Below, piece after piece: positions 1 through 64,000 of a stretch of DNA of 64,000 nucleotides (within the stretch, counting starts at the first letter, position 1; every line of letters starts with the position of its first letter). The DNA comes from Bacillota bacterium. GTDB taxonomy: Bacteria; Bacillota; Clostridia; Saccharofermentanales; Fastidiosipilaceae. The position numbers and the translations under genes were made by a program. The notes beneath the pieces were generated by a model. The model saw nothing but the letters and a program-made list of their open reading frames with translations, searched no databases and had not been told where the DNA came from. The stretch spans positions 1 through 64,000 of the forward strand of contig JASGUU010000087.1 in the NCBI GenBank assembly GCA_030057555.1, written 5' to 3'.

Positions 1-118
1 AAACATCTGGTATTAGCAACCAAAGACGCCTTGAAGAGCCCGGTGCGGGAAAACCGCACGCCGGGTTCTGTGAGGGGCAGGCAGCTTCTTGAAAAAGAAG
101 CTGACCTGTCTACTCGAC
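1..118 (+). mobile_element. 3' end of a group II intron (domains V and VI)
   Basis: Positions 36-68 fold as a textbook group II domain V. GAGCCCGG (36-43) pairs with CCGGGTTC (61-68), a two-base CG bulge sits at 59-60, and TGCGG (44-48) pairs with CCGCA (54-58) around a GAAAA loop. The catalytic AGC triad is at 37-39. Domain VI follows: GAG (72-74) pairs with CTC (113-115), GGCAGG (76-81) with CCTGTC (105-110), and CAGCTTCTT with AAGAAGCTG. A112 is left unpaired six bases before the end TACTCGAC at 118 and is the candidate branch point. The rest of the intron, including any reverse transcriptase gene, lies upstream of the window. The 3' boundary is supported by comparison with the intact repeat unit at 12601-12621, which resumes as CAAAGTCCCC. 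Confidence 0.9.
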
Positions 119-290
119 AAAGTCCCCGTCTTGACCACAAAGGGGCCGTTTCTGGTCAACTTTGGGAGTTATCCAAAGAATAATTTGGAAAGCTCGCCAT
201 CTTGACCACAAAAGGTTCGTTTCTGGTCAAAACGAAGAGTAATCCAAAAAATAATTTGGAAAACTCGCCATCCTGACCATGAAGGGCGCG
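119..290 (+). repeat. 71-bp tandem hairpin repeat array, copy 1 (interrupted by the intron)
   Basis: Units recur with a period of exactly 71 bp: the landmark TTGACCA is at 131 and 202, and a variant CTGACCA is at 273. Each unit has two inverted repeats: TTGACCA...TGGTCAA around a 15-nt loop, and CCAAA...TTTGG around a short A/T loop. The same units occur at 12423-12630. The group II intron ends at the first base shared with the other array, so it appears to have inserted inside a unit. From about 291 to 488 the sequence is unique, with a GC-rich stretch at 288-335. No gene is recognised between here and 785. Confidence 0.85.
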
Positions 291-488
291 CACACCGCTG
301 CGCGGCGCGCTGGCCGTAGTGCGGCGCGCTGCTTGTCGGGATCGCCTTAAACTTACTGCTTCAGGTCAACAGAACCTGGATTGCTTCACTATCTCCTGGA
401 AAGTGCCAGGCTGTGCCAGGCATCCTCGCTGCCCGTTATTCTATCGGATATCGTTCACATTCCGGCAGCTTGTGAGGCTGATCGCCAC

Positions 489-610
489 GCGGGCAATGGG
501 AGAAGTGGTCTTCCAATTGCCCGCATACAGGCTGCGCTGAAACTCCGGTTTTACTGATATTTGAAAAAGGCTCAAAACAGGTTTTACTCATCCCGACAAA
601 TGTGACGTGC
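489..610 (+). repeat. Conserved noncoding tail of the 71-bp-array element, copy 1
   Basis: This block of about 122 nt matches 12665-12787 along its whole length and in both places follows a 71-bp array. It opens with a 36-nt hairpin whose outer stem GCGGGCAAT (489-497) pairs perfectly with ATTGCCCGC (516-524), with an inner GAAG/CTTC. The block ends in the motif CCCGACAAAT plus TGAYGTGC. The other copy keeps the hairpin with a compensatory pair change. Short ORFs through it are not conserved in frame. From 611 to 785 I see only the leader of the downstream gene. Confidence 0.75.
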
Positions 611-785
611 ACCCCCGCAGCATGGGGTCGTTGTTGAAGTGCATTTCGCGTGGTACACTGGGCAATCTATGTACATGCTGTGATCTGATGCCCAGGAAAC
701 GGCAGGAGTGCATTCGGGTGAAATGGTTCATATTGGTACTGGCATGTTCACTCATGTCCCTATCTGACGCTGCAGGGAGCCGCGC

Positions 786-1562
786 ATGAGACAGTTTTTT
801 CTCGCCCTGGGCGTTCTGGCCCTGATCTACTTCGCTCTCGTCGCATTGAGTATCGGTCTGGCGCCGGGTTTCCTCTACTTCTGGCTCATTCTCGCCCTGT
901 CCTGTTTCGCAGCGAGCCTCCTGCTGCGCTGGCTGCGTCGCCATCAGCGCCGCCTGCCCTACTGGCTGCGTGCCAGTATCATCACCGTGACTATCGCCAT
1001 GCTCGGTCTCTTCGGCTGGGTTCAGTACCGCATCATCTCGCAGTTTACCGCCGAGGTGCCGCAGGATCTCCCTGCCATTCTGGTTCTCGGTGCGCAGGTC
1101 TATCAGGATCGTACGCCTTCACCCATCCTCGCCGATCGCCTGGAGCGCGCGCGCGTCTACCTCGAGGAGGTGCCGACCGCAGTGGCGGTAACCAGCGGCG
1201 GCCGGGGTCCCGATGAGCCCTGTCCGGAGGGCGAGGCGATGGCCGACTGGCTCGAGTCCCGGGGTGTTTCAGCCTCACGTCTCAGCACTGAAACAGCCTC
1301 ACACAACACCGCCGAGAACATCCGTTTCTCCGAGCCCCTGCTGCGCGCCGCCTCCGGATCAGAGTCCTTCCGCTGCGGCATCGTGACCTCGAACTATCAC
1401 GGCCTGCGCGCGCTCGCGCTTGCCATGGCCGCCGGCTGGGATGAGACTTATCTGATCCCGGCTCCGAGCGACCCCCTCCTGCTGCCGCATAATCTGGTCC
1501 GTGAAGCCTTCGCCCTGCTGAAGGATCTCGTCGTTGGCAATCTCACCTCTCTCCCGTCATAG
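786..1562 (+). CDS. YdcF/SanA-like DUF218 membrane protein
   Basis: The protein has 258 residues. Three hydrophobic segments lie at roughly residues 3-22, 26-47 and 61-82, followed by a DUF218 domain of the ElyC/SanA/YdcF type. Visible motifs are AILVLGAQV near residue 98, the TSGGRGPDE turn, the ETASHNTAEN block and SNYHGLRAL near 202. These match the ordered conserved blocks of the family. Members are linked to cell-envelope integrity, but their chemistry is poorly defined and none is inferred here. The start is backed by GGGAG just upstream. It is followed by tkt after 90 nt, on the same strand. Confidence 0.85.
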   Translation: MRQFFLALGVLALIYFALVALSIGLAPGFLYFWLILALSCFAASLLLRWLRRHQRRLPYWLRASIITVTIAMLGLFGWVQYRIISQFTAEVPQDLPAILVLGAQVYQDRTPSPILADRLERARVYLEEVPTAVAVTSGGRGPDEPCPEGEAMADWLESRGVSASRLSTETASHNTAENIRFSEPLLRAASGSESFRCGIVTSNYHGLRALALAMAAGWDETYLIPAPSDPLLLPHNLVREAFALLKDLVVGNLTSLPS

Positions 1563-1652
1563 GCATATTCGATCCCGGTCGGCCGCCGGAGCATGCTAGA
1601 ATAGCCAAAAAGAGGAGGCGGCACGCTCCGCCCCGGACTTCTGGAGGTTCCC

Positions 1653-3659
1653 ATGCCCGATTGTAAACAGGATCAACTCGCCATTAATGCCGTGCGCATG
1701 CTGTCCGTGGATGCCGTACAGCAGGCCAACTCCGGCCATCCCGGCCTCCCTCTCGGTGCCGCCCCCATGGCCTATGAGCTCTGGGCGAAACACATGAACT
1801 TTGTGCCGTCAGATCCCGGCTGGCTCAACCGCGACCGCTTTATTCTGAGCGCCGGCCACGGCTCGATGCTGCTCTACTCTCTCCTCCACCTCTTTGACTA
1901 TGACCTTCCCATGGACGAGATCAGGCAGTTCCGTCAGTGGGGCTCGAAGACCCCGGGCCATCCCGAGTACGGCCACACCACCGGCGTCGAGGCGACAACC
2001 GGTCCTCTCGGCCAGGGTGTCTCGATGGCGGTCGGTATCGCCCTCGCCGAAGCCCATCTCGCCGCACGCTACAACCAGCCGGACTATCCCATCATCAATC
2101 ACTACACCTATGCCCTGGTCGGTGACGGCTGCCTGATGGAGGGCGTTTCGGCCGAGGCGGCGAGCTTCGCGGGAACCCTGGGCCTCGAGCGCCTCATCGT
2201 CCTCTACGACGACAACGAGATCACGATTGACGGCGACACCGACCTCGCCTTCCGTGAGGATGTCCCCGCGCGCTTCCGGGCCTATGGCTGGCATGTGCTG
2301 ACGGTCACGGACGCCAACGACACGGATGCGATCGGCGGCGCCATCGAGACGGCGAAGACCCATCGCGGCGCCCCCACCCTGATTGTGGTCCACTCGACCA
2401 TCGGCTACGGCTCGCCTCTCGCCGGCAGCGCAAAGACGCATGGCGCACCGCTCGGTGCGGAGAACATCGCGAAGACGCGCGAGACGCTCGGCTGGCCCGA
2501 GTCCGAGCCCTTCGTCATCCCCGAGGCCGTCCGCAGCACCATCCGCACCCATCTCGCCGCCAAGCGGCCCGCCTACGACGCCTGGCAGGAGCTGCGGGCG
2601 GACTATGAGACCCGGTTCCCGGAGCTCTACGCCGGACTGGCGCAGGAGACCGGCATCGACGGGTCCTGCGGCCATGCCGCCCGTGGTTTCTGCGACAGCG
2701 ACGACCTCTATGACTTCGAGGGAGCGATTGCGACGCGGAAGACCAGCGAGACCATGATCAACCGCATAGCCGCTCAGCTGCCCCAGTTTATCGGGGGCTC
2801 TGCCGACCTTGCCGCCTCAAACCTGACCACGATTAAAACGGACGGCTTCATCTCGAGCGAGGACTACGCTCCGCGCAACATCCACTTCGGTGTCCGCGAA
2901 TTTGCCATGGCCTGCATCTCGAACGGTCTCGCCCTGCACTCGGGGCTGCGCCCCTACTGCGCGACCTTCATGATCTTCAGCGATTACCTGAAGGCGGCGC
3001 TGCGCCTCTCGGCCCTGATGGAGGTACCGGTCATCTACGTCCTGACCCACGACAGCATCGGCGTCGGCGAGGACGGCCCGACCCACGAGCCGATTGAGCA
3101 GCTGGCGATGCTCCGCTCCACCCCGGGCATCTACACCTGGCGTCCGGCCGACGGCCGCGAGACGGCCGCCGCCTATGCCTTCACCCTGGGCCAGAATCGT
3201 CCCGCCGCCTTTGCCCTGACGCGGCAGAACCTGCCGACGCTCGAGGGCAGCGGCCGTGCCGCCCGGAACGGCGGCTACATCCTGCGTGATGCCGCCGGCG
3301 AGGGCGAGCTCGACATCATCCTCCTGGCGAGCGGCTCCGAGGTCGCCCCGGCGGTCGAAGCCTGGGAACGCCTCGAGGCCGAGGGCGTGCGCGCCCGTGT
3401 AGTTTCGATGCCTTCTATCGAGCGCTTCCTCGAGATGGATGCGGCATATCAGGACGAGGTCCTGCCCCCCGCCTGCCGCCGCCGCGTCGCGATGGAGGCC
3501 GGCGCCTCCGGACTCTGGTACCGCTTCACGGGCCTCGACGGCCGCGTGCTCGGCATCGACCGCTTCGGTGCCTCCGCGCCCGGCCCGCGCGTCTTCGCTG
3601 AGTACGGCATCACCGCCGACGCCATGTACGAGGCCGCGCGCGGGCTGCTCGACGCCTGA
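1653..3659 (+). CDS. tkt: Transketolase
   Basis: Full-length transketolase of 668 residues, the usual size. It is a thiamine-diphosphate enzyme that moves two-carbon ketol units between sugar phosphates in the non-oxidative pentose phosphate pathway. SGHPGLPLG sits near residue 27, the ThDP/metal motif GDGCLMEG at about 157, and the EDGPTHEP loop near 472. The start has a GGAGGT Shine-Dalgarno. The gene ends just before a strong intrinsic terminator at 3713-3740 and faces secF on the other strand. Confidence 0.97.
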
Positions 3660-3712
3660 GCCGCTGCTCCTGCGACGGCAGAGTCCTGCGATTTAGAGTC
3701 CTGAATATATGG

Positions 3713-3740
3713 CGGGCCGCCCCTGGAGGGCGGCCCGTTT
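3713..3740 (+). terminator. Intrinsic terminator of tkt
   Basis: A perfect 10-bp GC stem, CGGGCCGCCC (3713-3722) with GGGCGGCCCG (3728-3737), has a 5-nt loop and is followed by TTTCATTT. The T-rich tail is only on the plus strand, so it serves tkt rather than secF. Confidence 0.9.
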
Positions 3741-3781
3741 CATTTCATGGTTCTGATGTACAGGTGGCTGTCGGGATCGAC

Positions 3782-4801
3782 TCAGGACTCGTAGCCGCTG
3801 CGGCCTCCGCGCGTCTTCCACATGACCCAGAAGGGGGCGGCGAGGACGATCGAGCTGTAGGATCCGACCGCGATGCCGACCATCATGGGCAGGGTGAACT
3901 CGCGGATCGAATCGATGCCGTAGATGGCGGCACCGATATAGGCGACAAAGATCGCGAGAAAGGCACAGCCCGAGGTCGTCACCGAACGCGTCAGCGACTG
4001 CGTGATCGACATGTCGACGAGCTGGGCCAGTGTCATGTCGCGGCGGTACAGTTTCACGTTCTCACGGATGCGGTCGTAGATGACGATGGTGTCGTTGACC
4101 GACCAGCCGAGGATCGAGAGGATGACCGCGATCACGGTCTCGTTCAGCGGCGCCCGCATCGCGACAAAGACGAAGAAGGCGATGACGATGTCATGCAGCA
4201 GACAGAGCAGGGCAAAGACACCGGCGGAAGGCCCGGAGATGCTGCGGAAGCGGATCCAGACATAGACGACGATGAGAGCCGAGGCGATGAGCACGGCCGC
4301 CAGGCCCCGCATCAGGAGCTCGCGCCCGATGAAGGGTGAAACGGTCTCCACATCGCCGACCTCGATCCCGTTTTCGGGATAGGCCGCGTCGAGCGCCTCG
4401 CGGATGGTGGCCTGCTCCTCGGGACTGAGGGAGGCATCACCCGCGATGTTGACCACCAGGTTCTGGCTCCCGCTGGCAAAGTCGCGCGTCGTCTGCGCCG
4501 TCAGCGGGCGCCCGAGAGCATCCTCGATCAGGTTCTCGGCCTCCGTGGCGTCGATCTCACCGGTATAGCTGTACTGCAGGATGGAGCCGCCGCGGAACTG
4601 GATGTCGAGTTCTATACCGAAGACAAAACTCGAGATGATGCCGAGCAGGATCAGGACGAGGCTGACGGCGAGGAAGCGATAGCGGTGCTTCCAGTAGCTG
4701 AAGCGCGGAGCGGAGAGATAGCGCGTCGCGAGATTCTCACGCTCGGGGGCGGGATTCTGTTCACGGCGGGCCCGCTGCCGGCGACGAATGATCTCAGCCA
4801 T
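3782..4801 (-). CDS. secF: Protein translocase subunit SecF
   Basis: Membrane protein of 339 residues. One transmembrane segment lies near residue 40-60. A short extracytoplasmic P1 domain begins with the FRGGSILQY motif, followed by five segments in the C-terminal half, including the WSVNDTIVIYDRIREN signature of the SecD/SecF RND fold. With SecD it uses the proton-motive force to assist Sec-dependent export. It overlaps the end of secD by 8 nt (ATGGCTGA), so the two are translationally coupled. It is the last gene of the minus-strand operon that begins near 10.7 kb. Confidence 0.95.
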   Translation of the reverse strand: MAEIIRRRQRARREQNPAPERENLATRYLSAPRFSYWKHRYRFLAVSLVLILLGIISSFVFGIELDIQFRGGSILQYSYTGEIDATEAENLIEDALGRPLTAQTTRDFASGSQNLVVNIAGDASLSPEEQATIREALDAAYPENGIEVGDVETVSPFIGRELLMRGLAAVLIASALIVVYVWIRFRSISGPSAGVFALLCLLHDIVIAFFVFVAMRAPLNETVIAVILSILGWSVNDTIVIYDRIRENVKLYRRDMTLAQLVDMSITQSLTRSVTTSGCAFLAIFVAYIGAAIYGIDSIREFTLPMMVGIAVGSYSSIVLAAPFWVMWKTRGGRSGYES

Positions 4802-6119
4802 GACTGAAGGCCTCCTTTCCGTAGAGGGAGGCCGGCAGGAAGCTCGATGGTCTGCGCACGAAGGTCCAGGCCGTCAGCGAGCGACTCATGTGGTGCGACA
4901 GCGTCGCGCCGCAGACCAGATTGAGAATGACACCGACGAGCAGCGAGTAGCCGAAGGACAGCAGCGAGCCTGAACCGAAGATGATCAGGCAGATGGCCGA
5001 CACGGCCACGGTGACGTTGCCATCGAGAATCGACGAGAAGGCACGGTCGAAGCCGAGCTCCACAGCCTCACGGACAGTGGCACCGCCGCGCAGCTCCTCA
5101 CGGATGCGCTCGGCCACGATGACGTTGGCGTCCACGCCCATGCCAATCGAGAGGATGATGCCGGCGATGCCCTGCAGCGTCAGAGTCTGCTGCGGGATCG
5201 AGATCGAGAGCAGAATGCCGACGACCTGAGCCAGCAGAGCGAAGCTCGCGACCACACCGGAGATGCGGTAGCGCAGCATCAGGAAGACACACAGGAGCAG
5301 GAAGGCGATCGCTCCGGAGGCTATCATGACGTCGAGGGCGCGGGCACCGAGCTGCGGTGAAATCGAGCGGCTCGAGACCGCCTCGATGTCAAAGGGCAGG
5401 GCACCGGCGTTGATCTGCTGGGCGAGGCGCACGGCCTCCTCCGGCGTCGACATGCCGGTGATGATCGCGGAGCCGTCCGTAATCGCGGTCTGCACAACCG
5501 GCTCGCTGAGGACGATGTCATCCATCTTGATCGTGATCGCCTTGCCGATGTTGGCCGCCGTGGCCTCGGCGAAGGCTTCCTTCCCGACCTCGTTGAGCTC
5601 GAGGTGGACCACATTCTTCCCCTCCGGATCAACCCCGCCGGCTGCCTCAACGACCTGCGAACCGTCGAGCACCACCACGCCCGCCGGATCGACAAAGGTC
5701 AGCTGGGCTGTCGCGCCGAGCTCCTCGATCGCCTGATCCGGGTTGAAGTCAGTCTCGTCGCTGCGCCAGGGAAAGCGCACCGTGACCCGTCCGGTCGCGG
5801 GACTCGCGATGATGTCGCGGTCAAGCACATTGATATTGTCCAGGCGCGTCTCCATGATGCGGCGTATCGACGCCACCTGGGCATCCGTCGGCAGACCCTC
5901 GAGGCCCTTCGGCGCGAAAACCGCCTCCACACCGCCTCGAATGTCGATGCCAAAGCGCATGTCGCGTGCGCTCGAGAGCTGATGGTAGCCGCCACCCGCA
6001 CGGGGTATGCGGAGGCCCCAGATCGCCAGCAGCACGGCGAGAAAAATCACTCCGACGAGGATGAAGAACGTGCTCTTACGCGCCTTCTTCATCGTCTTCG
6101 GAAGCTTACGGCTTGCCAT
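4794..6119 (-). CDS. secD: Protein translocase subunit SecD
   Basis: Protein of 441 residues. An N-terminal transmembrane helix lies near 18-36, a large extracytoplasmic domain contains the FGIDIRGGVEAVF motif, and a C-terminal five-helix bundle follows from about residue 255, with the GMGVDANVIVAERIREE signature. The length suits the compact SecD of Gram-positive bacteria. It is encoded directly ahead of secF in the same transcript and follows malQ after a 68-nt gap that holds a small hairpin. Confidence 0.95.
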   Translation of the reverse strand: MASRKLPKTMKKARKSTFFILVGVIFLAVLLAIWGLRIPRAGGGYHQLSSARDMRFGIDIRGGVEAVFAPKGLEGLPTDAQVASIRRIMETRLDNINVLDRDIIASPATGRVTVRFPWRSDETDFNPDQAIEELGATAQLTFVDPAGVVVLDGSQVVEAAGGVDPEGKNVVHLELNEVGKEAFAEATAANIGKAITIKMDDIVLSEPVVQTAITDGSAIITGMSTPEEAVRLAQQINAGALPFDIEAVSSRSISPQLGARALDVMIASGAIAFLLLCVFLMLRYRISGVVASFALLAQVVGILLSISIPQQTLTLQGIAGIILSIGMGVDANVIVAERIREELRGGATVREAVELGFDRAFSSILDGNVTVAVSAICLIIFGSGSLLSFGYSLLVGVILNLVCGATLSHHMSRSLTAWTFVRRPSSFLPASLYGKEAFSHG

Positions 6120-6150
6120 TTATTTCATCCACGACCTTTCCGGGGATTTG

Positions 6151-6169
6151 GCGCCTCCATCGGAGGCGC
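6151..6169 (-). other. Hairpin between malQ and secD
   Basis: GCGCCTCC (6151-6158) and GGAGGCGC (6162-6169) form a perfect 8-bp stem with a 3-nt loop. No T-run follows on either strand, so it is more likely an RNA-processing or stability element, or a weak attenuator, than a terminator. Confidence 0.5.
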
Positions 6170-6187
6170 ACATACCCGGTTATCTTA

Positions 6188-7750
6188 TCACAGCGATTCT
6201 GCCGTCTCCACGCTGCGTGCCGCCTGAATGCCGGCGTGACGGTCATAGATGCGGCCGAGGTCGGCGAGCCAGGCGAAGTCGATGCCTTCGAGGGCATACT
6301 GTGTCACCCGGAAGCGCCAGCAGTCCTCGGGCTGACCCGGTACATTCATCCTGGTATCCGAGCCGAAGCCGAGCAGATCCTGGATGGGTACGCAGGCAAA
6401 GTCCGCCACCGAGGCCCAGAGCATCCGGACAAAGGCGCGGCAGACGGGCGAGCCCGAACCGCCCTTTCGCCAGTCGGCCTCCTCCGGGAAGCCTACGTAT
6501 TCGAGGGCGAAGCGGCGCTCCTCCTCATTCGTATTCCAGAGCCAGCCAAAGAGTGTGTCGTTGTCATGGGTTCCGGTGTAGGCGCAGCTGTTGGCCTTCC
6601 AGCGATGCGGGCGACTCGTCCCGTAATCACCGGGACTCAGCGAAAACTGCAGCACCTGCATCCCGGGGTAGCCCGAGTCGGCGAGCAGTTTGTGTACGTC
6701 ATCCGAGAGGCCCCCGAGATCCTCGGCGACGATGTCGACATCGCCGAGTGCGGCCCGGACCGCCTCCAGCAGTTCCATACCAGGTCCCGGTCTCCAGCTC
6801 CCTTCACGCGCTGTCTCGGATGTCGCAGGGATGGCCCAGTAGGAGGCGAGGGCGCGGAAGTGGTCGATGCGCAGGCGGTCATAGATCTCATGCGCATGCT
6901 CGATGCGGCGGATCCACCAGCCGTAGCCGTCTGCACGCATGGCGTCCCAGTCATACAGGGTATTGCCCCAGCGCTGGCCGTCGGCAGAGAAGTAGTCCGG
7001 CGGCACACCGGCGACCTCCTCAGGCTCGAGTTTCTCATTGAGAGCGAAGAGCTCCGGATGCGTCCAGACATCACTTGAATCGTCCGAAACATAAAAGGGC
7101 AGGTCACCGAAGATGCGCACGCCGCGCTCATTGGCATAGGCGCGCAGCGCCAGCCACTGGCGGCGGAAGACCCACTGGCCGAAGGCGATGAAGTTGATCT
7201 GCTGCTCATGTTCCTCGCGGAAGCGGGCGAGCGTGGCGGGATCGCGGCGTTTGAGGTCATCCGGCCACTCCCACCAGGGCAGACCCTCAAGCTCCTCCCG
7301 GATACAGCGGAAGATGGCATAGTCGAGCAGCCAGTCCTCCGACTTCAGAAAGTCCTGCACTTCCCGCATGCCATCCTCATCCAGCCGCGAGAAGGCCTGG
7401 CCCAGATAGCGCTGGCTGTTGGAGTGCACGAAAGCATAGTCGGTCAGATAGCCGTCATCAAAGCTCATATAGTCGCGCAGCTCGTGTTCCTCGAGCAGGC
7501 CGAGCTCCTCCTCGATCTCGCGCGGATCACAGAGCCAGGTGTTTCCGGCGAAGGTTGAGTAGCACTTATAGGGGGAATTGTCGCGCGGGTTGTCCTCGGC
7601 CGGCTGTGTCAGCGGCAGCACCTGCCACCAGCCGATGCCGGCTTCCGACAGGCGGTCGATGAAATCGCGCGCCTCCTGTCCCATTGTCCCAATGCCAAAG
7701 GGCCCGGGCAGTGAAGTCACATGCAGCAGAATGCCGGCTGAACGTTCCAT
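6188..7750 (-). CDS. malQ: 4-alpha-glucanotransferase (amylomaltase, GH77)
   Basis: Protein of 520 residues in the size range of compact GH77 enzymes. It transfers maltooligosaccharide segments between alpha-1,4-glucans in maltodextrin and glycogen metabolism. The three catalytic acids sit in recognisable motifs in order: the nucleophile Asp in RIDHFR near residue 295, the acid/base Glu in AEDLG near 342, and Asp in THDND near 395. The substrate-binding SPYKCYSTFAGN block is near residue 59. Its start is 3 nt from the stop of the DUF368 gene, so they share a transcript. Coupling to secDF looks like operon convenience rather than shared function. Confidence 0.95.
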   Translation of the reverse strand: MERSAGILLHVTSLPGPFGIGTMGQEARDFIDRLSEAGIGWWQVLPLTQPAEDNPRDNSPYKCYSTFAGNTWLCDPREIEEELGLLEEHELRDYMSFDDGYLTDYAFVHSNSQRYLGQAFSRLDEDGMREVQDFLKSEDWLLDYAIFRCIREELEGLPWWEWPDDLKRRDPATLARFREEHEQQINFIAFGQWVFRRQWLALRAYANERGVRIFGDLPFYVSDDSSDVWTHPELFALNEKLEPEEVAGVPPDYFSADGQRWGNTLYDWDAMRADGYGWWIRRIEHAHEIYDRLRIDHFRALASYWAIPATSETAREGSWRPGPGMELLEAVRAALGDVDIVAEDLGGLSDDVHKLLADSGYPGMQVLQFSLSPGDYGTSRPHRWKANSCAYTGTHDNDTLFGWLWNTNEEERRFALEYVGFPEEADWRKGGSGSPVCRAFVRMLWASVADFACVPIQDLLGFGSDTRMNVPGQPEDCWRFRVTQYALEGIDFAWLADLGRIYDRHAGIQAARSVETAESL

Positions 7751-7753
7751 GAT

Positions 7754-8662
7754 TTACCTCCCCGCCGTCTCGGATACGGCGGCCTCCTTTGCGTAGCGGG
7801 TCTCAAGGCGGCTGAAGAGAAGCGAAGCCACGAGGCCCAGGCCGAAGAGCAAAACGCACAGCAGCAGACTGATTTCTGCCGCCATGCCCGTCGCGGCCAC
7901 ACCAGCGGGTGTAAAGGCCGGAAAAACAATGGTCGGGAAGATCGCGAGCGAGGAGCCGACGACCGTGCCCAGAATGATGTGGTAGATCGTGCTGTAGTGC
8001 CGCGTGATGAGCCAGTGGACGAATTTTGACAGCAGGGCGATGACGCCGGCCAGGCCGAGGGCGAGAGGCAGCAGCACCGAAAAGTCGAGGGCCTCGATGC
8101 CGGCCGCCATCTTCTGATAGAGGCCAAGATACATCAGGAAGTTCGAGGGCGAGAGGCCCGGCACGATGAAGCCGAGGCCGACGAGGGCACCGGAGAGAAC
8201 CCAGAGGGCGAAGTTCGGTTCAAGGTCGGTAAACTGCCGGTCGCCGAGAAGCATCATGACGAGGACGAGCGTGGCCGCCGCGAGAAAGGCGACGATGTCG
8301 CCGGGGCCGCGGCCCTGCCGTTTGGCGTCGCGGTTCAGCGTCGGCAGGGTACCCGCAACAAAGCCGATGAAGAGGGTGACGAAGAGAGCCTCATAGGTCT
8401 CGAAGGCGCGTTTGACGAAGATCGAGAACAAAAAGACACCGAGCAGGCCGCCGATTCCGATGGGCAGGAAGAAGAGGAAATCCTCGAAGAAGCGCCGCCG
8501 CAGGTTGGCGAGGAAGGCGATCAGACGGTCATAGACACCGAAGACGACCATCAGGACACCGCCGGAGAGACCCGGCACGATCGCACCCACGCCAATCAGG
8601 AAGCCCTTGGCCACACGCCAGAGCCAGTCGGCCAGAGGCTTCTGGTTGTCAGACGAATTCAT
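7754..8662 (-). CDS. DUF368 family membrane protein (PopT-like undecaprenyl-phosphate flippase)
   Basis: Polytopic membrane protein of 302 residues. It has the two inverted-repeat signatures of DUF368: GVGAIVPGLSGG near residue 26 and GLGFIVPGLSPSN near residue 162. About eight hydrophobic segments can be counted. Members (PopT) have been reported to return undecaprenyl phosphate across the membrane for cell-wall precursor synthesis, and that role is inferred here by family. It overlaps the upstream NYN gene by 4 nt and precedes malQ by 3 nt. Confidence 0.88.
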   Translation of the reverse strand: MNSSDNQKPLADWLWRVAKGFLIGVGAIVPGLSGGVLMVVFGVYDRLIAFLANLRRRFFEDFLFFLPIGIGGLLGVFLFSIFVKRAFETYEALFVTLFIGFVAGTLPTLNRDAKRQGRGPGDIVAFLAAATLVLVMMLLGDRQFTDLEPNFALWVLSGALVGLGFIVPGLSPSNFLMYLGLYQKMAAGIEALDFSVLLPLALGLAGVIALLSKFVHWLITRHYSTIYHIILGTVVGSSLAIFPTIVFPAFTPAGVAATGMAAEISLLLCVLLFGLGLVASLLFSRLETRYAKEAAVSETAGR

Positions 8663-9618
8663 GTTCTTTCCTCCGTCTCCGTATTGCGAATAAAAATATG
8701 CCGGGCATTGCCCTGCCCCATCGAGCGTTCGTCGATCTCGATACCGGGTATCGCACGCATCATCGGCGTCAGTTTCTGATAGCCGTAGTTGCGCGGGTCG
8801 AACGAGGGCCGCACCTTCAGAATCAGCGTTCCGACATCGCCGAGATAGGACCAGCCGTTCTCGTCGGCCAGATCGGCCACACAGTTTTTGACCAGCCGCC
8901 GCGTCGCCTCGTCGATCTTGTGGATCGTGCGCCGCTGCCGCCTCCCCTGCTCCCGCGGGACGGGCGCCCGCTCCTCGCCGGCGGTACCGGAGAGCAGCTG
9001 GCGTTCGGCGGCGGAGGTCGCCGTCGTGATGTTGCGGTTCGGCTTCGCCGCCTGGCTGCTGTCGGCGCTCTGGTTCTGCTTCTCCCCGCCCCGCCCCTGG
9101 CGGCCTGACTGGCCTGAGCTGCGCTCCGCCGGCTGCTGCCGCTCGTCGGCCTCATGCTCATCCTCATCATCTTCGCTGTCGAGAATCTCGAGATAGATGA
9201 ACTTGTCACAGGCGGCGATAAAAGCATTCGGCGTCTTTTCCTCGCCGATGCCGTAGACCAGCTTCCCGGCTTCGCGCAGGCGGGTGGCAAGGCGCGTAAA
9301 ATCGCTGTCGCTGGAAACCAGGCAGAAGGCATCAACCTGATCGCCGTAGAGAATATCCATGGCATCGATGATCAGGGCCGAGTCGGTGGCGTTTTTACCT
9401 GTGGTGTAGCCAAACTGCTGTATCGGGGTCAGGGCATAGTCCAGCAGGACCTTCTTCCACGAGCCCAGATTGGGCCGGGTCCAGTCCCCGTAGATGCGCT
9501 TGATCGTGGGCGTGCCGTAGCGCGCCACCTCCTGCATCATGGCCTTTATATAGTGGCTTGAGATGTTGTCCGCATCTATCAATACGGCCAGCTTGTCGTC
9601 GCGTTTCTCCTCTGCCAT
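8659..9618 (-). CDS. NYN-domain RNase-like protein with C-terminal OST-HTH/LOTUS domain
   Basis: Protein of 319 residues. Residues 8-150 form a NYN (PIN-like) nuclease domain with the acidic set VLIDADNIS near residue 15, NATDSALIIDAMD near 80 and LVSSDSDFTRLATRLRE near 102. These supply the Asp cluster that binds metal. A charged low-complexity linker (about 155-225, rich in E, Q, S and R) leads to a C-terminal block (about 225-315) that resembles the OST-HTH/LOTUS RNA-binding fold. This pairing is common in bacteria and suggests RNA processing or decay, but no substrate can be read from the sequence. It is translationally coupled to the DUF368 gene. Confidence 0.85.
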   Translation of the reverse strand: MAEEKRDDKLAVLIDADNISSHYIKAMMQEVARYGTPTIKRIYGDWTRPNLGSWKKVLLDYALTPIQQFGYTTGKNATDSALIIDAMDILYGDQVDAFCLVSSDSDFTRLATRLREAGKLVYGIGEEKTPNAFIAACDKFIYLEILDSEDDEDEHEADERQQPAERSSGQSGRQGRGGEKQNQSADSSQAAKPNRNITTATSAAERQLLSGTAGEERAPVPREQGRRQRRTIHKIDEATRRLVKNCVADLADENGWSYLGDVGTLILKVRPSFDPRNYGYQKLTPMMRAIPGIEIDERSMGQGNARHIFIRNTETEERT

Positions 9619-9680
9619 CCCTGCCTCGTTTCGTTATGTATTCCTGATACGGCATATTCTACCATCCGCCGCAGCCGGCA

Positions 9681-10337
9681 TCAGCGGGCCAGCCAGCCAC
9701 TCTCCCCCGCCTCGATGACAGCCCTGCCGGCGCTGAGGTTGGTCACGGCGAGGAGGAAGTCCGGAGCCGCCGCGAGGGGCAGCTGAACGGAAACCTCCAC
9801 CGCAGCGGCGAAGTCGCGGTCGATGACTGACACCTTCTCATCGCTGCAGAGCCTCTCGAGCGGACCGTAAAGATCGTAGTCGACGCCAATCCTGTAGTGC
9901 CGGCTCCAGGTCATGGTGACAATGCCGGCCGTCTCAAGAGCGGCGGCGGCACTGTCACCGTAGGCGCGCACAAGTCCGCCCGTGCCGAGCAGAGTCCCGC
10001 CCCAGATGCGGCTGACCACAATGATGAGATCGTCGAGCGTACGGCCCTCGATATGCTGCAGAATCGGCATGGCCCCGGTTCCCGAGGGCTCGCCGTCGTC
10101 GCTCATGCGCTGCAGAAAGTGTCCCGTCCGCCGCCCCGCCCGCCAGGCATAGACGTGATGTACCGCCTCCGGGCGCAGCTCGCGCCGCTCCGTGAGGATC
10201 GCGAGCGCTTCGGCCTCCGTGCTGACCGGCGCGGCAAAAGCGAAGAAAATCGAGCGTTTGCGCTCGATCTCAGCCTCGCCCACACGCGCGATGGTCCGCC
10301 AGTCCGGCGGCAGGATTCCCGCCCGCTCTGACATCAC
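9681..10337 (-). CDS. yigZ: YigZ/IMPACT family protein (UPF0029)
   Basis: Protein of 218 residues, the usual length. The N-terminal UPF0029/IMPACT domain carries the signature blocks EIERKRSIFFAFAAPVS, HHVYAW and DDGEPSGTGAMPIL, followed by SRIWGGTLLGTGGLVRAYG. A C-terminal DUF1949-like ferredoxin-fold domain covers about residues 145-205. Eukaryotic IMPACT modulates translational control, and bacterial YvyE/YigZ function is unresolved. It starts inside the stop of the upstream Nudix-like gene (4-nt overlap). Confidence 0.92.
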   Translation of the reverse strand: MMSERAGILPPDWRTIARVGEAEIERKRSIFFAFAAPVSTEAEALAILTERRELRPEAVHHVYAWRAGRRTGHFLQRMSDDGEPSGTGAMPILQHIEGRTLDDLIIVVSRIWGGTLLGTGGLVRAYGDSAAAALETAGIVTMTWSRHYRIGVDYDLYGPLERLCSDEKVSVIDRDFAAAVEVSVQLPLAAAPDFLLAVTNLSAGRAVIEAGESGWLAR

Positions 10338-10729
10338 TGCACCGGCAGGATCTCGCAGTAGCGCTGGTAGGCAAACATCAAAAGGGACTTCTCCTGGCTG
10401 TAGGTGAGCCTCACCAGCGCCTCCTCAACCGGGAAGAATGAAGCCTGGCCCGCTTCACCCTCGAGCAGCATCAGAAACCAGTCCACTTCGGTCCTGATGG
10501 GCCGCTGCTCGGAGATGGAATAGTGCTCGTAGCTCGTCCGCCCGGCCTGATCCAGAATCCGGGTTTCGACACCCGCCAGACTCCGGACAGCCTCCCGTGC
10601 CACCATGGCCGCCCTGTCGCTGCCTCTGACTTCCGCTTTGGGAAAGATCCATTCCAGGCGTATTGTCTTCATCAGCAGCACCCTGTCGCCGTCAAAGACG
10701 ATGCCTCCGGAACAACTGCGCTGTCGCAT
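10334..10729 (-). CDS. Nudix-fold protein with a degenerate Nudix box
   Basis: Protein of 131 residues with the layout of a short Nudix domain: SCSGGIVFDGDRVLLMKT at the start, WIFPKAEV where WxxPKG normally opens the Nudix helix, and a WFLMLLEGE strand later. The catalytic consensus REUxEExGU is replaced by REAVRSLAGV, so the two metal-binding glutamates are lost and the leading GG/GK is KAE. It is therefore probably not an active hydrolase and may be a ligand-binding or regulatory relative. It is the first gene of the seven-gene minus-strand operon and overlaps yigZ by 4 nt. Confidence 0.7.
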   Translation of the reverse strand: MRQRSCSGGIVFDGDRVLLMKTIRLEWIFPKAEVRGSDRAAMVAREAVRSLAGVETRILDQAGRTSYEHYSISEQRPIRTEVDWFLMLLEGEAGQASFFPVEEALVRLTYSQEKSLLMFAYQRYCEILPVQ

Positions 10730-10876
10730 CCTTCTCCCCCTCTCGTGGGCTCTGAATTGATAGTATCATAGCGCTGAACGGGGCTTTCGCCCTTCCGCCG
10801 CGCCGGGTTCAGGAGAAGCGGTGCCTGACAGGATGCCGGCGTCTTTGCATAACATACTGCCAGGGGGTGGTACGGC

Positions 10877-11509
10877 ATGGCCCTCGATTTCAAGAAGGAA
10901 TACAAAGAGTTTTATCTGCCCGGGAAGCAGCCGCAGATCGTGGATGTTCCGAGGATGCAGTATGTTGCGGTTCGTGGGCAGGGCGACCCCAACGAAGCCG
11001 GCGGCGCCTGGCAGCAGGCTGTCGCCGTGCTTTATGCCGTGGCCTACACCCTGAAAATGAGTTCCAGAAGCGATTATCAGATCGCAGGTTTTTTCGACTA
11101 TGTTGTGCCGCCGCTGGAAGGTTTCTGGTGGCAGGAAGGCATTGCCGGGGTGGACTTAACCGACAAGTCTTCCTTCAACTGGATTGCGGTCATCCGGATG
11201 CCTGACTTTGTCAGCCGGGACGACTTCAACTGGGCCGTCGAAACCGCATCCGCGAAAAAGAAAATGGATTGTTCCGCAGCGGAATATCTGACCATCGATG
11301 AGGGCCTGTGTGTGCAGATCATGCACACAGGTCCCTATGATGAAGAGCCCGCTTCAATACAGCTGATGAATACGTTTCTGGAAGCAAATGGCTATGTCAC
11401 AGATATAGGCGGAAACAGGCGGCACCACGAAATATACCTGTCCGATCCGCGAAGACTGGCACCGGAGAAATGGAAAACAGTGATCAGGTACCCAATACGA
11501 AAGTGCTGA
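10877..11509 (+). CDS. GyrI-like small-molecule-binding domain protein
   Basis: Protein of 210 residues of the stand-alone GyrI-like (SOUL/GyrI) class often annotated as a hypothetical cytosolic protein. The opening FKKEYKEFYLPGKQP and VPRMQYVAVRGQGDPNEAGG are typical, as are WWQEG and the MHTGPYDEEPASI block near residue 155, followed by HHEIYLSDPRR at the end. Family members bind hydrophobic or cationic small molecules, and some have cyclopropanoid-cyclising activity. No DNA-binding domain is present. The gene below starts close to or inside its end, so the pair is probably co-transcribed. Confidence 0.88.
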   Translation: MALDFKKEYKEFYLPGKQPQIVDVPRMQYVAVRGQGDPNEAGGAWQQAVAVLYAVAYTLKMSSRSDYQIAGFFDYVVPPLEGFWWQEGIAGVDLTDKSSFNWIAVIRMPDFVSRDDFNWAVETASAKKKMDCSAAEYLTIDEGLCVQIMHTGPYDEEPASIQLMNTFLEANGYVTDIGGNRRHHEIYLSDPRRLAPEKWKTVIRYPIRKC

Positions 11510-11535
11510 CAAGCAGATCCGACAGGAGAGGCGAA

Positions 11536-12285
11536 GTGAAGATTCTGGACTTCGGTAACAGGTCAAAACCGGTCATCATTCTGATACACGGCTTCCAGAT
11601 GCCCTGGCAGATCTGGGATGTGTACATGGAGCATTACAGGGATGATTTCCATATTCTGGTTCCAGTCATGCCCGGACACGATCCCGATCACCGGGAAGAC
11701 TTTGTCTCTTTCTCCAGAACGGCAGAAGAATTCGAAGACTTTTTTCTCTCCAAATACGGCGGAGAGGTCTTTGCTGTCGCTGCCATGTCCATGGGTGGAG
11801 TTCTGGCTGCGAGATTATGGCTGAACAAGCGCCTGCAGATTCAAAATATGCTTCTCGATGGCACTCCTCTGCTGCCGCTTGGCCATTTTATGGAGAGCGT
11901 CATGCTGTCTTTCTACCTGCGCGTAACCCATAAAGCACAACAGAGAGACAGGAAGACACTGGAGCAGGCTCGACAGCTGTGTCCGGAGAAGAACTTTGCC
12001 GACTTTTTAGCTGTGCTTGATGCGATGACGGATACCACCATACGAAACTGTATCAGAGGGGTGGCAGATTTTCGTCTGCCGGCAGATATCAGCAGCCTGA
12101 AGACCCGGATCTGTTATTTCCACGGAACGAAGCTCAATGAAACCCTCGCCAGAAAAAGCGCGAGGCGTCTCGCGAAGCAGTACAATCATCTTACGATCAG
12201 GCGTTTTAAGGGAAAATCCCATTGTGAAAACATGCTCTTTCACCCACAGGTCATGTTGAAAGAATTCGATGCCTGCCTGTTGTAG
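11536..12285 (+). CDS. Alpha/beta hydrolase
   Basis: An alpha/beta-hydrolase of 249 residues when read from the GTG at 11536, which has AGGAG seven bases upstream. An in-frame ATG at 11470 would add 22 residues but overlap the GyrI-like gene by 40 nt with a poorly spaced ribosome site. IILIHGFQMP is the oxyanion-loop region, and AMSMGG carries the nucleophile Ser with Ala in place of the first Gly of GxSxG. GKSHCENM near the end supplies the catalytic His. The substrate is unknown. Composition is less GC-rich than the core genes, consistent with an accessory region. Confidence 0.8.
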   Translation: MKILDFGNRSKPVIILIHGFQMPWQIWDVYMEHYRDDFHILVPVMPGHDPDHREDFVSFSRTAEEFEDFFLSKYGGEVFAVAAMSMGGVLAARLWLNKRLQIQNMLLDGTPLLPLGHFMESVMLSFYLRVTHKAQQRDRKTLEQARQLCPEKNFADFLAVLDAMTDTTIRNCIRGVADFRLPADISSLKTRICYFHGTKLNETLARKSARRLAKQYNHLTIRRFKGKSHCENMLFHPQVMLKEFDACLL

Positions 12286-12422
12286 GCGCTCACGGACAGA
12301 GAGACATGGCACAGAAACTGCAACTTTCTGCACGGCTGTATGCACGTCAAGAATGTCGGGAAGCAGGTGAGCATGTCAAGAAGACGGCCGGCAATGGGAG
12401 AAAAGCAGCTGGCGGACTTCTG

Positions 12423-12630
12423 GTGGTCAAAACGAGGAGAAATCCAAAAGACAATTTGGATTACTCGCCATCTTGACCACAAACGAACTGTTTCTGGTCA
12501 GGATCGGGAGAAATCCAAAAAATAATTTGGCAACGTTCTCATCTTGACCACAAAGGGCCTGTTTCTGGTCAGGATCGAGAGAAATCCAAAAAAGAATTTG
12601 GCAAAGTCCCCATCTTGACCACAAAGAGAC
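12423..12630 (+). repeat. 71-bp tandem hairpin repeat array, copy 2
   Basis: TTGACCA recurs at 12473, 12544 and 12615, again a period of exactly 71 bp. Two full units and two partial ends carry the same two hairpins as the array at 119-290: TTGACCA/TGGTCA and CCAAA/TTTGG. A partial match to the tail motif (GGCAATGGGAGAA) lies just upstream, near 12390. The array follows the hydrolase gene by about 140 nt and is uninterrupted, so it shows the form the first array had before the intron arrived. Confidence 0.85.
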
Positions 12631-12664
12631 CGCGTACGCTGCTGAGCGGCGTGCAGGCCGCTAC

Positions 12665-12787
12665 GCAGGCCATGGGAGAAGGGATCTTCCAGCTGCCTGC
12701 ATGCCGGCTGCGCGAAAATTTGGCTGTTTCAGGTCTTTGAGGAATGGCTCGGAAAAGGTTTTACCTGTCCCGACAAATATGATGTGC
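12665..12787 (+). repeat. Conserved noncoding tail of the 71-bp-array element, copy 2
   Basis: Homologue of 489-610. The opening hairpin is again 36 nt long (12665-12700). Its outer stem is GCAGGC/GCCTGC, where copy 1 has GCGGGC/GCCCGC, so the third pair changed from G-C to A-T on both sides. The inner GAAG/CTTC is kept. The end motif CCCGACAAAT plus TGATGTGC is also kept. From 12788 to 12900 I see nothing recognisable until the ribosome site of the next gene. Confidence 0.75.
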
Positions 12788-12942
12788 CCCCTGCCCGGCC
12801 GGTTGTATCGCCACAGGCGCAGCATGACCGTTATCATATGAGAAGAACGATGACAGTTCATACAGGAGAAGACGGAAGGACCTTCGATCGAGATCACTTC
12901 AGGAGGTGAACTGCCATACTGAATATCCACTGGCAAATCAGC

Positions 12943-13473
12943 GTGCCCATATTCAAAAACGCGCTCATTCTGAAGCAGTTGGGGATTGCCATCGGAATCC
13001 CTTTTGGCATTGTCGCGCTCTTGCTCGGACTCGCATCGGGCAGAAGCGTCTATGCACTCTATGGACTGGGGCTTCTGGCCGCGCTGCTTTTCTTTACCTG
13101 GCTTTTCATCATGGTGGTCTACCGCGGGAAATACGATGCGGAATTCCAGCTGGATGCGCAGGGCGCAGTCTGCCGCACACGGCTCCGACAGGCAAAGGCG
13201 AGCCGTATCGTAAATGCTCTGGCGGTCATCCTGGGACTGCTCTACGGCAGACCCACCGTGGCGGGCGCGGGCATGCTGGCGACGTCGCGGCAGGAGGCTG
13301 CCATCACATGGAGTCGTATCACGAGAGTCAAATGCAGGCCGAAAGAGCACACCATCCTTCTTCGCGGTGGCTGGATGGAACAACTGGCCCTGTTCTGCAC
13401 GGAGGAAAACTACGCCACGGTCGAACAGGAAGTGCTCGCTCGTACGGCCCACTGTGAAAGGAACGGAAGATGA
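12943..13473 (+). CDS. Two-segment membrane protein with YcxB-like C-terminal domain
   Basis: From the GTG at 12943 this gives 176 residues: two transmembrane segments at about 12-32 and 38-60, then a soluble tail with WSRITRVKCR and LALFCTEENY blocks reminiscent of YcxB or bacterial-PH domains. The strong ribosome site AGGAGGT (12901-12907) is too far from this GTG. In the same frame it faces ATA at 12916 and CTG at 12919, which would add the peptide LNIHWQIS. The true start may therefore be non-AUG or a mutated ATG. The 3' end overlaps the next gene by 4 nt. No function is recognised. Confidence 0.7.
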   Translation: MPIFKNALILKQLGIAIGIPFGIVALLLGLASGRSVYALYGLGLLAALLFFTWLFIMVVYRGKYDAEFQLDAQGAVCRTRLRQAKASRIVNALAVILGLLYGRPTVAGAGMLATSRQEAAITWSRITRVKCRPKEHTILLRGGWMEQLALFCTEENYATVEQEVLARTAHCERNGR

Positions 13474-13808
13474 AGAGATTCAGCCACCTGATGGCGGTCC
13501 TGCTTGTCGTGACACTCGTGCTGACCTCCTGCGGGCTTCTCCCTCCCACACCCGGCAATGACGAGATTCTCGAGGCCATCAGGCTCTCCAACCTGGCCCA
13601 GCCGGAACCGCTGGAACTGGTCTATGAGGAGATGGAGGTTCCCATGCGCTCACCCGGACATGCCGGGGCGGTGCTGTACAACGAGGATAAAAGCATCCAG
13701 ATAAATTACATCATCACGTACGACAGGAAGACAAAGGCGTTTCATGTCGACAGTTTCGAGATGTATCGGCTCGGCGAGGACGGGATGTCCCGAATAGTGG
13801 AGCCATAG
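13470..13808 (+). CDS. Small predicted lipoprotein
   Basis: Protein of 112 residues with a lipoprotein signal peptide: KR near the start, a hydrophobic stretch, and the lipobox LTSC with Cys at residue 21. The mature part of about 90 residues has no family I recognise. It is acidic in the first third and carries paired beta-like segments (SIQINYIITYD, AFHVDSFEMY). It overlaps the upstream membrane-protein gene by ATGA and is presumably co-expressed with it at the cell surface. Confidence 0.75.
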   Translation: MKRFSHLMAVLLVVTLVLTSCGLLPPTPGNDEILEAIRLSNLAQPEPLELVYEEMEVPMRSPGHAGAVLYNEDKSIQINYIITYDRKTKAFHVDSFEMYRLGEDGMSRIVEP

Positions 13809-13974
13809 CAGGGCTTTCCCGACGGGGCATTTCCATGTGGGCTGTCCGGTCAGCCGGTTCAATCCACACTTCCTGCCGCCGGCTCCTTTAGAATTTTGAA
13901 CAAAATCAGCTGTGATTGGGGATTTTTACGCGCCCTTTCGCAGGCATATTTCACGATTGTCAAACGAAACGGGA

Positions 13975-14445
13975 TCAGGATTCCAGGGCTTCCTCCACGA
14001 GAGGCAGCAGAAAGGCGCCGAAATCTTCGGCCAGAGTCTCCAGCAGCTGATATCCGCTGCCATCGTAGCAGCACATGATAACCCGCGGCTCCTGCTCTCG
14101 ATTCAGCATGCTGTAATCCAGAAACGCCAGACAGCCATCGTCACAGTTATAGACCGGAATCCATCGCTCGGGAAGTCCGTATTCACTGCGCTCATGCAGC
14201 GCATAAGCAAGCGAATTACCCTCCAGATCACCTGACGTACTGTCGGGATCGATACCGAAAATTTCACAGCCGAAGAAGGACAGATACCCAAATTTCTCAT
14301 AGAACTGCGTCAACTGCGGAGAGAAGTGCACGCCGAGCATCTGCTCCGCACGGTGGATCTGTTCCGGCGATCGGCCCCCGGCGGTCGTAAAACAGGGACA
14401 GCCGGGTGCCAGTGCCATGGCCCGTTCAAAATCCTGATAGCTCAT
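13975..14445 (-). CDS. SMI1/KNR4 (SUKH) family protein
   Basis: Protein of 156 residues. The SUKH-fold signature is visible: RAEQMLGVHFSPQLTQFYEKFG near residue 32, GCEIFGIDP near 59, and WIPVYNCDDGCLAFLDY near 94, followed by a C-terminal helical segment. SUKH proteins are best known as immunity proteins against contact-dependent or polymorphic toxins, and some act as scaffolds. No toxin or secretion gene lies next to it, so it may be an orphan immunity gene. It converges with the lipoprotein gene across 166 nt of unremarkable sequence. Confidence 0.8.
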   Translation of the reverse strand: MSYQDFERAMALAPGCPCFTTAGGRSPEQIHRAEQMLGVHFSPQLTQFYEKFGYLSFFGCEIFGIDPDSTSGDLEGNSLAYALHERSEYGLPERWIPVYNCDDGCLAFLDYSMLNREQEPRVIMCCYDGSGYQLLETLAEDFGAFLLPLVEEALES

Positions 14446-14511
14446 CGTCTACACCTCACTTTACTGGAATCTCCCAAATGGAGCAGCTGTATTGTCTGCC
14501 GGTTTCGACAC

Positions 14512-14991
14512 TCATTCGATTCCACCCAGCAAATGTATCACCAGACAGCTGGCCAGAAAGGGAATCAGATAGAACAGAGCGGCGGCGAGGCAGCTGCGCA
14601 GCTGCGACTTCTTCTCGTGAAAGGCTCTTCTGGGATTGTTGAAATAGTATAGATCAAGCTCAAGTGGCGGAAATTCATCACCGTAGTACTTATACGCATA
14701 TTTCATGCCATCGACTTCATAGGCATACTTCGCACTGTAGGTGGTCCTGTCATCGTCCTCGTGTGTTCTATGGGACTGTCTGATCCCCCTGGTCACATGG
14801 CCGAGCTCTCTGGCTCTCTGCACCTTTTTATTTACCGGAGGCTTCTGCTTCCTCATATGGATGATTTCGGCAATCATGACCAGGATACCCACCACCAGAC
14901 CTACATAGACCTTCCAGTGGTCTCTCAAAAAGCCCCGGAATCTGTGCCACAGCTCTGCGAACTCGGCGAACACGGCAAACAGCTCGTCCAT
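14512..14991 (-). CDS. DUF3592-like two-segment membrane protein
   Basis: I place the start at the ATG at 14991 (159 residues, beginning MDELFAVFAEF), which has GAGG at good spacing. An in-frame upstream start at 15060 lacks support. A hydrophobic segment at about residues 27-47 and another at about 132-155 flank an outward or inward loop. The loop contains YSAKYAYEVDGMKYAYKYYG, which resembles the beta-hairpin block of DUF3592 proteins. Function is unknown. It sits between the SUKH gene and an FMN-binding protein on the same strand, but gaps of 66 and 122 nt leave operon membership open. Confidence 0.65.
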   Translation of the reverse strand: MDELFAVFAEFAELWHRFRGFLRDHWKVYVGLVVGILVMIAEIIHMRKQKPPVNKKVQRARELGHVTRGIRQSHRTHEDDDRTTYSAKYAYEVDGMKYAYKYYGDEFPPLELDLYYFNNPRRAFHEKKSQLRSCLAAALFYLIPFLASCLVIHLLGGIE

Positions 14992-15113
14992 CCAACACCC
15001 TCTAACGTTCATCATGCAAGCCCGGTTGACCGGAAGATCCTGACTCGCCGGGTTATGCATCCGCGAGTTTAGCAGAGCTGCGTTATGGCCGTGTTAGATG
15101 GTGCACGTCTTCG

Positions 15114-15533
15114 TCATTGTGCAACAGACTGGCGGACCTCATTCCCGGACAGAGCGTCTTCGACAGCCTTCCTGATCGCCACACTCGATACCGTTGCGCC
15201 GGCGATATTGTCTACCTGCAGGCTCTGCCCGGCCAAAATATCGTCTACGATCTTCTCAGCCGCCGAACCCCGACCGTTGAAATGCTCCAGCAGGTCGATC
15301 TTTGTCAGTTTTCCGTTCTGAACCTCTGTCTGAACCACGACCCTGACCGGAAAAATCTCACATGAACCTGTATTTGTACCGTCTTCCAGCCCAGAGAAGT
15401 CCATCTCTCTGACCGGCAGTGCAGCAGCATGGGAGACAATCCTGCCGGCGACAAGCTTAAAAAGAAGAAAACCGACGAGCAGAACGATCACGATTACGAT
15501 GGCCGCTTTTCTGCCTTTACGCATGACCTCCAC
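15114..15533 (-). CDS. FMN-binding domain protein, membrane-anchored
   Basis: Protein of 139 residues (or 136 from the ATG at 15524). One N-terminal transmembrane anchor covers about residues 8-30, then an extracytoplasmic FMN-binding domain ends in DNIAGATVSSVAIRKAVEDAL. This matches the (S)GAT(x)S/T motif in which a Thr carries covalently linked FMN in RnfG/NqrC-type and extracellular flavoproteins. The first Ser of the motif is Ala here. Covalent loading would need an ApbE-type transferase, which is not in the window. Its start overlaps the MarR gene upstream, suggesting that the regulator and flavoprotein are co-transcribed. Confidence 0.8.
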   Translation of the reverse strand: MEVMRKGRKAAIVIVIVLLVGFLLFKLVAGRIVSHAAALPVREMDFSGLEDGTNTGSCEIFPVRVVVQTEVQNGKLTKIDLLEHFNGRGSAAEKIVDDILAGQSLQVDNIAGATVSSVAIRKAVEDALSGNEVRQSVAQ

Positions 15534-15993
15534 CCATCCTTTGCAGTCCCGTGAAGAATTTCGGCATGCAGGAAAACAGCAGATCTATCTCCTCAGCCGT
15601 GAGTTCAGAAAAAAGATGGCGAATCTGGCTGTCGTAATACGCATCCGACCGCGAAAAGTGTTCTGCTGTTTTGGCCGTCAGGAAAATCCCGCAGGCCCTG
15701 CGGTCGCTCTCATCCTGTCGGATCGAAACAAAGGACTTCCTCTCGAGTGCCCTGGCCAGAGTCTTGATGTTCTGCCTCGAGGAGCCCATGATTTCTCCGT
15801 ATCGGGTAAAGGTCCCGCCTTCGGAAATGGAAACCAGAATGAGGAGCATCAGCTGCTTCAGGGTTAGCTCTTCCATGCCGGCGTTGTAGACGGTCTCAAT
15901 CCGGTTGCTTATGACAAAGAGAGAGAAAAACAGGACCGATCTCTTCCCCTCCGTCGTTCGTCCTCTTTGCAAGATGTATTCTTCTATTGTCAT
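15517..15993 (-). CDS. MarR family transcriptional regulator
   Basis: Winged-helix regulator of 158 residues. LTLKQLMLLILVSISE near residue 43 and the recognition region YGEIMGSSRQNIKTLARALERKSFVSIRQDESDRRA carry the MarR pattern, including the DxDRR wing. It shares the intergenic space with the divergent MsbA-type exporter gene, and a perfect 12-bp palindrome lies between them at 16058-16069. It is therefore a likely repressor of itself, of the co-transcribed FMN-binding protein, and possibly of the exporter. Confidence 0.9.
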   Translation of the reverse strand: MTIEEYILQRGRTTEGKRSVLFFSLFVISNRIETVYNAGMEELTLKQLMLLILVSISEGGTFTRYGEIMGSSRQNIKTLARALERKSFVSIRQDESDRRACGIFLTAKTAEHFSRSDAYYDSQIRHLFSELTAEEIDLLFSCMPKFFTGLQRMGGGHA

Positions 15994-16057
15994 TCGCTGT
16001 CTCTCTGCGCTCGAATCGTCCCGCTTCAGGGGGAGCCTCCATGCCTCTCAACATTAG

Positions 16058-16069
16058 GTAATATATTAC
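16058..16069. promoter_or_regulatory. Probable MarR operator
   Basis: GTAATATATTAC is a perfect 12-bp palindrome in an otherwise GC-rich region, placed between the divergent MarR gene (start 15993) and the ABC exporter (start 16211). Its size and AT-rich centre fit MarR-family operators. Confidence 0.7.
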
Positions 16070-17941
16070 TCATAGCTTAGCATGAGCCTGCCTGGGCGGC
16101 AATCATGCTTCAGTGGCTGTATCACGTCTATTCTCCGGCGCCGTGACAAAAAGTTTCCTTTACCTGCTCCCGCCTGTGATAAGGTATTTCGTTGGAGGTA
16201 TAGACGTTCCATGCGCAATCCCTATCAGACAACACCCAGGCTCATCCTCTTCGCCCGCGGCTTCCGGCCCCACCTCAGGCTTTTCATCATCGATCTCGCA
16301 GCGGCCCTCGGAATCTCCCTTATCGACCTGTCCTTCCCGCTTCTGACCCGTTACGGTCTCAACAGCCTGCTGCCAAACGGTCATTATCAGCGCTTTGCCT
16401 GGCTCATGATCATGATTGCCGCCTTCTTCGCCATCCGCGGCCTGCTGCAGTATGTCGTCACCTACTGGGGCCATCTGCTCGGTGTACGCATGGAGGCGGA
16501 TCTCAGGCGCAATCTCTTCACGCATCTGCAGACGATGCCCTTCTCCTTTTACGACCGCACCCGCACCGGCAAGCTGATGAGCCGTGTCCTGTCCGATCTC
16601 TTCGAAATAGTCGAGCTCGCCCATCACGGGCCGGAGGACCTCTTCATCTCGGCCATCACGCTGACGGGATCCTTCATCGCGATGCTCATGATCCGCTGGC
16701 AGCTGACGCTGATGCTCCTCGTCATGATTCCGGTCATCGTGATGCTGACAGTGGTCGCCAGGCGCCGCATGGCCTACGCCTCCTCCCATGTCAAGGAGCG
16801 TACGGCCCAGATCAACGCCGATCTCGAGAATGCGATTTCCGGCATCCGCGTCGCCAAGGCCTTTACCAACGAAGCCCATGAGATTGAAAAGTTCGACCGC
16901 CGGAACGCCGAATTCCGCGAGGCGAGGGGCGGCTTCTACCGTGCCATGGCCTGGTTCTCGAGCGGCATGGACTATTCCACCTCGCTGCTGCAGATACTGG
17001 TCATAGGTGTGGGAGGCTACTACGTTGTCCAGGGCGGCATGACCGTGACCGACATGCTGACCTTCTCGCTCTATGTCAACACCTTTCTGGTACCGATCCG
17101 GAAGCTCGTCGCCTTCTTCGAGCAGTATTCGAACGGCATGGCCGGCTTTGAGCGCTATGTCGAGCTGATGGCGATGGATCCCGATATCGTCGACGCCCCC
17201 GACGCAAAGCCGCTCGAGCTCGAAGGCGGTGCGATCCGCTTCGAAGATGTCAGCTTCTCCTATCAGGAGGGCGAACTGGTTCTCGGCCAGGTGAATCTCG
17301 ACATCAGACCCGGACAGAAGGTCGCTCTCGTCGGCCCTTCCGGTGGCGGGAAGACGACGCTCTGTCAGCTCATCCCGCGCTTCTACGAGATCGACTCCGG
17401 CCGCATCACCATCGACGGTCAGGAGATTGACCATCTGACGCTCGGCTCGCTGCGGCGCGCGATCGGGATCGTGCAGCAGGAGGTCTTCCTTTTCGCCGCC
17501 TCGATTCGCGAGAACATCCGCTACGGCGACCTCACGGCCTCCGACGAGGCGGTGGTGGAGGCGGCGAAACAGGCTGAAATCCACGATTTCATCATGGGTC
17601 TGCCGGACGGCTACGATACCGAGGTCGGCGAGCGCGGCGCCCGCCTCTCCGGCGGCCAGAAGCAGCGGGTGGCGATCGCCCGCCTCTTCCTTAAAAACCC
17701 GGCGATTCTCATTCTCGACGAAGCGACCAGCGCCCTCGACACGGAAACGGAGCTGCGCATTCAGACCGCCCTCGACAAGCTGGCCCATGGGCGTACCTCT
17801 CTCGTCATTGCGCACCGCCTCTCAACGGTGCGCAACGCCGATCAGATTATCTACATCGATGCCGACGGCATCCGCGAGCAGGGCAGCCACCAGGAGCTGA
17901 TGGAGCGGGGCGGCCCCTACAGCCGCCTCTATCTGGCCCAG

Positions 17942-20551
<2,610 letters not shown>

Positions 20552-20612
20552 GAGGTTATCGCTCTCCTCTACTTCACTGCCGGCCTGATTTCTCTGCCGC
20601 CGCAGCAGCGGT

Positions 20613-20641
20613 AAAACAAAGCCCCGTCATCTGACGAGGCT
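20613..20641 (-). terminator. Intrinsic terminator of tuf / the str operon
   Basis: On the minus strand AGCCTCGTC-agat-GACGGGGCT forms a stem with one mismatch, followed by TTGTTTT. It lies about 85 nt after the tuf stop codon and separates the str operon from lon. Confidence 0.85.
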
Positions 20642-20726
20642 CTGCTTCATGTTTGGTATTCCGTCCGGAGCAAACGTGGCGACGATCGCCGCGTCGCTCG
20701 CGGCCTGCGGCCGTTTCCCCTGGTAC

Positions 20727-21926
<1,200 letters not shown>

Positions 21927-22057
21927 CGTGGGTGTCCTCCTTGTGCACCAGTTTTCTCTCTGATGCTAATGTTCGTCGGCAAGAGCCTAACGATCATTTT
22001 ACCGTCTCTCTGCCCTTCGGGCAAGTACCGAAACTCCGTGCGGGAGCCCCGGTCAAA

Positions 22058-24124
22058 CTAGCGTCTCAGTATGTCATCCATCAGCGCCTTCGGCACAGGC
22101 TCGAAGTGGCTGATCTGCATGACAAAGATGCCGCGTCCCTGTGTGCGTGAACGCAGGGCGGTGGCATAGCCGAACATCATGGACAGCGGTACCCAGGCCG
22201 CGATCTTCTGCGCGCCGGGAATGGCCTCCATGCCGTCGATGCGTCCGCGCCGCGAGCTGAGGTCACCGAGCACGTCGCCCATGTATTCCTCGGGCACCGT
22301 GACATCGACCTTCATCACCGGTTCGAGCAGGGTCGGACCGGCCTGTGCCATGGCGTTTTTAAAGGCCATGGATCCCGCGATCTTGAAGGCCATCTCAGAG
22401 CTGTCCACCTCGTGGTAGGAGCCGTCGACGAGGGCGACCTTCAGGTCGACTACCGGATAGCCGCCCAGGATGCCGGCATGCATGGCCTCCTGAATGCCGT
22501 TGTCCACCGGGGCGATGTACTCGCGCGGCACCACACCCCCGATAATGCGGTTTTCAAAGGCATAGCCGGCTCCCGTCTCCTGCGGTTCGATCTCGATCAC
22601 GACGTGACCGTACTGGCCGCGGCCGCCGGTCTGGCGGATGAAGCGCCCCTCGGCCCGGGCCGGCTTCGTAATGGTCTCCTTATAGGCGACCTGCGGCTGT
22701 CCTACATTGGCCTCGACCTTGAACTCGCGCAGGAGGCGGTCCACGATGATGTCGAGGTGCAGCTCGCCCATGCCCGAGATAATGGTCTGGCCGGTGTCGG
22801 CGTCGGTGTAGGTTTTAAAGGTCGGGTCCTCTTCGGCCAGTTTCTGCAGCGCGAGGATCATCTTGTCTTGGCTGGCCTTCGAGCGCGGCTCGATGGCGAC
22901 GGAAATCACGGGATCCGGGAAATCCATCGACTCCAGAATAATGGGATGGTCTTCGGCACAGAGCGTGTCGCCGGTCGTCGTTTCGCGCAGGCCCACGGCC
23001 GCCGCGATGTTGCCGGCATAGACAGTCTCTATGTCTTCGCGATGGTTCGCGTGCATCTGCAGAACACGGCCGATGCGCTCGCGGCGGCCCTTTGTCGCGT
23101 TGAGCACATAGGAACCCGCATCCAGGGTTCCCGAGTAGACCCGGAAGAAGGCCAGACGCCCCACGAAGGGATCGGTCATGATCTTGAACGCGAGCGCCGC
23201 AAAGGGCTCCTCGTCCGACGACGGTCTGGTCTCCTCCTGATCCGTCTGCGGGTTGATACCACTGATGTCGGGCACCTCGGTCGGATCAGGGAGATAGTCG
23301 ATGACCGCGTCCAGCATCATCTGGACGCCCTTGTTCCGATATGAGGAACCACAGAGCACCGGTGTAGCCTCGACCGCGATGGTGGCCCGGCGCAGCACGC
23401 GCCTGAGCTCCTCCACGGTGATCTCCTCGCCGAGCAGGTACTTCTCGGTCAGTTCCTCGTCGAACTCGACGATCTGCTCGACCATGCGTTCGCGCTGGGC
23501 TTCCGCCACGGGCAGCAGCTCCGGCGGCACGTCGCACTCTTCGTAGCAGATGCCGAGATCGTCATAATAGACCTCGGCACGCATCGTCATCAGGTCGATG
23601 ATGCCGCTGAAGTTCTCCTCGCTCCCGATGGGGATCTGGACGGCGATCGGATTGGCCTTCAGACGTTCACGGATGGTATCCACCGAGCGGAAGAAGTCCG
23701 CCCCGGTGATGTCCATTTTGTTGATGTAGACCAGACGCGGGACCCGGTAGCGATCGGCCTGGCGCCAGACTGTCTCCGTCTGCGGCTCAACACCGCTTTT
23801 GGCATCAAGCAGGGTCACCGCACCATCGAGCACCCTGAGGCTGCGCTCGACTTCAACCGTGAAATCGACATGGCCCGGGGTATCGATGATGTTGATGCGG
23901 TAGCCCTTCCACTCGGCGGTGGTCGCTGCCGACGTGATCGTGATGCCGCGCTCCTGCTCCTGGTCCATCCAGTCCATCGTGGCAGCGCCCTCATGGGTCT
24001 CGCCCAGACGATGGATACGCCCCGTATAGTAGAGCACGCGCTCGGTCGTCGTGGTCTTGCCGGCGTCGATGTGCGCCATGATGCCGATATTCCGCGTCTT
24101 TTCAAGCGTGAATGCTCTAGGCAT
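22058..24124 (-). CDS. fusA: Elongation factor G
   Basis: Ribosomal translocase of 688 residues when started at the ATG at 24124 ([14 protein letters not shown]), which gives the canonical N-terminus. The upstream in-frame extension of 47 residues is not homologous to EF-G. G1 [10 protein letters not shown] is near residue 17, G3 DTPGHVDF near 81 and G4 NKMD near 135, and the five EF-G domains follow in order. GGAG lies upstream. Its start is 46 nt past the rpsG stop, in the usual str-operon order. Confidence 0.97.
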
Positions 24125-24170
24125 GCTGCTTACTGGCTCCTTGGTTCTATTGCCGCTGTCCGGGGTTTCC

Positions 24171-24641
24171 CTACCAGCGGTAGTGGGCAAACGCGCGGTT
24201 GGCGTCCGCCATGCGGTGGATTTCTTCCTTGCGGCGGTAGGCACCGCCGGTTTCATTGGCCGCATCCATGAGTTCGCCGGCCAGGCGCTCCTTCATCGTC
24301 CGCTCGCCGCGGTTGCGGGCATAGTGGACGAGCCAGCGCAGGGCGAGCGTCTGGCGACGCTCCGGGCGGACCTCAATCGGGACCTGATAGTTGGCGCCGC
24401 CGACACGACGGGCTTTCACCTCGAGCATCGGCATGACGTTTTCCACGGCTTTGTTAAAGACATCCATCGGTTCCTGACCGCTGCGTTCGCGGATCAGGTC
24501 GAAGGCGCCGTAGACGATCTTCTGGGCCAATCCCTTTTTCCCGTCCAGCATGACATTGTTAATCAGCTTGCTCAGCCGAATGTCATGATAGATCGGGTCG
24601 GGGAGAATGTCCCTGACTGGTACATGACCTTTTCTTGGCAC
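24171..24641 (-). CDS. rpsG: 30S ribosomal protein S7
   Basis: Protein of 156 residues, the standard length. It has the N-terminal [16 protein letters not shown], the [15 protein letters not shown] block and the C-terminal [15 protein letters not shown] end typical of S7. It nucleates assembly of the 30S head and contacts the E site. A 192-nt gap separates it from rpsL, longer than usual for this operon. The gap contains a GC-rich hairpin near 24750-24775 (CATCC...GGATG with CGCGA/TCGCG) but no gene. Confidence 0.98.
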
Positions 24642-24833
24642 TTCTCTTCCCTCTCAACATGTCGTGACCCCAGGAACCGCCACGACCGCCAGATTTCTCG
24701 TTGGCGAGTCTCTCCGGTCAGGGGCGGCCGGATCACAGGTACTCAGCATCCTCGCGACCCTCGCGGGGATGTTTGTCAGCGCCCGGTCACATCTCGTGCA
24801 ACGAGGAGATCCGAGCACTTTCAACCGGGATAC

Positions 24834-25259
24834 TCAGCGGGTACGCGCGGCACGCGGCCGTTTCGTACCGTACTTGGAGCGGCTCTGCAGACGGTTGGTC
24901 ACGCCTGCCGTATCGAGCGTTCCGCGCACGATGTGGTAACGGACGCCGGGCAGATCCTTGACACGGCCGCCGCGGATCAGCACCACCGAGTGCTCCTGCA
25001 GGTTGTGTCCGATTCCGGGAATGTAGGCCGAAACTTCCATGCCGGATGTCAGACGCACACGTGCGAGTTTACGCAGGGCCGAGTTCGGCTTCTTCGGCGT
25101 CATCGTCTTCACCACCGTGCAGACACCGCGCCTCTGCGGCGAATGCAGTTCGGTCTCCCGGCGCGTCAGCGTGTTCATGTTGACGTGCAGAGCCGGCGAC
25201 TTCGATTTCTCCGAGCGCGACTGGCGCCCCTTTCTCACGAGCTGGTTGAATGTAGGCAT
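24834..25259 (-). CDS. rpsL: 30S ribosomal protein S12
   Basis: S12 of 141 residues read from the ATG at 25259 ([12 protein letters not shown]), with a strong AGGAGGAGG ribosome site. An in-frame extension to 25388 covers the promoter and leader and is not coding. The decoding-centre block [17 protein letters not shown] and the [18 protein letters not shown] loop are intact. Lys is present at the usual streptomycin-determinant positions. It heads the str operon. Confidence 0.97.
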
Positions 25260-25317
25260 CGATCCTCCTCCTTTCCTCAAATCTGCGCTGCCGCCATCGG
25301 CTGTTTCTTCCATACAG

Positions 25318-25341
25318 AAAAAATCACCCCGTTCGGGGCAA
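25318..25341 (-). promoter_or_regulatory. Leader hairpin with T-run ahead of rpsL (attenuator candidate)
   Basis: In the transcript from the str promoter, CCCC-GAAC-GGGG (extendable by G-T pairs) is followed by TGATTTTTT, about 60-90 nt before the rpsL start. This has the form of a small intrinsic terminator in a 5' leader. The stem is short, so it might only pause polymerase. Confidence 0.5.
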
Positions 25342-25350
25342 CGACGCCTC

Positions 25351-25379
25351 ATCATATCACCGAACAGGGGCGTTGTCGA
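25351..25379 (-). promoter_or_regulatory. Promoter of the str operon
   Basis: On the minus strand a -35 TCGACA (25374-25379) and -10 TATGAT (25351-25356) are separated by exactly 17 bp, about 90 nt upstream of rpsL. The stretch 25380-25645 between this promoter and the FeoB-associated gene holds no ORF I can support. It contains inverted repeats such as GCATGC/GCATGC around 25487-25512 and CCCGAAAGGG near 25457, with no recognised riboswitch. Confidence 0.75.
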
Positions 25380-25645
25380 GCGCAACACGCAGTTTTAGGA
25401 AAGATCTAAACCTGCCTTCACAAGCTGTGCCCGGGAAGTATGGCAGCCATCATTCCCGAAAGGGATCAGGCCCGACAGGCCAAACCTGCATGCCAGTTTC
25501 CGCCACTGCATGCCTGGCTCGGGTAAAGGTACTGCTTCCCCCGGGTCTACCATGGATGAACGGCCGGGGCGCCGGAAATGTGAGCGCTACGGCCGTTCGT
25601 CATGGCCTGACCAGGAGAGTCACGCCGGAACCGCATCTCCGCGGG

Positions 25646-25846
25646 CTATCGGTTCCTCTTCCGGCCTTGGCCCCCTTCTTTGCCGGCAGACGGGCAGTCA
25701 GGCATCTGGCAGCCCCGGCAGCCGGCACAGCCGCTCTGCTGACGGTATCCGGGGTGCAGGTGCCGGACGGTCGTCACGACCGCGAGTGTCAGCAGGGCGA
25801 GGAGAATGACGATGCTGCCCCAGTGTTCTGCGAGCCAGTTCAGCAT
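25646..25846 (-). CDS. FeoB-associated Cys-rich membrane protein
   Basis: Protein of 66 residues: one transmembrane helix at about residues 9-27, then a short tail with the cysteine pattern GCAGCRGCQMPDC and a basic end. This is the standard form of the small protein found after feoB in many Bacillota. It starts 14 nt after the feoB stop and is the last gene of the feo operon. A role in FeoB assembly or iron handling is inferred from association only. Confidence 0.85.
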   Translation of the reverse strand: MLNWLAEHWGSIVILLALLTLAVVTTVRHLHPGYRQQSGCAGCRGCQMPDCPSAGKEGGQGRKRNR

Positions 25847-25860
25847 ATCACTCCCCCTGT

Positions 25861-28281
25861 TTAGGATCGGGCCGCGGCGGGCAGCAGGCGGCGGTTGGGA
25901 TTCGGACGCAGCAGCAGATAAAGCAGTCCCGCCAGCAGAACCAGAGCCGTGACGGTGCCGGGGATGGATCCTGTACCGCTGAACATGGCACCCAGCTGAT
26001 AGAAGATCAGGCTGACAGCATAGGCGAGGCCGGTCTGATAGGCGATGGCAAAGAGCGTCCAGCGGGCCGAGTTCATCTCGCGGCGAATTGCGCCGATGGC
26101 GGCGAAGCAGGGCAGGCAGAGCAGATTGAAGAGCAGGAATGAATAGGCGCTGAGCGTGGTGAAATGGACGCGCATATTGGCCCAGATCTCCCAGCCGGCC
26201 TCGGAGACTTCGGAGAAACCGCCGTAGAGCGTACCGAAGGTGCCAACCACATTCTCCTTCGCGATCAGGCCCGTGATGGTGGCCACTACCGCCTGCCAGT
26301 GTCCCCAGCCCAGTGGAGCAAAAATCCAGCTCACAGCCGAACCCAGAACCGCGAGGAAGCTCTGATCCTGTTCGACGGCTCGCACGGCGCCGTCGGCCCA
26401 GCCGTAGCTGGTCGTAAACCAGACGAAAACCTGGGCCAGCAGGATGATGCTGCCGGCGCGCTTGATAAAGGACCAGGCGCGTTCGAGCATCGAGCGCAGG
26501 ACATCACCCGGGCGCGGCAGTCGGTAGGAAGGCAGTTCCAGAACGAATGGAGCCGCATCGCCGGCGAAGGCGCGAAACTTCTTCAGAATGATGCCCGAGA
26601 CCAGAATCGCCCCGATGCCGGCGAAGTAGGCCGAGGGTGCCACCCACCAGGCATCATCAAAAAGGGCTCCGGCAATCAGGGCAATCACCGGCAGCTTGGC
26701 GCTGCAGGGCATGAACGGTGTGGTGGCGACCGTCAGGCGGCGGTCGCGCTCGCTCTCGATCGTCCGCGCTGCCATGATGCCGGGCACCGCACAGCCGGTC
26801 GATACCAGCATTGGAATAAAGGAGGTGCCCGACAGGCCGAAGGAGCGGAAGATGCGGTCCATGACAAAGGCGATGCGCGCCATGTAGCCACAGGCTTCCA
26901 GCAGGGCGAGGAAGAAGAAGAGGACCAGCATCTGGGGCACGAAGCCAAGCACGGCGCCGACACCGGCCACGATACCGTCGAGCACCAGATCATGGAGCCA
27001 GCCGCTGACATGGCCGGCCTCCAGCGCCTGCTCCACAAGCACCGGAACGCCCGGCACCCAGGGACCGAAGGCGGCGGGGTCGGGTTCCTCGACGTCCAGA
27101 GCAGCGAGATAGTCGTCATGCGATACGGCGACACGCTCCTTCTCTACGCCACTGTCATTGTAAAGAATCACTTCAGCGACGAGCCCGGTCGCTGTTTCAG
27201 CTTCGAGATCGGCTGCAGCGGCTTCTTCCTCGAAAGCCTCCACACTCATTTCTGCGAGCTCGAATTCCTCCACCTGCTCGTCATAGGCCTCCCGCCCTCT
27301 GCCGAGGAAGAAGAAGCCGTCACCAAAGAGACCGTCGTTCGCCCAGTCCGTCCACCAGCCACCAACAGTCGACACCGAGAGGTAGTAGACCAGGAACATG
27401 ACGGCGGCGAAGATCGGCAGCGCGAGAATGCGGTTGGTGACCACCTGGTCAATGCGGTCCGACAGCGTCATCTGCCCGCGGCCATGTTCGAGGCGGCTGC
27501 CCGCCAGGAGATTCTGAATGGCCTGATAGCGTTCCTGACCGATCAGGGAGACGGCATCATCGTCGATCCGGGTTTCGAGATCTGCGATCAGCTTCTCGAT
27601 GGCGGAGAGCGTAGAACCCGGCAGATTGAGACGCTCCTTCTCATGCTCATCACCCTCGAACAGAGCGATGAGGCGGCTGCGCTCCCCGGGAACAGACCGG
27701 ACATGCGGCCGGATCAGATTCTCAATCTCAGCCAGAACCTCCTCGATCGGAGCGGAAAAGACGCGGGGCCTCGGCAGGGGCAATTCACCGCGCACACCCT
27801 GGAGCAGGGTTGTGGTCAGGGCATCAAGACCCTCTCCAAGCAGGGCGGATATCGGCAGAACCGGACAGGATAGTTCGCTCGCGAGACGCTCGAGATCAAT
27901 TTCGTCGCCCGTGCGCTTCACAACGTCCATCATGTTGACGGCAATAACCACGGGCAGGCCGAGCTCGCAGAGCTGCGTCGTCAGATAGAGGTTGCGCTCC
28001 AGGTTCGAGCCATCCACGATGTTCAGAATCACCGCCGGCTCGCCACTGACCAGATAGTCACGGGCGACAATCTCATCGACGGATCCGGCTGCGAGTGAAT
28101 AGATGCCCGGCAGATCAACCACCTGGCAGCTGGTGTCGGCCTTCAGCCGGCCCGTCTTCTTTTCCACCGTCACGCCGGGCCAGTTGCCGACGGACTGGCG
28201 CGCGCCGGTCAGGGCGTTAAACAGGGTGGACTTTCCACTGTTTGGGTTGCCCGCCAGGGCAATCGAGATTTCTTTACTCAT
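25861..28281 (-). CDS. feoB: Ferrous iron transporter FeoB
   Basis: Protein of 806 residues. The N-terminal G-protein domain has G1 GNPNSGKST (residues 11-19), G3 DLPGIYSL near 58 and G4 NMMD near 118, then the helical GDI-like domain to about 265. The membrane domain has Gate motifs in two repeats (ACGYMARIAF, STGCAVPGI; LPCFAAI). About 110 acidic residues lie between the first and second membrane helices (roughly 310-415), an insertion typical of clostridial FeoB proteins. It imports Fe(II) across the cytoplasmic membrane under GTPase control. Confidence 0.96.
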   Translation of the reverse strand: MSKEISIALAGNPNSGKSTLFNALTGARQSVGNWPGVTVEKKTGRLKADTSCQVVDLPGIYSLAAGSVDEIVARDYLVSGEPAVILNIVDGSNLERNLYLTTQLCELGLPVVIAVNMMDVVKRTGDEIDLERLASELSCPVLPISALLGEGLDALTTTLLQGVRGELPLPRPRVFSAPIEEVLAEIENLIRPHVRSVPGERSRLIALFEGDEHEKERLNLPGSTLSAIEKLIADLETRIDDDAVSLIGQERYQAIQNLLAGSRLEHGRGQMTLSDRIDQVVTNRILALPIFAAVMFLVYYLSVSTVGGWWTDWANDGLFGDGFFFLGRGREAYDEQVEEFELAEMSVEAFEEEAAAADLEAETATGLVAEVILYNDSGVEKERVAVSHDDYLAALDVEEPDPAAFGPWVPGVPVLVEQALEAGHVSGWLHDLVLDGIVAGVGAVLGFVPQMLVLFFFLALLEACGYMARIAFVMDRIFRSFGLSGTSFIPMLVSTGCAVPGIMAARTIESERDRRLTVATTPFMPCSAKLPVIALIAGALFDDAWWVAPSAYFAGIGAILVSGIILKKFRAFAGDAAPFVLELPSYRLPRPGDVLRSMLERAWSFIKRAGSIILLAQVFVWFTTSYGWADGAVRAVEQDQSFLAVLGSAVSWIFAPLGWGHWQAVVATITGLIAKENVVGTFGTLYGGFSEVSEAGWEIWANMRVHFTTLSAYSFLLFNLLCLPCFAAIGAIRREMNSARWTLFAIAYQTGLAYAVSLIFYQLGAMFSGTGSIPGTVTALVLLAGLLYLLLRPNPNRRLLPAAARS

Positions 28282-28318
28282 GTATCCTTCCTTCTTTCGA
28301 GTCGAAGCGGTACGCTAT

Positions 28319-28334
28319 GTTAGCCATTGCTAAC
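28319..28334. promoter_or_regulatory. Iron-type operator palindrome between feoA and feoB
   Basis: GTTAGC-catt-GCTAAC is a 6+4+6 palindrome 37 nt upstream of feoB. The same half-sites recur upstream of the first feoA at 28871-28886. The arrangement suits a DtxR-family metal regulator, inferred from context since no such regulator is in the window. Confidence 0.65.
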
Positions 28335-28352
28335 TGCGTGTTAAATAAAAAC

Positions 28353-28574
28353 CTACTCCACTTCAACGCAGGCGGCGTCAGCCCTTCGCAGAGACAGTTC
28401 ATAGCCCCGCACGGTCAGTTCCAGCGGGTCGCCAAGCGGTGCCAGCTTGCGCAGTTCAACTGCCGCTCCTTTCGTGAGCCCCATGCTCAGCAGGCGGCGC
28501 TTTGCCGTGTCCGTGCCATGCAGCCTGCGAACGGTAGTCCGTTCGCCAATTTCGACATCTGCCAGTGTCCTCAT
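28353..28574 (-). CDS. feoA: FeoA-domain protein (second copy)
   Basis: SH3-like FeoA protein of 73 residues: GERTTVRRLHG, then RRLLSMGLTKGAAVELRKLAP, the core of the family. FeoA is a small cytoplasmic partner thought to modulate FeoB. It starts within the stop of the preceding feoA gene (4-nt overlap), giving a tandem feoA-feoA-feoB order. A possible metal-regulated operator separates it from feoB. Confidence 0.92.
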   Translation of the reverse strand: MRTLADVEIGERTTVRRLHGTDTAKRRLLSMGLTKGAAVELRKLAPLGDPLELTVRGYELSLRRADAACVEVE

Positions 28575-28801
28575 GCCGTTTCCCCCAGTCTGATATGCAC
28601 ACGCCGCGCCAGATCACGCCCGAGGGCGATCCGCGAACCACGGACGTCAACGATCAGGTCACCCTGACGCGAGGACAGGACATGAACCGGCTGACCGCTG
28701 GTAAAGCCAAGTTCTTCCAGACGCCGCCTGAGGTCGCCGGATCCACCGACGCGGTCTATCAGACCCCTGTCTCCTGCCTGAGCGAGATTAAGTGGCATCA
28801 T
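28571..28801 (-). CDS. feoA: FeoA-domain protein (first copy)
   Basis: FeoA-like protein of 76 residues with LNLAQAGDRGLIDRVGGSG and RRLEELGFTSGQPVHVLS, followed by VDVRGSRIALGRDLARRVHI, the SH3-like barrel. It differs clearly from the downstream copy, so the two are not a recent duplication and may have separate roles (for example, interaction with FeoB versus with the regulator). It is the first gene of the feo operon, preceded by a GTTAGC/GCTAAC palindrome. Confidence 0.92.
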   Translation of the reverse strand: MMPLNLAQAGDRGLIDRVGGSGDLRRRLEELGFTSGQPVHVLSSRQGDLIVDVRGSRIALGRDLARRVHIRLGETA

Positions 28802-28870
28802 ACATCCCTCCCCGCACGCCGGGACCAGCTCACCGTCTCAGACGTACGGCACCGGCGCATGCTCGATCGT

Positions 28871-28886
28871 GTTAGCCTATGCTAAC
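28871..28886. promoter_or_regulatory. Iron-type operator palindrome upstream of the feo operon
   Basis: GTTAGC-ctat-GCTAAC, with the same half-sites and spacing as the palindrome at 28319-28334, lies 70 nt upstream of the first feoA. Two independent copies in one iron-transport locus make a regulatory role likely. Confidence 0.75.
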
Positions 28887-28919
28887 CACATATGTTATAA
28901 ATGAACAGCAGTTTCCCTG

Positions 28920-30182
28920 TCAAGGCCTTTCGTCCTCCGTCTCACGGTGCAGCCGACCGGCGCGGTACTGCATGGGTGTCTGTCCGGTCATCCGGCGAAA
29001 GACTTTTGTGAAATAAGATTGATCCTGAAAACCCAGAGCCAGAGCGATGTCGACAATACGGCTGTCGCTGCCCAGCAGCAGACTCCTGGCCTTCTCGACG
29101 CGCACCTGATTGATGTACTGCTGCAGCGTGACACCCGTCTCCCGTTTGAATATGCGCGACAGATAGGAAGGCGAGAGCTGACAGAGCCGGGCGAGATCCG
29201 CGAGCCGCAGATTCTCGTGGCAGTGGGCTTCGACATACTGTGTCACACGATGCAGCACACTAGCATGCCTGGCGTCGCGGTGTTCGAAAACCAGCTCCAT
29301 GGAGCTGCGCAGCATGTCGCCCACACCCATGCTGACGGCCTCGACCGTAGGCCAGCCCGGCAGCTGCTCGATGCAGCGGTTCGCGAGGGCGAGCGTGCGC
29401 TCGACCGGTGCGCCGGCCGCAATCGCCGCCCGCGAGACCAGCACCAGCAGCTCCCGCATGCGCGCGTGCACCTGCTCCATCGCATAGCCGCCGTTGAGCA
29501 GAATGACGCCGAGCAGCTCGTTCAGCAGGCGCCTGGCCTCCTGCCGGTCGCGTCTCGTGATCGCCCGCAGCAGGGCCTGTTCGGTGGCAATCGGATAGGG
29601 TACCGGCGTCTCGGGCTTGAGCAGCTGAATCAGCCAGGTCAGCTCTCCCTGGGTTTCGAGAGCCACTTCATCGCGCAGACGCAGCTCGGAGACGAAGCGG
29701 TCCTGGACAAAGGCGGCGGCGAGGAAAAGCAGAGTCGAGAGACTGTTAACCCGTTCCGGTGTCAGTACTGGAATCTGGACAACGGCCTCCCGGGCCGCCT
29801 CCTGATCCCTCACGGCAGCGAGTTCACTGCTCAGGTAATCCTCGCGCTCCACCAGCAGAAGCGGCCCGGCTACGATGCCGACGGCGGCCGTCCCGGCTCC
29901 GGGCGGCAGATCGACGGGATTGGCAATCGCGGTCAGCCCCGCCTGGCACTGATAGATATAGCGTCCCCCGAAGCGCTTCGCCTCCGCCTGCCCGAATCGC
30001 CGGGCATGGCGGCAGTACTCGGGCGCAAAAGCCAGCAGGCGTGCGAGGGGACAGCCGTCACAGGCGAGGCCATGGCGCAGCAGAGGCTCCATCGCCGCAT
30101 CCAGAATGAGACAGCCCAGCCCGCCGGCCTCCGCGAAGGCCGCCGTCAGGCGTTCCAGCAGGTCATTTGGTTGATTTTGCAT
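28920..30182 (-). CDS. AraC-family regulator with N-terminal PocR sensory domain
   Basis: Protein of 420 residues. Residues 5-165 form a PocR ligand-binding domain with the CDGCPLARLLAFAPEYC cysteine region near 40-57 and GGRYIYQCQAGLTAIANPV near 72-90. A helical linker follows, and a C-terminal AraC double helix-turn-helix (about 310-412) contains CQLSPSYLSRIFKRETG and ALGFQDQSYFTKVFRRMTG. PocR-type regulators sense small organic compounds and often control corrinoid or diol metabolism. It is divergent, 111 nt away, from a UroD/MtaA-like methyltransferase, its most likely target. Confidence 0.9.
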   Translation of the reverse strand: MQNQPNDLLERLTAAFAEAGGLGCLILDAAMEPLLRHGLACDGCPLARLLAFAPEYCRHARRFGQAEAKRFGGRYIYQCQAGLTAIANPVDLPPGAGTAAVGIVAGPLLLVEREDYLSSELAAVRDQEAAREAVVQIPVLTPERVNSLSTLLFLAAAFVQDRFVSELRLRDEVALETQGELTWLIQLLKPETPVPYPIATEQALLRAITRRDRQEARRLLNELLGVILLNGGYAMEQVHARMRELLVLVSRAAIAAGAPVERTLALANRCIEQLPGWPTVEAVSMGVGDMLRSSMELVFEHRDARHASVLHRVTQYVEAHCHENLRLADLARLCQLSPSYLSRIFKRETGVTLQQYINQVRVEKARSLLLGSDSRIVDIALALGFQDQSYFTKVFRRMTGQTPMQYRAGRLHRETEDERP

Positions 30183-30293
30183 TGTGACAAGAAAGTACCA
30201 ATTCAGGCAAAGACTGGCAAGAGTTCCGCCTTCCCAACACGCAGGATGAAGGCGTACAGACAGCAGGCCGGATTCTCACGGGAGGATGTCAAG

Positions 30294-31343
30294 ATGAATG
30301 CCAGGGAACGGATCAGCGCCGCACTGCAGCACCGCCCCACCGACCATGTTCCGGTCTATCCGATTCTGAGCGGAGTCACGCGCCATCTGGTCGGGGCCAG
30401 CTACCACGACTGGGCGACAGATCCGGACATCTATGTGTCCGCGATGGAAAAGGCCGCCCGCGACTTCGATCTCGACTGCCTCGTCACCCTGATCGACCTC
30501 TCTGTCGAGGCCGATGCATGGGGCATCAGGCTCATCTATCCCGAGAGCGAGGCCGCCCATCCCGACTACCGTGCCTGCCTGGTCCAGGAGCCTGAAGACT
30601 ACCGGAAGGTCGAGGTCGTCGACTTCCGCCATTCCGCACGCATGCATTTTCATATTGAGGCCTGCCGCCGCCTGGTGGCTTCGATCGGGGATGAGAGGCC
30701 GGTGGTGGCCTTTGTCTTCGGCCCGCTCGGCGTGCTCTCGATGCTGCGTGGCCAGCAGGACATGTTCATGGATCTGATCGACTGTCCCGGGGAGGTCGCC
30801 GCGGCCGCCGCCCGCGTCAACGAAACATTGAAGGCCTACGTCGACGCCCTGCTCGACACTGGAGTTGCCGCGGTCATGTTTGACACGCTTTTTGCCTCAC
30901 GCTCCATCATGTCAAAGGCGATGTGGGACGAGATCGAAGGACCGCTCGCCGAGGATCTGGCACATGTCTGCCATGCCCGTGGCGTCCCGGTCATGGTCCA
31001 CAACTGCGGCAACGGCATCTATTTCGACGTCCAGATCAGACGCATGAAGCCGGCGGCCATTTCCTTTCTCTATCCGCCGGACGACTGTGCGGACCTGGCC
31101 GAAACCAAGGCCCGCTACGGAGATCAGGTCACCCTGATCGGAGCCGTGCCGCCCACCATGGTCCTGACGGCCACGGACGAGGAGTGGGACGCCATCTGCC
31201 GCCAGCAGATCGAGGTGCTGGGCCGGGGCGGCGGCTTCATTCTGGCGACCGGCTGCGAGTATCCCGCCAACGCAGCGCTCGGGCGCGCCCGCCGTATGAT
31301 CGAAATCGCCCGGGAGTCCACCTGGCAGACCCTGCCGGGTTGA
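30294..31343 (+). CDS. Uroporphyrinogen decarboxylase-family methyltransferase (MtaA/MtbA-like)
   Basis: Read from the ATG at 30294 (GGAGG eight bases upstream), 349 residues in the UroD superfamily. The open frame continues far upstream but only as antisense of the AraC gene. Candidate zinc ligands of the corrinoid:CoM-type methyltransferase branch are present: HNC near residue 240 and TGCEYPAN near 324. The Arg-rich heme-pathway UroD N-terminal signature is absent. It is therefore more likely a methyl-transfer enzyme than a heme biosynthesis enzyme. No corrinoid protein or substrate methyltransferase is adjacent, so the partner must be elsewhere or the role is different. Confidence 0.85.
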   Translation: MNARERISAALQHRPTDHVPVYPILSGVTRHLVGASYHDWATDPDIYVSAMEKAARDFDLDCLVTLIDLSVEADAWGIRLIYPESEAAHPDYRACLVQEPEDYRKVEVVDFRHSARMHFHIEACRRLVASIGDERPVVAFVFGPLGVLSMLRGQQDMFMDLIDCPGEVAAAAARVNETLKAYVDALLDTGVAAVMFDTLFASRSIMSKAMWDEIEGPLAEDLAHVCHARGVPVMVHNCGNGIYFDVQIRRMKPAAISFLYPPDDCADLAETKARYGDQVTLIGAVPPTMVLTATDEEWDAICRQQIEVLGRGGGFILATGCEYPANAALGRARRMIEIARESTWQTLPG

Positions 31344-31394
31344 CGCCGGACAGAGATGCAGCGCTGACGCACCTGGCAGGTGTCAACATGTAAT

Positions 31395-31433
31395 ACGGCC
31401 GAGACGCCCGGAAGCGGGGCGTTTCGGCCGTTT
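31395..31433. terminator. Terminator between the methyltransferase gene and serS
   Basis: ACGGCCGA pairs with TCGGCCGT and, past one G-T, ACGCCC with GGGCGT, for about 15 bp around a 7-nt loop, followed by TTTGTC on the plus strand. It lies between convergent genes and may serve both, although T-richness is modest on the minus side. Confidence 0.85.
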
Positions 31434-31480
31434 GTCATCGTCCGGGCCGGAAAAGACAGCCGGCGCAGAGCATTTGAAGA

Positions 31481-32764
31481 TCAGGGTTCGAGCCAGCGGA
31501 CATCGCCCATCCAGGGATAGAGCACTTCGGGCACGGCGACACGGCCGTCGCGGGTCTGGAACTGCTCCAGAATCGCCGGCAAGATGCGGCTCGTCGCGAG
31601 TCCCGAGGCATTCAGCGTGTGGACGAAGCGGGGCTTCCCGTCGGATGCGGCCCGGTAGCGGATGCGGCCGCGGCGGGCCTGATACTCGCGGGCGTTCGAT
31701 GCGGAGGAAACTTCCTTATAGTCGTTCATACTGGGCAGCCAGACCTCGATGTCCATCGTCTCTGCCATGGAGGCGGAGACATCGCCGGCGGCGAGACGGC
31801 TGACGCGGTGGTGGAGGCCGAGTCCCTCGACGAGGGCGGCGGCCTTCCGCACCAGCTCCCTGTAGGCGGCTGGGCTGCCCTCGGGCGTGGTGTACTGGAA
31901 CATTTCGACCTTGTTGAACTGGTGGCCGCGGATCATGCCGCGTTCGTCGGCTCGGTAGGAACCCGCTTCCTTACGGTAACAGGGCGTATAGGCGAAGTAG
32001 CGCAGCGGCAGCTCGGCCTCCTCGAGGATCTCGTCGCGGTGCAGGTTCACCAGGGCGGTTTCGGCAGTCGGCAGCAGGAAGCGTCCGCGGCCTCCCTCCT
32101 CCCCCTCGTCAATGCGGAAGACATCGTCGTGGAACTTCGGAAACTGGCCGGCGGTGTAGCCGCATTCCTCGACCAGCAGGTGCGGCAGCAGCAGCATGTG
32201 ATAGCCATCCTTCAGATGGCGGTCCATAAAATAGTTCAGCAGGGCCCACTCGAGGCGGGCGCCGAGTCCGGTGTAGACCCAGTTGCCGGCGCCGGCGAGC
32301 TTCGCGCCGCGGACATAGTCGACGAGATGCAGGCTCTCGGCGAGGGCGATATGATCGAGCGGCTCGAAGTTGAAATCCGGGCGGCTGCCCCAGACCGAGA
32401 CGACCTCGTTCGCCTCCTTGCCACCGGCCGGTACATCGGCGGCGGGCAGGTTCGGCAGCTCGTCCAGGAAGGCCTGCTGTTCGCCCTCGAGAACAGCGAG
32501 CTTCGCCTCGAGTTCACGGATGCGATCGGCGACATGGCGCATGCGCTCGAGCAGTTCGCCCGCATCTTCGCCGGCACGCTTGCGCCGGGGGATTTCGGCC
32601 GACGTGCGATTGCGCTCAGCCCGGAGCTCCTCGCTCTCCCCGATCAGGCGACGGCGTTCGCGGTCGCGGGCCAGAAAGGCCGTGAAGTCAACCTCCACCC
32701 CGCGTTTGGCGAGGGCGGCCTGGACCTCAAGATGGTTTTCGCGTATCAGCTGAATATCCAACAT
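31481..32764 (-). CDS. serS: Seryl-tRNA synthetase
   Basis: Class II synthetase of 427 residues read from the ATG at 32764 (MLDIQLIRENH, GGGGAG upstream). A longer in-frame start at 32818 is not supported. The N-terminal coiled-coil arm that grips tRNA-Ser covers about residues 30-105. Motif 2 is in CYRKEAGSYRADERGMIRGHQFNKVEMF, and motif 3 is in HTLNASGLATSRILPAILE, with the usual NGSG-like turn reading NASG. Monocistronic by position: the neighbours converge or are an insertion sequence. Confidence 0.96.
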   Translation of the reverse strand: MLDIQLIRENHLEVQAALAKRGVEVDFTAFLARDRERRRLIGESEELRAERNRTSAEIPRRKRAGEDAGELLERMRHVADRIRELEAKLAVLEGEQQAFLDELPNLPAADVPAGGKEANEVVSVWGSRPDFNFEPLDHIALAESLHLVDYVRGAKLAGAGNWVYTGLGARLEWALLNYFMDRHLKDGYHMLLLPHLLVEECGYTAGQFPKFHDDVFRIDEGEEGGRGRFLLPTAETALVNLHRDEILEEAELPLRYFAYTPCYRKEAGSYRADERGMIRGHQFNKVEMFQYTTPEGSPAAYRELVRKAAALVEGLGLHHRVSRLAAGDVSASMAETMDIEVWLPSMNDYKEVSSASNAREYQARRGRIRYRAASDGKPRFVHTLNASGLATSRILPAILEQFQTRDGRVAVPEVLYPWMGDVRWLEP

Positions 32765-33071
32765 ATGTATCTCCCCTTTATAGAACCGGCCGTCGGAGCT
32801 GTCCGCTCCGGGAGGCAAGGATGGCGCTGTCTAGAATACGGTTTCAGACAACGTCTGGCAAATCGGTCTCAATTCCCCTGTTTTCGGTCCGGACACATAA
32901 ACTGTACCCCATAAAGTGGACAGTCTGAATTTTGAAAGCCCAAACAAAAGACAGACCAGTTTTGCGAAACCCGTACAAAAGACACGATAATATTATTCGG
33001 CTTGGCGGCAAAGAAGAAATGTCCGAAGGACGGGTATTCGCGAAACCAGATCCCTTCATGAGGAGCAGGAC

Positions 33072-33476
33072 ATGGCTCGAAAAGCATTCACACCGGAAGA
33101 AATGGAGCAGCTCAAGGAGAGCCCTTATGTGCTGAAAGTCACCCCCCGCATGGTGAACTTCAGTGCCGCGTTCAAGGAGAAGTACTGGGAGGGGGTCCAG
33201 TCTGGGCAGGATCCCCGCGAAGTCGTCAAGGAACTGGGTCTGGATCCGGAGATTCTGGGAGACACACGCCTGGATGGGCTGAAACAGACCATCCAAAGAG
33301 ACCTGAAGGCCGGCCGCGGCTTCCGGGATGTGACGAAAGAAGCCGGTGAACCGGGCTTTGGCATGAGCGATGCGAAGCGCATTGAGTATCTGGAGGCCAA
33401 GCTGGCCTACAAGGAGCAGGAGATTCTCTTTCTAAAAAAAATTGCATCCTTGTACGAAAAGAAGGCCTCCCAATGA
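33072..33476 (+). CDS. IS3-family transposase OrfA (helix-turn-helix subunit)
   Basis: Protein of 134 residues. A helix-turn-helix segment lies at about residues 26-65 (FSAAFKEKYWEGVQSG...REVVKELGL) and a C-terminal leucine-heptad helix at about 103-130 (IEYLEAKLAYKEQEILFLKK), as in OrfA proteins. The codons CTA AAA AAA ATT (33432-33443) give the slippery heptamer A AAA AAA. The -1 frame stays open from there into orfB, so an OrfAB fusion transposase can be made by ribosomal frameshifting. GAGGAGC precedes the ATG. Confidence 0.88.
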   Translation: MARKAFTPEEMEQLKESPYVLKVTPRMVNFSAAFKEKYWEGVQSGQDPREVVKELGLDPEILGDTRLDGLKQTIQRDLKAGRGFRDVTKEAGEPGFGMSDAKRIEYLEAKLAYKEQEILFLKKIASLYEKKASQ

Positions 33477-34453
33477 TCGAGATCCCCGCCAGTGACAAGT
33501 ACGCCATCATCAAGCAGATGATCGAGCGCCCGGACAACAAGTTGAGCATCGCCGCTCTCTGCGAAATGGCCAGGGTTTCACGCTCAGGCTTCTATTCGTA
33601 CCTTGACACGGCAGATGCCCGGGCGAAGCGGGAAGAGGATGACTTAAGCGCGTTTAACCGGATCCTGGAAGCCTATTCCTACCGCGGCTACCCCAAGGGA
33701 GCCAAACGGATCTACATGCATTTCCTGCATATGGATCCTCCGATTCTGATGAATCTCAAGAAGATTCGCCGTCTTATGGCCAAGTACAGCCTGCGTTGCC
33801 CGGTGCGGCGCTCCAATCCCTATCGCCGCATGGCCCGGGCCTTTGAGATGGCGAGTGTGGCACCGGATCTGGTCCAGCGCGAGTTCGAAGGACGTGGTCC
33901 ACGCAAGGTTCTGCTGACAGACATTACCTATCTCATCAATGGCGTGGCTCCACGCTGCTATCTGGTGACCATACTGGACGCGTGCACCCGGGAAGTGCTG
34001 TCCTGGCAGCTGAGTGCGTCGCTGGAAGTGGACTTCGTTCTCGCTGCCGTCCATGAGCTTCTGGAGAAGCACAAGGTAGCGCTGAGCACACAGACGATCC
34101 TGCACTCGGACCAGGGTGCTCACTTCAAGAGTGTTCGCTTCGTCCGCCTTCTGGAGGACCATGAGTTGCGACGCTCCATGTCCCGCAAGGCGAACTGCTG
34201 GGACAATGCGCCTCAGGAGTCGTTCTTCGGACACATGAAAGACGAGATCGACATCTCTGACTGCCGCAATTTCGCATCCATCCATGCAGTCATCGCCGAT
34301 TGGATGGACTACTACAACCATGAGCGCTACCAGTGGAACCTGGCTAAGCTGGCCCCGGCCGAATACTACCACTACATCTGCACAGGACGGTATCCCTTGC
34401 TGATCCCGCCACCGCAAGGAATATCAAGGCGCGAGCGAGACAATTGCGAGTAA
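33473..34453 (+). CDS. IS3-family transposase OrfB (DDE integrase)
   Basis: Catalytic subunit of 326 residues. An HTH_21-like N-terminal part contains YRGYPKGAKRIYMHF. The rve integrase core carries the DDE triad: Asp in LLTDITYL near residue 148, Asp in ILHSDQGAHF near 212, and Glu in NAPQESFFGHMKDE near 248. Its ATG overlaps the orfA stop (ATGA). No frameshift or stop interrupts it. Confidence 0.93.
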   Translation: MIEIPASDKYAIIKQMIERPDNKLSIAALCEMARVSRSGFYSYLDTADARAKREEDDLSAFNRILEAYSYRGYPKGAKRIYMHFLHMDPPILMNLKKIRRLMAKYSLRCPVRRSNPYRRMARAFEMASVAPDLVQREFEGRGPRKVLLTDITYLINGVAPRCYLVTILDACTREVLSWQLSASLEVDFVLAAVHELLEKHKVALSTQTILHSDQGAHFKSVRFVRLLEDHELRRSMSRKANCWDNAPQESFFGHMKDEIDISDCRNFASIHAVIADWMDYYNHERYQWNLAKLAPAEYYHYICTGRYPLLIPPPQGISRRERDNCE

Positions 34454-34530
34454 TGGTGGCTTCAATTGTTTTTACTCACAAAATTACAAAATTCAAAACT
34501 GTCCTTGACTTGGGGTACAGACCTTGTTTT

Positions 34531-34740
34531 GGGGCAGGAGCGGGAAAATTGGCCAGGCGTGGACAAAAATGACGCCGGTGCCCGTGTTTCGGGGCAGGAG
34601 CGGAAAAATTGTCCAGGCATGGACAAAAATGACGCCGGTGCCCGTGTTTCGGGGCAGGAACGAAAAATATGTCCAGGCATGGACAAAAATGACGCCGGTG
34701 CCCATGTTTTGGGGCAGGAGCGGAAAAATTGGCCAGGCTC
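34531..34740 (+). repeat. 60-bp tandem hairpin repeat array
   Basis: GGGGCAGGAG or a close variant starts at 34531, 34591, 34651 and 34711, a period of exactly 60 bp over about 3.5 units. Each unit has two small inverted repeats: TTGTCC...GGACAA around AGGCAT, and TGCCC...GGGCA around 8 nt. The period is a multiple of three, so ORFs remain open in several frames on both strands. None has a ribosome site, and I do not call a gene. A single diverged unit occurs at 60310-60359 on the other strand. From 34741 to 34846 the sequence is unique with no gene. Confidence 0.9.
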
Positions 34741-34846
34741 TTGCCTGTCCGGGCATTCGTAGCGCCGCAGTCATTGTTTTGGTCCTGGTTGCTGAGGAAA
34801 ACAGGCACCAGAGAGCATGCCGCGGTTATGCATTGTTTGTTGCCGA

Positions 34847-34941
34847 TGTCAAAAAAATGACTTTTGTCGCTTTTTCTGCATATTTATGCATGTTTCTGCA
34901 TATTTCGAAGATAATATGCAAACACGCGCATATTCATGCGC
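34847..34941 (+). repeat. Conserved AT-rich tail of the 60-bp-array element, copy A
   Basis: This 95-nt block matches 60192-60287 read on the minus strand: TGTCAAAAA-N6-TTTTGTC, then TCTGCATA-tt-TATGCA exactly 30 nt from the start, then ATATGCAAA, then a closing hairpin GCGCAT-attc-ATGCGC (34926-34941). It is much more AT-rich than its surroundings. It lies between convergent ends (IS element and MFS gene), as the other copy also does between convergent genes. From 34942 to 35049 there is no gene. Confidence 0.75.
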
Positions 34942-35049
34942 CAATTTGATCAAAAGTCGAAAACTTGCCAAACCACCGAGGCATCACAAACGCCGCCGAG
35001 GTGTATGAGTCAGTCATCCCGGTCAGCCGCCCGCCCGGCGCCGCTGCCT

Positions 35050-36603
35050 TCAGCGCCGGCGCAGCAGACGTCGGCACAGCAGGCGCAGCGGATACAGGGT
35101 GCGCAGGACGGAATCGCGCAGTTCGCGGCAGTAGGCAGGGAAGTCCGTCTCGCTGTCGGCCTCGAGCTTCGGGGCGATGCGCAGTACGGCGAAGGAGCGG
35201 ATCGCAGTGGCCAGCAGCAGCAGGACATGCAGCGGCTGCAGGCGAGTTCCGCCGAACCAGGGGATGTCGAGATGCTTCAGCAGCGGTGTCAGCGCGTCCG
35301 ACAGCAGGCCGCCGAGCAGTATGGCCGGTGCGACGCCCAGGAGGTTGGCGCAGATGGCCTTGGCCGTGATGTAGTAGGGCCGCATCTCGGTCGGTGCCCG
35401 GAAAACCGTGATGCCGAAAACGGCCAGGTCCGTCGCCACACCGGTTATGCCCCAGACAAAGTTGATCAGAGCAATCAGCCACCAGGTCTGCGGTACGACG
35501 AAGAACCAGCTGAGCGGCGAGAGGGCGCTGATCAGGCCAAAGAACAATAGCGAATTGCGGTAGCCGTAGTAGTCGCTGAGCCGCCCCGTACGCGTGATAA
35601 AGAGCACGGTGGCGATGCCCGGCATCAGCGTCGTCAGCAGCGTCTGAATCCCAACCGGTATGCGCAGATAACCGAGCATGTAGACATTGAGGTAGGGCGA
35701 GTTGATCTGAATGCCGAAGTAATAGATGGCGCTGAAAAGGAGAATGGGACGGTAGCTGCGGTCGCGGAAAGGCACGGCCAGATCGCGCAGGAAGCTGCGC
35801 AGACCCTCGCCGCGTTTGCGCGGTGCCGCGCCCGGCTCCGCCTCGGCTGCGGTCACGGATACAGCATCGGACGCGGCTTCGGCTGCGGCTTCGGGTGCAG
35901 CCGGCATCTGCTCGGGTGTCCGCACCTTCGTCAGCGTCAGAATGTCAAAACAGCCGAAGAGACCCGCCAGCACGAAGAGGATCGGATACTGCAGCGGATG
36001 TCCGTCGAGCAGGCGCGTCAGCGGCGTGACGAGCAGCGAATAGACAAGCATCGCCATCGTCAACAGGCGCTGGCGTGTCGAGAAGAAGCGGCCGCTGATG
36101 TGCGCCGGCACGCAGAGGCCAATCCAGGTCTGGAAGGTCACATCGGAGAGCCAGAGCACGGTCGAGGACACGGCCATCATGAAGAAGACGAAGCCCACCA
36201 GCAGCACGCGCTGCCCATCGCCGAGCACGGCTGCGGCGAGGCCCAGCACCACGAAGCTCAGCCGCACGAAGAGGCCGAGTCCGACGAAGAGCTGTTTCAG
36301 AGGCGGCTTCCGGCGCAGGAAGATGGTGAACGGAACCTGGGCGATCGCCGTCACATAGGGCAGGGCGAGCAGCGTACCGTAGAGGGAGTCGCTGAGGCGC
36401 AGCTCTTCCTTGAGGAAGGCTGCAAAGATCGGCGAGGCACCCGGAAAGCCGGTAATCACCGAGAACAGGATGCCAACGCAGACCGAGGCTGTAAACAGAT
36501 AGAGATTGCGCCGCGTCTCGCCCTCCAGCAGGACACCGTAGCTTTGCCGCGGATGGCTGAAATCCAGCAGCGAGCGCAGGCGATTCAACAGGGAACCAGG
36601 CAT
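35050..36603 (-). CDS. MFS transporter
   Basis: Protein of 517 residues from the ATG at 36603 (GGGAGGG upstream). A longer start at 36651 lies in the rpoC-distal hairpin region. About twelve hydrophobic segments are visible. An Ala/Glu-rich cytoplasmic loop (about 235-270) sits between the two halves, and a basic tail ends in RRLLRRR. Loop motifs such as GRLSDYYGYR mark the major facilitator fold. The substrate is not identifiable. It follows rpoC after 95 nt with a strong hairpin between them, so it may receive read-through from the rpoBC transcript. Confidence 0.85.
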   Translation of the reverse strand: MPGSLLNRLRSLLDFSHPRQSYGVLLEGETRRNLYLFTASVCVGILFSVITGFPGASPIFAAFLKEELRLSDSLYGTLLALPYVTAIAQVPFTIFLRRKPPLKQLFVGLGLFVRLSFVVLGLAAAVLGDGQRVLLVGFVFFMMAVSSTVLWLSDVTFQTWIGLCVPAHISGRFFSTRQRLLTMAMLVYSLLVTPLTRLLDGHPLQYPILFVLAGLFGCFDILTLTKVRTPEQMPAAPEAAAEAASDAVSVTAAEAEPGAAPRKRGEGLRSFLRDLAVPFRDRSYRPILLFSAIYYFGIQINSPYLNVYMLGYLRIPVGIQTLLTTLMPGIATVLFITRTGRLSDYYGYRNSLLFFGLISALSPLSWFFVVPQTWWLIALINFVWGITGVATDLAVFGITVFRAPTEMRPYYITAKAICANLLGVAPAILLGGLLSDALTPLLKHLDIPWFGGTRLQPLHVLLLLATAIRSFAVLRIAPKLEADSETDFPAYCRELRDSVLRTLYPLRLLCRRLLRRR

Positions 36604-36637
36604 TCGACCCTCCCCTCCCCTTTCCTTATCCTGATAA

Positions 36638-36668
36638 GCGGCGCCGTGCATCTCTCACACGGCGCCGC
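36638..36668 (-). other. Strong hairpin after rpoC
   Basis: GCGGCGCCGTG (36638-36648) pairs perfectly over 11 bp with CACGGCGCCGC (36658-36668), loop 9 nt. It lies 30 nt past the rpoC stop but has no T-run on the minus strand, so it may be a factor-assisted terminator or a 3'-end stabiliser. Confidence 0.6.
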
Positions 36669-36698
36669 TCGACATGACCTTCAGATGTTTTTAAGTTC

Positions 36699-40418
<3,720 letters not shown>

Positions 40419-40437
40419 CTGTCATTTACCTCTATTA

Positions 40438-44361
<3,924 letters not shown>

Positions 44362-44491
44362 CTGTTTTCCACCTCATCTGTTGTTGTCGCAGCTGCCAAT
44401 TCTGACGGTCTGCCATGACTGCAAAGAACCGCCGGTGTCCGGGCACCCGAGCAGCGTTCGCTACTCTCCCAAACTACCGGCATGCCCGCGA

Positions 44492-44553
44492 AGTCTAGCA
44501 CCCCGGCGGAGCGGTCGTCAACAGCTTAGATACTATTTCTCCCTGCTTGTCAA
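44492..44553 (-). promoter_or_regulatory. Promoter region of rpoB
   Basis: On the minus strand TTGACG (44516-44521) and TAGACT (44492-44497) are 18 bp apart with an extended TG before the -10. A second TTGACA lies just upstream (44548-44553) with a TATCTA-like -10 15 bp downstream. Together they sit 130-190 nt before rpoB. The whole 44362-44751 gap is AT-rich and otherwise holds no gene. A TATAAT on the minus strand near 44703 lacks a convincing -35. Confidence 0.6.
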
Positions 44554-44751
44554 GCTTTTCTCGCAGGCAAACGAAGTTTTTACGCTTTTTTGCAAAACTT
44601 TGTTCATTCTGCCGGCTCGAATTTCCATTTGCACAACTCATAAATCCTTTCCCGTCTATTAAATGGACAGGATGCATAAATATACAAACATTAATATGTC
44701 TGATTATATAAAGATATCAGCGTTTCACCAGCCGTATTGCAGAATGAGGGC

Positions 44752-44791
44752 AAAAAAACCGCTGCCGTTCTCTTCCGGGAAGCGGCAGCGG
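44752..44791 (-). terminator. Intrinsic terminator of prsA
   Basis: A perfect 9-bp stem, CCGCTGCCG/CGGCAGCGG, with a 15-nt loop is followed on the minus strand by TTTTTTT. It is 26 nt past the prsA stop and isolates prsA from rpoB. Confidence 0.92.
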
Positions 44792-44816
44792 GTGCTGTTT
44801 CAGGGCTCTATTCCCG

Positions 44817-46370
44817 TCAGTTGAGGAAGCGCAGGGCGAAACCGTTCACTTCGGCGCTCCAGGTGGCGAGCAGGTCAGCCGATTCCTCGCTGAAGCGCTG
44901 CTGGCGCAGAATGTCTTCGATCTTTGACGCCCAGGTCGGCGTCTCGCTCTGACTGACATAGAACATCACATGGTAGCCGTAGATCGTCTGCACGATGCCG
45001 GTGTCGCCGGCTTTGCGTGCGGGATCAAAGAGCCAGTTCTCGAAGGGCTCGACCATCTGGCCGCGCACGACATCCTCATAGAGTCTCGCCTCCGCCGCCG
45101 ATCCGCTGGCCAGGGCGGCCTCGGACACGCTCTCCATGGAGGCCTCGTCCGTGATCTCGGCGAGTGCCGCTTCGGCCTGGGCTGCGGCCGCTTCCAGCTC
45201 GGCTTCGGTTGCCTCTCCTTCGCGCGCGGCAAAGAGGATGTGCCGCACCGAGGCCGGCAGGGTCTCATCGCGGCTGCGGCTCTCAAAAAGCAGGATGTAG
45301 TGGGTCGCACCGCTCGTGATCAGGGTCTTGTCATTCTGTTGCCGCTCCGGGTCCTGCAGCCAGGCGCGGACATCCGCCGGCAGATCGCCCGCCAGAGCAA
45401 CATCCTCTTTCAGCGTCGGATCCAGGTTGATGTATTCGAACTTCTCTTCCTCGCCGGCGTAGTCCTTTGCCGCGGCGGCAAAGCTCTCCCCGTCCGTGAT
45501 TTTATCGAGCATTTCCCCGGCTTTCGCCAGCGTTTCAGCCTGCAGCTGGTCGACATCCTCCTGGGTCGCGCCCTGTTCGGCGTCCGGCGTCACAAAGCTG
45601 AACTCACGATAGGTGAAACGGTCGTAGTCGTCGGGATGCTCCTCGTAATACGCCTCCAGATCCGCCTCGGCGATGTCATAGGTCTGCGGCTGCTCCGAGA
45701 CATAGCGGTTCGCGAGACGCTCGCGCTCCAGAAAGCTGCGCAGCTTGGCCTCCGTCATGCTGCGGCCGTAACGGGCCTCGAGATAGGTGGTCAGCTGGAG
45801 GTCGTCGGGGTAGCTGCTGCGGATCTGCTGGATGGTGCTGTCAATCTGGGCACGGTCCTCGTCGCTGAGCTCGAGGCCCATTTTGCGCGCCTCATGCTCA
45901 TAGGCAACTACCTGCTTCAGGCTCTGCTCCGCCTGATAGCTGATAAACTCGCCCCAGGTGCTGTCCGGCGGCACTTCCATGCCGCTCGCTGCGTTGAGAT
46001 CGATGTTGCCGTCGGCGCCACGTGCCACCCAGTCCTGCTGAGCATAGTAGTTGTATGTCTCATAGAAGGAGGAATAGTGGTACTTGTACTCGTTGATGCC
46101 GATCTGTGTCTCGATCCCGTCGCCCCGGACCGTCATCACAGTCACGTGGTTATGGATGACACCGAAGGAGAACAACGACCAGATGACGGCCGCCAGCACG
46201 ATCACGGAGGCCGCGATCGGGAAGGCTACCCGGCCGAAACGACTCCCGGTACGGATTTTTCGCTTGCCGCCGTCCTTGTCACGGAGGCTCGCTATGCGCT
46301 CGGCGCGTTCGAGGCGCTGGCGCTCCGCCTTGGACAGTTGTGCCTGCTGATCCTTCTTTTTTGTGCTCAT
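44817..46370 (-). CDS. PrsA/SurA-type peptidylprolyl isomerase foldase
   Basis: Protein of 517 residues. A charged cytoplasmic N-terminus of about 45 residues (KKKDQQAQ...RLERAERIASLRDKDGGKRK) precedes one transmembrane segment at about 48-72 with no lipobox Cys. The protein is therefore anchored by the helix rather than by lipid. The extracytoplasmic part has a SurA_N-like helical region (about 125-225) and a parvulin-like region. LPASVRHILFA near residue 375 and GYHVMFYV near 476 mark the rotamase. It assists folding of exported proteins. It follows parB after 59 nt. Confidence 0.88.
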   Translation of the reverse strand: MSTKKKDQQAQLSKAERQRLERAERIASLRDKDGGKRKIRTGSRFGRVAFPIAASVIVLAAVIWSLFSFGVIHNHVTVMTVRGDGIETQIGINEYKYHYSSFYETYNYYAQQDWVARGADGNIDLNAASGMEVPPDSTWGEFISYQAEQSLKQVVAYEHEARKMGLELSDEDRAQIDSTIQQIRSSYPDDLQLTTYLEARYGRSMTEAKLRSFLERERLANRYVSEQPQTYDIAEADLEAYYEEHPDDYDRFTYREFSFVTPDAEQGATQEDVDQLQAETLAKAGEMLDKITDGESFAAAAKDYAGEEEKFEYINLDPTLKEDVALAGDLPADVRAWLQDPERQQNDKTLITSGATHYILLFESRSRDETLPASVRHILFAAREGEATEAELEAAAAQAEAALAEITDEASMESVSEAALASGSAAEARLYEDVVRGQMVEPFENWLFDPARKAGDTGIVQTIYGYHVMFYVSQSETPTWASKIEDILRQQRFSEESADLLATWSAEVNGFALRFLN

Positions 46371-46429
46371 GACATGAATCTCTCATTTCCATGCGGTTTG
46401 TTCCGCGAAATCACGGCAGTCCAGCTATA

Positions 46430-47317
46430 TTACTTTTCACAGCCTGTTTGTTCAACTATTTCCAGGATCCGATCGAGATCCTCGAGGGAATAGTACTCGA
46501 CGACAATACGTCCGCGGCCGCCCCTGTCGCTCAGATTGACACGGGTGCCGAGGGCCCGGGCCAGCCGCTCCTCGACTCGGGCAATCTCGAGCCGGCGCTG
46601 CTGCACAGCACTGTCGTCGGCTGCGGCGGGCCGGGTCTGCGGCTCCTTCAGCAGGCGGCGGACGAGCTTCTCGGTGTTGCGGACGCTCAATTCCTTCTCG
46701 ATGATGTAGTCGGCGCAGCGCTCCCGGGCCTCTTCATCCGGTAGAGCCAGCAGGGCTCGGGCATGTCCCTGGCTCAGTACACCGTCGCGGACATGGTTCT
46801 GCAGCTTCTCGCCCAGCTGCAGCAGACGCAGCGTGTTGGCGAGTGCCGGACGACTCATGCCTACGCTTGTCGACAGTTTTTCCTGCGTCATCTGATACTG
46901 GGCCTGCAGGCGCTCCAGAGCCTCGGCCGTCTCGATCGGGTTCAGATCCTGACGCTGGATATTTTCGATCAGGGCCTGCTGCAGGATTTCGGCATCGCTG
47001 AGTTCCCGGACAATAACCGGAACGGTGTCGAGACCGGCCAGGCGTGCCGCCCGCCAGCGCCTCTCCCCTGCCACGATGCGGTAGCCGCCGTCCTGATGCG
47101 TCACGATAAGCGGTTGTATGACGCCGTTTTCACGGATGGAGGAGGCGAGCTCTTCGAGTTTCTTCTCATCGAAGTTCTTGCGGGGCTGATCACGATTTGG
47201 GCTGATATCGTGTATGGATATTTCAATGACGGCGCGGGTGTCCGCTGCCGGAACGACTTCGCTGCCCAGAAGAGCACCGAGTCCCCTGCCCAGTCCTTTT
47301 GCTTTGCCAGCCATCAA
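46430..47317 (-). CDS. parB: Chromosome-partitioning protein ParB
   Basis: Protein of 295 residues. The N-terminal CTPase/ParB box contains NRDQPRKNFDEKKLEELASSIRENG and the GERRWRAARLAG arginine patch. A central helix-turn-helix binds parS (MTQEKLSTSVGMSRPALANTLRLLQL). The C-terminal dimerisation segment ends near EDLDRILEIVEQTG. It loads on parS and recruits SMC for chromosome segregation. Its start overlaps the parA stop (4 nt). Confidence 0.97.
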   Translation of the reverse strand: MMAGKAKGLGRGLGALLGSEVVPAADTRAVIEISIHDISPNRDQPRKNFDEKKLEELASSIRENGVIQPLIVTHQDGGYRIVAGERRWRAARLAGLDTVPVIVRELSDAEILQQALIENIQRQDLNPIETAEALERLQAQYQMTQEKLSTSVGMSRPALANTLRLLQLGEKLQNHVRDGVLSQGHARALLALPDEEARERCADYIIEKELSVRNTEKLVRRLLKEPQTRPAAADDSAVQQRRLEIARVEERLARALGTRVNLSDRGGRGRIVVEYYSLEDLDRILEIVEQTGCEK

Positions 47318-48108
47318 CTGTCTCCTTTGTGCCAGCTGCCCCGTCGGCGTGAGCGGCGGATCACCTCGCGCGCCAGCTGCTGGTAGGCCTCGGCGCCGCG
47401 GGAGCGCCGGTCGTATTCGACAATCGCCTGACCATGGCTCGGAGCCTCGCTCAGGCGGACATTACGCGGGATTACCGTCTTGAAGACACGTTCGCCAAAG
47501 GCCTTTCGCACCTCTTCCTCCACCTGTGCGGCGAGCTGGGTACGCAGATCCGACATGGTCAGCACAATCCCGAAGATCTGCAGCTCGGGGTTCAATGATT
47601 GTTTCACCGACTGAATGGTGTCCAGCAGCAGCGTGACACCTTCGAGGGCGTAGTATTCGGTCTGGATCGGCACGATCAGGCTGTCGGCAGCCGTAAGCGC
47701 ATTCAGAGTCAGCAGGCCGAGCGAGGGCGGGCAGTCTATCAGGAGATAGTCATAGCTGAGATCACCAGCATCCAGAGCATTGCGCAGGCGCCGCTCCCGG
47801 CTCTCCATGGTGGCCAGCTCGACCTCGGCACCGGCCAGATGAATGGATCCGGGACAGATCTGCAGATTCCGGCGGCCGCTGTCATGAACGCAGTCACATA
47901 AGGGTACTTCGTTGATGAGAAGTTCATAGCTGCCGTTACGCGAATCGTCACGCTCAAATCCCAAACCGCTCGTCGCATTGGCCTGTGCATCCAGATCCAG
48001 CAGAATAACGCGCTTGCCGCGGATAGCGAGATAGGCGGCGAGGTTGACAGCAGTTGTTGTCTTGCCAACCCCACCTTTTTGATTGACGATTGCCATGCGC
48101 TCTGCCAT
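47314..48108 (-). CDS. parA: Chromosome-partitioning ATPase ParA (Soj)
   Basis: ParA-type ATPase of 264 residues read from the ATG at 48108 (GAGG five bases upstream). A GTG two codons earlier is the alternative. The deviant Walker A is KGGVGKTTT near residue 11 and Walker B is LLIDCPPSLG near 117. A sensor region ends in VRLSEAPSHGQAIVEYD. It drives origin segregation and regulates DnaA in related bacteria. A perfect parS site lies 150 nt upstream. Confidence 0.97.
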   Translation of the reverse strand: MAERMAIVNQKGGVGKTTTAVNLAAYLAIRGKRVILLDLDAQANATSGLGFERDDSRNGSYELLINEVPLCDCVHDSGRRNLQICPGSIHLAGAEVELATMESRERRLRNALDAGDLSYDYLLIDCPPSLGLLTLNALTAADSLIVPIQTEYYALEGVTLLLDTIQSVKQSLNPELQIFGIVLTMSDLRTQLAAQVEEEVRKAFGERVFKTVIPRNVRLSEAPSHGQAIVEYDRRSRGAEAYQQLAREVIRRSRRRGSWHKGDS

Positions 48109-48257
48109 AAACACCTCGTTTTTCGTTTTCGCGATGAAAAGCGGGATTGCCAGATGCCGAATCCCGGGTCAGTTTAGCATAGAGTGGCGCTTCCACATGG
48201 TTTCAGGGAGAAAAACGCTGGAAAACGCTATTTTTGGTCAGATTGAAAGCGACGTTT

Positions 48258-48273
48258 TGTTTCACGTGAAACA
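48258..48273. promoter_or_regulatory. parS: parS site upstream of parA
   Basis: TGTTTCACGTGAAACA, an exact match to the 16-bp universal parS palindrome bound by ParB. It lies between parA and the MFS gene. Confidence 0.98.
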
Positions 48274-48351
48274 ACACTACCCGGCGTGCCAGGTCATTGA
48301 GCCTGAAACAAGGGCTTTCGTCCCCCTGTTCCTGATCCGCTGATTCCGTGA

Positions 48352-49605
48352 TCAAATACTGTGTTGGTGGCCGCCAGTAATTGCTCTGTTCAGCCTGATA
48401 AACAGCAGAACGGCTGCTGCTTCCGCTATGATAGTAAACACAATAATCAACTCAGTTAACTGCAGATCGTAGAACAGTCCCGTCAGCGCCGATCCGGCAA
48501 GCAACGCCAGGCCATAAGCTGAATTGAAGATACCGTAGCCTGTCCCACGCTTGCGATAGGGAGTAATGTCAGCTATGGCGGAACGCATGATCGTCTCATG
48601 CGTTCCCATGACAACGCCAAAGAGCATCATTCCAATGACGATAAGTGTCTTCGAATGGCTTAGTGTAAGCAACGGCAACGACACCGTCAGCAGCGGAATC
48701 ACCGCCAGCACGAGAATGCCTCCCGTTCTTTTCCCGGTTCTCTCCTTCAATCGATCATACGCCTTCCCAACTACCATCGCTGCAACAGCGTCAACGAGCA
48801 TCGCCAGGGCATAGAGCAAAGTAATATCGCCGTCGCTCATCAGCCGACTGGCTTTCAAGTGGTACCCGATTGTGCTGAAATTGACGAAACCAACCGTGCA
48901 TAAAAATGTAAATACTGTGTAGATCCAGAAGATCGGTTCCAGTTTTATGCTTTGCGAAGTCCTGGCTGGAGCCGAAGGCAATAAATTCGCACCCGTGATT
49001 TTTCTGTGCGCAAAGGTCAGGAACAGCAGCAGTAATAGATACGGCACGAGCAGCATCTTGTACCCCAGCTGATATTCACGGATTCCGTTTTTGCCCGTAA
49101 AGAAAAAAACGGCGGTAAAGACGAGCGGCCCCAGGAAAGCACCCAGCTGATCCAGCGCCTCCTGCAGGCCAAAGGCAAACCCGATGCCTACCTGATTCTC
49201 TGCAACGCCGGATAGAACGGTATCCTTGGCTGGATTACGCAGCGCCTTTCCCATTCGTTCCAGCAGCATGAAAACCACGAGAAAATCCCAATTCACTGTC
49301 AGGCCCATCAACGGAACACTCAGCAGCATGCCGTAGCCGGCAAACATGAAATACCAGTGTCTGCCACTCCTGTCAGACAGGATGCCGGCAAAAAGCCTCA
49401 GGGCATAGCCCAGAAACTCACCTATCCCGAAGATCAATCCGACTTTGGCCGCACGGATACCCAATAAATTCAGATACTGGCTGTTTGCGCTTCTTGCCGA
49501 CTCATAAACGATATCGCCGAGCATGCTTATGACACCAAAAATGACAATCACAACGACGGCCGGCGAAATACGGCGATTCGAACCTGTTTCTCTCTTTTCT
49601 GACAT
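48352..49605 (-). CDS. MFS transporter inserted between gyrB and parA
   Basis: Protein of 417 residues with about twelve transmembrane segments and the MFS loop motif GILSDRSGRHWY near residue 76, plus DRLKERTGKR after the sixth or seventh helix. Compared with the core genes around it, the DNA is visibly less GC-rich and uses more A/T-ending codons. This suggests acquisition by transfer. It occupies the position after gyrB where gyrA is often found. The substrate is not identifiable. It does not share a transcript clearly with gyrB, whose terminator is at about 50003-50035. Confidence 0.82.
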   Translation of the reverse strand: MSEKRETGSNRRISPAVVVIVIFGVISMLGDIVYESARSANSQYLNLLGIRAAKVGLIFGIGEFLGYALRLFAGILSDRSGRHWYFMFAGYGMLLSVPLMGLTVNWDFLVVFMLLERMGKALRNPAKDTVLSGVAENQVGIGFAFGLQEALDQLGAFLGPLVFTAVFFFTGKNGIREYQLGYKMLLVPYLLLLLFLTFAHRKITGANLLPSAPARTSQSIKLEPIFWIYTVFTFLCTVGFVNFSTIGYHLKASRLMSDGDITLLYALAMLVDAVAAMVVGKAYDRLKERTGKRTGGILVLAVIPLLTVSLPLLTLSHSKTLIVIGMMLFGVVMGTHETIMRSAIADITPYRKRGTGYGIFNSAYGLALLAGSALTGLFYDLQLTELIIVFTIIAEAAAVLLFIRLNRAITGGHQHSI

Positions 49606-50002
49606 GGCGCCGCCTCACAATACGGATCAGGATTTATTGTCCCAAATCATGTTCCCAACAGCCTCAGACACCGTTTCGCTGACACAGGCAAACGATAACG
49701 TAAACGACACACGGGAATTCTGTGCCTGCGGCATAGTCCGGCTGTCATCTGGCCAATCAACAGCCTGGCCGTCGCAGTACAGGCCGTGACAGCCCACTCG
49801 TGCACAATTCGTTCATATGCAAAGGACATCTGCACGGCCTCACATATCCATCTGAGCATAATCCGACTGCGACTCTGATTGACATATCTGCTGTATTCGT
49901 CAGGAAATACTCTACACCTCGCAATAACTGCGTGCACGATCAGGCTGCTGCCTGGAATGGATGAATCATCTCTCTCAGAATGCCTGTTCCTTGTTTCACG
50001 TG
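49606..50002. other. Gene-free interval between gyrB and the MFS gene
   Basis: About 400 nt of mixed composition downstream of gyrB on the minus strand. Short ORFs are present on both strands (for example 49647-49937 minus), but none has a ribosome site or a recognisable domain. I see no intact or broken gyrA fragment. The only recognised element is the parS site at its right edge. The promoter of the MFS gene should lie here but is not obvious. Confidence 0.5.
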
Positions 50003-50007
50003 AAACA
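49992..50007. promoter_or_regulatory. parS: parS site downstream of gyrB
   Basis: TGTTTCACGTGAAACA, a second exact parS. Its first bases on the minus strand also form the T-rich tail of the gyrB terminator hairpin, so the two elements overlap. Confidence 0.98.
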
Positions 50008-50035
50008 AAACGCCGCCCGGTCTCCCAGACGGCGT
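50003..50035 (-). terminator. Intrinsic terminator of gyrB
   Basis: On the minus strand ACGCCG...CGGCGT (50035-50030 with 50015-50010), with an inner GTCT/AGAC option, is followed by TTTTGTTT. It begins 22 nt after the gyrB stop. The T-tract runs into the parS palindrome. Confidence 0.75.
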
Positions 50036-50056
50036 CCGTCCTACTTTGTGGCTTGT

Positions 50057-52424
<2,368 letters not shown>

Positions 52425-52442
52425 TATAACATCCGCCGCTTC

Positions 52443-53660
52443 TCAGTCCGCCTTCTCCGCCGCATCCAGAGTGGTCACACGGCTGCTGTCGACGTGGAAA
52501 AAACGCAGCGGCTGCCCGCCGGCGAGTTCGCGCAGTTCTCCCTGCACCTGTTCGGTATCGGTGCAGGTCAGCATCACCTGACAGTCGCGCATGGCGGCGA
52601 TCAGGGCCTGGCGGCGGCGGCGGTCCAGCTCGCTCATGACATCGTCCAGCAGCAGTACCGGCGTCTGTCCGGTGAGATCGCGGAAGACGGCGAGTTCGGC
52701 GAGCTTCATCGCCAGAACGGCCGTGCGCTGCTGTCCCTGGGAGCCGTAGAGCTTCAGCGGCTGGTCGTTAAGGCGCAGGTCGAGATCGTCGCGATGCGCT
52801 CCGATCGACGTCGATCCACGCACGACATCATCCCGGCGCAGCTGACCGAGACGACGGAGAATCAGAGCCATGCGCTCGGCGGCACTCTGTTCCGGCTTCA
52901 GTCCCGACATGGTGCGGTAGCGGATATCCAGAGCCTCCCGGTCGCCCGAAATGAGGCCGTGATAGATGGCTGCGTGCTCCCGGATGCGCTCCGTGAGCTC
53001 GAAGCGTTCGCCAATGAGCTCCGACATATGCCCGGCATACTGTTCATCCCAGACATCCAGCAGGGCATAGTCGAGCGCGAGGTCGGGTGTGGCGATAAAG
53101 GCTCCGCTCCGGGTCATCGACTGCTGGTCGCGCAGCTGCTTCAGCAGCTGATTGCGCTGCTTGAGGACGCGGTTGAAACGCTGCAGGGTGGCGAAGTAGC
53201 GCGGCCTGATCTGCGAGAGCAGAAGATCGAGGAAGCGCCGCCGGGCAACCGGGCCTTCCTTGACCAGCATCAGGTCCTCGGGTGCGAAGATGACCGCATT
53301 AAACAGGCCATAGAGATCCGCGATACGCTCCTGACGGATGTGGTTGTGCCAGAAGCGGCGCTCGTTGGTCGGACGGCCGTCCTGAATCTGGGTGCCGTAC
53401 TGCAGCTCAATCGTCTCTTTCGTGCCGTCCGCAATCACATAGTCCAGCTCGATGCGATAGCCCGGCCGGCCGCGGTGGATCAGCTCCTGATCACGGGCGG
53501 TGCGGTGCGAGCGGGCACAGCTGCAGATGTAGATGGCCTCGAGAATATTCGTCTTCCCCTGGGCATTGTGCCCGCTGAAAACGTTGACGCCGGGGCCAAA
53601 GTCCAGCTCCAGCGTCTCGTAACTGCGGAAATTCTCGATCTGGAGGCGCGTGGCAATCAT
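52443..53660 (-). CDS. recF: DNA replication and repair protein RecF
   Basis: SMC-like ATPase of 405 residues. Walker A GHNAQGKTN is near residue 34, the signature region SQGQQRTAVLAMKLAEL is near 308, and Walker B PVLLLDDVMSELD is near 340. RecF loads RecA at gaps with RecO and RecR. It starts 26 nt after dnaN, in the standard dnaA-dnaN-recF order. The small S4-domain gene (yaaA) that often lies between dnaN and recF is absent. Confidence 0.96.
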   Translation of the reverse strand: MIATRLQIENFRSYETLELDFGPGVNVFSGHNAQGKTNILEAIYICSCARSHRTARDQELIHRGRPGYRIELDYVIADGTKETIELQYGTQIQDGRPTNERRFWHNHIRQERIADLYGLFNAVIFAPEDLMLVKEGPVARRRFLDLLLSQIRPRYFATLQRFNRVLKQRNQLLKQLRDQQSMTRSGAFIATPDLALDYALLDVWDEQYAGHMSELIGERFELTERIREHAAIYHGLISGDREALDIRYRTMSGLKPEQSAAERMALILRRLGQLRRDDVVRGSTSIGAHRDDLDLRLNDQPLKLYGSQGQQRTAVLAMKLAELAVFRDLTGQTPVLLLDDVMSELDRRRRQALIAAMRDCQVMLTCTDTEQVQGELRELAGGQPLRFFHVDSSRVTTLDAAEKAD

Positions 53661-53686
53661 CGCCGCATTCGGTCAGGAATCCCGGC

Positions 53687-54811
53687 TCAGGTGCGCAGAG
53701 GCAGAATCACATAGGCAAAGGCATCTCCCTCGACCGGCCGCAGAACACAGGGTCCGACGCCGCCCTTGAAGGCCATCTCAACACGTTCATCCGGAACGAC
53801 GCGCAGGGCCTCGATGATGTAGCGCGGGTTGAAGGTGCAGTCGATATCTTCGCCCTGCAGCTGGATCTTCACCTGTTCGTCCAGCGTGCCGCGTGACGTA
53901 ACCATGTAGACCTCGAGAGTGTCTTCGCCGTGCGTCCTGAAGCGGACCGGCGATCTCGTCTGGTCGCTCGCCGACAGCAGCAGCATGCTGCGCTCAATGG
54001 TCGAACGCAGCGCGTCGGTATTCACCGTAATCAGGCTCAGCTCGTTGGTCGGGATGATGCCCTGGTAGTTCAGAAATTCGGCCTGCGTCAGACGCGATAC
54101 CAGACGGCTGGAACCGAGCTCGAAGAGTATGTGGTTCTCGGAGGTATACATCTCGGCATCGCCGTCACCGAGAATCTGCTGGAGCTCGCGCAGAGCCTTT
54201 CCGGGAATGAGGAAACTGCGAACAGCATAGGGCTCGCTGTCCTCGTCCCCGGTATCACGGTGATGCCGCGCCAGGGCCAGACGGAAGCCGTCGATCGCCA
54301 CCATCTCCGCCTGATCCGGTGTGCTCTCGAGCAGACAGCCGCTCAGGGCCGGACGCGAATCATCGGTGGAGCAGGCAAAGACCGTACGGGCGATGAGGCT
54401 CTGCAGCTCGCGCTGCGGCAGAACGAGGCGGTTTTCGCGGGCAACTTCCGGCAGGACGGGGTAGTTGTCGCCGGCGCGGTAATTGACACTGAAAAAGGCA
54501 CGGCCGGAACGAATCTGCACAATTTCCCTGTCCCCGGAGACCGTTTCGAAACGTACCAGCGGATCCGGCAGCTTCCGCGTGATATCGGCCAGCATGCGGG
54601 CGTCAATCACGATGGCACCGGATTCGGAAACATCGGCAGGAATCACCGACTGGATGCCAATTTCCATGTCATAACCGACGAGACGTACCTGACCGCCCGA
54701 GGCTTCCAGCAGGATGCCCTCCAGAAGCGGCATGGATGTACGTACTGCAACCGCCTTCTGTGCATGAAGAACGGCTTCGAGCAGGTCGCCCGTGTCTGTC
54801 ATAAATTTCAT
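53687..54811 (-). CDS. dnaN: DNA polymerase III sliding clamp (beta)
   Basis: Clamp protein of 374 residues made of three similar domains, starting MKFMTDTGDLLEAV and ending AYVILPLRT. The C-terminal LRPVEGDAFAYVILPLR is the family-typical end. It forms the dimeric ring that tethers polymerase. GGAG lies before the ATG. The 328-nt space to dnaA upstream is the presumed origin. Confidence 0.97.
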   Translation of the reverse strand: MKFMTDTGDLLEAVLHAQKAVAVRTSMPLLEGILLEASGGQVRLVGYDMEIGIQSVIPADVSESGAIVIDARMLADITRKLPDPLVRFETVSGDREIVQIRSGRAFFSVNYRAGDNYPVLPEVARENRLVLPQRELQSLIARTVFACSTDDSRPALSGCLLESTPDQAEMVAIDGFRLALARHHRDTGDEDSEPYAVRSFLIPGKALRELQQILGDGDAEMYTSENHILFELGSSRLVSRLTQAEFLNYQGIIPTNELSLITVNTDALRSTIERSMLLLSASDQTRSPVRFRTHGEDTLEVYMVTSRGTLDEQVKIQLQGEDIDCTFNPRYIIEALRVVPDERVEMAFKGGVGPCVLRPVEGDAFAYVILPLRT

Positions 54812-55139
54812 GGCTGGCTCCTTTCATGCTGCCGGTGCCGCTGTCTGGGCTGCCGCAGCCCCCTCCCGCAGGAGGGAAATATATTTCTATGGTTGTTCGT
54901 AGTCGTAGTAGTAGGGGCTGTGGAGAATGTTGAAAACTCCTTCGTGGCCTGTCCCTGACGACGTTTGAACGGTTTTTCGGCTGTGGAGAGGGCTGTGAAG
55001 CGTCTGGCGAGTATTTGTGGAAGATCCGGGCGATCTGTGGAATACTCCTGTTTTCCTCACTTTTTCCTCAGTTCTTTTTCCATAATCCTGTCATTTTATG
55101 TTGACAGCAGGGACGGCACGGCTGTTCGGCGGGCGGCCC
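54812..55139. other. oriC: Putative replication origin (oriC) between dnaA and dnaN
   Basis: The gap contains four DnaA-box-like 9-mers on one strand: TGTGGAGAA (54919-54927), TGTGGAGAG (54982-54990), TGTGGAAGA (55016-55024) and TGTGGAATA (55036-55044). A weaker TGTGAAGCG is at 54994. All keep the TCCACA core, but none is the perfect TTATCCACA. A T-rich, easily melted stretch follows at about 55050-55105. This layout beside dnaA, with strand bias changing near here and parS sites close by, supports an origin. A palindrome-rich CCTCCCGCAGGAGG lies near 54865. Confidence 0.75.
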
Positions 55140-56558
55140 CTAGTTCTCAATGCGCCGGCGAATGTCGATGACGTCCGCGGCGAGCTGGCTGTCGGGATTT
55201 TCCCGCAGTTCTTCGCCGATTTTGTCACAGCTGTAGATCACGGTTGAGTAGTGGCGGTTGAAGTCGCGGCCAATCTGCTCATAGGGATGGGAGAGCACCT
55301 CGCGGCAGAGATACATGGCGATGGAACGGGGCTCGGCGATGTCCTTGTTCCGGCGCTTGGAGACGAGATCCTCGGTACGGAGATTGAAGTAGCGGGCCAC
55401 CACGTCCATGATGATCTGCGTCGTGACCTTTCGGTTGGCGGTCGGGCTGATGAGATCCTTCAGGGCATCGCGGACGATGGGCAGGCTCAGCTCGCCAGCC
55501 AGCAGGGAGTAGGCGCTGACGGTCTTGAACGCGCCATCCAGCTCGCGGATGCTGGAGCGGATGTTGGCGGCGATATAGTCGGCGACATCATCGGGCAGAA
55601 AGAGCCCCGACTGGTCGGCGAGCTTGAGCAGAATGGCGAGGCGCGTTTCGTAGTCCGGAGCCTGAATGTCGGCGATGAGACCGGAGGAGAAGCGCGTCAC
55701 CAGGCGCTCCTCAATGGTGGTGAGACTCTGCGGTGGCTTGTCGCAGGTCATGACGATGTTGCGGTCGTTGACGAAAAGGGCGTTGAAGGTGTTGAAGAAT
55801 TCTTCCTTCGTCCGGTCCTTTCCGGTCAGCAGCTGGATGTCGTCGATCAGGAGGAGGTCGCAGCTGCGGTATTTGTTGCGGAATTCCTCATAGCGGTTGT
55901 TGCGCGAGGCAGCGACAAACTCGTTGACGATCTGTTCGCACTGGACATAGATCATGCGCCGCCGCGGCTGGTGGGTCTGGACATAGTTGCCGATGGCCAT
56001 CATCAGATGGGTCTTCCCGAGGCCGGAGCCGCCGTAGATAAAGAGAGGATTATAGTTGCGGTCGCCGCCCTGCTTGGCCACGGCCTCGCAGGCGGCATGG
56101 GCAAAGCGGTTGCCGGAGCCAACAATGAAGTTTTCAAAGGTCATCAGCGGGTCCAGGCGCGAGGCATCGTAGGACTCGGTCCAGGTCGGCGTCCGGGCAG
56201 GTGCGGCCACACTCGCGGCCACGGAGTGGACGGGCTCGCTGCGGCGCCGGGGCGGGGGGGAGGCCACGGCGGCCGTCATCCCGGGATCGCTGAGCTCACC
56301 GGTTTTCTCGTCCCGCAGCAGCAGATTGACCAGTGCCGGCGTATGGGGATCGAGGGTCGAAACGATCTGCCTGATCCGCGGCAGATACTCGTTGATAAAG
56401 CTGTAGCTGGTCAGATTCGGGGAGACGAGGGTGATCCCGGGGCCCGTTTCCGGCAGCACCTCGAGATCGCGAAACCACGCGTTAAACGTGATGCCGGAGG
56501 TTTCGCGCCGCAAAATCTCCTTGATCTGTTCCCATAGTACTTGGCGATCGTCGGTCAT
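55140..56558 (-). CDS. dnaA: Chromosomal replication initiator DnaA
   Basis: Protein of 472 residues from the ATG at 56558 (MTDDRQVLWEQIKEIL). A longer start at 56603 adds an unlike N-terminus. Domain I covers about 1-85, a Pro/Arg/Ala-rich linker about 85-145, and the AAA+ domain has Walker A GGSGLGKTH near 181 and Walker B LLIDDIQLL. Domain IV starts near 375 and contains the helix-turn-helix that reads DnaA boxes. The normally near-invariant GRDHTTV there reads NRHYSTV, with one residue fewer. No rpmH lies upstream. The divergent neighbour is an esterase. Confidence 0.96.
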   Translation of the reverse strand: MTDDRQVLWEQIKEILRRETSGITFNAWFRDLEVLPETGPGITLVSPNLTSYSFINEYLPRIRQIVSTLDPHTPALVNLLLRDEKTGELSDPGMTAAVASPPPRRRSEPVHSVAASVAAPARTPTWTESYDASRLDPLMTFENFIVGSGNRFAHAACEAVAKQGGDRNYNPLFIYGGSGLGKTHLMMAIGNYVQTHQPRRRMIYVQCEQIVNEFVAASRNNRYEEFRNKYRSCDLLLIDDIQLLTGKDRTKEEFFNTFNALFVNDRNIVMTCDKPPQSLTTIEERLVTRFSSGLIADIQAPDYETRLAILLKLADQSGLFLPDDVADYIAANIRSSIRELDGAFKTVSAYSLLAGELSLPIVRDALKDLISPTANRKVTTQIIMDVVARYFNLRTEDLVSKRRNKDIAEPRSIAMYLCREVLSHPYEQIGRDFNRHYSTVIYSCDKIGEELRENPDSQLAADVIDIRRRIEN

Positions 56559-56625
56559 CTGGCCTACTCTTCTATCCTTCTGGCTGCCCGCAGCCAGCTC
56601 CATCTCGTCGAAAGCGGTATCCGCT

Positions 56626-56654
56626 ATTCTATCAGACCTGAGAGCGGTCAGGTC
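56626..56654 (-). promoter_or_regulatory. Candidate dnaA promoter with overlapping palindrome
   Basis: On the minus strand a -10 TAGAAT (56626-56631) lies about 70 nt before dnaA. A perfect inverted repeat, GACCTGA-gagcgg-TCAGGTC (56635-56654), covers the spacer and the place of the -35, which is itself a poor match. A repressor or activator site is plausible. The promoter call is tentative. Confidence 0.4.
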
Positions 56655-56767
56655 GGCTGGATGACAGTTGTGTCTCCATTATGTTACATCTTTTTTTCAG
56701 AAGCGTCGGCAGCCCGGATCCGTTATCATCAGTCGCAGCTTAGCTTTTGCTTCGGGAGGAGAGAGCC

Positions 56768-57571
56768 ATGCGCATCATCCACGAGAGTATTGGTCCACAG
56801 GAATGCCCCTTTACCGCCTATCTGCCGGATCGCTGGGCGGAGTCCGCCTTCGGAGCGCGGCCCGGCATGCTCGTTCTGCCCGGCGGGGGCTATGGTTTCA
56901 CTTCGCCGCGTGAGGCCGAGCCCATCGCCCTCGCCTGGACCGCGGCCGGCTACAACGCCTATGTGCTGCACTACACGACGGTGCCCGGCACGTACTGGCC
57001 GACCGCACTGACGGAGGCCATGGCGGCGCTGCTGCGCATCCGCGCCATGGCGGCTGACTGGGATCAGGACCCCGGACGCGTGGCGGTGACCGGTTTCAGT
57101 GCCGGCGGGCATCTGGCCGCGGATCTGGCCTGTGTGTCGGCGGATATGGAGTTTCTGGCCGGGCTCGGCCTCGCCCCCGCCGCCGTCCGCCCGGACGCCG
57201 CCGTGCTCTGCTACCCCGTCATCTCTGCTACGGACGTATGGCACCGTGGTTCTTTCGAGAATCTGCTGGGCGACAGGATCGACGATCCCGCCGCCCTCGC
57301 CCGGGTCAGCCTCGAGACACGGGTGACCCCGGAGACACCGCCCTGCTTTCTCTGGCATACGGCCAACGACGAGGCTGTGCCGGTCGCGAACAGCCTGCTC
57401 TTTGCCGGGGCGCTGGCGCGGGCGGGGGTACCCTTTGAACTGCATGTCTACCCGGACGGGGAACATGGCCTCTCGCTCGGGAGCTGGTTCGTCGATACGC
57501 CGCAGCCGCCGGTTCAGGGCTGGATCGCCGCGGCGCGGAACTGGCTGGACGGGGTTTTCGGGTGCCGGTGA
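56768..57571 (+). CDS. Alpha/beta hydrolase, acetyl-esterase (BD-FAE/Aes-like) type
   Basis: Protein of 267 residues from the ATG at 56768 (GGGAGGAGAG upstream). The oxyanion motif PGGGYGFTSPREAEP is near residue 38, the nucleophile elbow GFSAGGHLAADLA near 110, and the catalytic His in YPDGEHGLSLG near 240. An NDEAVPVANS segment supplies the acid. It resembles carbohydrate acetyl-esterases of gut and digester Bacillota. No signal peptide is seen, so it is probably cytoplasmic. It is divergent from dnaA and is the first plus-strand gene after the origin. Confidence 0.88.
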   Translation: MRIIHESIGPQECPFTAYLPDRWAESAFGARPGMLVLPGGGYGFTSPREAEPIALAWTAAGYNAYVLHYTTVPGTYWPTALTEAMAALLRIRAMAADWDQDPGRVAVTGFSAGGHLAADLACVSADMEFLAGLGLAPAAVRPDAAVLCYPVISATDVWHRGSFENLLGDRIDDPAALARVSLETRVTPETPPCFLWHTANDEAVPVANSLLFAGALARAGVPFELHVYPDGEHGLSLGSWFVDTPQPPVQGWIAAARNWLDGVFGCR

Positions 57572-57586
57572 CGGGCTTTGTCTAAA

Positions 57587-57616
57587 TTGACGCTGTGGAT
57601 GTGAGATTGCTATAAC
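57587..57616 (+). promoter_or_regulatory. Promoter of the amino-acid ABC transporter operon
   Basis: TTGACG (57587-57592) and TATAAC (57611-57616) are separated by 18 bp and lie about 70 nt before the ATG of the binding-protein gene. A GC-rich inverted repeat (GGCCGGCCGGCTCCGGC) follows in the leader. Confidence 0.8.
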
Positions 57617-57685
57617 GTAACGAAGCTGATACAGGCCGGCCGGCTCCGGCTGACCGGGCGCTTTCTTGCGGAGGAGGAATTGAAG

Positions 57686-58492
57686 ATGAAAAAGGGTAGA
57701 CGCATGCTGGCCCTGCTGCTGGCGCTGGTACTGGGAGCGGGTCTCGTGGCCTGTCAGAAACAGGAAGCGAAGAATGCCTTTGCGAAGCCGGAGGATCTGA
57801 AGGGCCGGCGGCTCTCGGTGCAGGCAGGTACGACGGGTCAGGATCTCGCCGAGGAGCTCAGCGGGAAGGAGAATGTCAGTGCCTTCGAGCGCTATGCCGA
57901 CGCGCTGACGGAACTCAAGCAGAAGAAGGTTGACGGCCTGGTGATGGACGGCGAGCCGGCGAAGCTGCTGGTGGCCGCGAATCCGGAGCTGGTGATTCTC
58001 GACGAGGCGCTGGCGGTCGAGGAATATGCGATTGCGGTGAAGAAGGGCAACAGCGAGCTGCTCGAGGCCATCAATGCCGTGATTGAGGAGCAGAAGGCGA
58101 GCGGCGAGATCGAGCGGAATGTGCAGGCCTATCTCGAGGATGAGGTGAAGGCGGCCGAGACGCTCGACTACAACGAGGCAGCGACCGGCGGCGAACTGCG
58201 GCTCGGGACAGAGTCGGGCTTTGCGCCCTATGAGAGCCGCATCGGCGACAGGATCGCCGGCAGCGACATCCAGCTGGGGGCGGATATCGCCCGTTCGCTG
58301 AACATGAAGCTGGTGGTGGAGGATATGGCGTTTGACGGTCTGCTGGTGGCGCTGGACAAGGGCACGATTGATCTGGTGGCGGCCGGCATGACGGTGAATG
58401 AGGAGCGCAGGCAGAGCGTCGATTTCAGTGTGCCGTATTTCAGCGCCACGCAGGTCATCATCATCCGCGCCGAGGATCTGAAAAAGCCGTGA
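57686..58492 (+). CDS. Amino-acid ABC transporter substrate-binding lipoprotein, circularly permuted
   Basis: Lipoprotein of 268 residues from the ATG at 57686 (GAGGAGG upstream). The signal peptide ends in the lipobox LVAC, Cys23. The SBP_bac_3 (GlnH-like) fold is recognisable but its halves are in reversed order. Residues 34-152 match the canonical second lobe and closing helices: EDLKGRRLSVQAGTTG, then VDGLVMDGEPAK, then VEEYAIAVKKGNSELLEAIN. Residues 170-262 match the canonical N-terminal lobe: ELRLGTESGFAPYE, then MAFDGLLVALDKGTIDLVAAGMT, then NEERRQSVDFSVPYF. The ligand residues are kept: Arg241 for the carboxylate and Asp88 for the amino group. It should bind a polar amino acid outside the membrane for the permease and ATPase encoded downstream. 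Confidence 0.9.
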   Translation: MKKGRRMLALLLALVLGAGLVACQKQEAKNAFAKPEDLKGRRLSVQAGTTGQDLAEELSGKENVSAFERYADALTELKQKKVDGLVMDGEPAKLLVAANPELVILDEALAVEEYAIAVKKGNSELLEAINAVIEEQKASGEIERNVQAYLEDEVKAAETLDYNEAATGGELRLGTESGFAPYESRIGDRIAGSDIQLGADIARSLNMKLVVEDMAFDGLLVALDKGTIDLVAAGMTVNEERRQSVDFSVPYFSATQVIIIRAEDLKKP

Positions 58493-59403
58493 CGGCGGAC
58501 GGACCGCATCAGGAGCTGCCGGGGCACAGCGTAAGCGACGCCACGGGAGTCAGCCGGCGCCCGTCCGGTACGGGTGCCGGAGCGGCGCTGTCATCCGCAG
58601 GTGCCTGGACGCGGTTTTCGCGCAGTCCGTGGTTCAATCCGCTGATGGTGACGCTGCTGGTCGCTGTGGGTGTGGTCTATTTCTTTATGACGGGTGGCGG
58701 GCCCAGGGCCAGGCTCCAGCGTCTGGCCGAGGTCTACCTGACGCAGGATCGCTGGCGCTGGCTGCTGTCGGGACTCGGTTCGACGCTGGTACTGACCCTG
58801 ATTGCGGCGGTGACCGGTGTCATGATCGGCCTCGTGCTGTCCGTGATCCGCATGGCCTGGCGGGCGGGGGCGCCGATCCCGCTGCTGAATCTCTTTGCCG
58901 AGACCTATGTGACGGTGGTGCGCGGGACGCCGGTGACGGTCCAGCTGATGATCATCTACTTTGGTTTGTTCGCGGATCTGCCGGTGAGCCGGGTGCTGGC
59001 GGCGGGCCTGGCCTTCGGGATCAACTCGGGGGCCTATGTAGCCGAGATTTTCCGTGCCGGCATCGAGTCCGTCGATGGGGGACAGATGGAGGCGGCGCGT
59101 TCACTGGGGCTGCCCTATCTGCTGGCGATGCGGAAGGTTGTGCTGCCGCAGGCGTTTCGCAACGTCCTGCCGACGCTGGTGAACGAATTCATCACGCTGC
59201 TCAAGGAGACGGCCGTCGCCGGCTACATCGCCGTCGAAGATCTGACGCGCGAGGCCAACAATATCCGTACCAAGACCTTCGACATAGGCCCTCTCTATGT
59301 GACGGCTCTGATCTATCTGGTGCTGGTGCTGCTGCTGACGCTGCTGCTGCGCCGCGTGGAAAGGAAGCTCCGTGAAGGTGATCGAAGTCAGGTCAATATC
59401 TAA
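58489..59403 (+). CDS. Amino-acid ABC transporter permease (HisM/GlnP type)
   Basis: Protein of 304 residues starting at a GTG that overlaps the stop of the binding-protein gene (GTGA). About 45 hydrophilic residues precede the first membrane helix. A distal start is possible but would remove an otherwise open, in-operon segment. Five to six membrane helices follow, with the EAA loop MEAARSLGLPYLLAMRKVVLPQAFR near residue 200, which contacts the ATPase. The permease presumably acts as a homodimer, since only one permease gene is present. Confidence 0.92.
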   Translation: MTADGPHQELPGHSVSDATGVSRRPSGTGAGAALSSAGAWTRFSRSPWFNPLMVTLLVAVGVVYFFMTGGGPRARLQRLAEVYLTQDRWRWLLSGLGSTLVLTLIAAVTGVMIGLVLSVIRMAWRAGAPIPLLNLFAETYVTVVRGTPVTVQLMIIYFGLFADLPVSRVLAAGLAFGINSGAYVAEIFRAGIESVDGGQMEAARSLGLPYLLAMRKVVLPQAFRNVLPTLVNEFITLLKETAVAGYIAVEDLTREANNIRTKTFDIGPLYVTALIYLVLVLLLTLLLRRVERKLREGDRSQVNI

Positions 59404-60118
59404 GGCCTACGGCGACAACCTCGTGCTGGATGAGGTGTCGCTCGAAGTCGGGCGCGGCGAGACGATTGCGATCATCGGACCGTCGGGTTCGGGGAAGAGC
59501 ACGCTGCTGCGCTGCATGAACCGGCTCGAGGAGGTCGACAGCGGAGAGATTTTTATCGACGGCGAGGCGATCACCGGGCGGGGGGGCAGGCGGCTGGATC
59601 TGGTGCGGCGGCGCATGGGCATGGTGTTCCAGCAGTTCAACCTGTTTCCGCACCTGACGGTGGCCGGAAACATCACGCTGGCGCCGGTGAGTCTGCGGAT
59701 GATGCGGCCGGCAGCGGCGCGCGAGCGGGCGCGGGAGCTGCTGCGGCAGGTCGGGCTCGAGGAGAAGCTCGACAGCTGGCCGGATCAGCTGTCAGGTGGC
59801 CAGAAGCAGCGGGTGGCCATCGCGCGGGCGCTGGCGATGGATCCCGAGGTCATGCTCTTTGACGAGCCGACTTCGGCGCTCGACCCGGAGATGGTGGGCG
59901 AGGTGCTGCGTGTGATGCGCGATCTCTCCGAAGCCGGCATGACGATGCTGGTGGTCAGCCACGAGCTCGCCTTTGTGCGGCAGGCGGCGACGCGGGTGCT
60001 GTTTATGGATGCGGGGAAGCTGGCGGTGGATCTGCCGCCGGCCGAATTGTTCGACCGGCCGCCGAATCAGCGCATCCGCGATTTTCTGGACGCCGTGCAG
60101 CAGAAGGACGCGGTCTAG
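59372..60118 (+). CDS. Amino-acid ABC transporter ATPase (GlnQ/HisP type)
   Basis: Protein of 248 residues from a GTG start that overlaps the permease gene by 32 nt. Walker A is GPSGSGKST near residue 33, signature LSGGQKQR near 140, Walker B VMLFDEPTSALDPEMVGEV near 161, and the H-loop His in VVSHELAF. It energises uptake through the adjacent permease. A hairpin with T-tract follows the stop. Confidence 0.96.
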   Translation: MKVIEVRSISKAYGDNLVLDEVSLEVGRGETIAIIGPSGSGKSTLLRCMNRLEEVDSGEIFIDGEAITGRGGRRLDLVRRRMGMVFQQFNLFPHLTVAGNITLAPVSLRMMRPAAARERARELLRQVGLEEKLDSWPDQLSGGQKQRVAIARALAMDPEVMLFDEPTSALDPEMVGEVLRVMRDLSEAGMTMLVVSHELAFVRQAATRVLFMDAGKLAVDLPPAELFDRPPNQRIRDFLDAVQQKDAV

Positions 60119-60190
60119 GCAGCAGCGCCACCGTGCGGTGACCGGCAGAGCGAGGTCCTTCGTTGTCAAAAAACCGGGTTGTGAACAGAG

Positions 60191-60214
60191 CGGTGCATAA
60201 AAATGCACCGTTTT
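60191..60214 (+). terminator. Terminator of the ABC transporter operon
   Basis: CGGTGCAT-AAAA-ATGCACCG forms a perfect 8-bp stem with a 4-nt loop, followed by TTTT. The same hairpin is the closing structure of the repeated element described at 60192-60287 on the other strand. Confidence 0.75.
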
Positions 60215-60287
60215 GCATAGACGCTGCGTTATATTCATCTACTTGCATATTTATGCAGAGAAAGTGACAAAACACGGCTTTTTGACA
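60192..60287 (-). repeat. Conserved AT-rich tail of the 60-bp-array element, copy B
   Basis: Read on the minus strand this matches 34847-34941: TGTCAAAAA-N6-TTTTGTC, the TGCATA/TATGCA palindrome (60244-60257) 30 nt from the start, TATGCAAA, and a closing GGTGCAT/ATGCACC hairpin. Copy A has GCGCAT/ATGCGC instead, so a C-G pair has become T-A on both sides. It lies between the convergent transporter and VanZ-like genes. Confidence 0.75.
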
Positions 60288-60309
60288 CCTCCATGTGTCG
60301 CTGAACAAG

Positions 60310-60359
60310 TGAGCATTCGTTTCTGCCCCGGATTTGGGGCAGCAGCGTCTTTTTTGACC
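60310..60359 (-). repeat. Single diverged 60-bp-array unit
   Basis: On the minus strand GGTCAAAAAAGACGC is followed by TGCCCC-aaatcc-GGGGCAG and AAACG. This lines up with one unit of the array at 34531-34740 (GGACAAAAATGACGC, TGCCC, GGGGCAG, GAGCG). It is immediately upstream of tail copy B, so the element here has one unit where the other locus has nearly four. Confidence 0.7.
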
Positions 60360-60381
60360 ATCGCAGTTCCCGAACGCCCGC

Positions 60382-61071
60382 CTATGTTTTGCGACGGCGC
60401 AGCAGGCGATAGATCACACTCACGAGCCAGCAGACCAGCAGCATCAGCAGGCCGCCGGTGGAGTTCAGCAGCAGATCATTGATGTCGACGATGCGCCAAC
60501 AGCTCCCGCTGAGCATGTTGATGGCAAGCTGGCCGAGCTCGATCAGCATGCTGATGAGAATAATGGTGCTCTGAACAATCACGATACGATCGCCGAGACC
60601 GGTGAGGATGCCGCCGCTTCTGCGCCGGCGGGACCGGGGCTTTGCCCAGCGCCACCAGGCGGCGGCGAGCCAGAACAGCAGGGCGGCGGGCATCAGCAGG
60701 ACGAGATTGCCCACCTGATTGATCAGAAAGGTGCGCATGGGCGCCGCGTTGCCCCGGGCGAGCTCGGAGTTCGAGAGTGTCCAGGAATGGAGGAGTGATG
60801 TGAAAGGGCGCAGGACGATGGCGCCGGCCTCGTACAGTTCCGCGAGGCTGGCTCGGCTGCGGCCGAAGGCCGGCAGTGGGAAAAAGACGGCGGCGGCGAG
60901 GGTGACGAGGTAGAAGGCGGCGAGAGCGGCCAGCACGGCAGCGCAGAGGCGCTGCTTCCGGACCAGGCGGCCGGAGCGTGAACGCCCGGGGAGACAGGCC
61001 AGAGCGAAGGCCAGTACGGCGGCAATCAGGGCAGGGGGCAGCCAGCTGCGCCAGAATGTGAATAATCGCAT
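60382..61071 (-). CDS. VanZ-like membrane protein
   Basis: Protein of 229 residues with about five hydrophobic segments. The VanZ-family blocks ALFWLAAAWW, STIILISMLIELGQL and WRIVDINDLLLNSTGGLLM are visible. The glutamate in IELGQ and the DINDLLLN motif are the best-conserved features. In enterococci VanZ confers low-level teicoplanin resistance. Most chromosomal homologues have no proven role. It has no operon partner: the plus-strand genes on either side are convergent and divergent. Confidence 0.88.
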   Translation of the reverse strand: MRLFTFWRSWLPPALIAAVLAFALACLPGRSRSGRLVRKQRLCAAVLAALAAFYLVTLAAAVFFPLPAFGRSRASLAELYEAGAIVLRPFTSLLHSWTLSNSELARGNAAPMRTFLINQVGNLVLLMPAALLFWLAAAWWRWAKPRSRRRRSGGILTGLGDRIVIVQSTIILISMLIELGQLAINMLSGSCWRIVDINDLLLNSTGGLLMLLVCWLVSVIYRLLRRRKT

Positions 61072-61165
61072 GAGGCCATGATAGCAGGTGGGAAGGAGAG
61101 TCTGGTGTCAGAAAAGATGCGCAAACTGTAAGAATGACGTAGCATTCTCTTGATGATTAAAATGG

Positions 61166-61171
61166 TATAAT
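61166..61171 (+). promoter_or_regulatory. Extended -10 promoter for the phospholipase C-like gene
   Basis: TATAAT preceded by TGG (extended -10) in an AT-rich window. The -35 is weak. The transcript would have a leader of about 90 nt with a small GCCC/GGGC hairpin near 61212-61222 and no recognised riboswitch. Confidence 0.6.
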
Positions 61172-61265
61172 CGCCGCAGATTTGACATATAGAGACGAAA
61201 TAACTCCGCCCTGAGGGGCAGTTGGAACAGCCGTATCCGACATAAAAGAAAGTTTTGATTTATAT

Positions 61266-61874
61266 ATGAATGTACAGTCCCACTGGTACATGTCGAAGCT
61301 GATCATCCGTGAAGTCAACCGGCGCCTGCCGATTCACATCTCCGAGACGGCTTTTGTGGCCGGATCGATTCTCGCCGACTACAGCCTGATCACGCTGCGT
61401 CACAAACATCTGACGACCAGATCGCTCGACTTTATCAAAGAGAACATCCACTTTATGACGACGGTCGGTCCGGAGTTTGAGATTCTGGCCGACAACTATC
61501 TCGTTGCCTATCACCTGGGTATCATTACGCACTATATCTGCGATTTCTTCTGTGAGGCGCACAGCGGCGAGACCTTTGGCAATACGCGTGAGCATATGCA
61601 GTATGAGGATTTCCTCGACAACTACCGCTATACCCATGCGGAGCAGCTGGCCAGGCTCGAATGGTCCCAGGATATTTCGCCGATGCGCAGCCCTGAGGAG
61701 ATCAACGATTTTCTCGACAGTGAGCTCGCCGCCTACCGCAGTCAGGGACAGTCGGTGCGCCGGGATCTGGAGCTCGCGATAGGCAATTCCATAGCCATCC
61801 TGTATTCCATGGCCGTGATCCGCCTGACGCAGATGGAACTGCTGCCGTCGGCGGTGGTGGTGACCAGCCGCTAG
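61266..61874 (+). CDS. Zinc-dependent phospholipase C-like family protein
   Basis: Protein of 202 residues without a signal peptide. The His/Asp metal-ligand pattern of the PF00882 group is spread along it: H6 in VQSHWY, H24 in PIHISE, the GSILADYS Asp, HHLG-type segments near residue 83 (AYHLGIITHYICDFFCEAHS) and a later EHMQYE. This intracellular short form is common in Bacillota, usually annotated as zinc-dependent phospholipase C family, with no demonstrated substrate. No clear Shine-Dalgarno is seen before the ATG (GAAAG only). The following 125 nt to the sulfatase stop contain no gene. Confidence 0.82.
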   Translation: MNVQSHWYMSKLIIREVNRRLPIHISETAFVAGSILADYSLITLRHKHLTTRSLDFIKENIHFMTTVGPEFEILADNYLVAYHLGIITHYICDFFCEAHSGETFGNTREHMQYEDFLDNYRYTHAEQLARLEWSQDISPMRSPEEINDFLDSELAAYRSQGQSVRRDLELAIGNSIAILYSMAVIRLTQMELLPSAVVVTSR

Positions 61875-61998
61875 AGGCACATCGCCGCGGCCCTGAGAAC
61901 AGCCGGGTGTACCGGCTGTTTTTACGCACTACAAGCTGGAATGGGCTCTGCATGCCGGGGTGGGCTTTGGGGCCGCCCTGTATTTTCGTGCCTTCTGT

Positions 61999-63528
61999 CT
62001 ACCTGTTCCGGGCCGGCGGCGGAGGCCAGTGTCCGCCGCGTTGGCCGGACAGTCTGTAGTTGCGGTCCGGGGGCAGCATGGCAGGTGCCTCATAGCCCAC
62101 GAGACTGCCGCCTGAGATCCAGTTCCGGTCATCGCCGTAGAGGGCGTCCATGAGTTCCCGCGTCAGCCGCTCAAGTACGGGAGCGAGTGTCGGATCTCCT
62201 GCCGCGGCGGCAGCGAAGAGATCCTGCCTGTCGCAGGGATCGGCGACGACGTCGAAGAGCTGGCGGCGATTGCCGCAGGGATAGTAGATCAGCTTGTGCC
62301 GGCCGTCGGTGACCATGCGGGTGGCCGTGAGATCATCGGAGATCTCACCGTAGACCAGCGTACGTGACTGTGAGGCGAAGAGGCTGACGCCGTCGACGCT
62401 GTCGGGGATCGGCAGCTCGCAGAGATCGAGCAGGGTGGGCATCAGATCCTCGAGGCAGCCGAGGCGGGCGGAGCTCTCCCCGATGCCGGGGGCGAGGCGG
62501 GCCAGCATGGGTCCCGAGAGTATGAGCGGAATGTGGGCCGCGTTCTGGTAGAAGCTGCGCTTGGCCACCATGCCGTGGTCGAAGAGCATGTCCCCATGAT
62601 CCGACGTGAACACGATGATGGTGTTGTCGAGCCAGCCGTGCTCGCCGAGGCTCCCGATCACGCGGCGCAGCTGGTGGTCGATCAGGGTGCACTGGGCATA
62701 GAAGGCGCGGCGGGCCTGACGGATGTCGTCGGCCGAATAGCCGGCGGCGGCCCGGCCGAGCAGCCGCAGCGCCGTGTCGTCGCCGGCTGCCTCGTCGTCC
62801 CGGGCTGCACGGCGCGACCAGTCGCCCCAGACGGGCTCCGGGATCTCGACATCGCGGTAGAGATCGAGATAGGAAGAGAGCGGCACGAGCGGGGGGTGCG
62901 GATAGGCGTAGGAGAGATAGAGCAGGGCGGGGCGCGTGGGATCGAGGCGCTGGATGATGCGGATCATCTGGTTCGTGGTCCAGACCGTGCCGTGCGCCTC
63001 CTCGGGCAGATGCCAGGGACGCGTCTCGTAGGAGTTGTTCGCGAGGCCGTGGTCGAATTCGCGGCCGGCGAGGCCCTGTTCGCCGAGCCAGATTTGATAG
63101 TCGTCGACGACGCCGAACTGATAGCGGCCCTCCTCGAGCAGCACGACGTCATCGAAGCCGATGCGGCTGCGCTGCGGATAGACGTGGAGCTTTCCGGCCG
63201 CCCAGGTCTGGTAGCCGGCCGAACCAAAGCACTCGGCAAGAGTCGGCAGCGCCGGCATCGGCAGGCGCTCGAGGTAGACGCGGTCGCCGTGCATGCGCGG
63301 CGTGGTGCCGGTCATCAGTGAGCGGCGCGCCGGGATGCAGACGGGGCAGCTCGAATAGAATTGCGTGAAGCGGATGCCGTCCCGGGCCAGACGGTCGAGC
63401 GTGGGGGTCTTGATCGCCGGATGACCGGCCACCCGCAGCAGGTCGGCCGTCCAGTGGTCGACCGTAACGAGCAGTACGTTCGGCCGCTCCGGGCGTTCAA
63501 AGGGTCGCAGATCGAGATGACTGGGCAT
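61999..63528 (-). CDS. Sulfatase (alkaline phosphatase superfamily), Cys-type
   Basis: Protein of 509 residues from the ATG at 63528 (GGAGGT seven bases upstream). The longer in-frame start at 63648 crosses the intergenic region. Type I sulfatase motifs are present: metal-binding VTVDHW near residue 22, the modification motif C64-I-P-A-R followed by RSLMTG, TSDHGDML near 330 and a C-terminal substrate subdomain. Cys64 must be oxidised to formylglycine, which in anaerobes is done by a radical SAM maturase not encoded here. No signal peptide is visible, so it is probably cytoplasmic, acting on imported sulfated or phosphonate-type esters. Confidence 0.9.
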   Translation of the reverse strand: MPSHLDLRPFERPERPNVLLVTVDHWTADLLRVAGHPAIKTPTLDRLARDGIRFTQFYSSCPVCIPARRSLMTGTTPRMHGDRVYLERLPMPALPTLAECFGSAGYQTWAAGKLHVYPQRSRIGFDDVVLLEEGRYQFGVVDDYQIWLGEQGLAGREFDHGLANNSYETRPWHLPEEAHGTVWTTNQMIRIIQRLDPTRPALLYLSYAYPHPPLVPLSSYLDLYRDVEIPEPVWGDWSRRAARDDEAAGDDTALRLLGRAAAGYSADDIRQARRAFYAQCTLIDHQLRRVIGSLGEHGWLDNTIIVFTSDHGDMLFDHGMVAKRSFYQNAAHIPLILSGPMLARLAPGIGESSARLGCLEDLMPTLLDLCELPIPDSVDGVSLFASQSRTLVYGEISDDLTATRMVTDGRHKLIYYPCGNRRQLFDVVADPCDRQDLFAAAAAGDPTLAPVLERLTRELMDALYGDDRNWISGGSLVGYEAPAMLPPDRNYRLSGQRGGHWPPPPARNR

Positions 63529-63632
63529 GCCTGGTACCTCCGTCACGCATGGAATTAACGATACTATACCGGACGGCGGGGCTGAATTTATGTCAGAATC
63601 AGAAGTGAGACATCGCAGAGGAGGTGCAGAAG

Positions 63633-64000
63633 ATGGCGAAACTGGCATGGATAGGTACGGGTGTGATGGGCCGCCACATGGCGGGACATCTGGCGGCGGC
63701 GGGGCATGAGCTCCGGCTCTACAACCGCAGTCCGGAGAAGGCCGAGGCAGCGGCGGCAGCGATTACGGCTGCGGGTGGTCTGGGCAAAGCCTGCCCCACG
63801 ATCGCGGCGGCCGTCGCCGGCTGTGACGCCGTCTTTGTGATGGTCGGACTGCCGTCGGATGTGGCGGAGGTCTTCCGCGGACCGGAGGGCATTCTGGCCC
63901 GGGCGCCCAGGGGCTCGCTCGCCGTCGACATGACGACCTCGTCGCCTGAGCTCGCCGCCGAACTCTACCGCGAGGGCAAAGAGCGCGGCATCCGCGTCCT
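63633..64000 (+). CDS. NAD(P)-binding beta-hydroxyacid dehydrogenase, 3'-truncated by window end
   Basis: The first 122 residues are visible, from an ATG with GGAGGTG upstream. The Rossmann fold opens KLAWIGTGVMGRHMAGHLAAAGH, the signature of the 3-hydroxyisobutyrate / 6-phosphogluconate dehydrogenase-like family. VFVMVGLPSDVAEVF and VDMTTSSPELAAEL (the substrate-binding DMTTSSP block) follow. It probably oxidises a small beta-hydroxyacid such as 2-hydroxy-3-oxopropionate. It is divergent from the sulfatase across about 104 nt. Confidence 0.9.
   Translation, partial: MAKLAWIGTGVMGRHMAGHLAAAGHELRLYNRSPEKAEAAAAAITAAGGLGKACPTIAAAVAGCDAVFVMVGLPSDVAEVFRGPEGILARAPRGSLAVDMTTSSPELAAELYREGKERGIRV

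Follow-up and report, generated by a model that had tools for sequence, protein, structure and literature searches.

Two loci of the DNA analysed here (the window: 64,000 nucleotides of contig C87 of a Bacillota bacterium) carry tandem arrays with a 71-bp period, each followed by a shared noncoding tail, and the question they raise is whether such a composite represents a mobile element, an RNA gene or a site serving the host. We conclude, with a probability of roughly 85%, that these repeats belong to a MITE-like, non-autonomous mobile element with a modular build like that of BOX and BrickBuilt.

Architecture of the two copies in the window

The arrays reported by the initial annotation (positions 119-290 and 12423-12630) proved real: TRF delimited them at 129-279 and 12437-12626 with 0% indels and a 71-bp period, and the paired inverted repeats (TTGACCA/TGGTCAA and CCAAA/TTTGG) lie where they had been placed. 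The tail is shared by both loci (489-610 versus 12665-12787, 75% identity); its core of ~122 nt stands, but the true ends lie a few bases further on, at 614 and 12791, where each copy closes in a right terminal inverted repeat (TIR). What had been described as a variable GC-rich spacer does differ between the copies, but is mostly a conserved module (mid) that copy 2 does not have; the head module of copy 2 had been overlooked.

Copy 1 (119-614, forward strand) consists of array, mid and tail. Its remaining array (119-290, ~2.1 units of 71 bp with two inverted repeats each) was matched by the unit HMM and by covariance model R1 (198-269, 87.7 bits), the mid module spans 327-480 (MID HMM, 148 bits), and the tail module (486-614, TAIL HMM) ends in the right TIR TCCCGACAAATgTGACGTGCACCC at 591-614. 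Positions 1-118 (forward strand) hold the 3' end (domains V-VI) of a group II intron located in an array unit (Rfam RF00029 at 34-118, 55.7 bits); in L010, L061, L078 and L170, too, this 3' end directly adjoins array units. The head side of copy 1 has been lost because the intron end interrupts the array at 118/119, right at the start of the contig. Copy 2 (12341-12791, forward strand) combines head, array and tail without mid: the head (12341-12437; HEAD HMM, 89 bits; head query matching at least 40 genome places) starts with the left TIR, whose outermost bases are degraded, and is followed by ~2.7 units of 71 bp (12413-12632; unit HMM; R1 at 12540-12611, 80.6 bits) and by the tail module with its right TIR (12661-12791; TAIL HMM at 12661-12790, 118 bits; TIR at 12768-12791, 2 mismatches). 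No target repeat was seen flanking copy 2.

A dispersed modular family

The genome from which the window derives (G000; a 2.9-Mb draft in 90 contigs, 96% complete) holds far more than the two copies initially counted. The tail (489-610) had 30 matches (E <= 0.001), of which the 29 besides itself showed 72-88% identity, and a two-unit array query gave at least 93 matches at no fewer than ~40 loci (best 40 of 89 candidates scored). Given the 30 tail matches, the resemblance between the loci stems neither from chance nor from a two-copy duplication; a recent segmental duplication of the two loci, for which nothing was found in favour, is refuted by these matches, by the array loci and by the unrelated flanks.

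From the copies we built four HMMs and used them to annotate the window and 70 stretches of this genome around the matches; the head was matched 53 times, mid 43 times and the tail 44 times (52, 41 and 42 without the sister-genome stretch L038). The module order is head (with the left TIR), 71-bp units, mid and tail (with the right TIR); the tail lies 3' of the array on the same strand wherever both are seen, and head, mid or tail occur in fixed order and strand at most array loci. Besides partial elements and standalone arrays, 35 complete elements of 359-790 bp were recovered, in which one (5 elements), two (4), three (14), four (7), five (4) or six (1) unit matches were counted; identity among units is 0.88 within an array versus 0.78 between arrays. 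In 13 of the 72 own-genome clusters (three of them at contig ends) head, mid and tail all went undetected, and hence the array may have a separate history of its own; these bare arrays possibly result from decay of whole elements, or else represent an earlier, free-standing form of the array.

Hairpin conservation within the unit

Each unit encloses a nearly invariant hairpin 1 (TTGACCA...TGGTCAA) and a hairpin 2 with its stem around CCAAA...TTTGG. Corrected mutual information over 359 units of two species (the second being a sister species, see below) ranked pair 42-57 of hairpin 2 first and 36-63 next, with 43-56 near the top. For the covariation analysis we used an alignment (A1) of 41 rows, assembled from 22 own and 6 sister units by dropping 2 own (wrong strand) and 2 sister units, swapping 2 own units for right-strand units of the same array and adding 17 sister units by hand. 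Two-sided changes were present in 6 of the 12 hairpin 2 pairs (41 units, both species): columns 47-62 hold CG in 32 units, AU in 4 and GC in 4, and columns 41-68 hold AU in 22 and UA in 15, whereas in the middle of the stem pairing is lacking at columns 43-66 in 31 and at columns 44-65 in 32 of the 41 units. The covariation score (0.146) exceeded all 500 shuffles and all slid versions of the alignment, although the counts showed no excess (350 of 500 shuffles reached the observed number of pairs with two-sided changes, and 345 of 500 that of further pair types). Taken together with the unpaired mid-stem, this indicates that inner and outer pairing have been kept, through few independent events.

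Quasi-palindromes are subject to correction, in which template switching makes the arms match. It is thus conceivable, though in our view doubtful, that the two-sided changes reflect a mutational process equalizing the arms and not selection: they form few subfamilies (CCAAA/TTTGG, TACAAA/TTTGTA and ATGGCAA/TTGCCAT), as few events would yield. However, the outer pair 41-68 varies yet remains paired while the mid-stem columns 43-66 and 44-65 are mostly unpaired, so the arms have not simply been copied onto each other.

Stable folds were predicted for two array units (z -6.3) and for one whole element (z -5.4). A reading of the tail as an RNA gene found no support, as 42 copies gave no consensus structure (-0.01 kcal/mol); the structured module is the array hairpin instead.

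Terminal repeats and target duplications

The elements described so far (type 1) are bounded by TIRs of ~24 bp (at the head and tail ends, GGGTGCACGTCA...TGTCGGGA / TCCCGACAAATATGACGTGCACCC). With at most one mismatch, GGGTGCACGTCA occurs at 64 places of the genome, against 9 for the control, and the 24-mer of the right end, with up to three mismatches, at 32 places, against none for its reversed control. Among 31 copies with both ends, 8 share one flank, as they are nested in an element of a second type (or in a place where only the left side of the latter remains), and were excluded from the target-repeat test. Of the 23 independent copies kept, four (L015, L024, L030 and L036) have a direct repeat of at least 7 nt at their ends, versus 1 of 506 mismatched flank pairs, and in the other 19 no target repeat reaches 6 nt; L012 and L072 have matches that are out of place or inexact, and the 11-nt repeat of L012, displaced by 10 nt, was left out of the count. 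The best-preserved copies fit a target duplication of ~9 bp.

In the second type of element, arrays and the inner head (from about model position 17) lie between different ends (TACACGTCCGGCACCC..), namely TACACGTCCGGCACCCCTG... and ...CTACAGGGTGCCGGACGTGTA, and the associated duplications are of 6 bp. The type-2 TIR pattern was found at 36 places versus 3 for the control. Exact 6-bp direct repeats, read by eye, stand outside the ends of five of eight elements (TTACCA in L029, ATGTAA in L014, GTACAG in L051, CTGGAC in L148 and TCTCAG in L074), while the repeat is imperfect in L076 and lacking in L147 and L157. Four composites (L014, L029, L051 and L157) carry a whole type-1 element inside a type-2 element at the same point (CAAAATGG or near, on either side), which is best read as one old insertion that later spread as a composite. 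Two short type-2 elements, L147 (1501-2048) and L148 (1321-1871), differ in the modules they contain (mid and tail are present in one and missing from the other), a contrast that suggests module exchange between elements.

Distribution in the sister species and beyond

The only other genome of the genus compared, the sister MAG87_KBP ('Bacillota bacterium', JASGUW01; apparently G001), contains tens of copies with the same module order and 71-bp period. A unit pattern scan of genome contigs returned at least 66 stretches, and among the matches listed 54 are from MAG87_KBP; the other 12 are single matches in other organisms, a number close to the ~7 that we estimate for chance, and R1 matches in them were favoured by the route of selection. 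With the R1 unit model, 3 of the 188 genomes of the order matched, clearly so only the own genome and G001; the third, G016, gave a single borderline match (E 9.9e-4) with no 71-bp array there and was dismissed. Viral contigs yielded one match, scored with R1, whereas plasmids searched with copy 1 and phages searched with copy 2 yielded none.

The flanks of the two species align at ~75-90%. With both flanks found on one sister stretch, the elements of L024, L032 and L033 were not found at the corresponding sister sites (the 'empty' site of L024 is not base-perfect); sister elements near L032, L033 and L060 were not found in the own sequence, and both species carry an element at L020 and at L064. 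To the left of window copy 2 lies a gene that aligns to the sister stretch L171, where the next 354 bases have no unit match. These cases are examples and not rates, as the sister stretches were picked for holding arrays. At L025 (with L087 and L121) and L015 (with L089 and L133) the two flanks of one element align to different sister contigs, each by an array; such elements may mark rearrangement breakpoints, or assembly breaks.

The elements thus have the features of a MITE: terminal inverted repeats, a target duplication in some copies, dispersed copies that differ between relatives, and no internal transposase. The ~9-bp duplications (4/23 versus 1/506) and the species-specific insertions are what carries this reading, and together with the lack of an internal gene family they bear out the non-autonomous mobile element that the initial annotation had listed among its options.

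A different history, in which the array is primary (a hairpin minisatellite spreading, or conserved, by itself, e.g., as a structured RNA or a site for the nucleoid) and was taken up by MITEs of two kinds, would account for the same 71-bp unit between two different end pairs, the 13 bare clusters, the bare arrays that adjoin the same gene in both species (L045/L082 and L061/L097) and the two-sided pair changes in hairpin 2. We deem it unlikely, as head, mid or tail accompany most arrays in fixed order and strand, and as the bare arrays L048 and L040 keep sequence resembling an eroded head (by eye), so that they may be decayed elements.

Genomic context

The gene context of the 72 own-genome clusters was assessed with a simple hexamer gene caller. 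Most copies are intergenic, and among the 56 clusters with genes on both sides 19 are in divergent, 27 in co-oriented and 10 in convergent settings. A predicted frame is overlapped by more than 60 nt in 10 of the 72 clusters, three of these frames being well-scoring (at L018, at L059 and, in the window, at 12660-13452 on the reverse strand); the tail was not found to belong to a conserved protein-coding gene. This is the context expected for a tolerated mobile element, and it indicates no single regulatory or terminator role.

That the element is instead a domesticated noncoding RNA or cis-regulatory element, kept for its function in the host, is very unlikely: the stable predicted folds, the retained pairing of hairpin 2 and the mostly intergenic positions would suit such a role, but the tail has no conserved fold, presence differs between sister species and no one gene context prevails.

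A separate tandem array with a 60-bp unit lies at 34525-34738 of the window, and similar stretches adjoin the element in L034 and in the sister stretches L082, L084, L089, L130 and L140; it thus belongs to a second dispersed repeat family.

A group II intron lands in the arrays

A 173-base query from the 5' end of the intron matched 10 places in the own genome, nine with a 5' junction and one truncated by a contig end. At all nine, ...TTTGG[C/A] at the 3' foot of hairpin 2 precedes the intron, and the five 3' junctions seen at the loci examined (the window, L010, L061, L078 and L170) all enter AAAGTC or AAACTC of the unit. Thus, every detected junction (nine 5', five 3') sits at one point of the 71-bp unit and none was detected elsewhere, and since each uses the 3' foot of hairpin 2, the arrays act as a landing site for the intron. 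TTTGGC precedes eight of the nine 5' junctions; this variant occurs in 19 of 122 own units, 3 of the 19 being themselves intron junctions.

The intron matched the Rfam model group-II-D1D4-6. In L170 the intron carries a 500-aa open frame with RVT_1 and GIIM domains (Pfam; NCBIfam group_II_RT_mat); it has no endonuclease domain, as in class C but also in other En-minus classes. Its PDB matches were IIC, IIA and IIB maturases with similar scores, 5g2x and 6me0 among them. Contig C87 is bounded at both ends (bases 1-118 and 108515-108622) by the same group II intron in array units, and the repeated intron is the apparent cause of many of the breaks between contigs. Among the papers listed by our literature searches, none described a group II intron restricted to arrays of this kind.

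We tentatively consider that the 71-bp array may be an exchangeable module, having moved between two unrelated sets of ends and also standing alone, with its pairing kept by two-sided changes and with a dedicated group II intron site, which would amount to a three-layer system of MITE, minisatellite and intron. In such a system the intron would insert exclusively into DNA that the host can spare and that can move as well.

Mobilization

The type-1 elements (359-790 bp) contain no transposase gene. Searches of the 96%-complete draft with TIR patterns revealed neither a transposase nor an autonomous copy bearing either TIR; collapsed repeats may hide such a copy there. For the 700-nt left arm of the type-2 elements, descent from a coding sequence was rejected, as the four composites share no long frame and neither of two translations matched a Pfam family above its threshold. 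An IS right end with the type-2 TIR at C22 (L151), together with IS3-like fragments in L154, was considered as the missing autonomous transposon and dropped, because the IS had inserted into a type-2 right end (C22), an array (C89) and two other places. IS3-like pieces lie within or beside arrays and in the type-2 right end (L016 at ~2059, L080 at 1-127, L151 at 1-127, and L154).

For the MITE-like element we envisage that a transposase acting in trans on the TIRs would have moved the copies, that units would expand or contract after insertion by slippage or recombination, and that the hairpin may be retained for a role of its base pairing, either in transcripts or in DNA extruded as a cruciform-like hairpin.

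Comparison with known systems

The initial annotation suggested that a variable array with a fixed tail was no known type (neither a known IS nor a standard REP); this is wrong, as the plan is shared by BOX (PMC3049150) and BrickBuilt (PMC4596501). BOX of Streptococcus is built as boxA-boxBn-boxC, with TIRs, target duplications and insertion of elements into one another, and in S. suis the ends boxE/boxF also enclose the same boxB (PMC3049150). The element described here appears analogous in being modular and non-coding, with TIRs, fixed ends around a variable tandem module, two end pairs and nesting; we call the likeness analogous only, as it is one of plan and the bacterial lineage differs. 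Unlike BOX, it has a 71-bp unit with two hairpins, a length of 359-790 bp (versus 67-637 bp) and intron insertions in its units. BrickBuilt of Porphyromonas gingivalis is a MITE with a 'leader', a tandem array and a 'tail', and TIRs at the ends (PMC4596501); the MITE plan with ends around a tandem array is common to both, whereas the BrickBuilt repeat is of 23 nt, against 71 nt here, and hairpins that stay paired through two-sided changes, a second end type and composites set the present element apart from BrickBuilt. Ends around a variable tandem module being the BOX/BrickBuilt plan (the two end pairs of S. suis included), we propose no new category, but report a modular MITE of this kind in a poorly known Bacillota lineage, with a hairpin module conserved partly in its pairing and not in its letters.

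Dispersed palindromic repeats serving as insertion targets are also known from REP sequences: for several IS every copy (100%) lies in a REP, and for a group II intron 2 of 9 do (PMC1525189). Unlike REPs, the palindromes here belong to an element bounded by TIRs, and it is a group II intron that specializes in them (9 of 9 detected 5' junctions). With nine 5' junctions at a single point of one repeat, the system lends itself to asking how such introns select hairpins and whether arrays in MITEs offer them safe places to insert. Group IIC (class C) introns insert beside DNA stem-loops, namely terminators and attC sites (PMC4424553 and PMC10190682); insertion by a stem-loop is common to both, though here it takes place at the foot of the stem itself and not beyond a spacer. 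To these two kinds of stem-loop that group II introns target, the arrays add a candidate third.

Follow-up and report, generated by a model that had tools for sequence, protein, structure and literature searches.

Towards the end of the 64,000-bp stretch of DNA analysed here (the window, which comes from a 2.9 Mb draft genome in 90 contigs), a gap between two convergent genes holds a short palindromic sequence that recurs elsewhere in the window. An earlier note had described the two copies as the 95-nt tail of an intergenic element, which begins with a variable number of 60-bp units and closes with a covarying hairpin. This raises the question of what the tail is and which function its conserved part points to.

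Two copies in the window and the anatomy of the family

The likeness of the two copies, A and B, was borne out: nucleotides 60287-60179 of the minus strand aligned with 34847-34955 over 109 nt without a gap (70% identity, E 5e-8 in a search of the window), and the proposed spacings were kept exactly, with the palindromes 50 bp apart in both copies. The tail had been drawn too short, as an inverted right arm closes both copy A (to 34970) and copy B (to 60164). The two complete copies share one layout, consisting of a 20-bp arm, 10 bp, a 64-bp core, 10 bp and a second 20-bp arm (Table 1). In copy B the best 24-bp window of the arms paired at 18 of 24 positions, compared with about 13 in shuffled sequences. 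Both copies were placed correctly in convergent gaps, and the gene ORFs agree: copy A has a transposase-like ORF (plus strand, with its end at 34453) on one side and a gene at 35050-36651 (minus strand) on the other, and copy B lies between genes at 59372-60118 (plus strand) and 60382-61071 (minus strand). The 3' end of the amino-acid ABC operon upstream of copy B is 75 bp from its core, and the substrate-binding protein of this operon was best matched by the NCBIfam model TIGR01096 (Lys/Arg/Orn subfamily), below the cut-off. The position of copy B behind such an operon may be due to chance.

Table 1. Coordinates of repeat elements and neighbouring genes in the window
Feature	Position	Strand	Remarks
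Copy A, complete beta-class ArgR-core element, 124 bp	34847-34970	+	R1 E 5.2e-16
Copy A, arms	34847-34866 and 34951-34970		
Copy A, core	34877-34940	+	ARG boxes 34877-34890 and 34927-34940; half-sites 34897-34902 and 34915-34920
Copy B, complete beta-class ArgR-core palindromic element, 124 bp	60164-60287	-	R1 E 3.4e-14
Copy B, outer arm TGTCAAAAAGCCGTGTTTTG	60268-60287	-	inverted repeat with 60164-60183
Copy B, outer arm TGTCAAAAAACCGGGTTGTG	60164-60183	+	pairs with 60268-60287
Copy B, 64-bp core	60194-60257	-	ARG boxes 60244-60257 (TGCATATTTATGCA) and 60194-60207 (TGCATAAAAATGCA)
Copy B, core half-sites	60214-60219 and 60232-60237	-	
Tandem array of 60-bp units beside copy A, 3.6 copies	34522-34738	+	
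Single unit of the 60-bp palindromic family near copy B	60302-60360	-	TGGTCAA..TGCCCC(5)GGGGCA..TTGTTCA
Coreless delta 71-bp tandem repeat	129-279		arms TGGTCAA..ATCCAAA/TTTGGA..TTGACCA
Second coreless delta-class 71-bp tandem array	12437-12626		
Amino-acid ABC operon upstream of copy B	57686-60118	+	substrate-binding protein, permease, GlnQ-type ATPase
Convergent neighbour of copy B	60382-61071	-	without NCBIfam match

The 60-bp unit that had been noticed on the minus strand beside copy B was recovered (alignment 60361-60316, 46 nt, 78%). It belongs to a family that this genome carries at about 35 loci, each with an array of 1-7 units, and that was absent from 27 relatives outside the genus in a genome search. 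A profile of the unit matched every unit on both strands, which shows the unit to be palindromic (TGGACAA..GTGCCC(6)GGGGCA..TTGTCCA). Array and tail occur within 400 bp of each other at only four of the roughly 35 array loci (A, B, C62 and C11), and the gap between unit and tail is about 108 bp at A and 14 bp at B. As the two families occur separately and the gap varies, a composite element of array and tail was rejected. What stood of the earlier proposal is an intergenic family with fixed spacing, a bias towards convergent gaps and more copies, also in a relative; what did not stand is the union of array and tail into one element of variable unit number. At three places (window 33473-34530, L034 and L045) the 60-bp arrays are abutted by the end of an insertion sequence with a transposase (GACTTGGGGTACAGACC / TGGTCTGTACCCCAAGTC), which suggests that this insertion sequence targets or accompanies the arrays. 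In the congeneric genome about 10 palindromic units, two variants of the 60-bp family in alternation, lie downstream of a tRNA gene (L163, 1658-2258).

The tail family has as its core a 64-bp dyad with the consensus TGCATAwwTATkCA-N6-TGCATA-N11/12-TATGCA-N6-TGmATAwwTATGCA, and most copies have the two 14-bp palindromes at a distance of exactly 50 bp. The half-sites carry 1.40 bits per column and the spacers 0.24 bits. The arms are inverted repeats (on average 18.6 of 24 positions paired, control 12.9) and fall into four or more classes that are unrelated to one another, among them alpha (TGTGCAAAATTTCAACCTTTCGCA), beta (TGTCAAAAAATCGAGTTGTG), gamma and delta (TGGTCAAAAC..ATCCAAA). The same arm types were found with and without a core. 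Coreless alpha is a 57-bp palindrome (24+9+24 bp) arranged in 71-bp tandem arrays, of which 18 units were counted at several intergenic loci and none inside genes in a 464-kb sample; delta arms, coreless in both arrays of the window, enclose the core at L132 and L136. When units were searched by arm pairing only, the alpha loop came in two lengths in the genome of the window, 9 nt in 18 units and 90 nt in 12; in the congener, 40 of 46 units had loops of 89-90 nt. These loop lengths indicate that the core is a module of about 80 bp which the loop may hold or lack, and at one pair of orthologous gaps (L162/L202) the alpha unit is cored in the congener and coreless in the genome of the window.

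Several of these arrays showed further peculiarities. Window 34-118 holds the 3'-terminal part of a group II intron (Rfam RF00029), which ends about 10 bp short of the first coreless delta array, and such palindromes might serve as landing sites for group II introns. In the congener, three tandem alpha units of 152 bp with alternating core types occupy 1928-2741 of L185; the orthologous gap (window 61874-61999) is empty in the genome of the window and lies two gaps away from copy B. The coreless alpha arrays at L202 (13069-13338) and L206 (16790-17343) are homogenised within each locus and yet retain, at one position of the arms, non-complementary dinucleotides specific to the locus (GG versus CC), whereas the arms in the congener are perfect.

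Predicted ArgR operators in the core

A sequence-only model (R1) was built from 17 repeat copies of the genome of the window and run on 58 genomes. Outside the genus, 17 of the 28 best-hit loci were located 26-121 bp upstream of argC, argG, argJ, argF or carB, and the gene families downstream were confirmed by NCBIfam. By our estimate, a random intergenic site would be so placed in well under 1% of cases. The arrangement of the core, a box followed by N6 and a half-site, recurs in four argC promoters of the order, and its mirror image in two argG promoters. In both species of the genus the argC promoter carries TGCATA-N11/12-TATGCA, which equals the middle of the core (R1 E 8e-5 and 1.2e-4). 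The centres of adjacent boxes are 20 bp apart in the core as they are in the arg promoters of the order, a distance of about one ArgR footprint (20-21 bp). Taken together, the R1 matches in arg promoters and the shared spacing lead us to read the 64-bp core as two mirror-image ArgR operators, each predicted to consist of a full ARG box, N6 and a half box. The 14-bp TGNATWWWWATNCA-type palindrome of the core corresponds to the general ARG-box consensus. In E. coli, ArgR operators are made of 18-bp boxes with 2-3 bp between them (PMC3293853), which the 20-bp centre spacing predicted here fits.

Each of the two genomes of the genus encodes one canonical ArgR; the protein at L166 has 160 amino acids. 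In the genome of the window the ARG-box pattern was found at 71 sites with two mismatches or fewer, compared with 3 sites when the pattern was reversed. Every one of the 8 perfect ARG boxes lies inside an element. Binding of ArgR to the core is predicted with high confidence. The earlier note had named a likeness limited to the TGCATA palindrome as a sign against a family. The conserved part does consist of TGCATA half-sites, but these are held at fixed spacing because they are, on our reading, the half-sites of ArgR.

The arg promoters of the genus itself (L166, L168, L171) seem rearranged relative to other genera of the order, with paired sites in argC. No strong ARG box was found in the argG promoters of the genus, so that the genus may have shifted its usage of ArgR. 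In the window an isolated, strong ARG-box-like site outside the repeats (TGCATAAATATACA, 44673-44686, 19.7 of 24.5 bits) is located about 310 bp upstream of 40438-44361, a gene whose product has 1307 amino acids.

Distribution, position and constraint

The search for further copies that the earlier note had proposed, in the genome and its relatives, yielded about 35 loci with the TGCATA core element in the genome of the window and about 45 in its congener, the two genomes that represent the genus; the former was analysed from search hits and a sample of about 400 kb of genome stretches. In 56 other genomes of the order only weak matches were obtained, and the alpha arm unit was absent from all of them. 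An exact pattern of three quarters of the core gave 3 matches in 84,980 species genomes, a set from which the closest records to the genome of the window may be missing, and these matches differed in architecture on inspection; in viral contigs the pattern had no match. By these searches, the element family is restricted to one genus among the genomes covered.

At about 10 loci the orthologous gap of the congener is also cored, sometimes with another arm class, and other gaps are empty there. These differences in arm class and core presence between orthologous loci point to a high turnover. For four pairs (L153/L195, L162/L202, L163/L199 and L185/window 61874-61999) the gaps were too diverged to be aligned for an empty site or a duplication, while the L002/L151 gap contained additional sequence and a terminator region in duplicate, without a clean target duplication. 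Relative to the genes, four alpha units had the same and two the opposite orientation, too few for a bias in orientation to show.

None of 26 loci in the genome of the window was inside a gene, though 85% of the DNA is coding. As for a relation to gene 3' ends, which had been suggested for checking, 20 of 44 loci in both species were found in convergent gaps, compared with 28 of 186 gaps in the sample (p=1.6e-6). Where the gap was tandem, 12 of 17 loci were closer to the 3' end of the upstream gene. The genes that face the elements encode, among others, DAHP synthase, glycoside hydrolases, dnaX, Trk, a sulfatase and a pyruvate formate-lyase type protein, none of them related to arginine; the one closest to nitrogen metabolism is a type III glutamine synthetase. 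Since the elements mostly lie away from arginine-gene promoters, they are better regarded as repeats that bear predicted ArgR sites than as operators of the regulon.

At six orthologous loci, identity between the two species was 81% over the 36 half-site positions and 35% over the 24 spacer positions; for random non-orthologous pairs the values were 77% and 35%. The spacers have thus diverged to random level and the half-sites are kept. This conservation is partly biased, as half-sites served in part to find the copies, but the arm-anchored search agrees with it: nearly all long-loop units keep the half-sites and a few are degenerate (L159, L185, L179).

Claims about RNA structure fared less well. 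The closing hairpin had been reported to covary, but in 59 non-redundant cores the half-sites varied independently, with p=0.98 for the closing palindrome, 0.65 for the first one, 0.44 for the long hairpin and 0.97 for the middle. The sole deviation was seen when the inner half was compared with its mirror (p=0.008). The apparently compensated pair between A and B (GCGCAT/ATGCGC versus GTGCAT/ATGCAC) reflects chance between two copies, as each half-site tolerates T to C. Mismatches in the arms were mostly T-T, with no excess of G-T (3, compared with 7 A-C). The hairpin of copy B had also been taken for a terminator; terminator-like sites numbered 0, where shuffles gave an expectation of 0.9. 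In a search of Rfam no family matched the element.

Possible roles and known systems

Our main reading, to which we give a probability of about 0.6, is that the tail is a dispersed intergenic palindromic repeat with paired ArgR operators, serving as an architectural or boundary site in the manner of the BIME-1/RIB elements of E. coli. Arginine-loaded ArgR hexamers would occupy the repeat-borne sites in the cell, taking the place that IHF has between the inverted arms of BIME-1/RIB, and would bend or bridge the DNA there; the repeats would then be arginine-dependent architectural or boundary sites and not promoter operators. The parts of this reading differ in strength. A dispersed role outside promoters is probable. 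The specifically architectural or boundary role is put forward tentatively, at slightly under even odds. The wider idea that ArgR has become in this genus a dispersed chromosome-organising or boundary protein, with its sites spread by a modular palindromic repeat and arginine controlling dozens of non-promoter nucleoprotein sites, is more speculative still.

An unlikely but still the best surviving alternative is titration, in which the repeats would form a chromosomal decoy reservoir that sets the arginine level for repression of the few real arg operators. The elements outnumber the arg operators and hold every perfect box, the genus's own argC and argG promoters have weaker or rearranged boxes, and in E. 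coli synthetic decoys for ArgR relieve the repression of arg genes (PMC7826281). Titration requires, however, neither a fixed two-operator geometry nor orthologous positions nor a bias towards convergent gaps, and any repeat that binds ArgR could bring it about incidentally. Architecture and titration could also hold together.

A little less likely is that ArgR acts as an accessory factor in the recombination or spread of the repeat, as ArgR and PepA do for XerCD at ColE1 cer (PMC5357621). This precedent, the terminal inverted arms, the tandem units and the gain and loss of cores between the species would suit such a role; against it, neither a core site for a recombinase nor a target duplication could be recognised, arms that lack the core also spread and build arrays although they have no ARG boxes, and a Y1/RAYT transposase is absent from the genome of the window and present only as a broken copy in the congener.

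That the repeats are neutral or selfish palindromes with chance TGCATA motifs and no present ArgR function is improbable as well. High turnover, tandem arrays and the occurrence in one genus only among the genomes searched are what such repeats would show, but the half-sites are kept against spacers at random level, both at orthologous loci and in copies found by their arms.

It is very improbable that the elements are promoter operators which extend the arginine regulon to their neighbours. Some are situated 41-250 bp upstream of a gene, one is beside the type III glutamine synthetase and one after the Lys/Arg/Orn-type ABC operon; yet the many loci in convergent gaps have no promoter to control, those in tandem gaps lean towards the upstream 3' end, and the facing genes are mostly unrelated to arginine. 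An RNA hairpin or terminator with compensatory changes, as first proposed, was rejected and is the least credible reading: arms and boxes could fold as RNA and the sites are near gene 3' ends, but the lack of covariation, of a G-T excess, of terminator-like sites and of an Rfam family, and the core geometry shared with arg promoters, speak against it.

Among known repeats, BIME-1/RIB elements carry a site for the DNA-bending protein IHF between two inverted arms and are found at gene 3' ends (PMC2817692). The elements described here resemble them in architecture only, with inverted arms that enclose a putative protein site, intergenic positions at the 3' ends of transcription units and tandem forms (PMC2817692), and differ in that they carry predicted ArgR operators instead of an IHF site, as an optional module. 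REP palindromes are 20-40 bp long and GTAG- or CGTC-tagged (PMC3733652), whereas the arms here (TGTGCAAAATTTCAACC.., TGTCAAAAAA.., TGGTCAAAAC..) form several classes unrelated to REP. With no such tagged REP and no RAYT (Y1) transposase found in the genome of the window, a REP/RAYT system is unsupported. In the congener, a match to a Y1-type (IS200/RAYT-like) transposase (L212, C163) is broken by four stop codons. MITEs and Correia-type elements are likewise short, non-coding and dispersed with terminal inverted arms, but the family here has a fixed 57-bp body, a 71-bp tandem period and a modular core; no target-site duplication or parent transposase was identified, the gaps being too diverged and the transposase search unsystematic.

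Among ArgR systems, the operators of ArgR/AhrC share with the core the 14-bp palindrome, the 20-bp centre spacing and the layout seen in arg promoters of the order; here, two predicted operators are mirrored in a 64-bp module that is present at about 35 loci, flanked by palindromic arms and mostly away from arginine genes. At ColE1 cer, ArgR is an architectural factor at a non-promoter site (PMC5357621), as is tentatively proposed here, but our elements are chromosomal and multicopy, and no XerCD core site was identified in them. The synthetic decoys (PMC7826281) are similar in being additional sites by which ArgR could be titrated and different in being engineered single sites on plasmids. 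If bound, the repeats would make up most strong ArgR sites in the genome, and arginine would exert its effect at DNA sites distant from the arginine genes, via titration or architecture. The placement of the predicted sites, mostly away from arginine genes, suggests that ArgR, well known as a gene switch, also has a predicted repeat-borne, chromosome-wide role, and that repeats can rewrite the binding landscape of a transcription factor. The open literature that we searched, with incomplete coverage, held no report of a repeat family with conserved paired operators of a metabolic repressor. Repeats that carry the site of a nucleoid protein are known from IHF in RIBs; apparently new is a pair of predicted metabolic-repressor operators as the conserved part.
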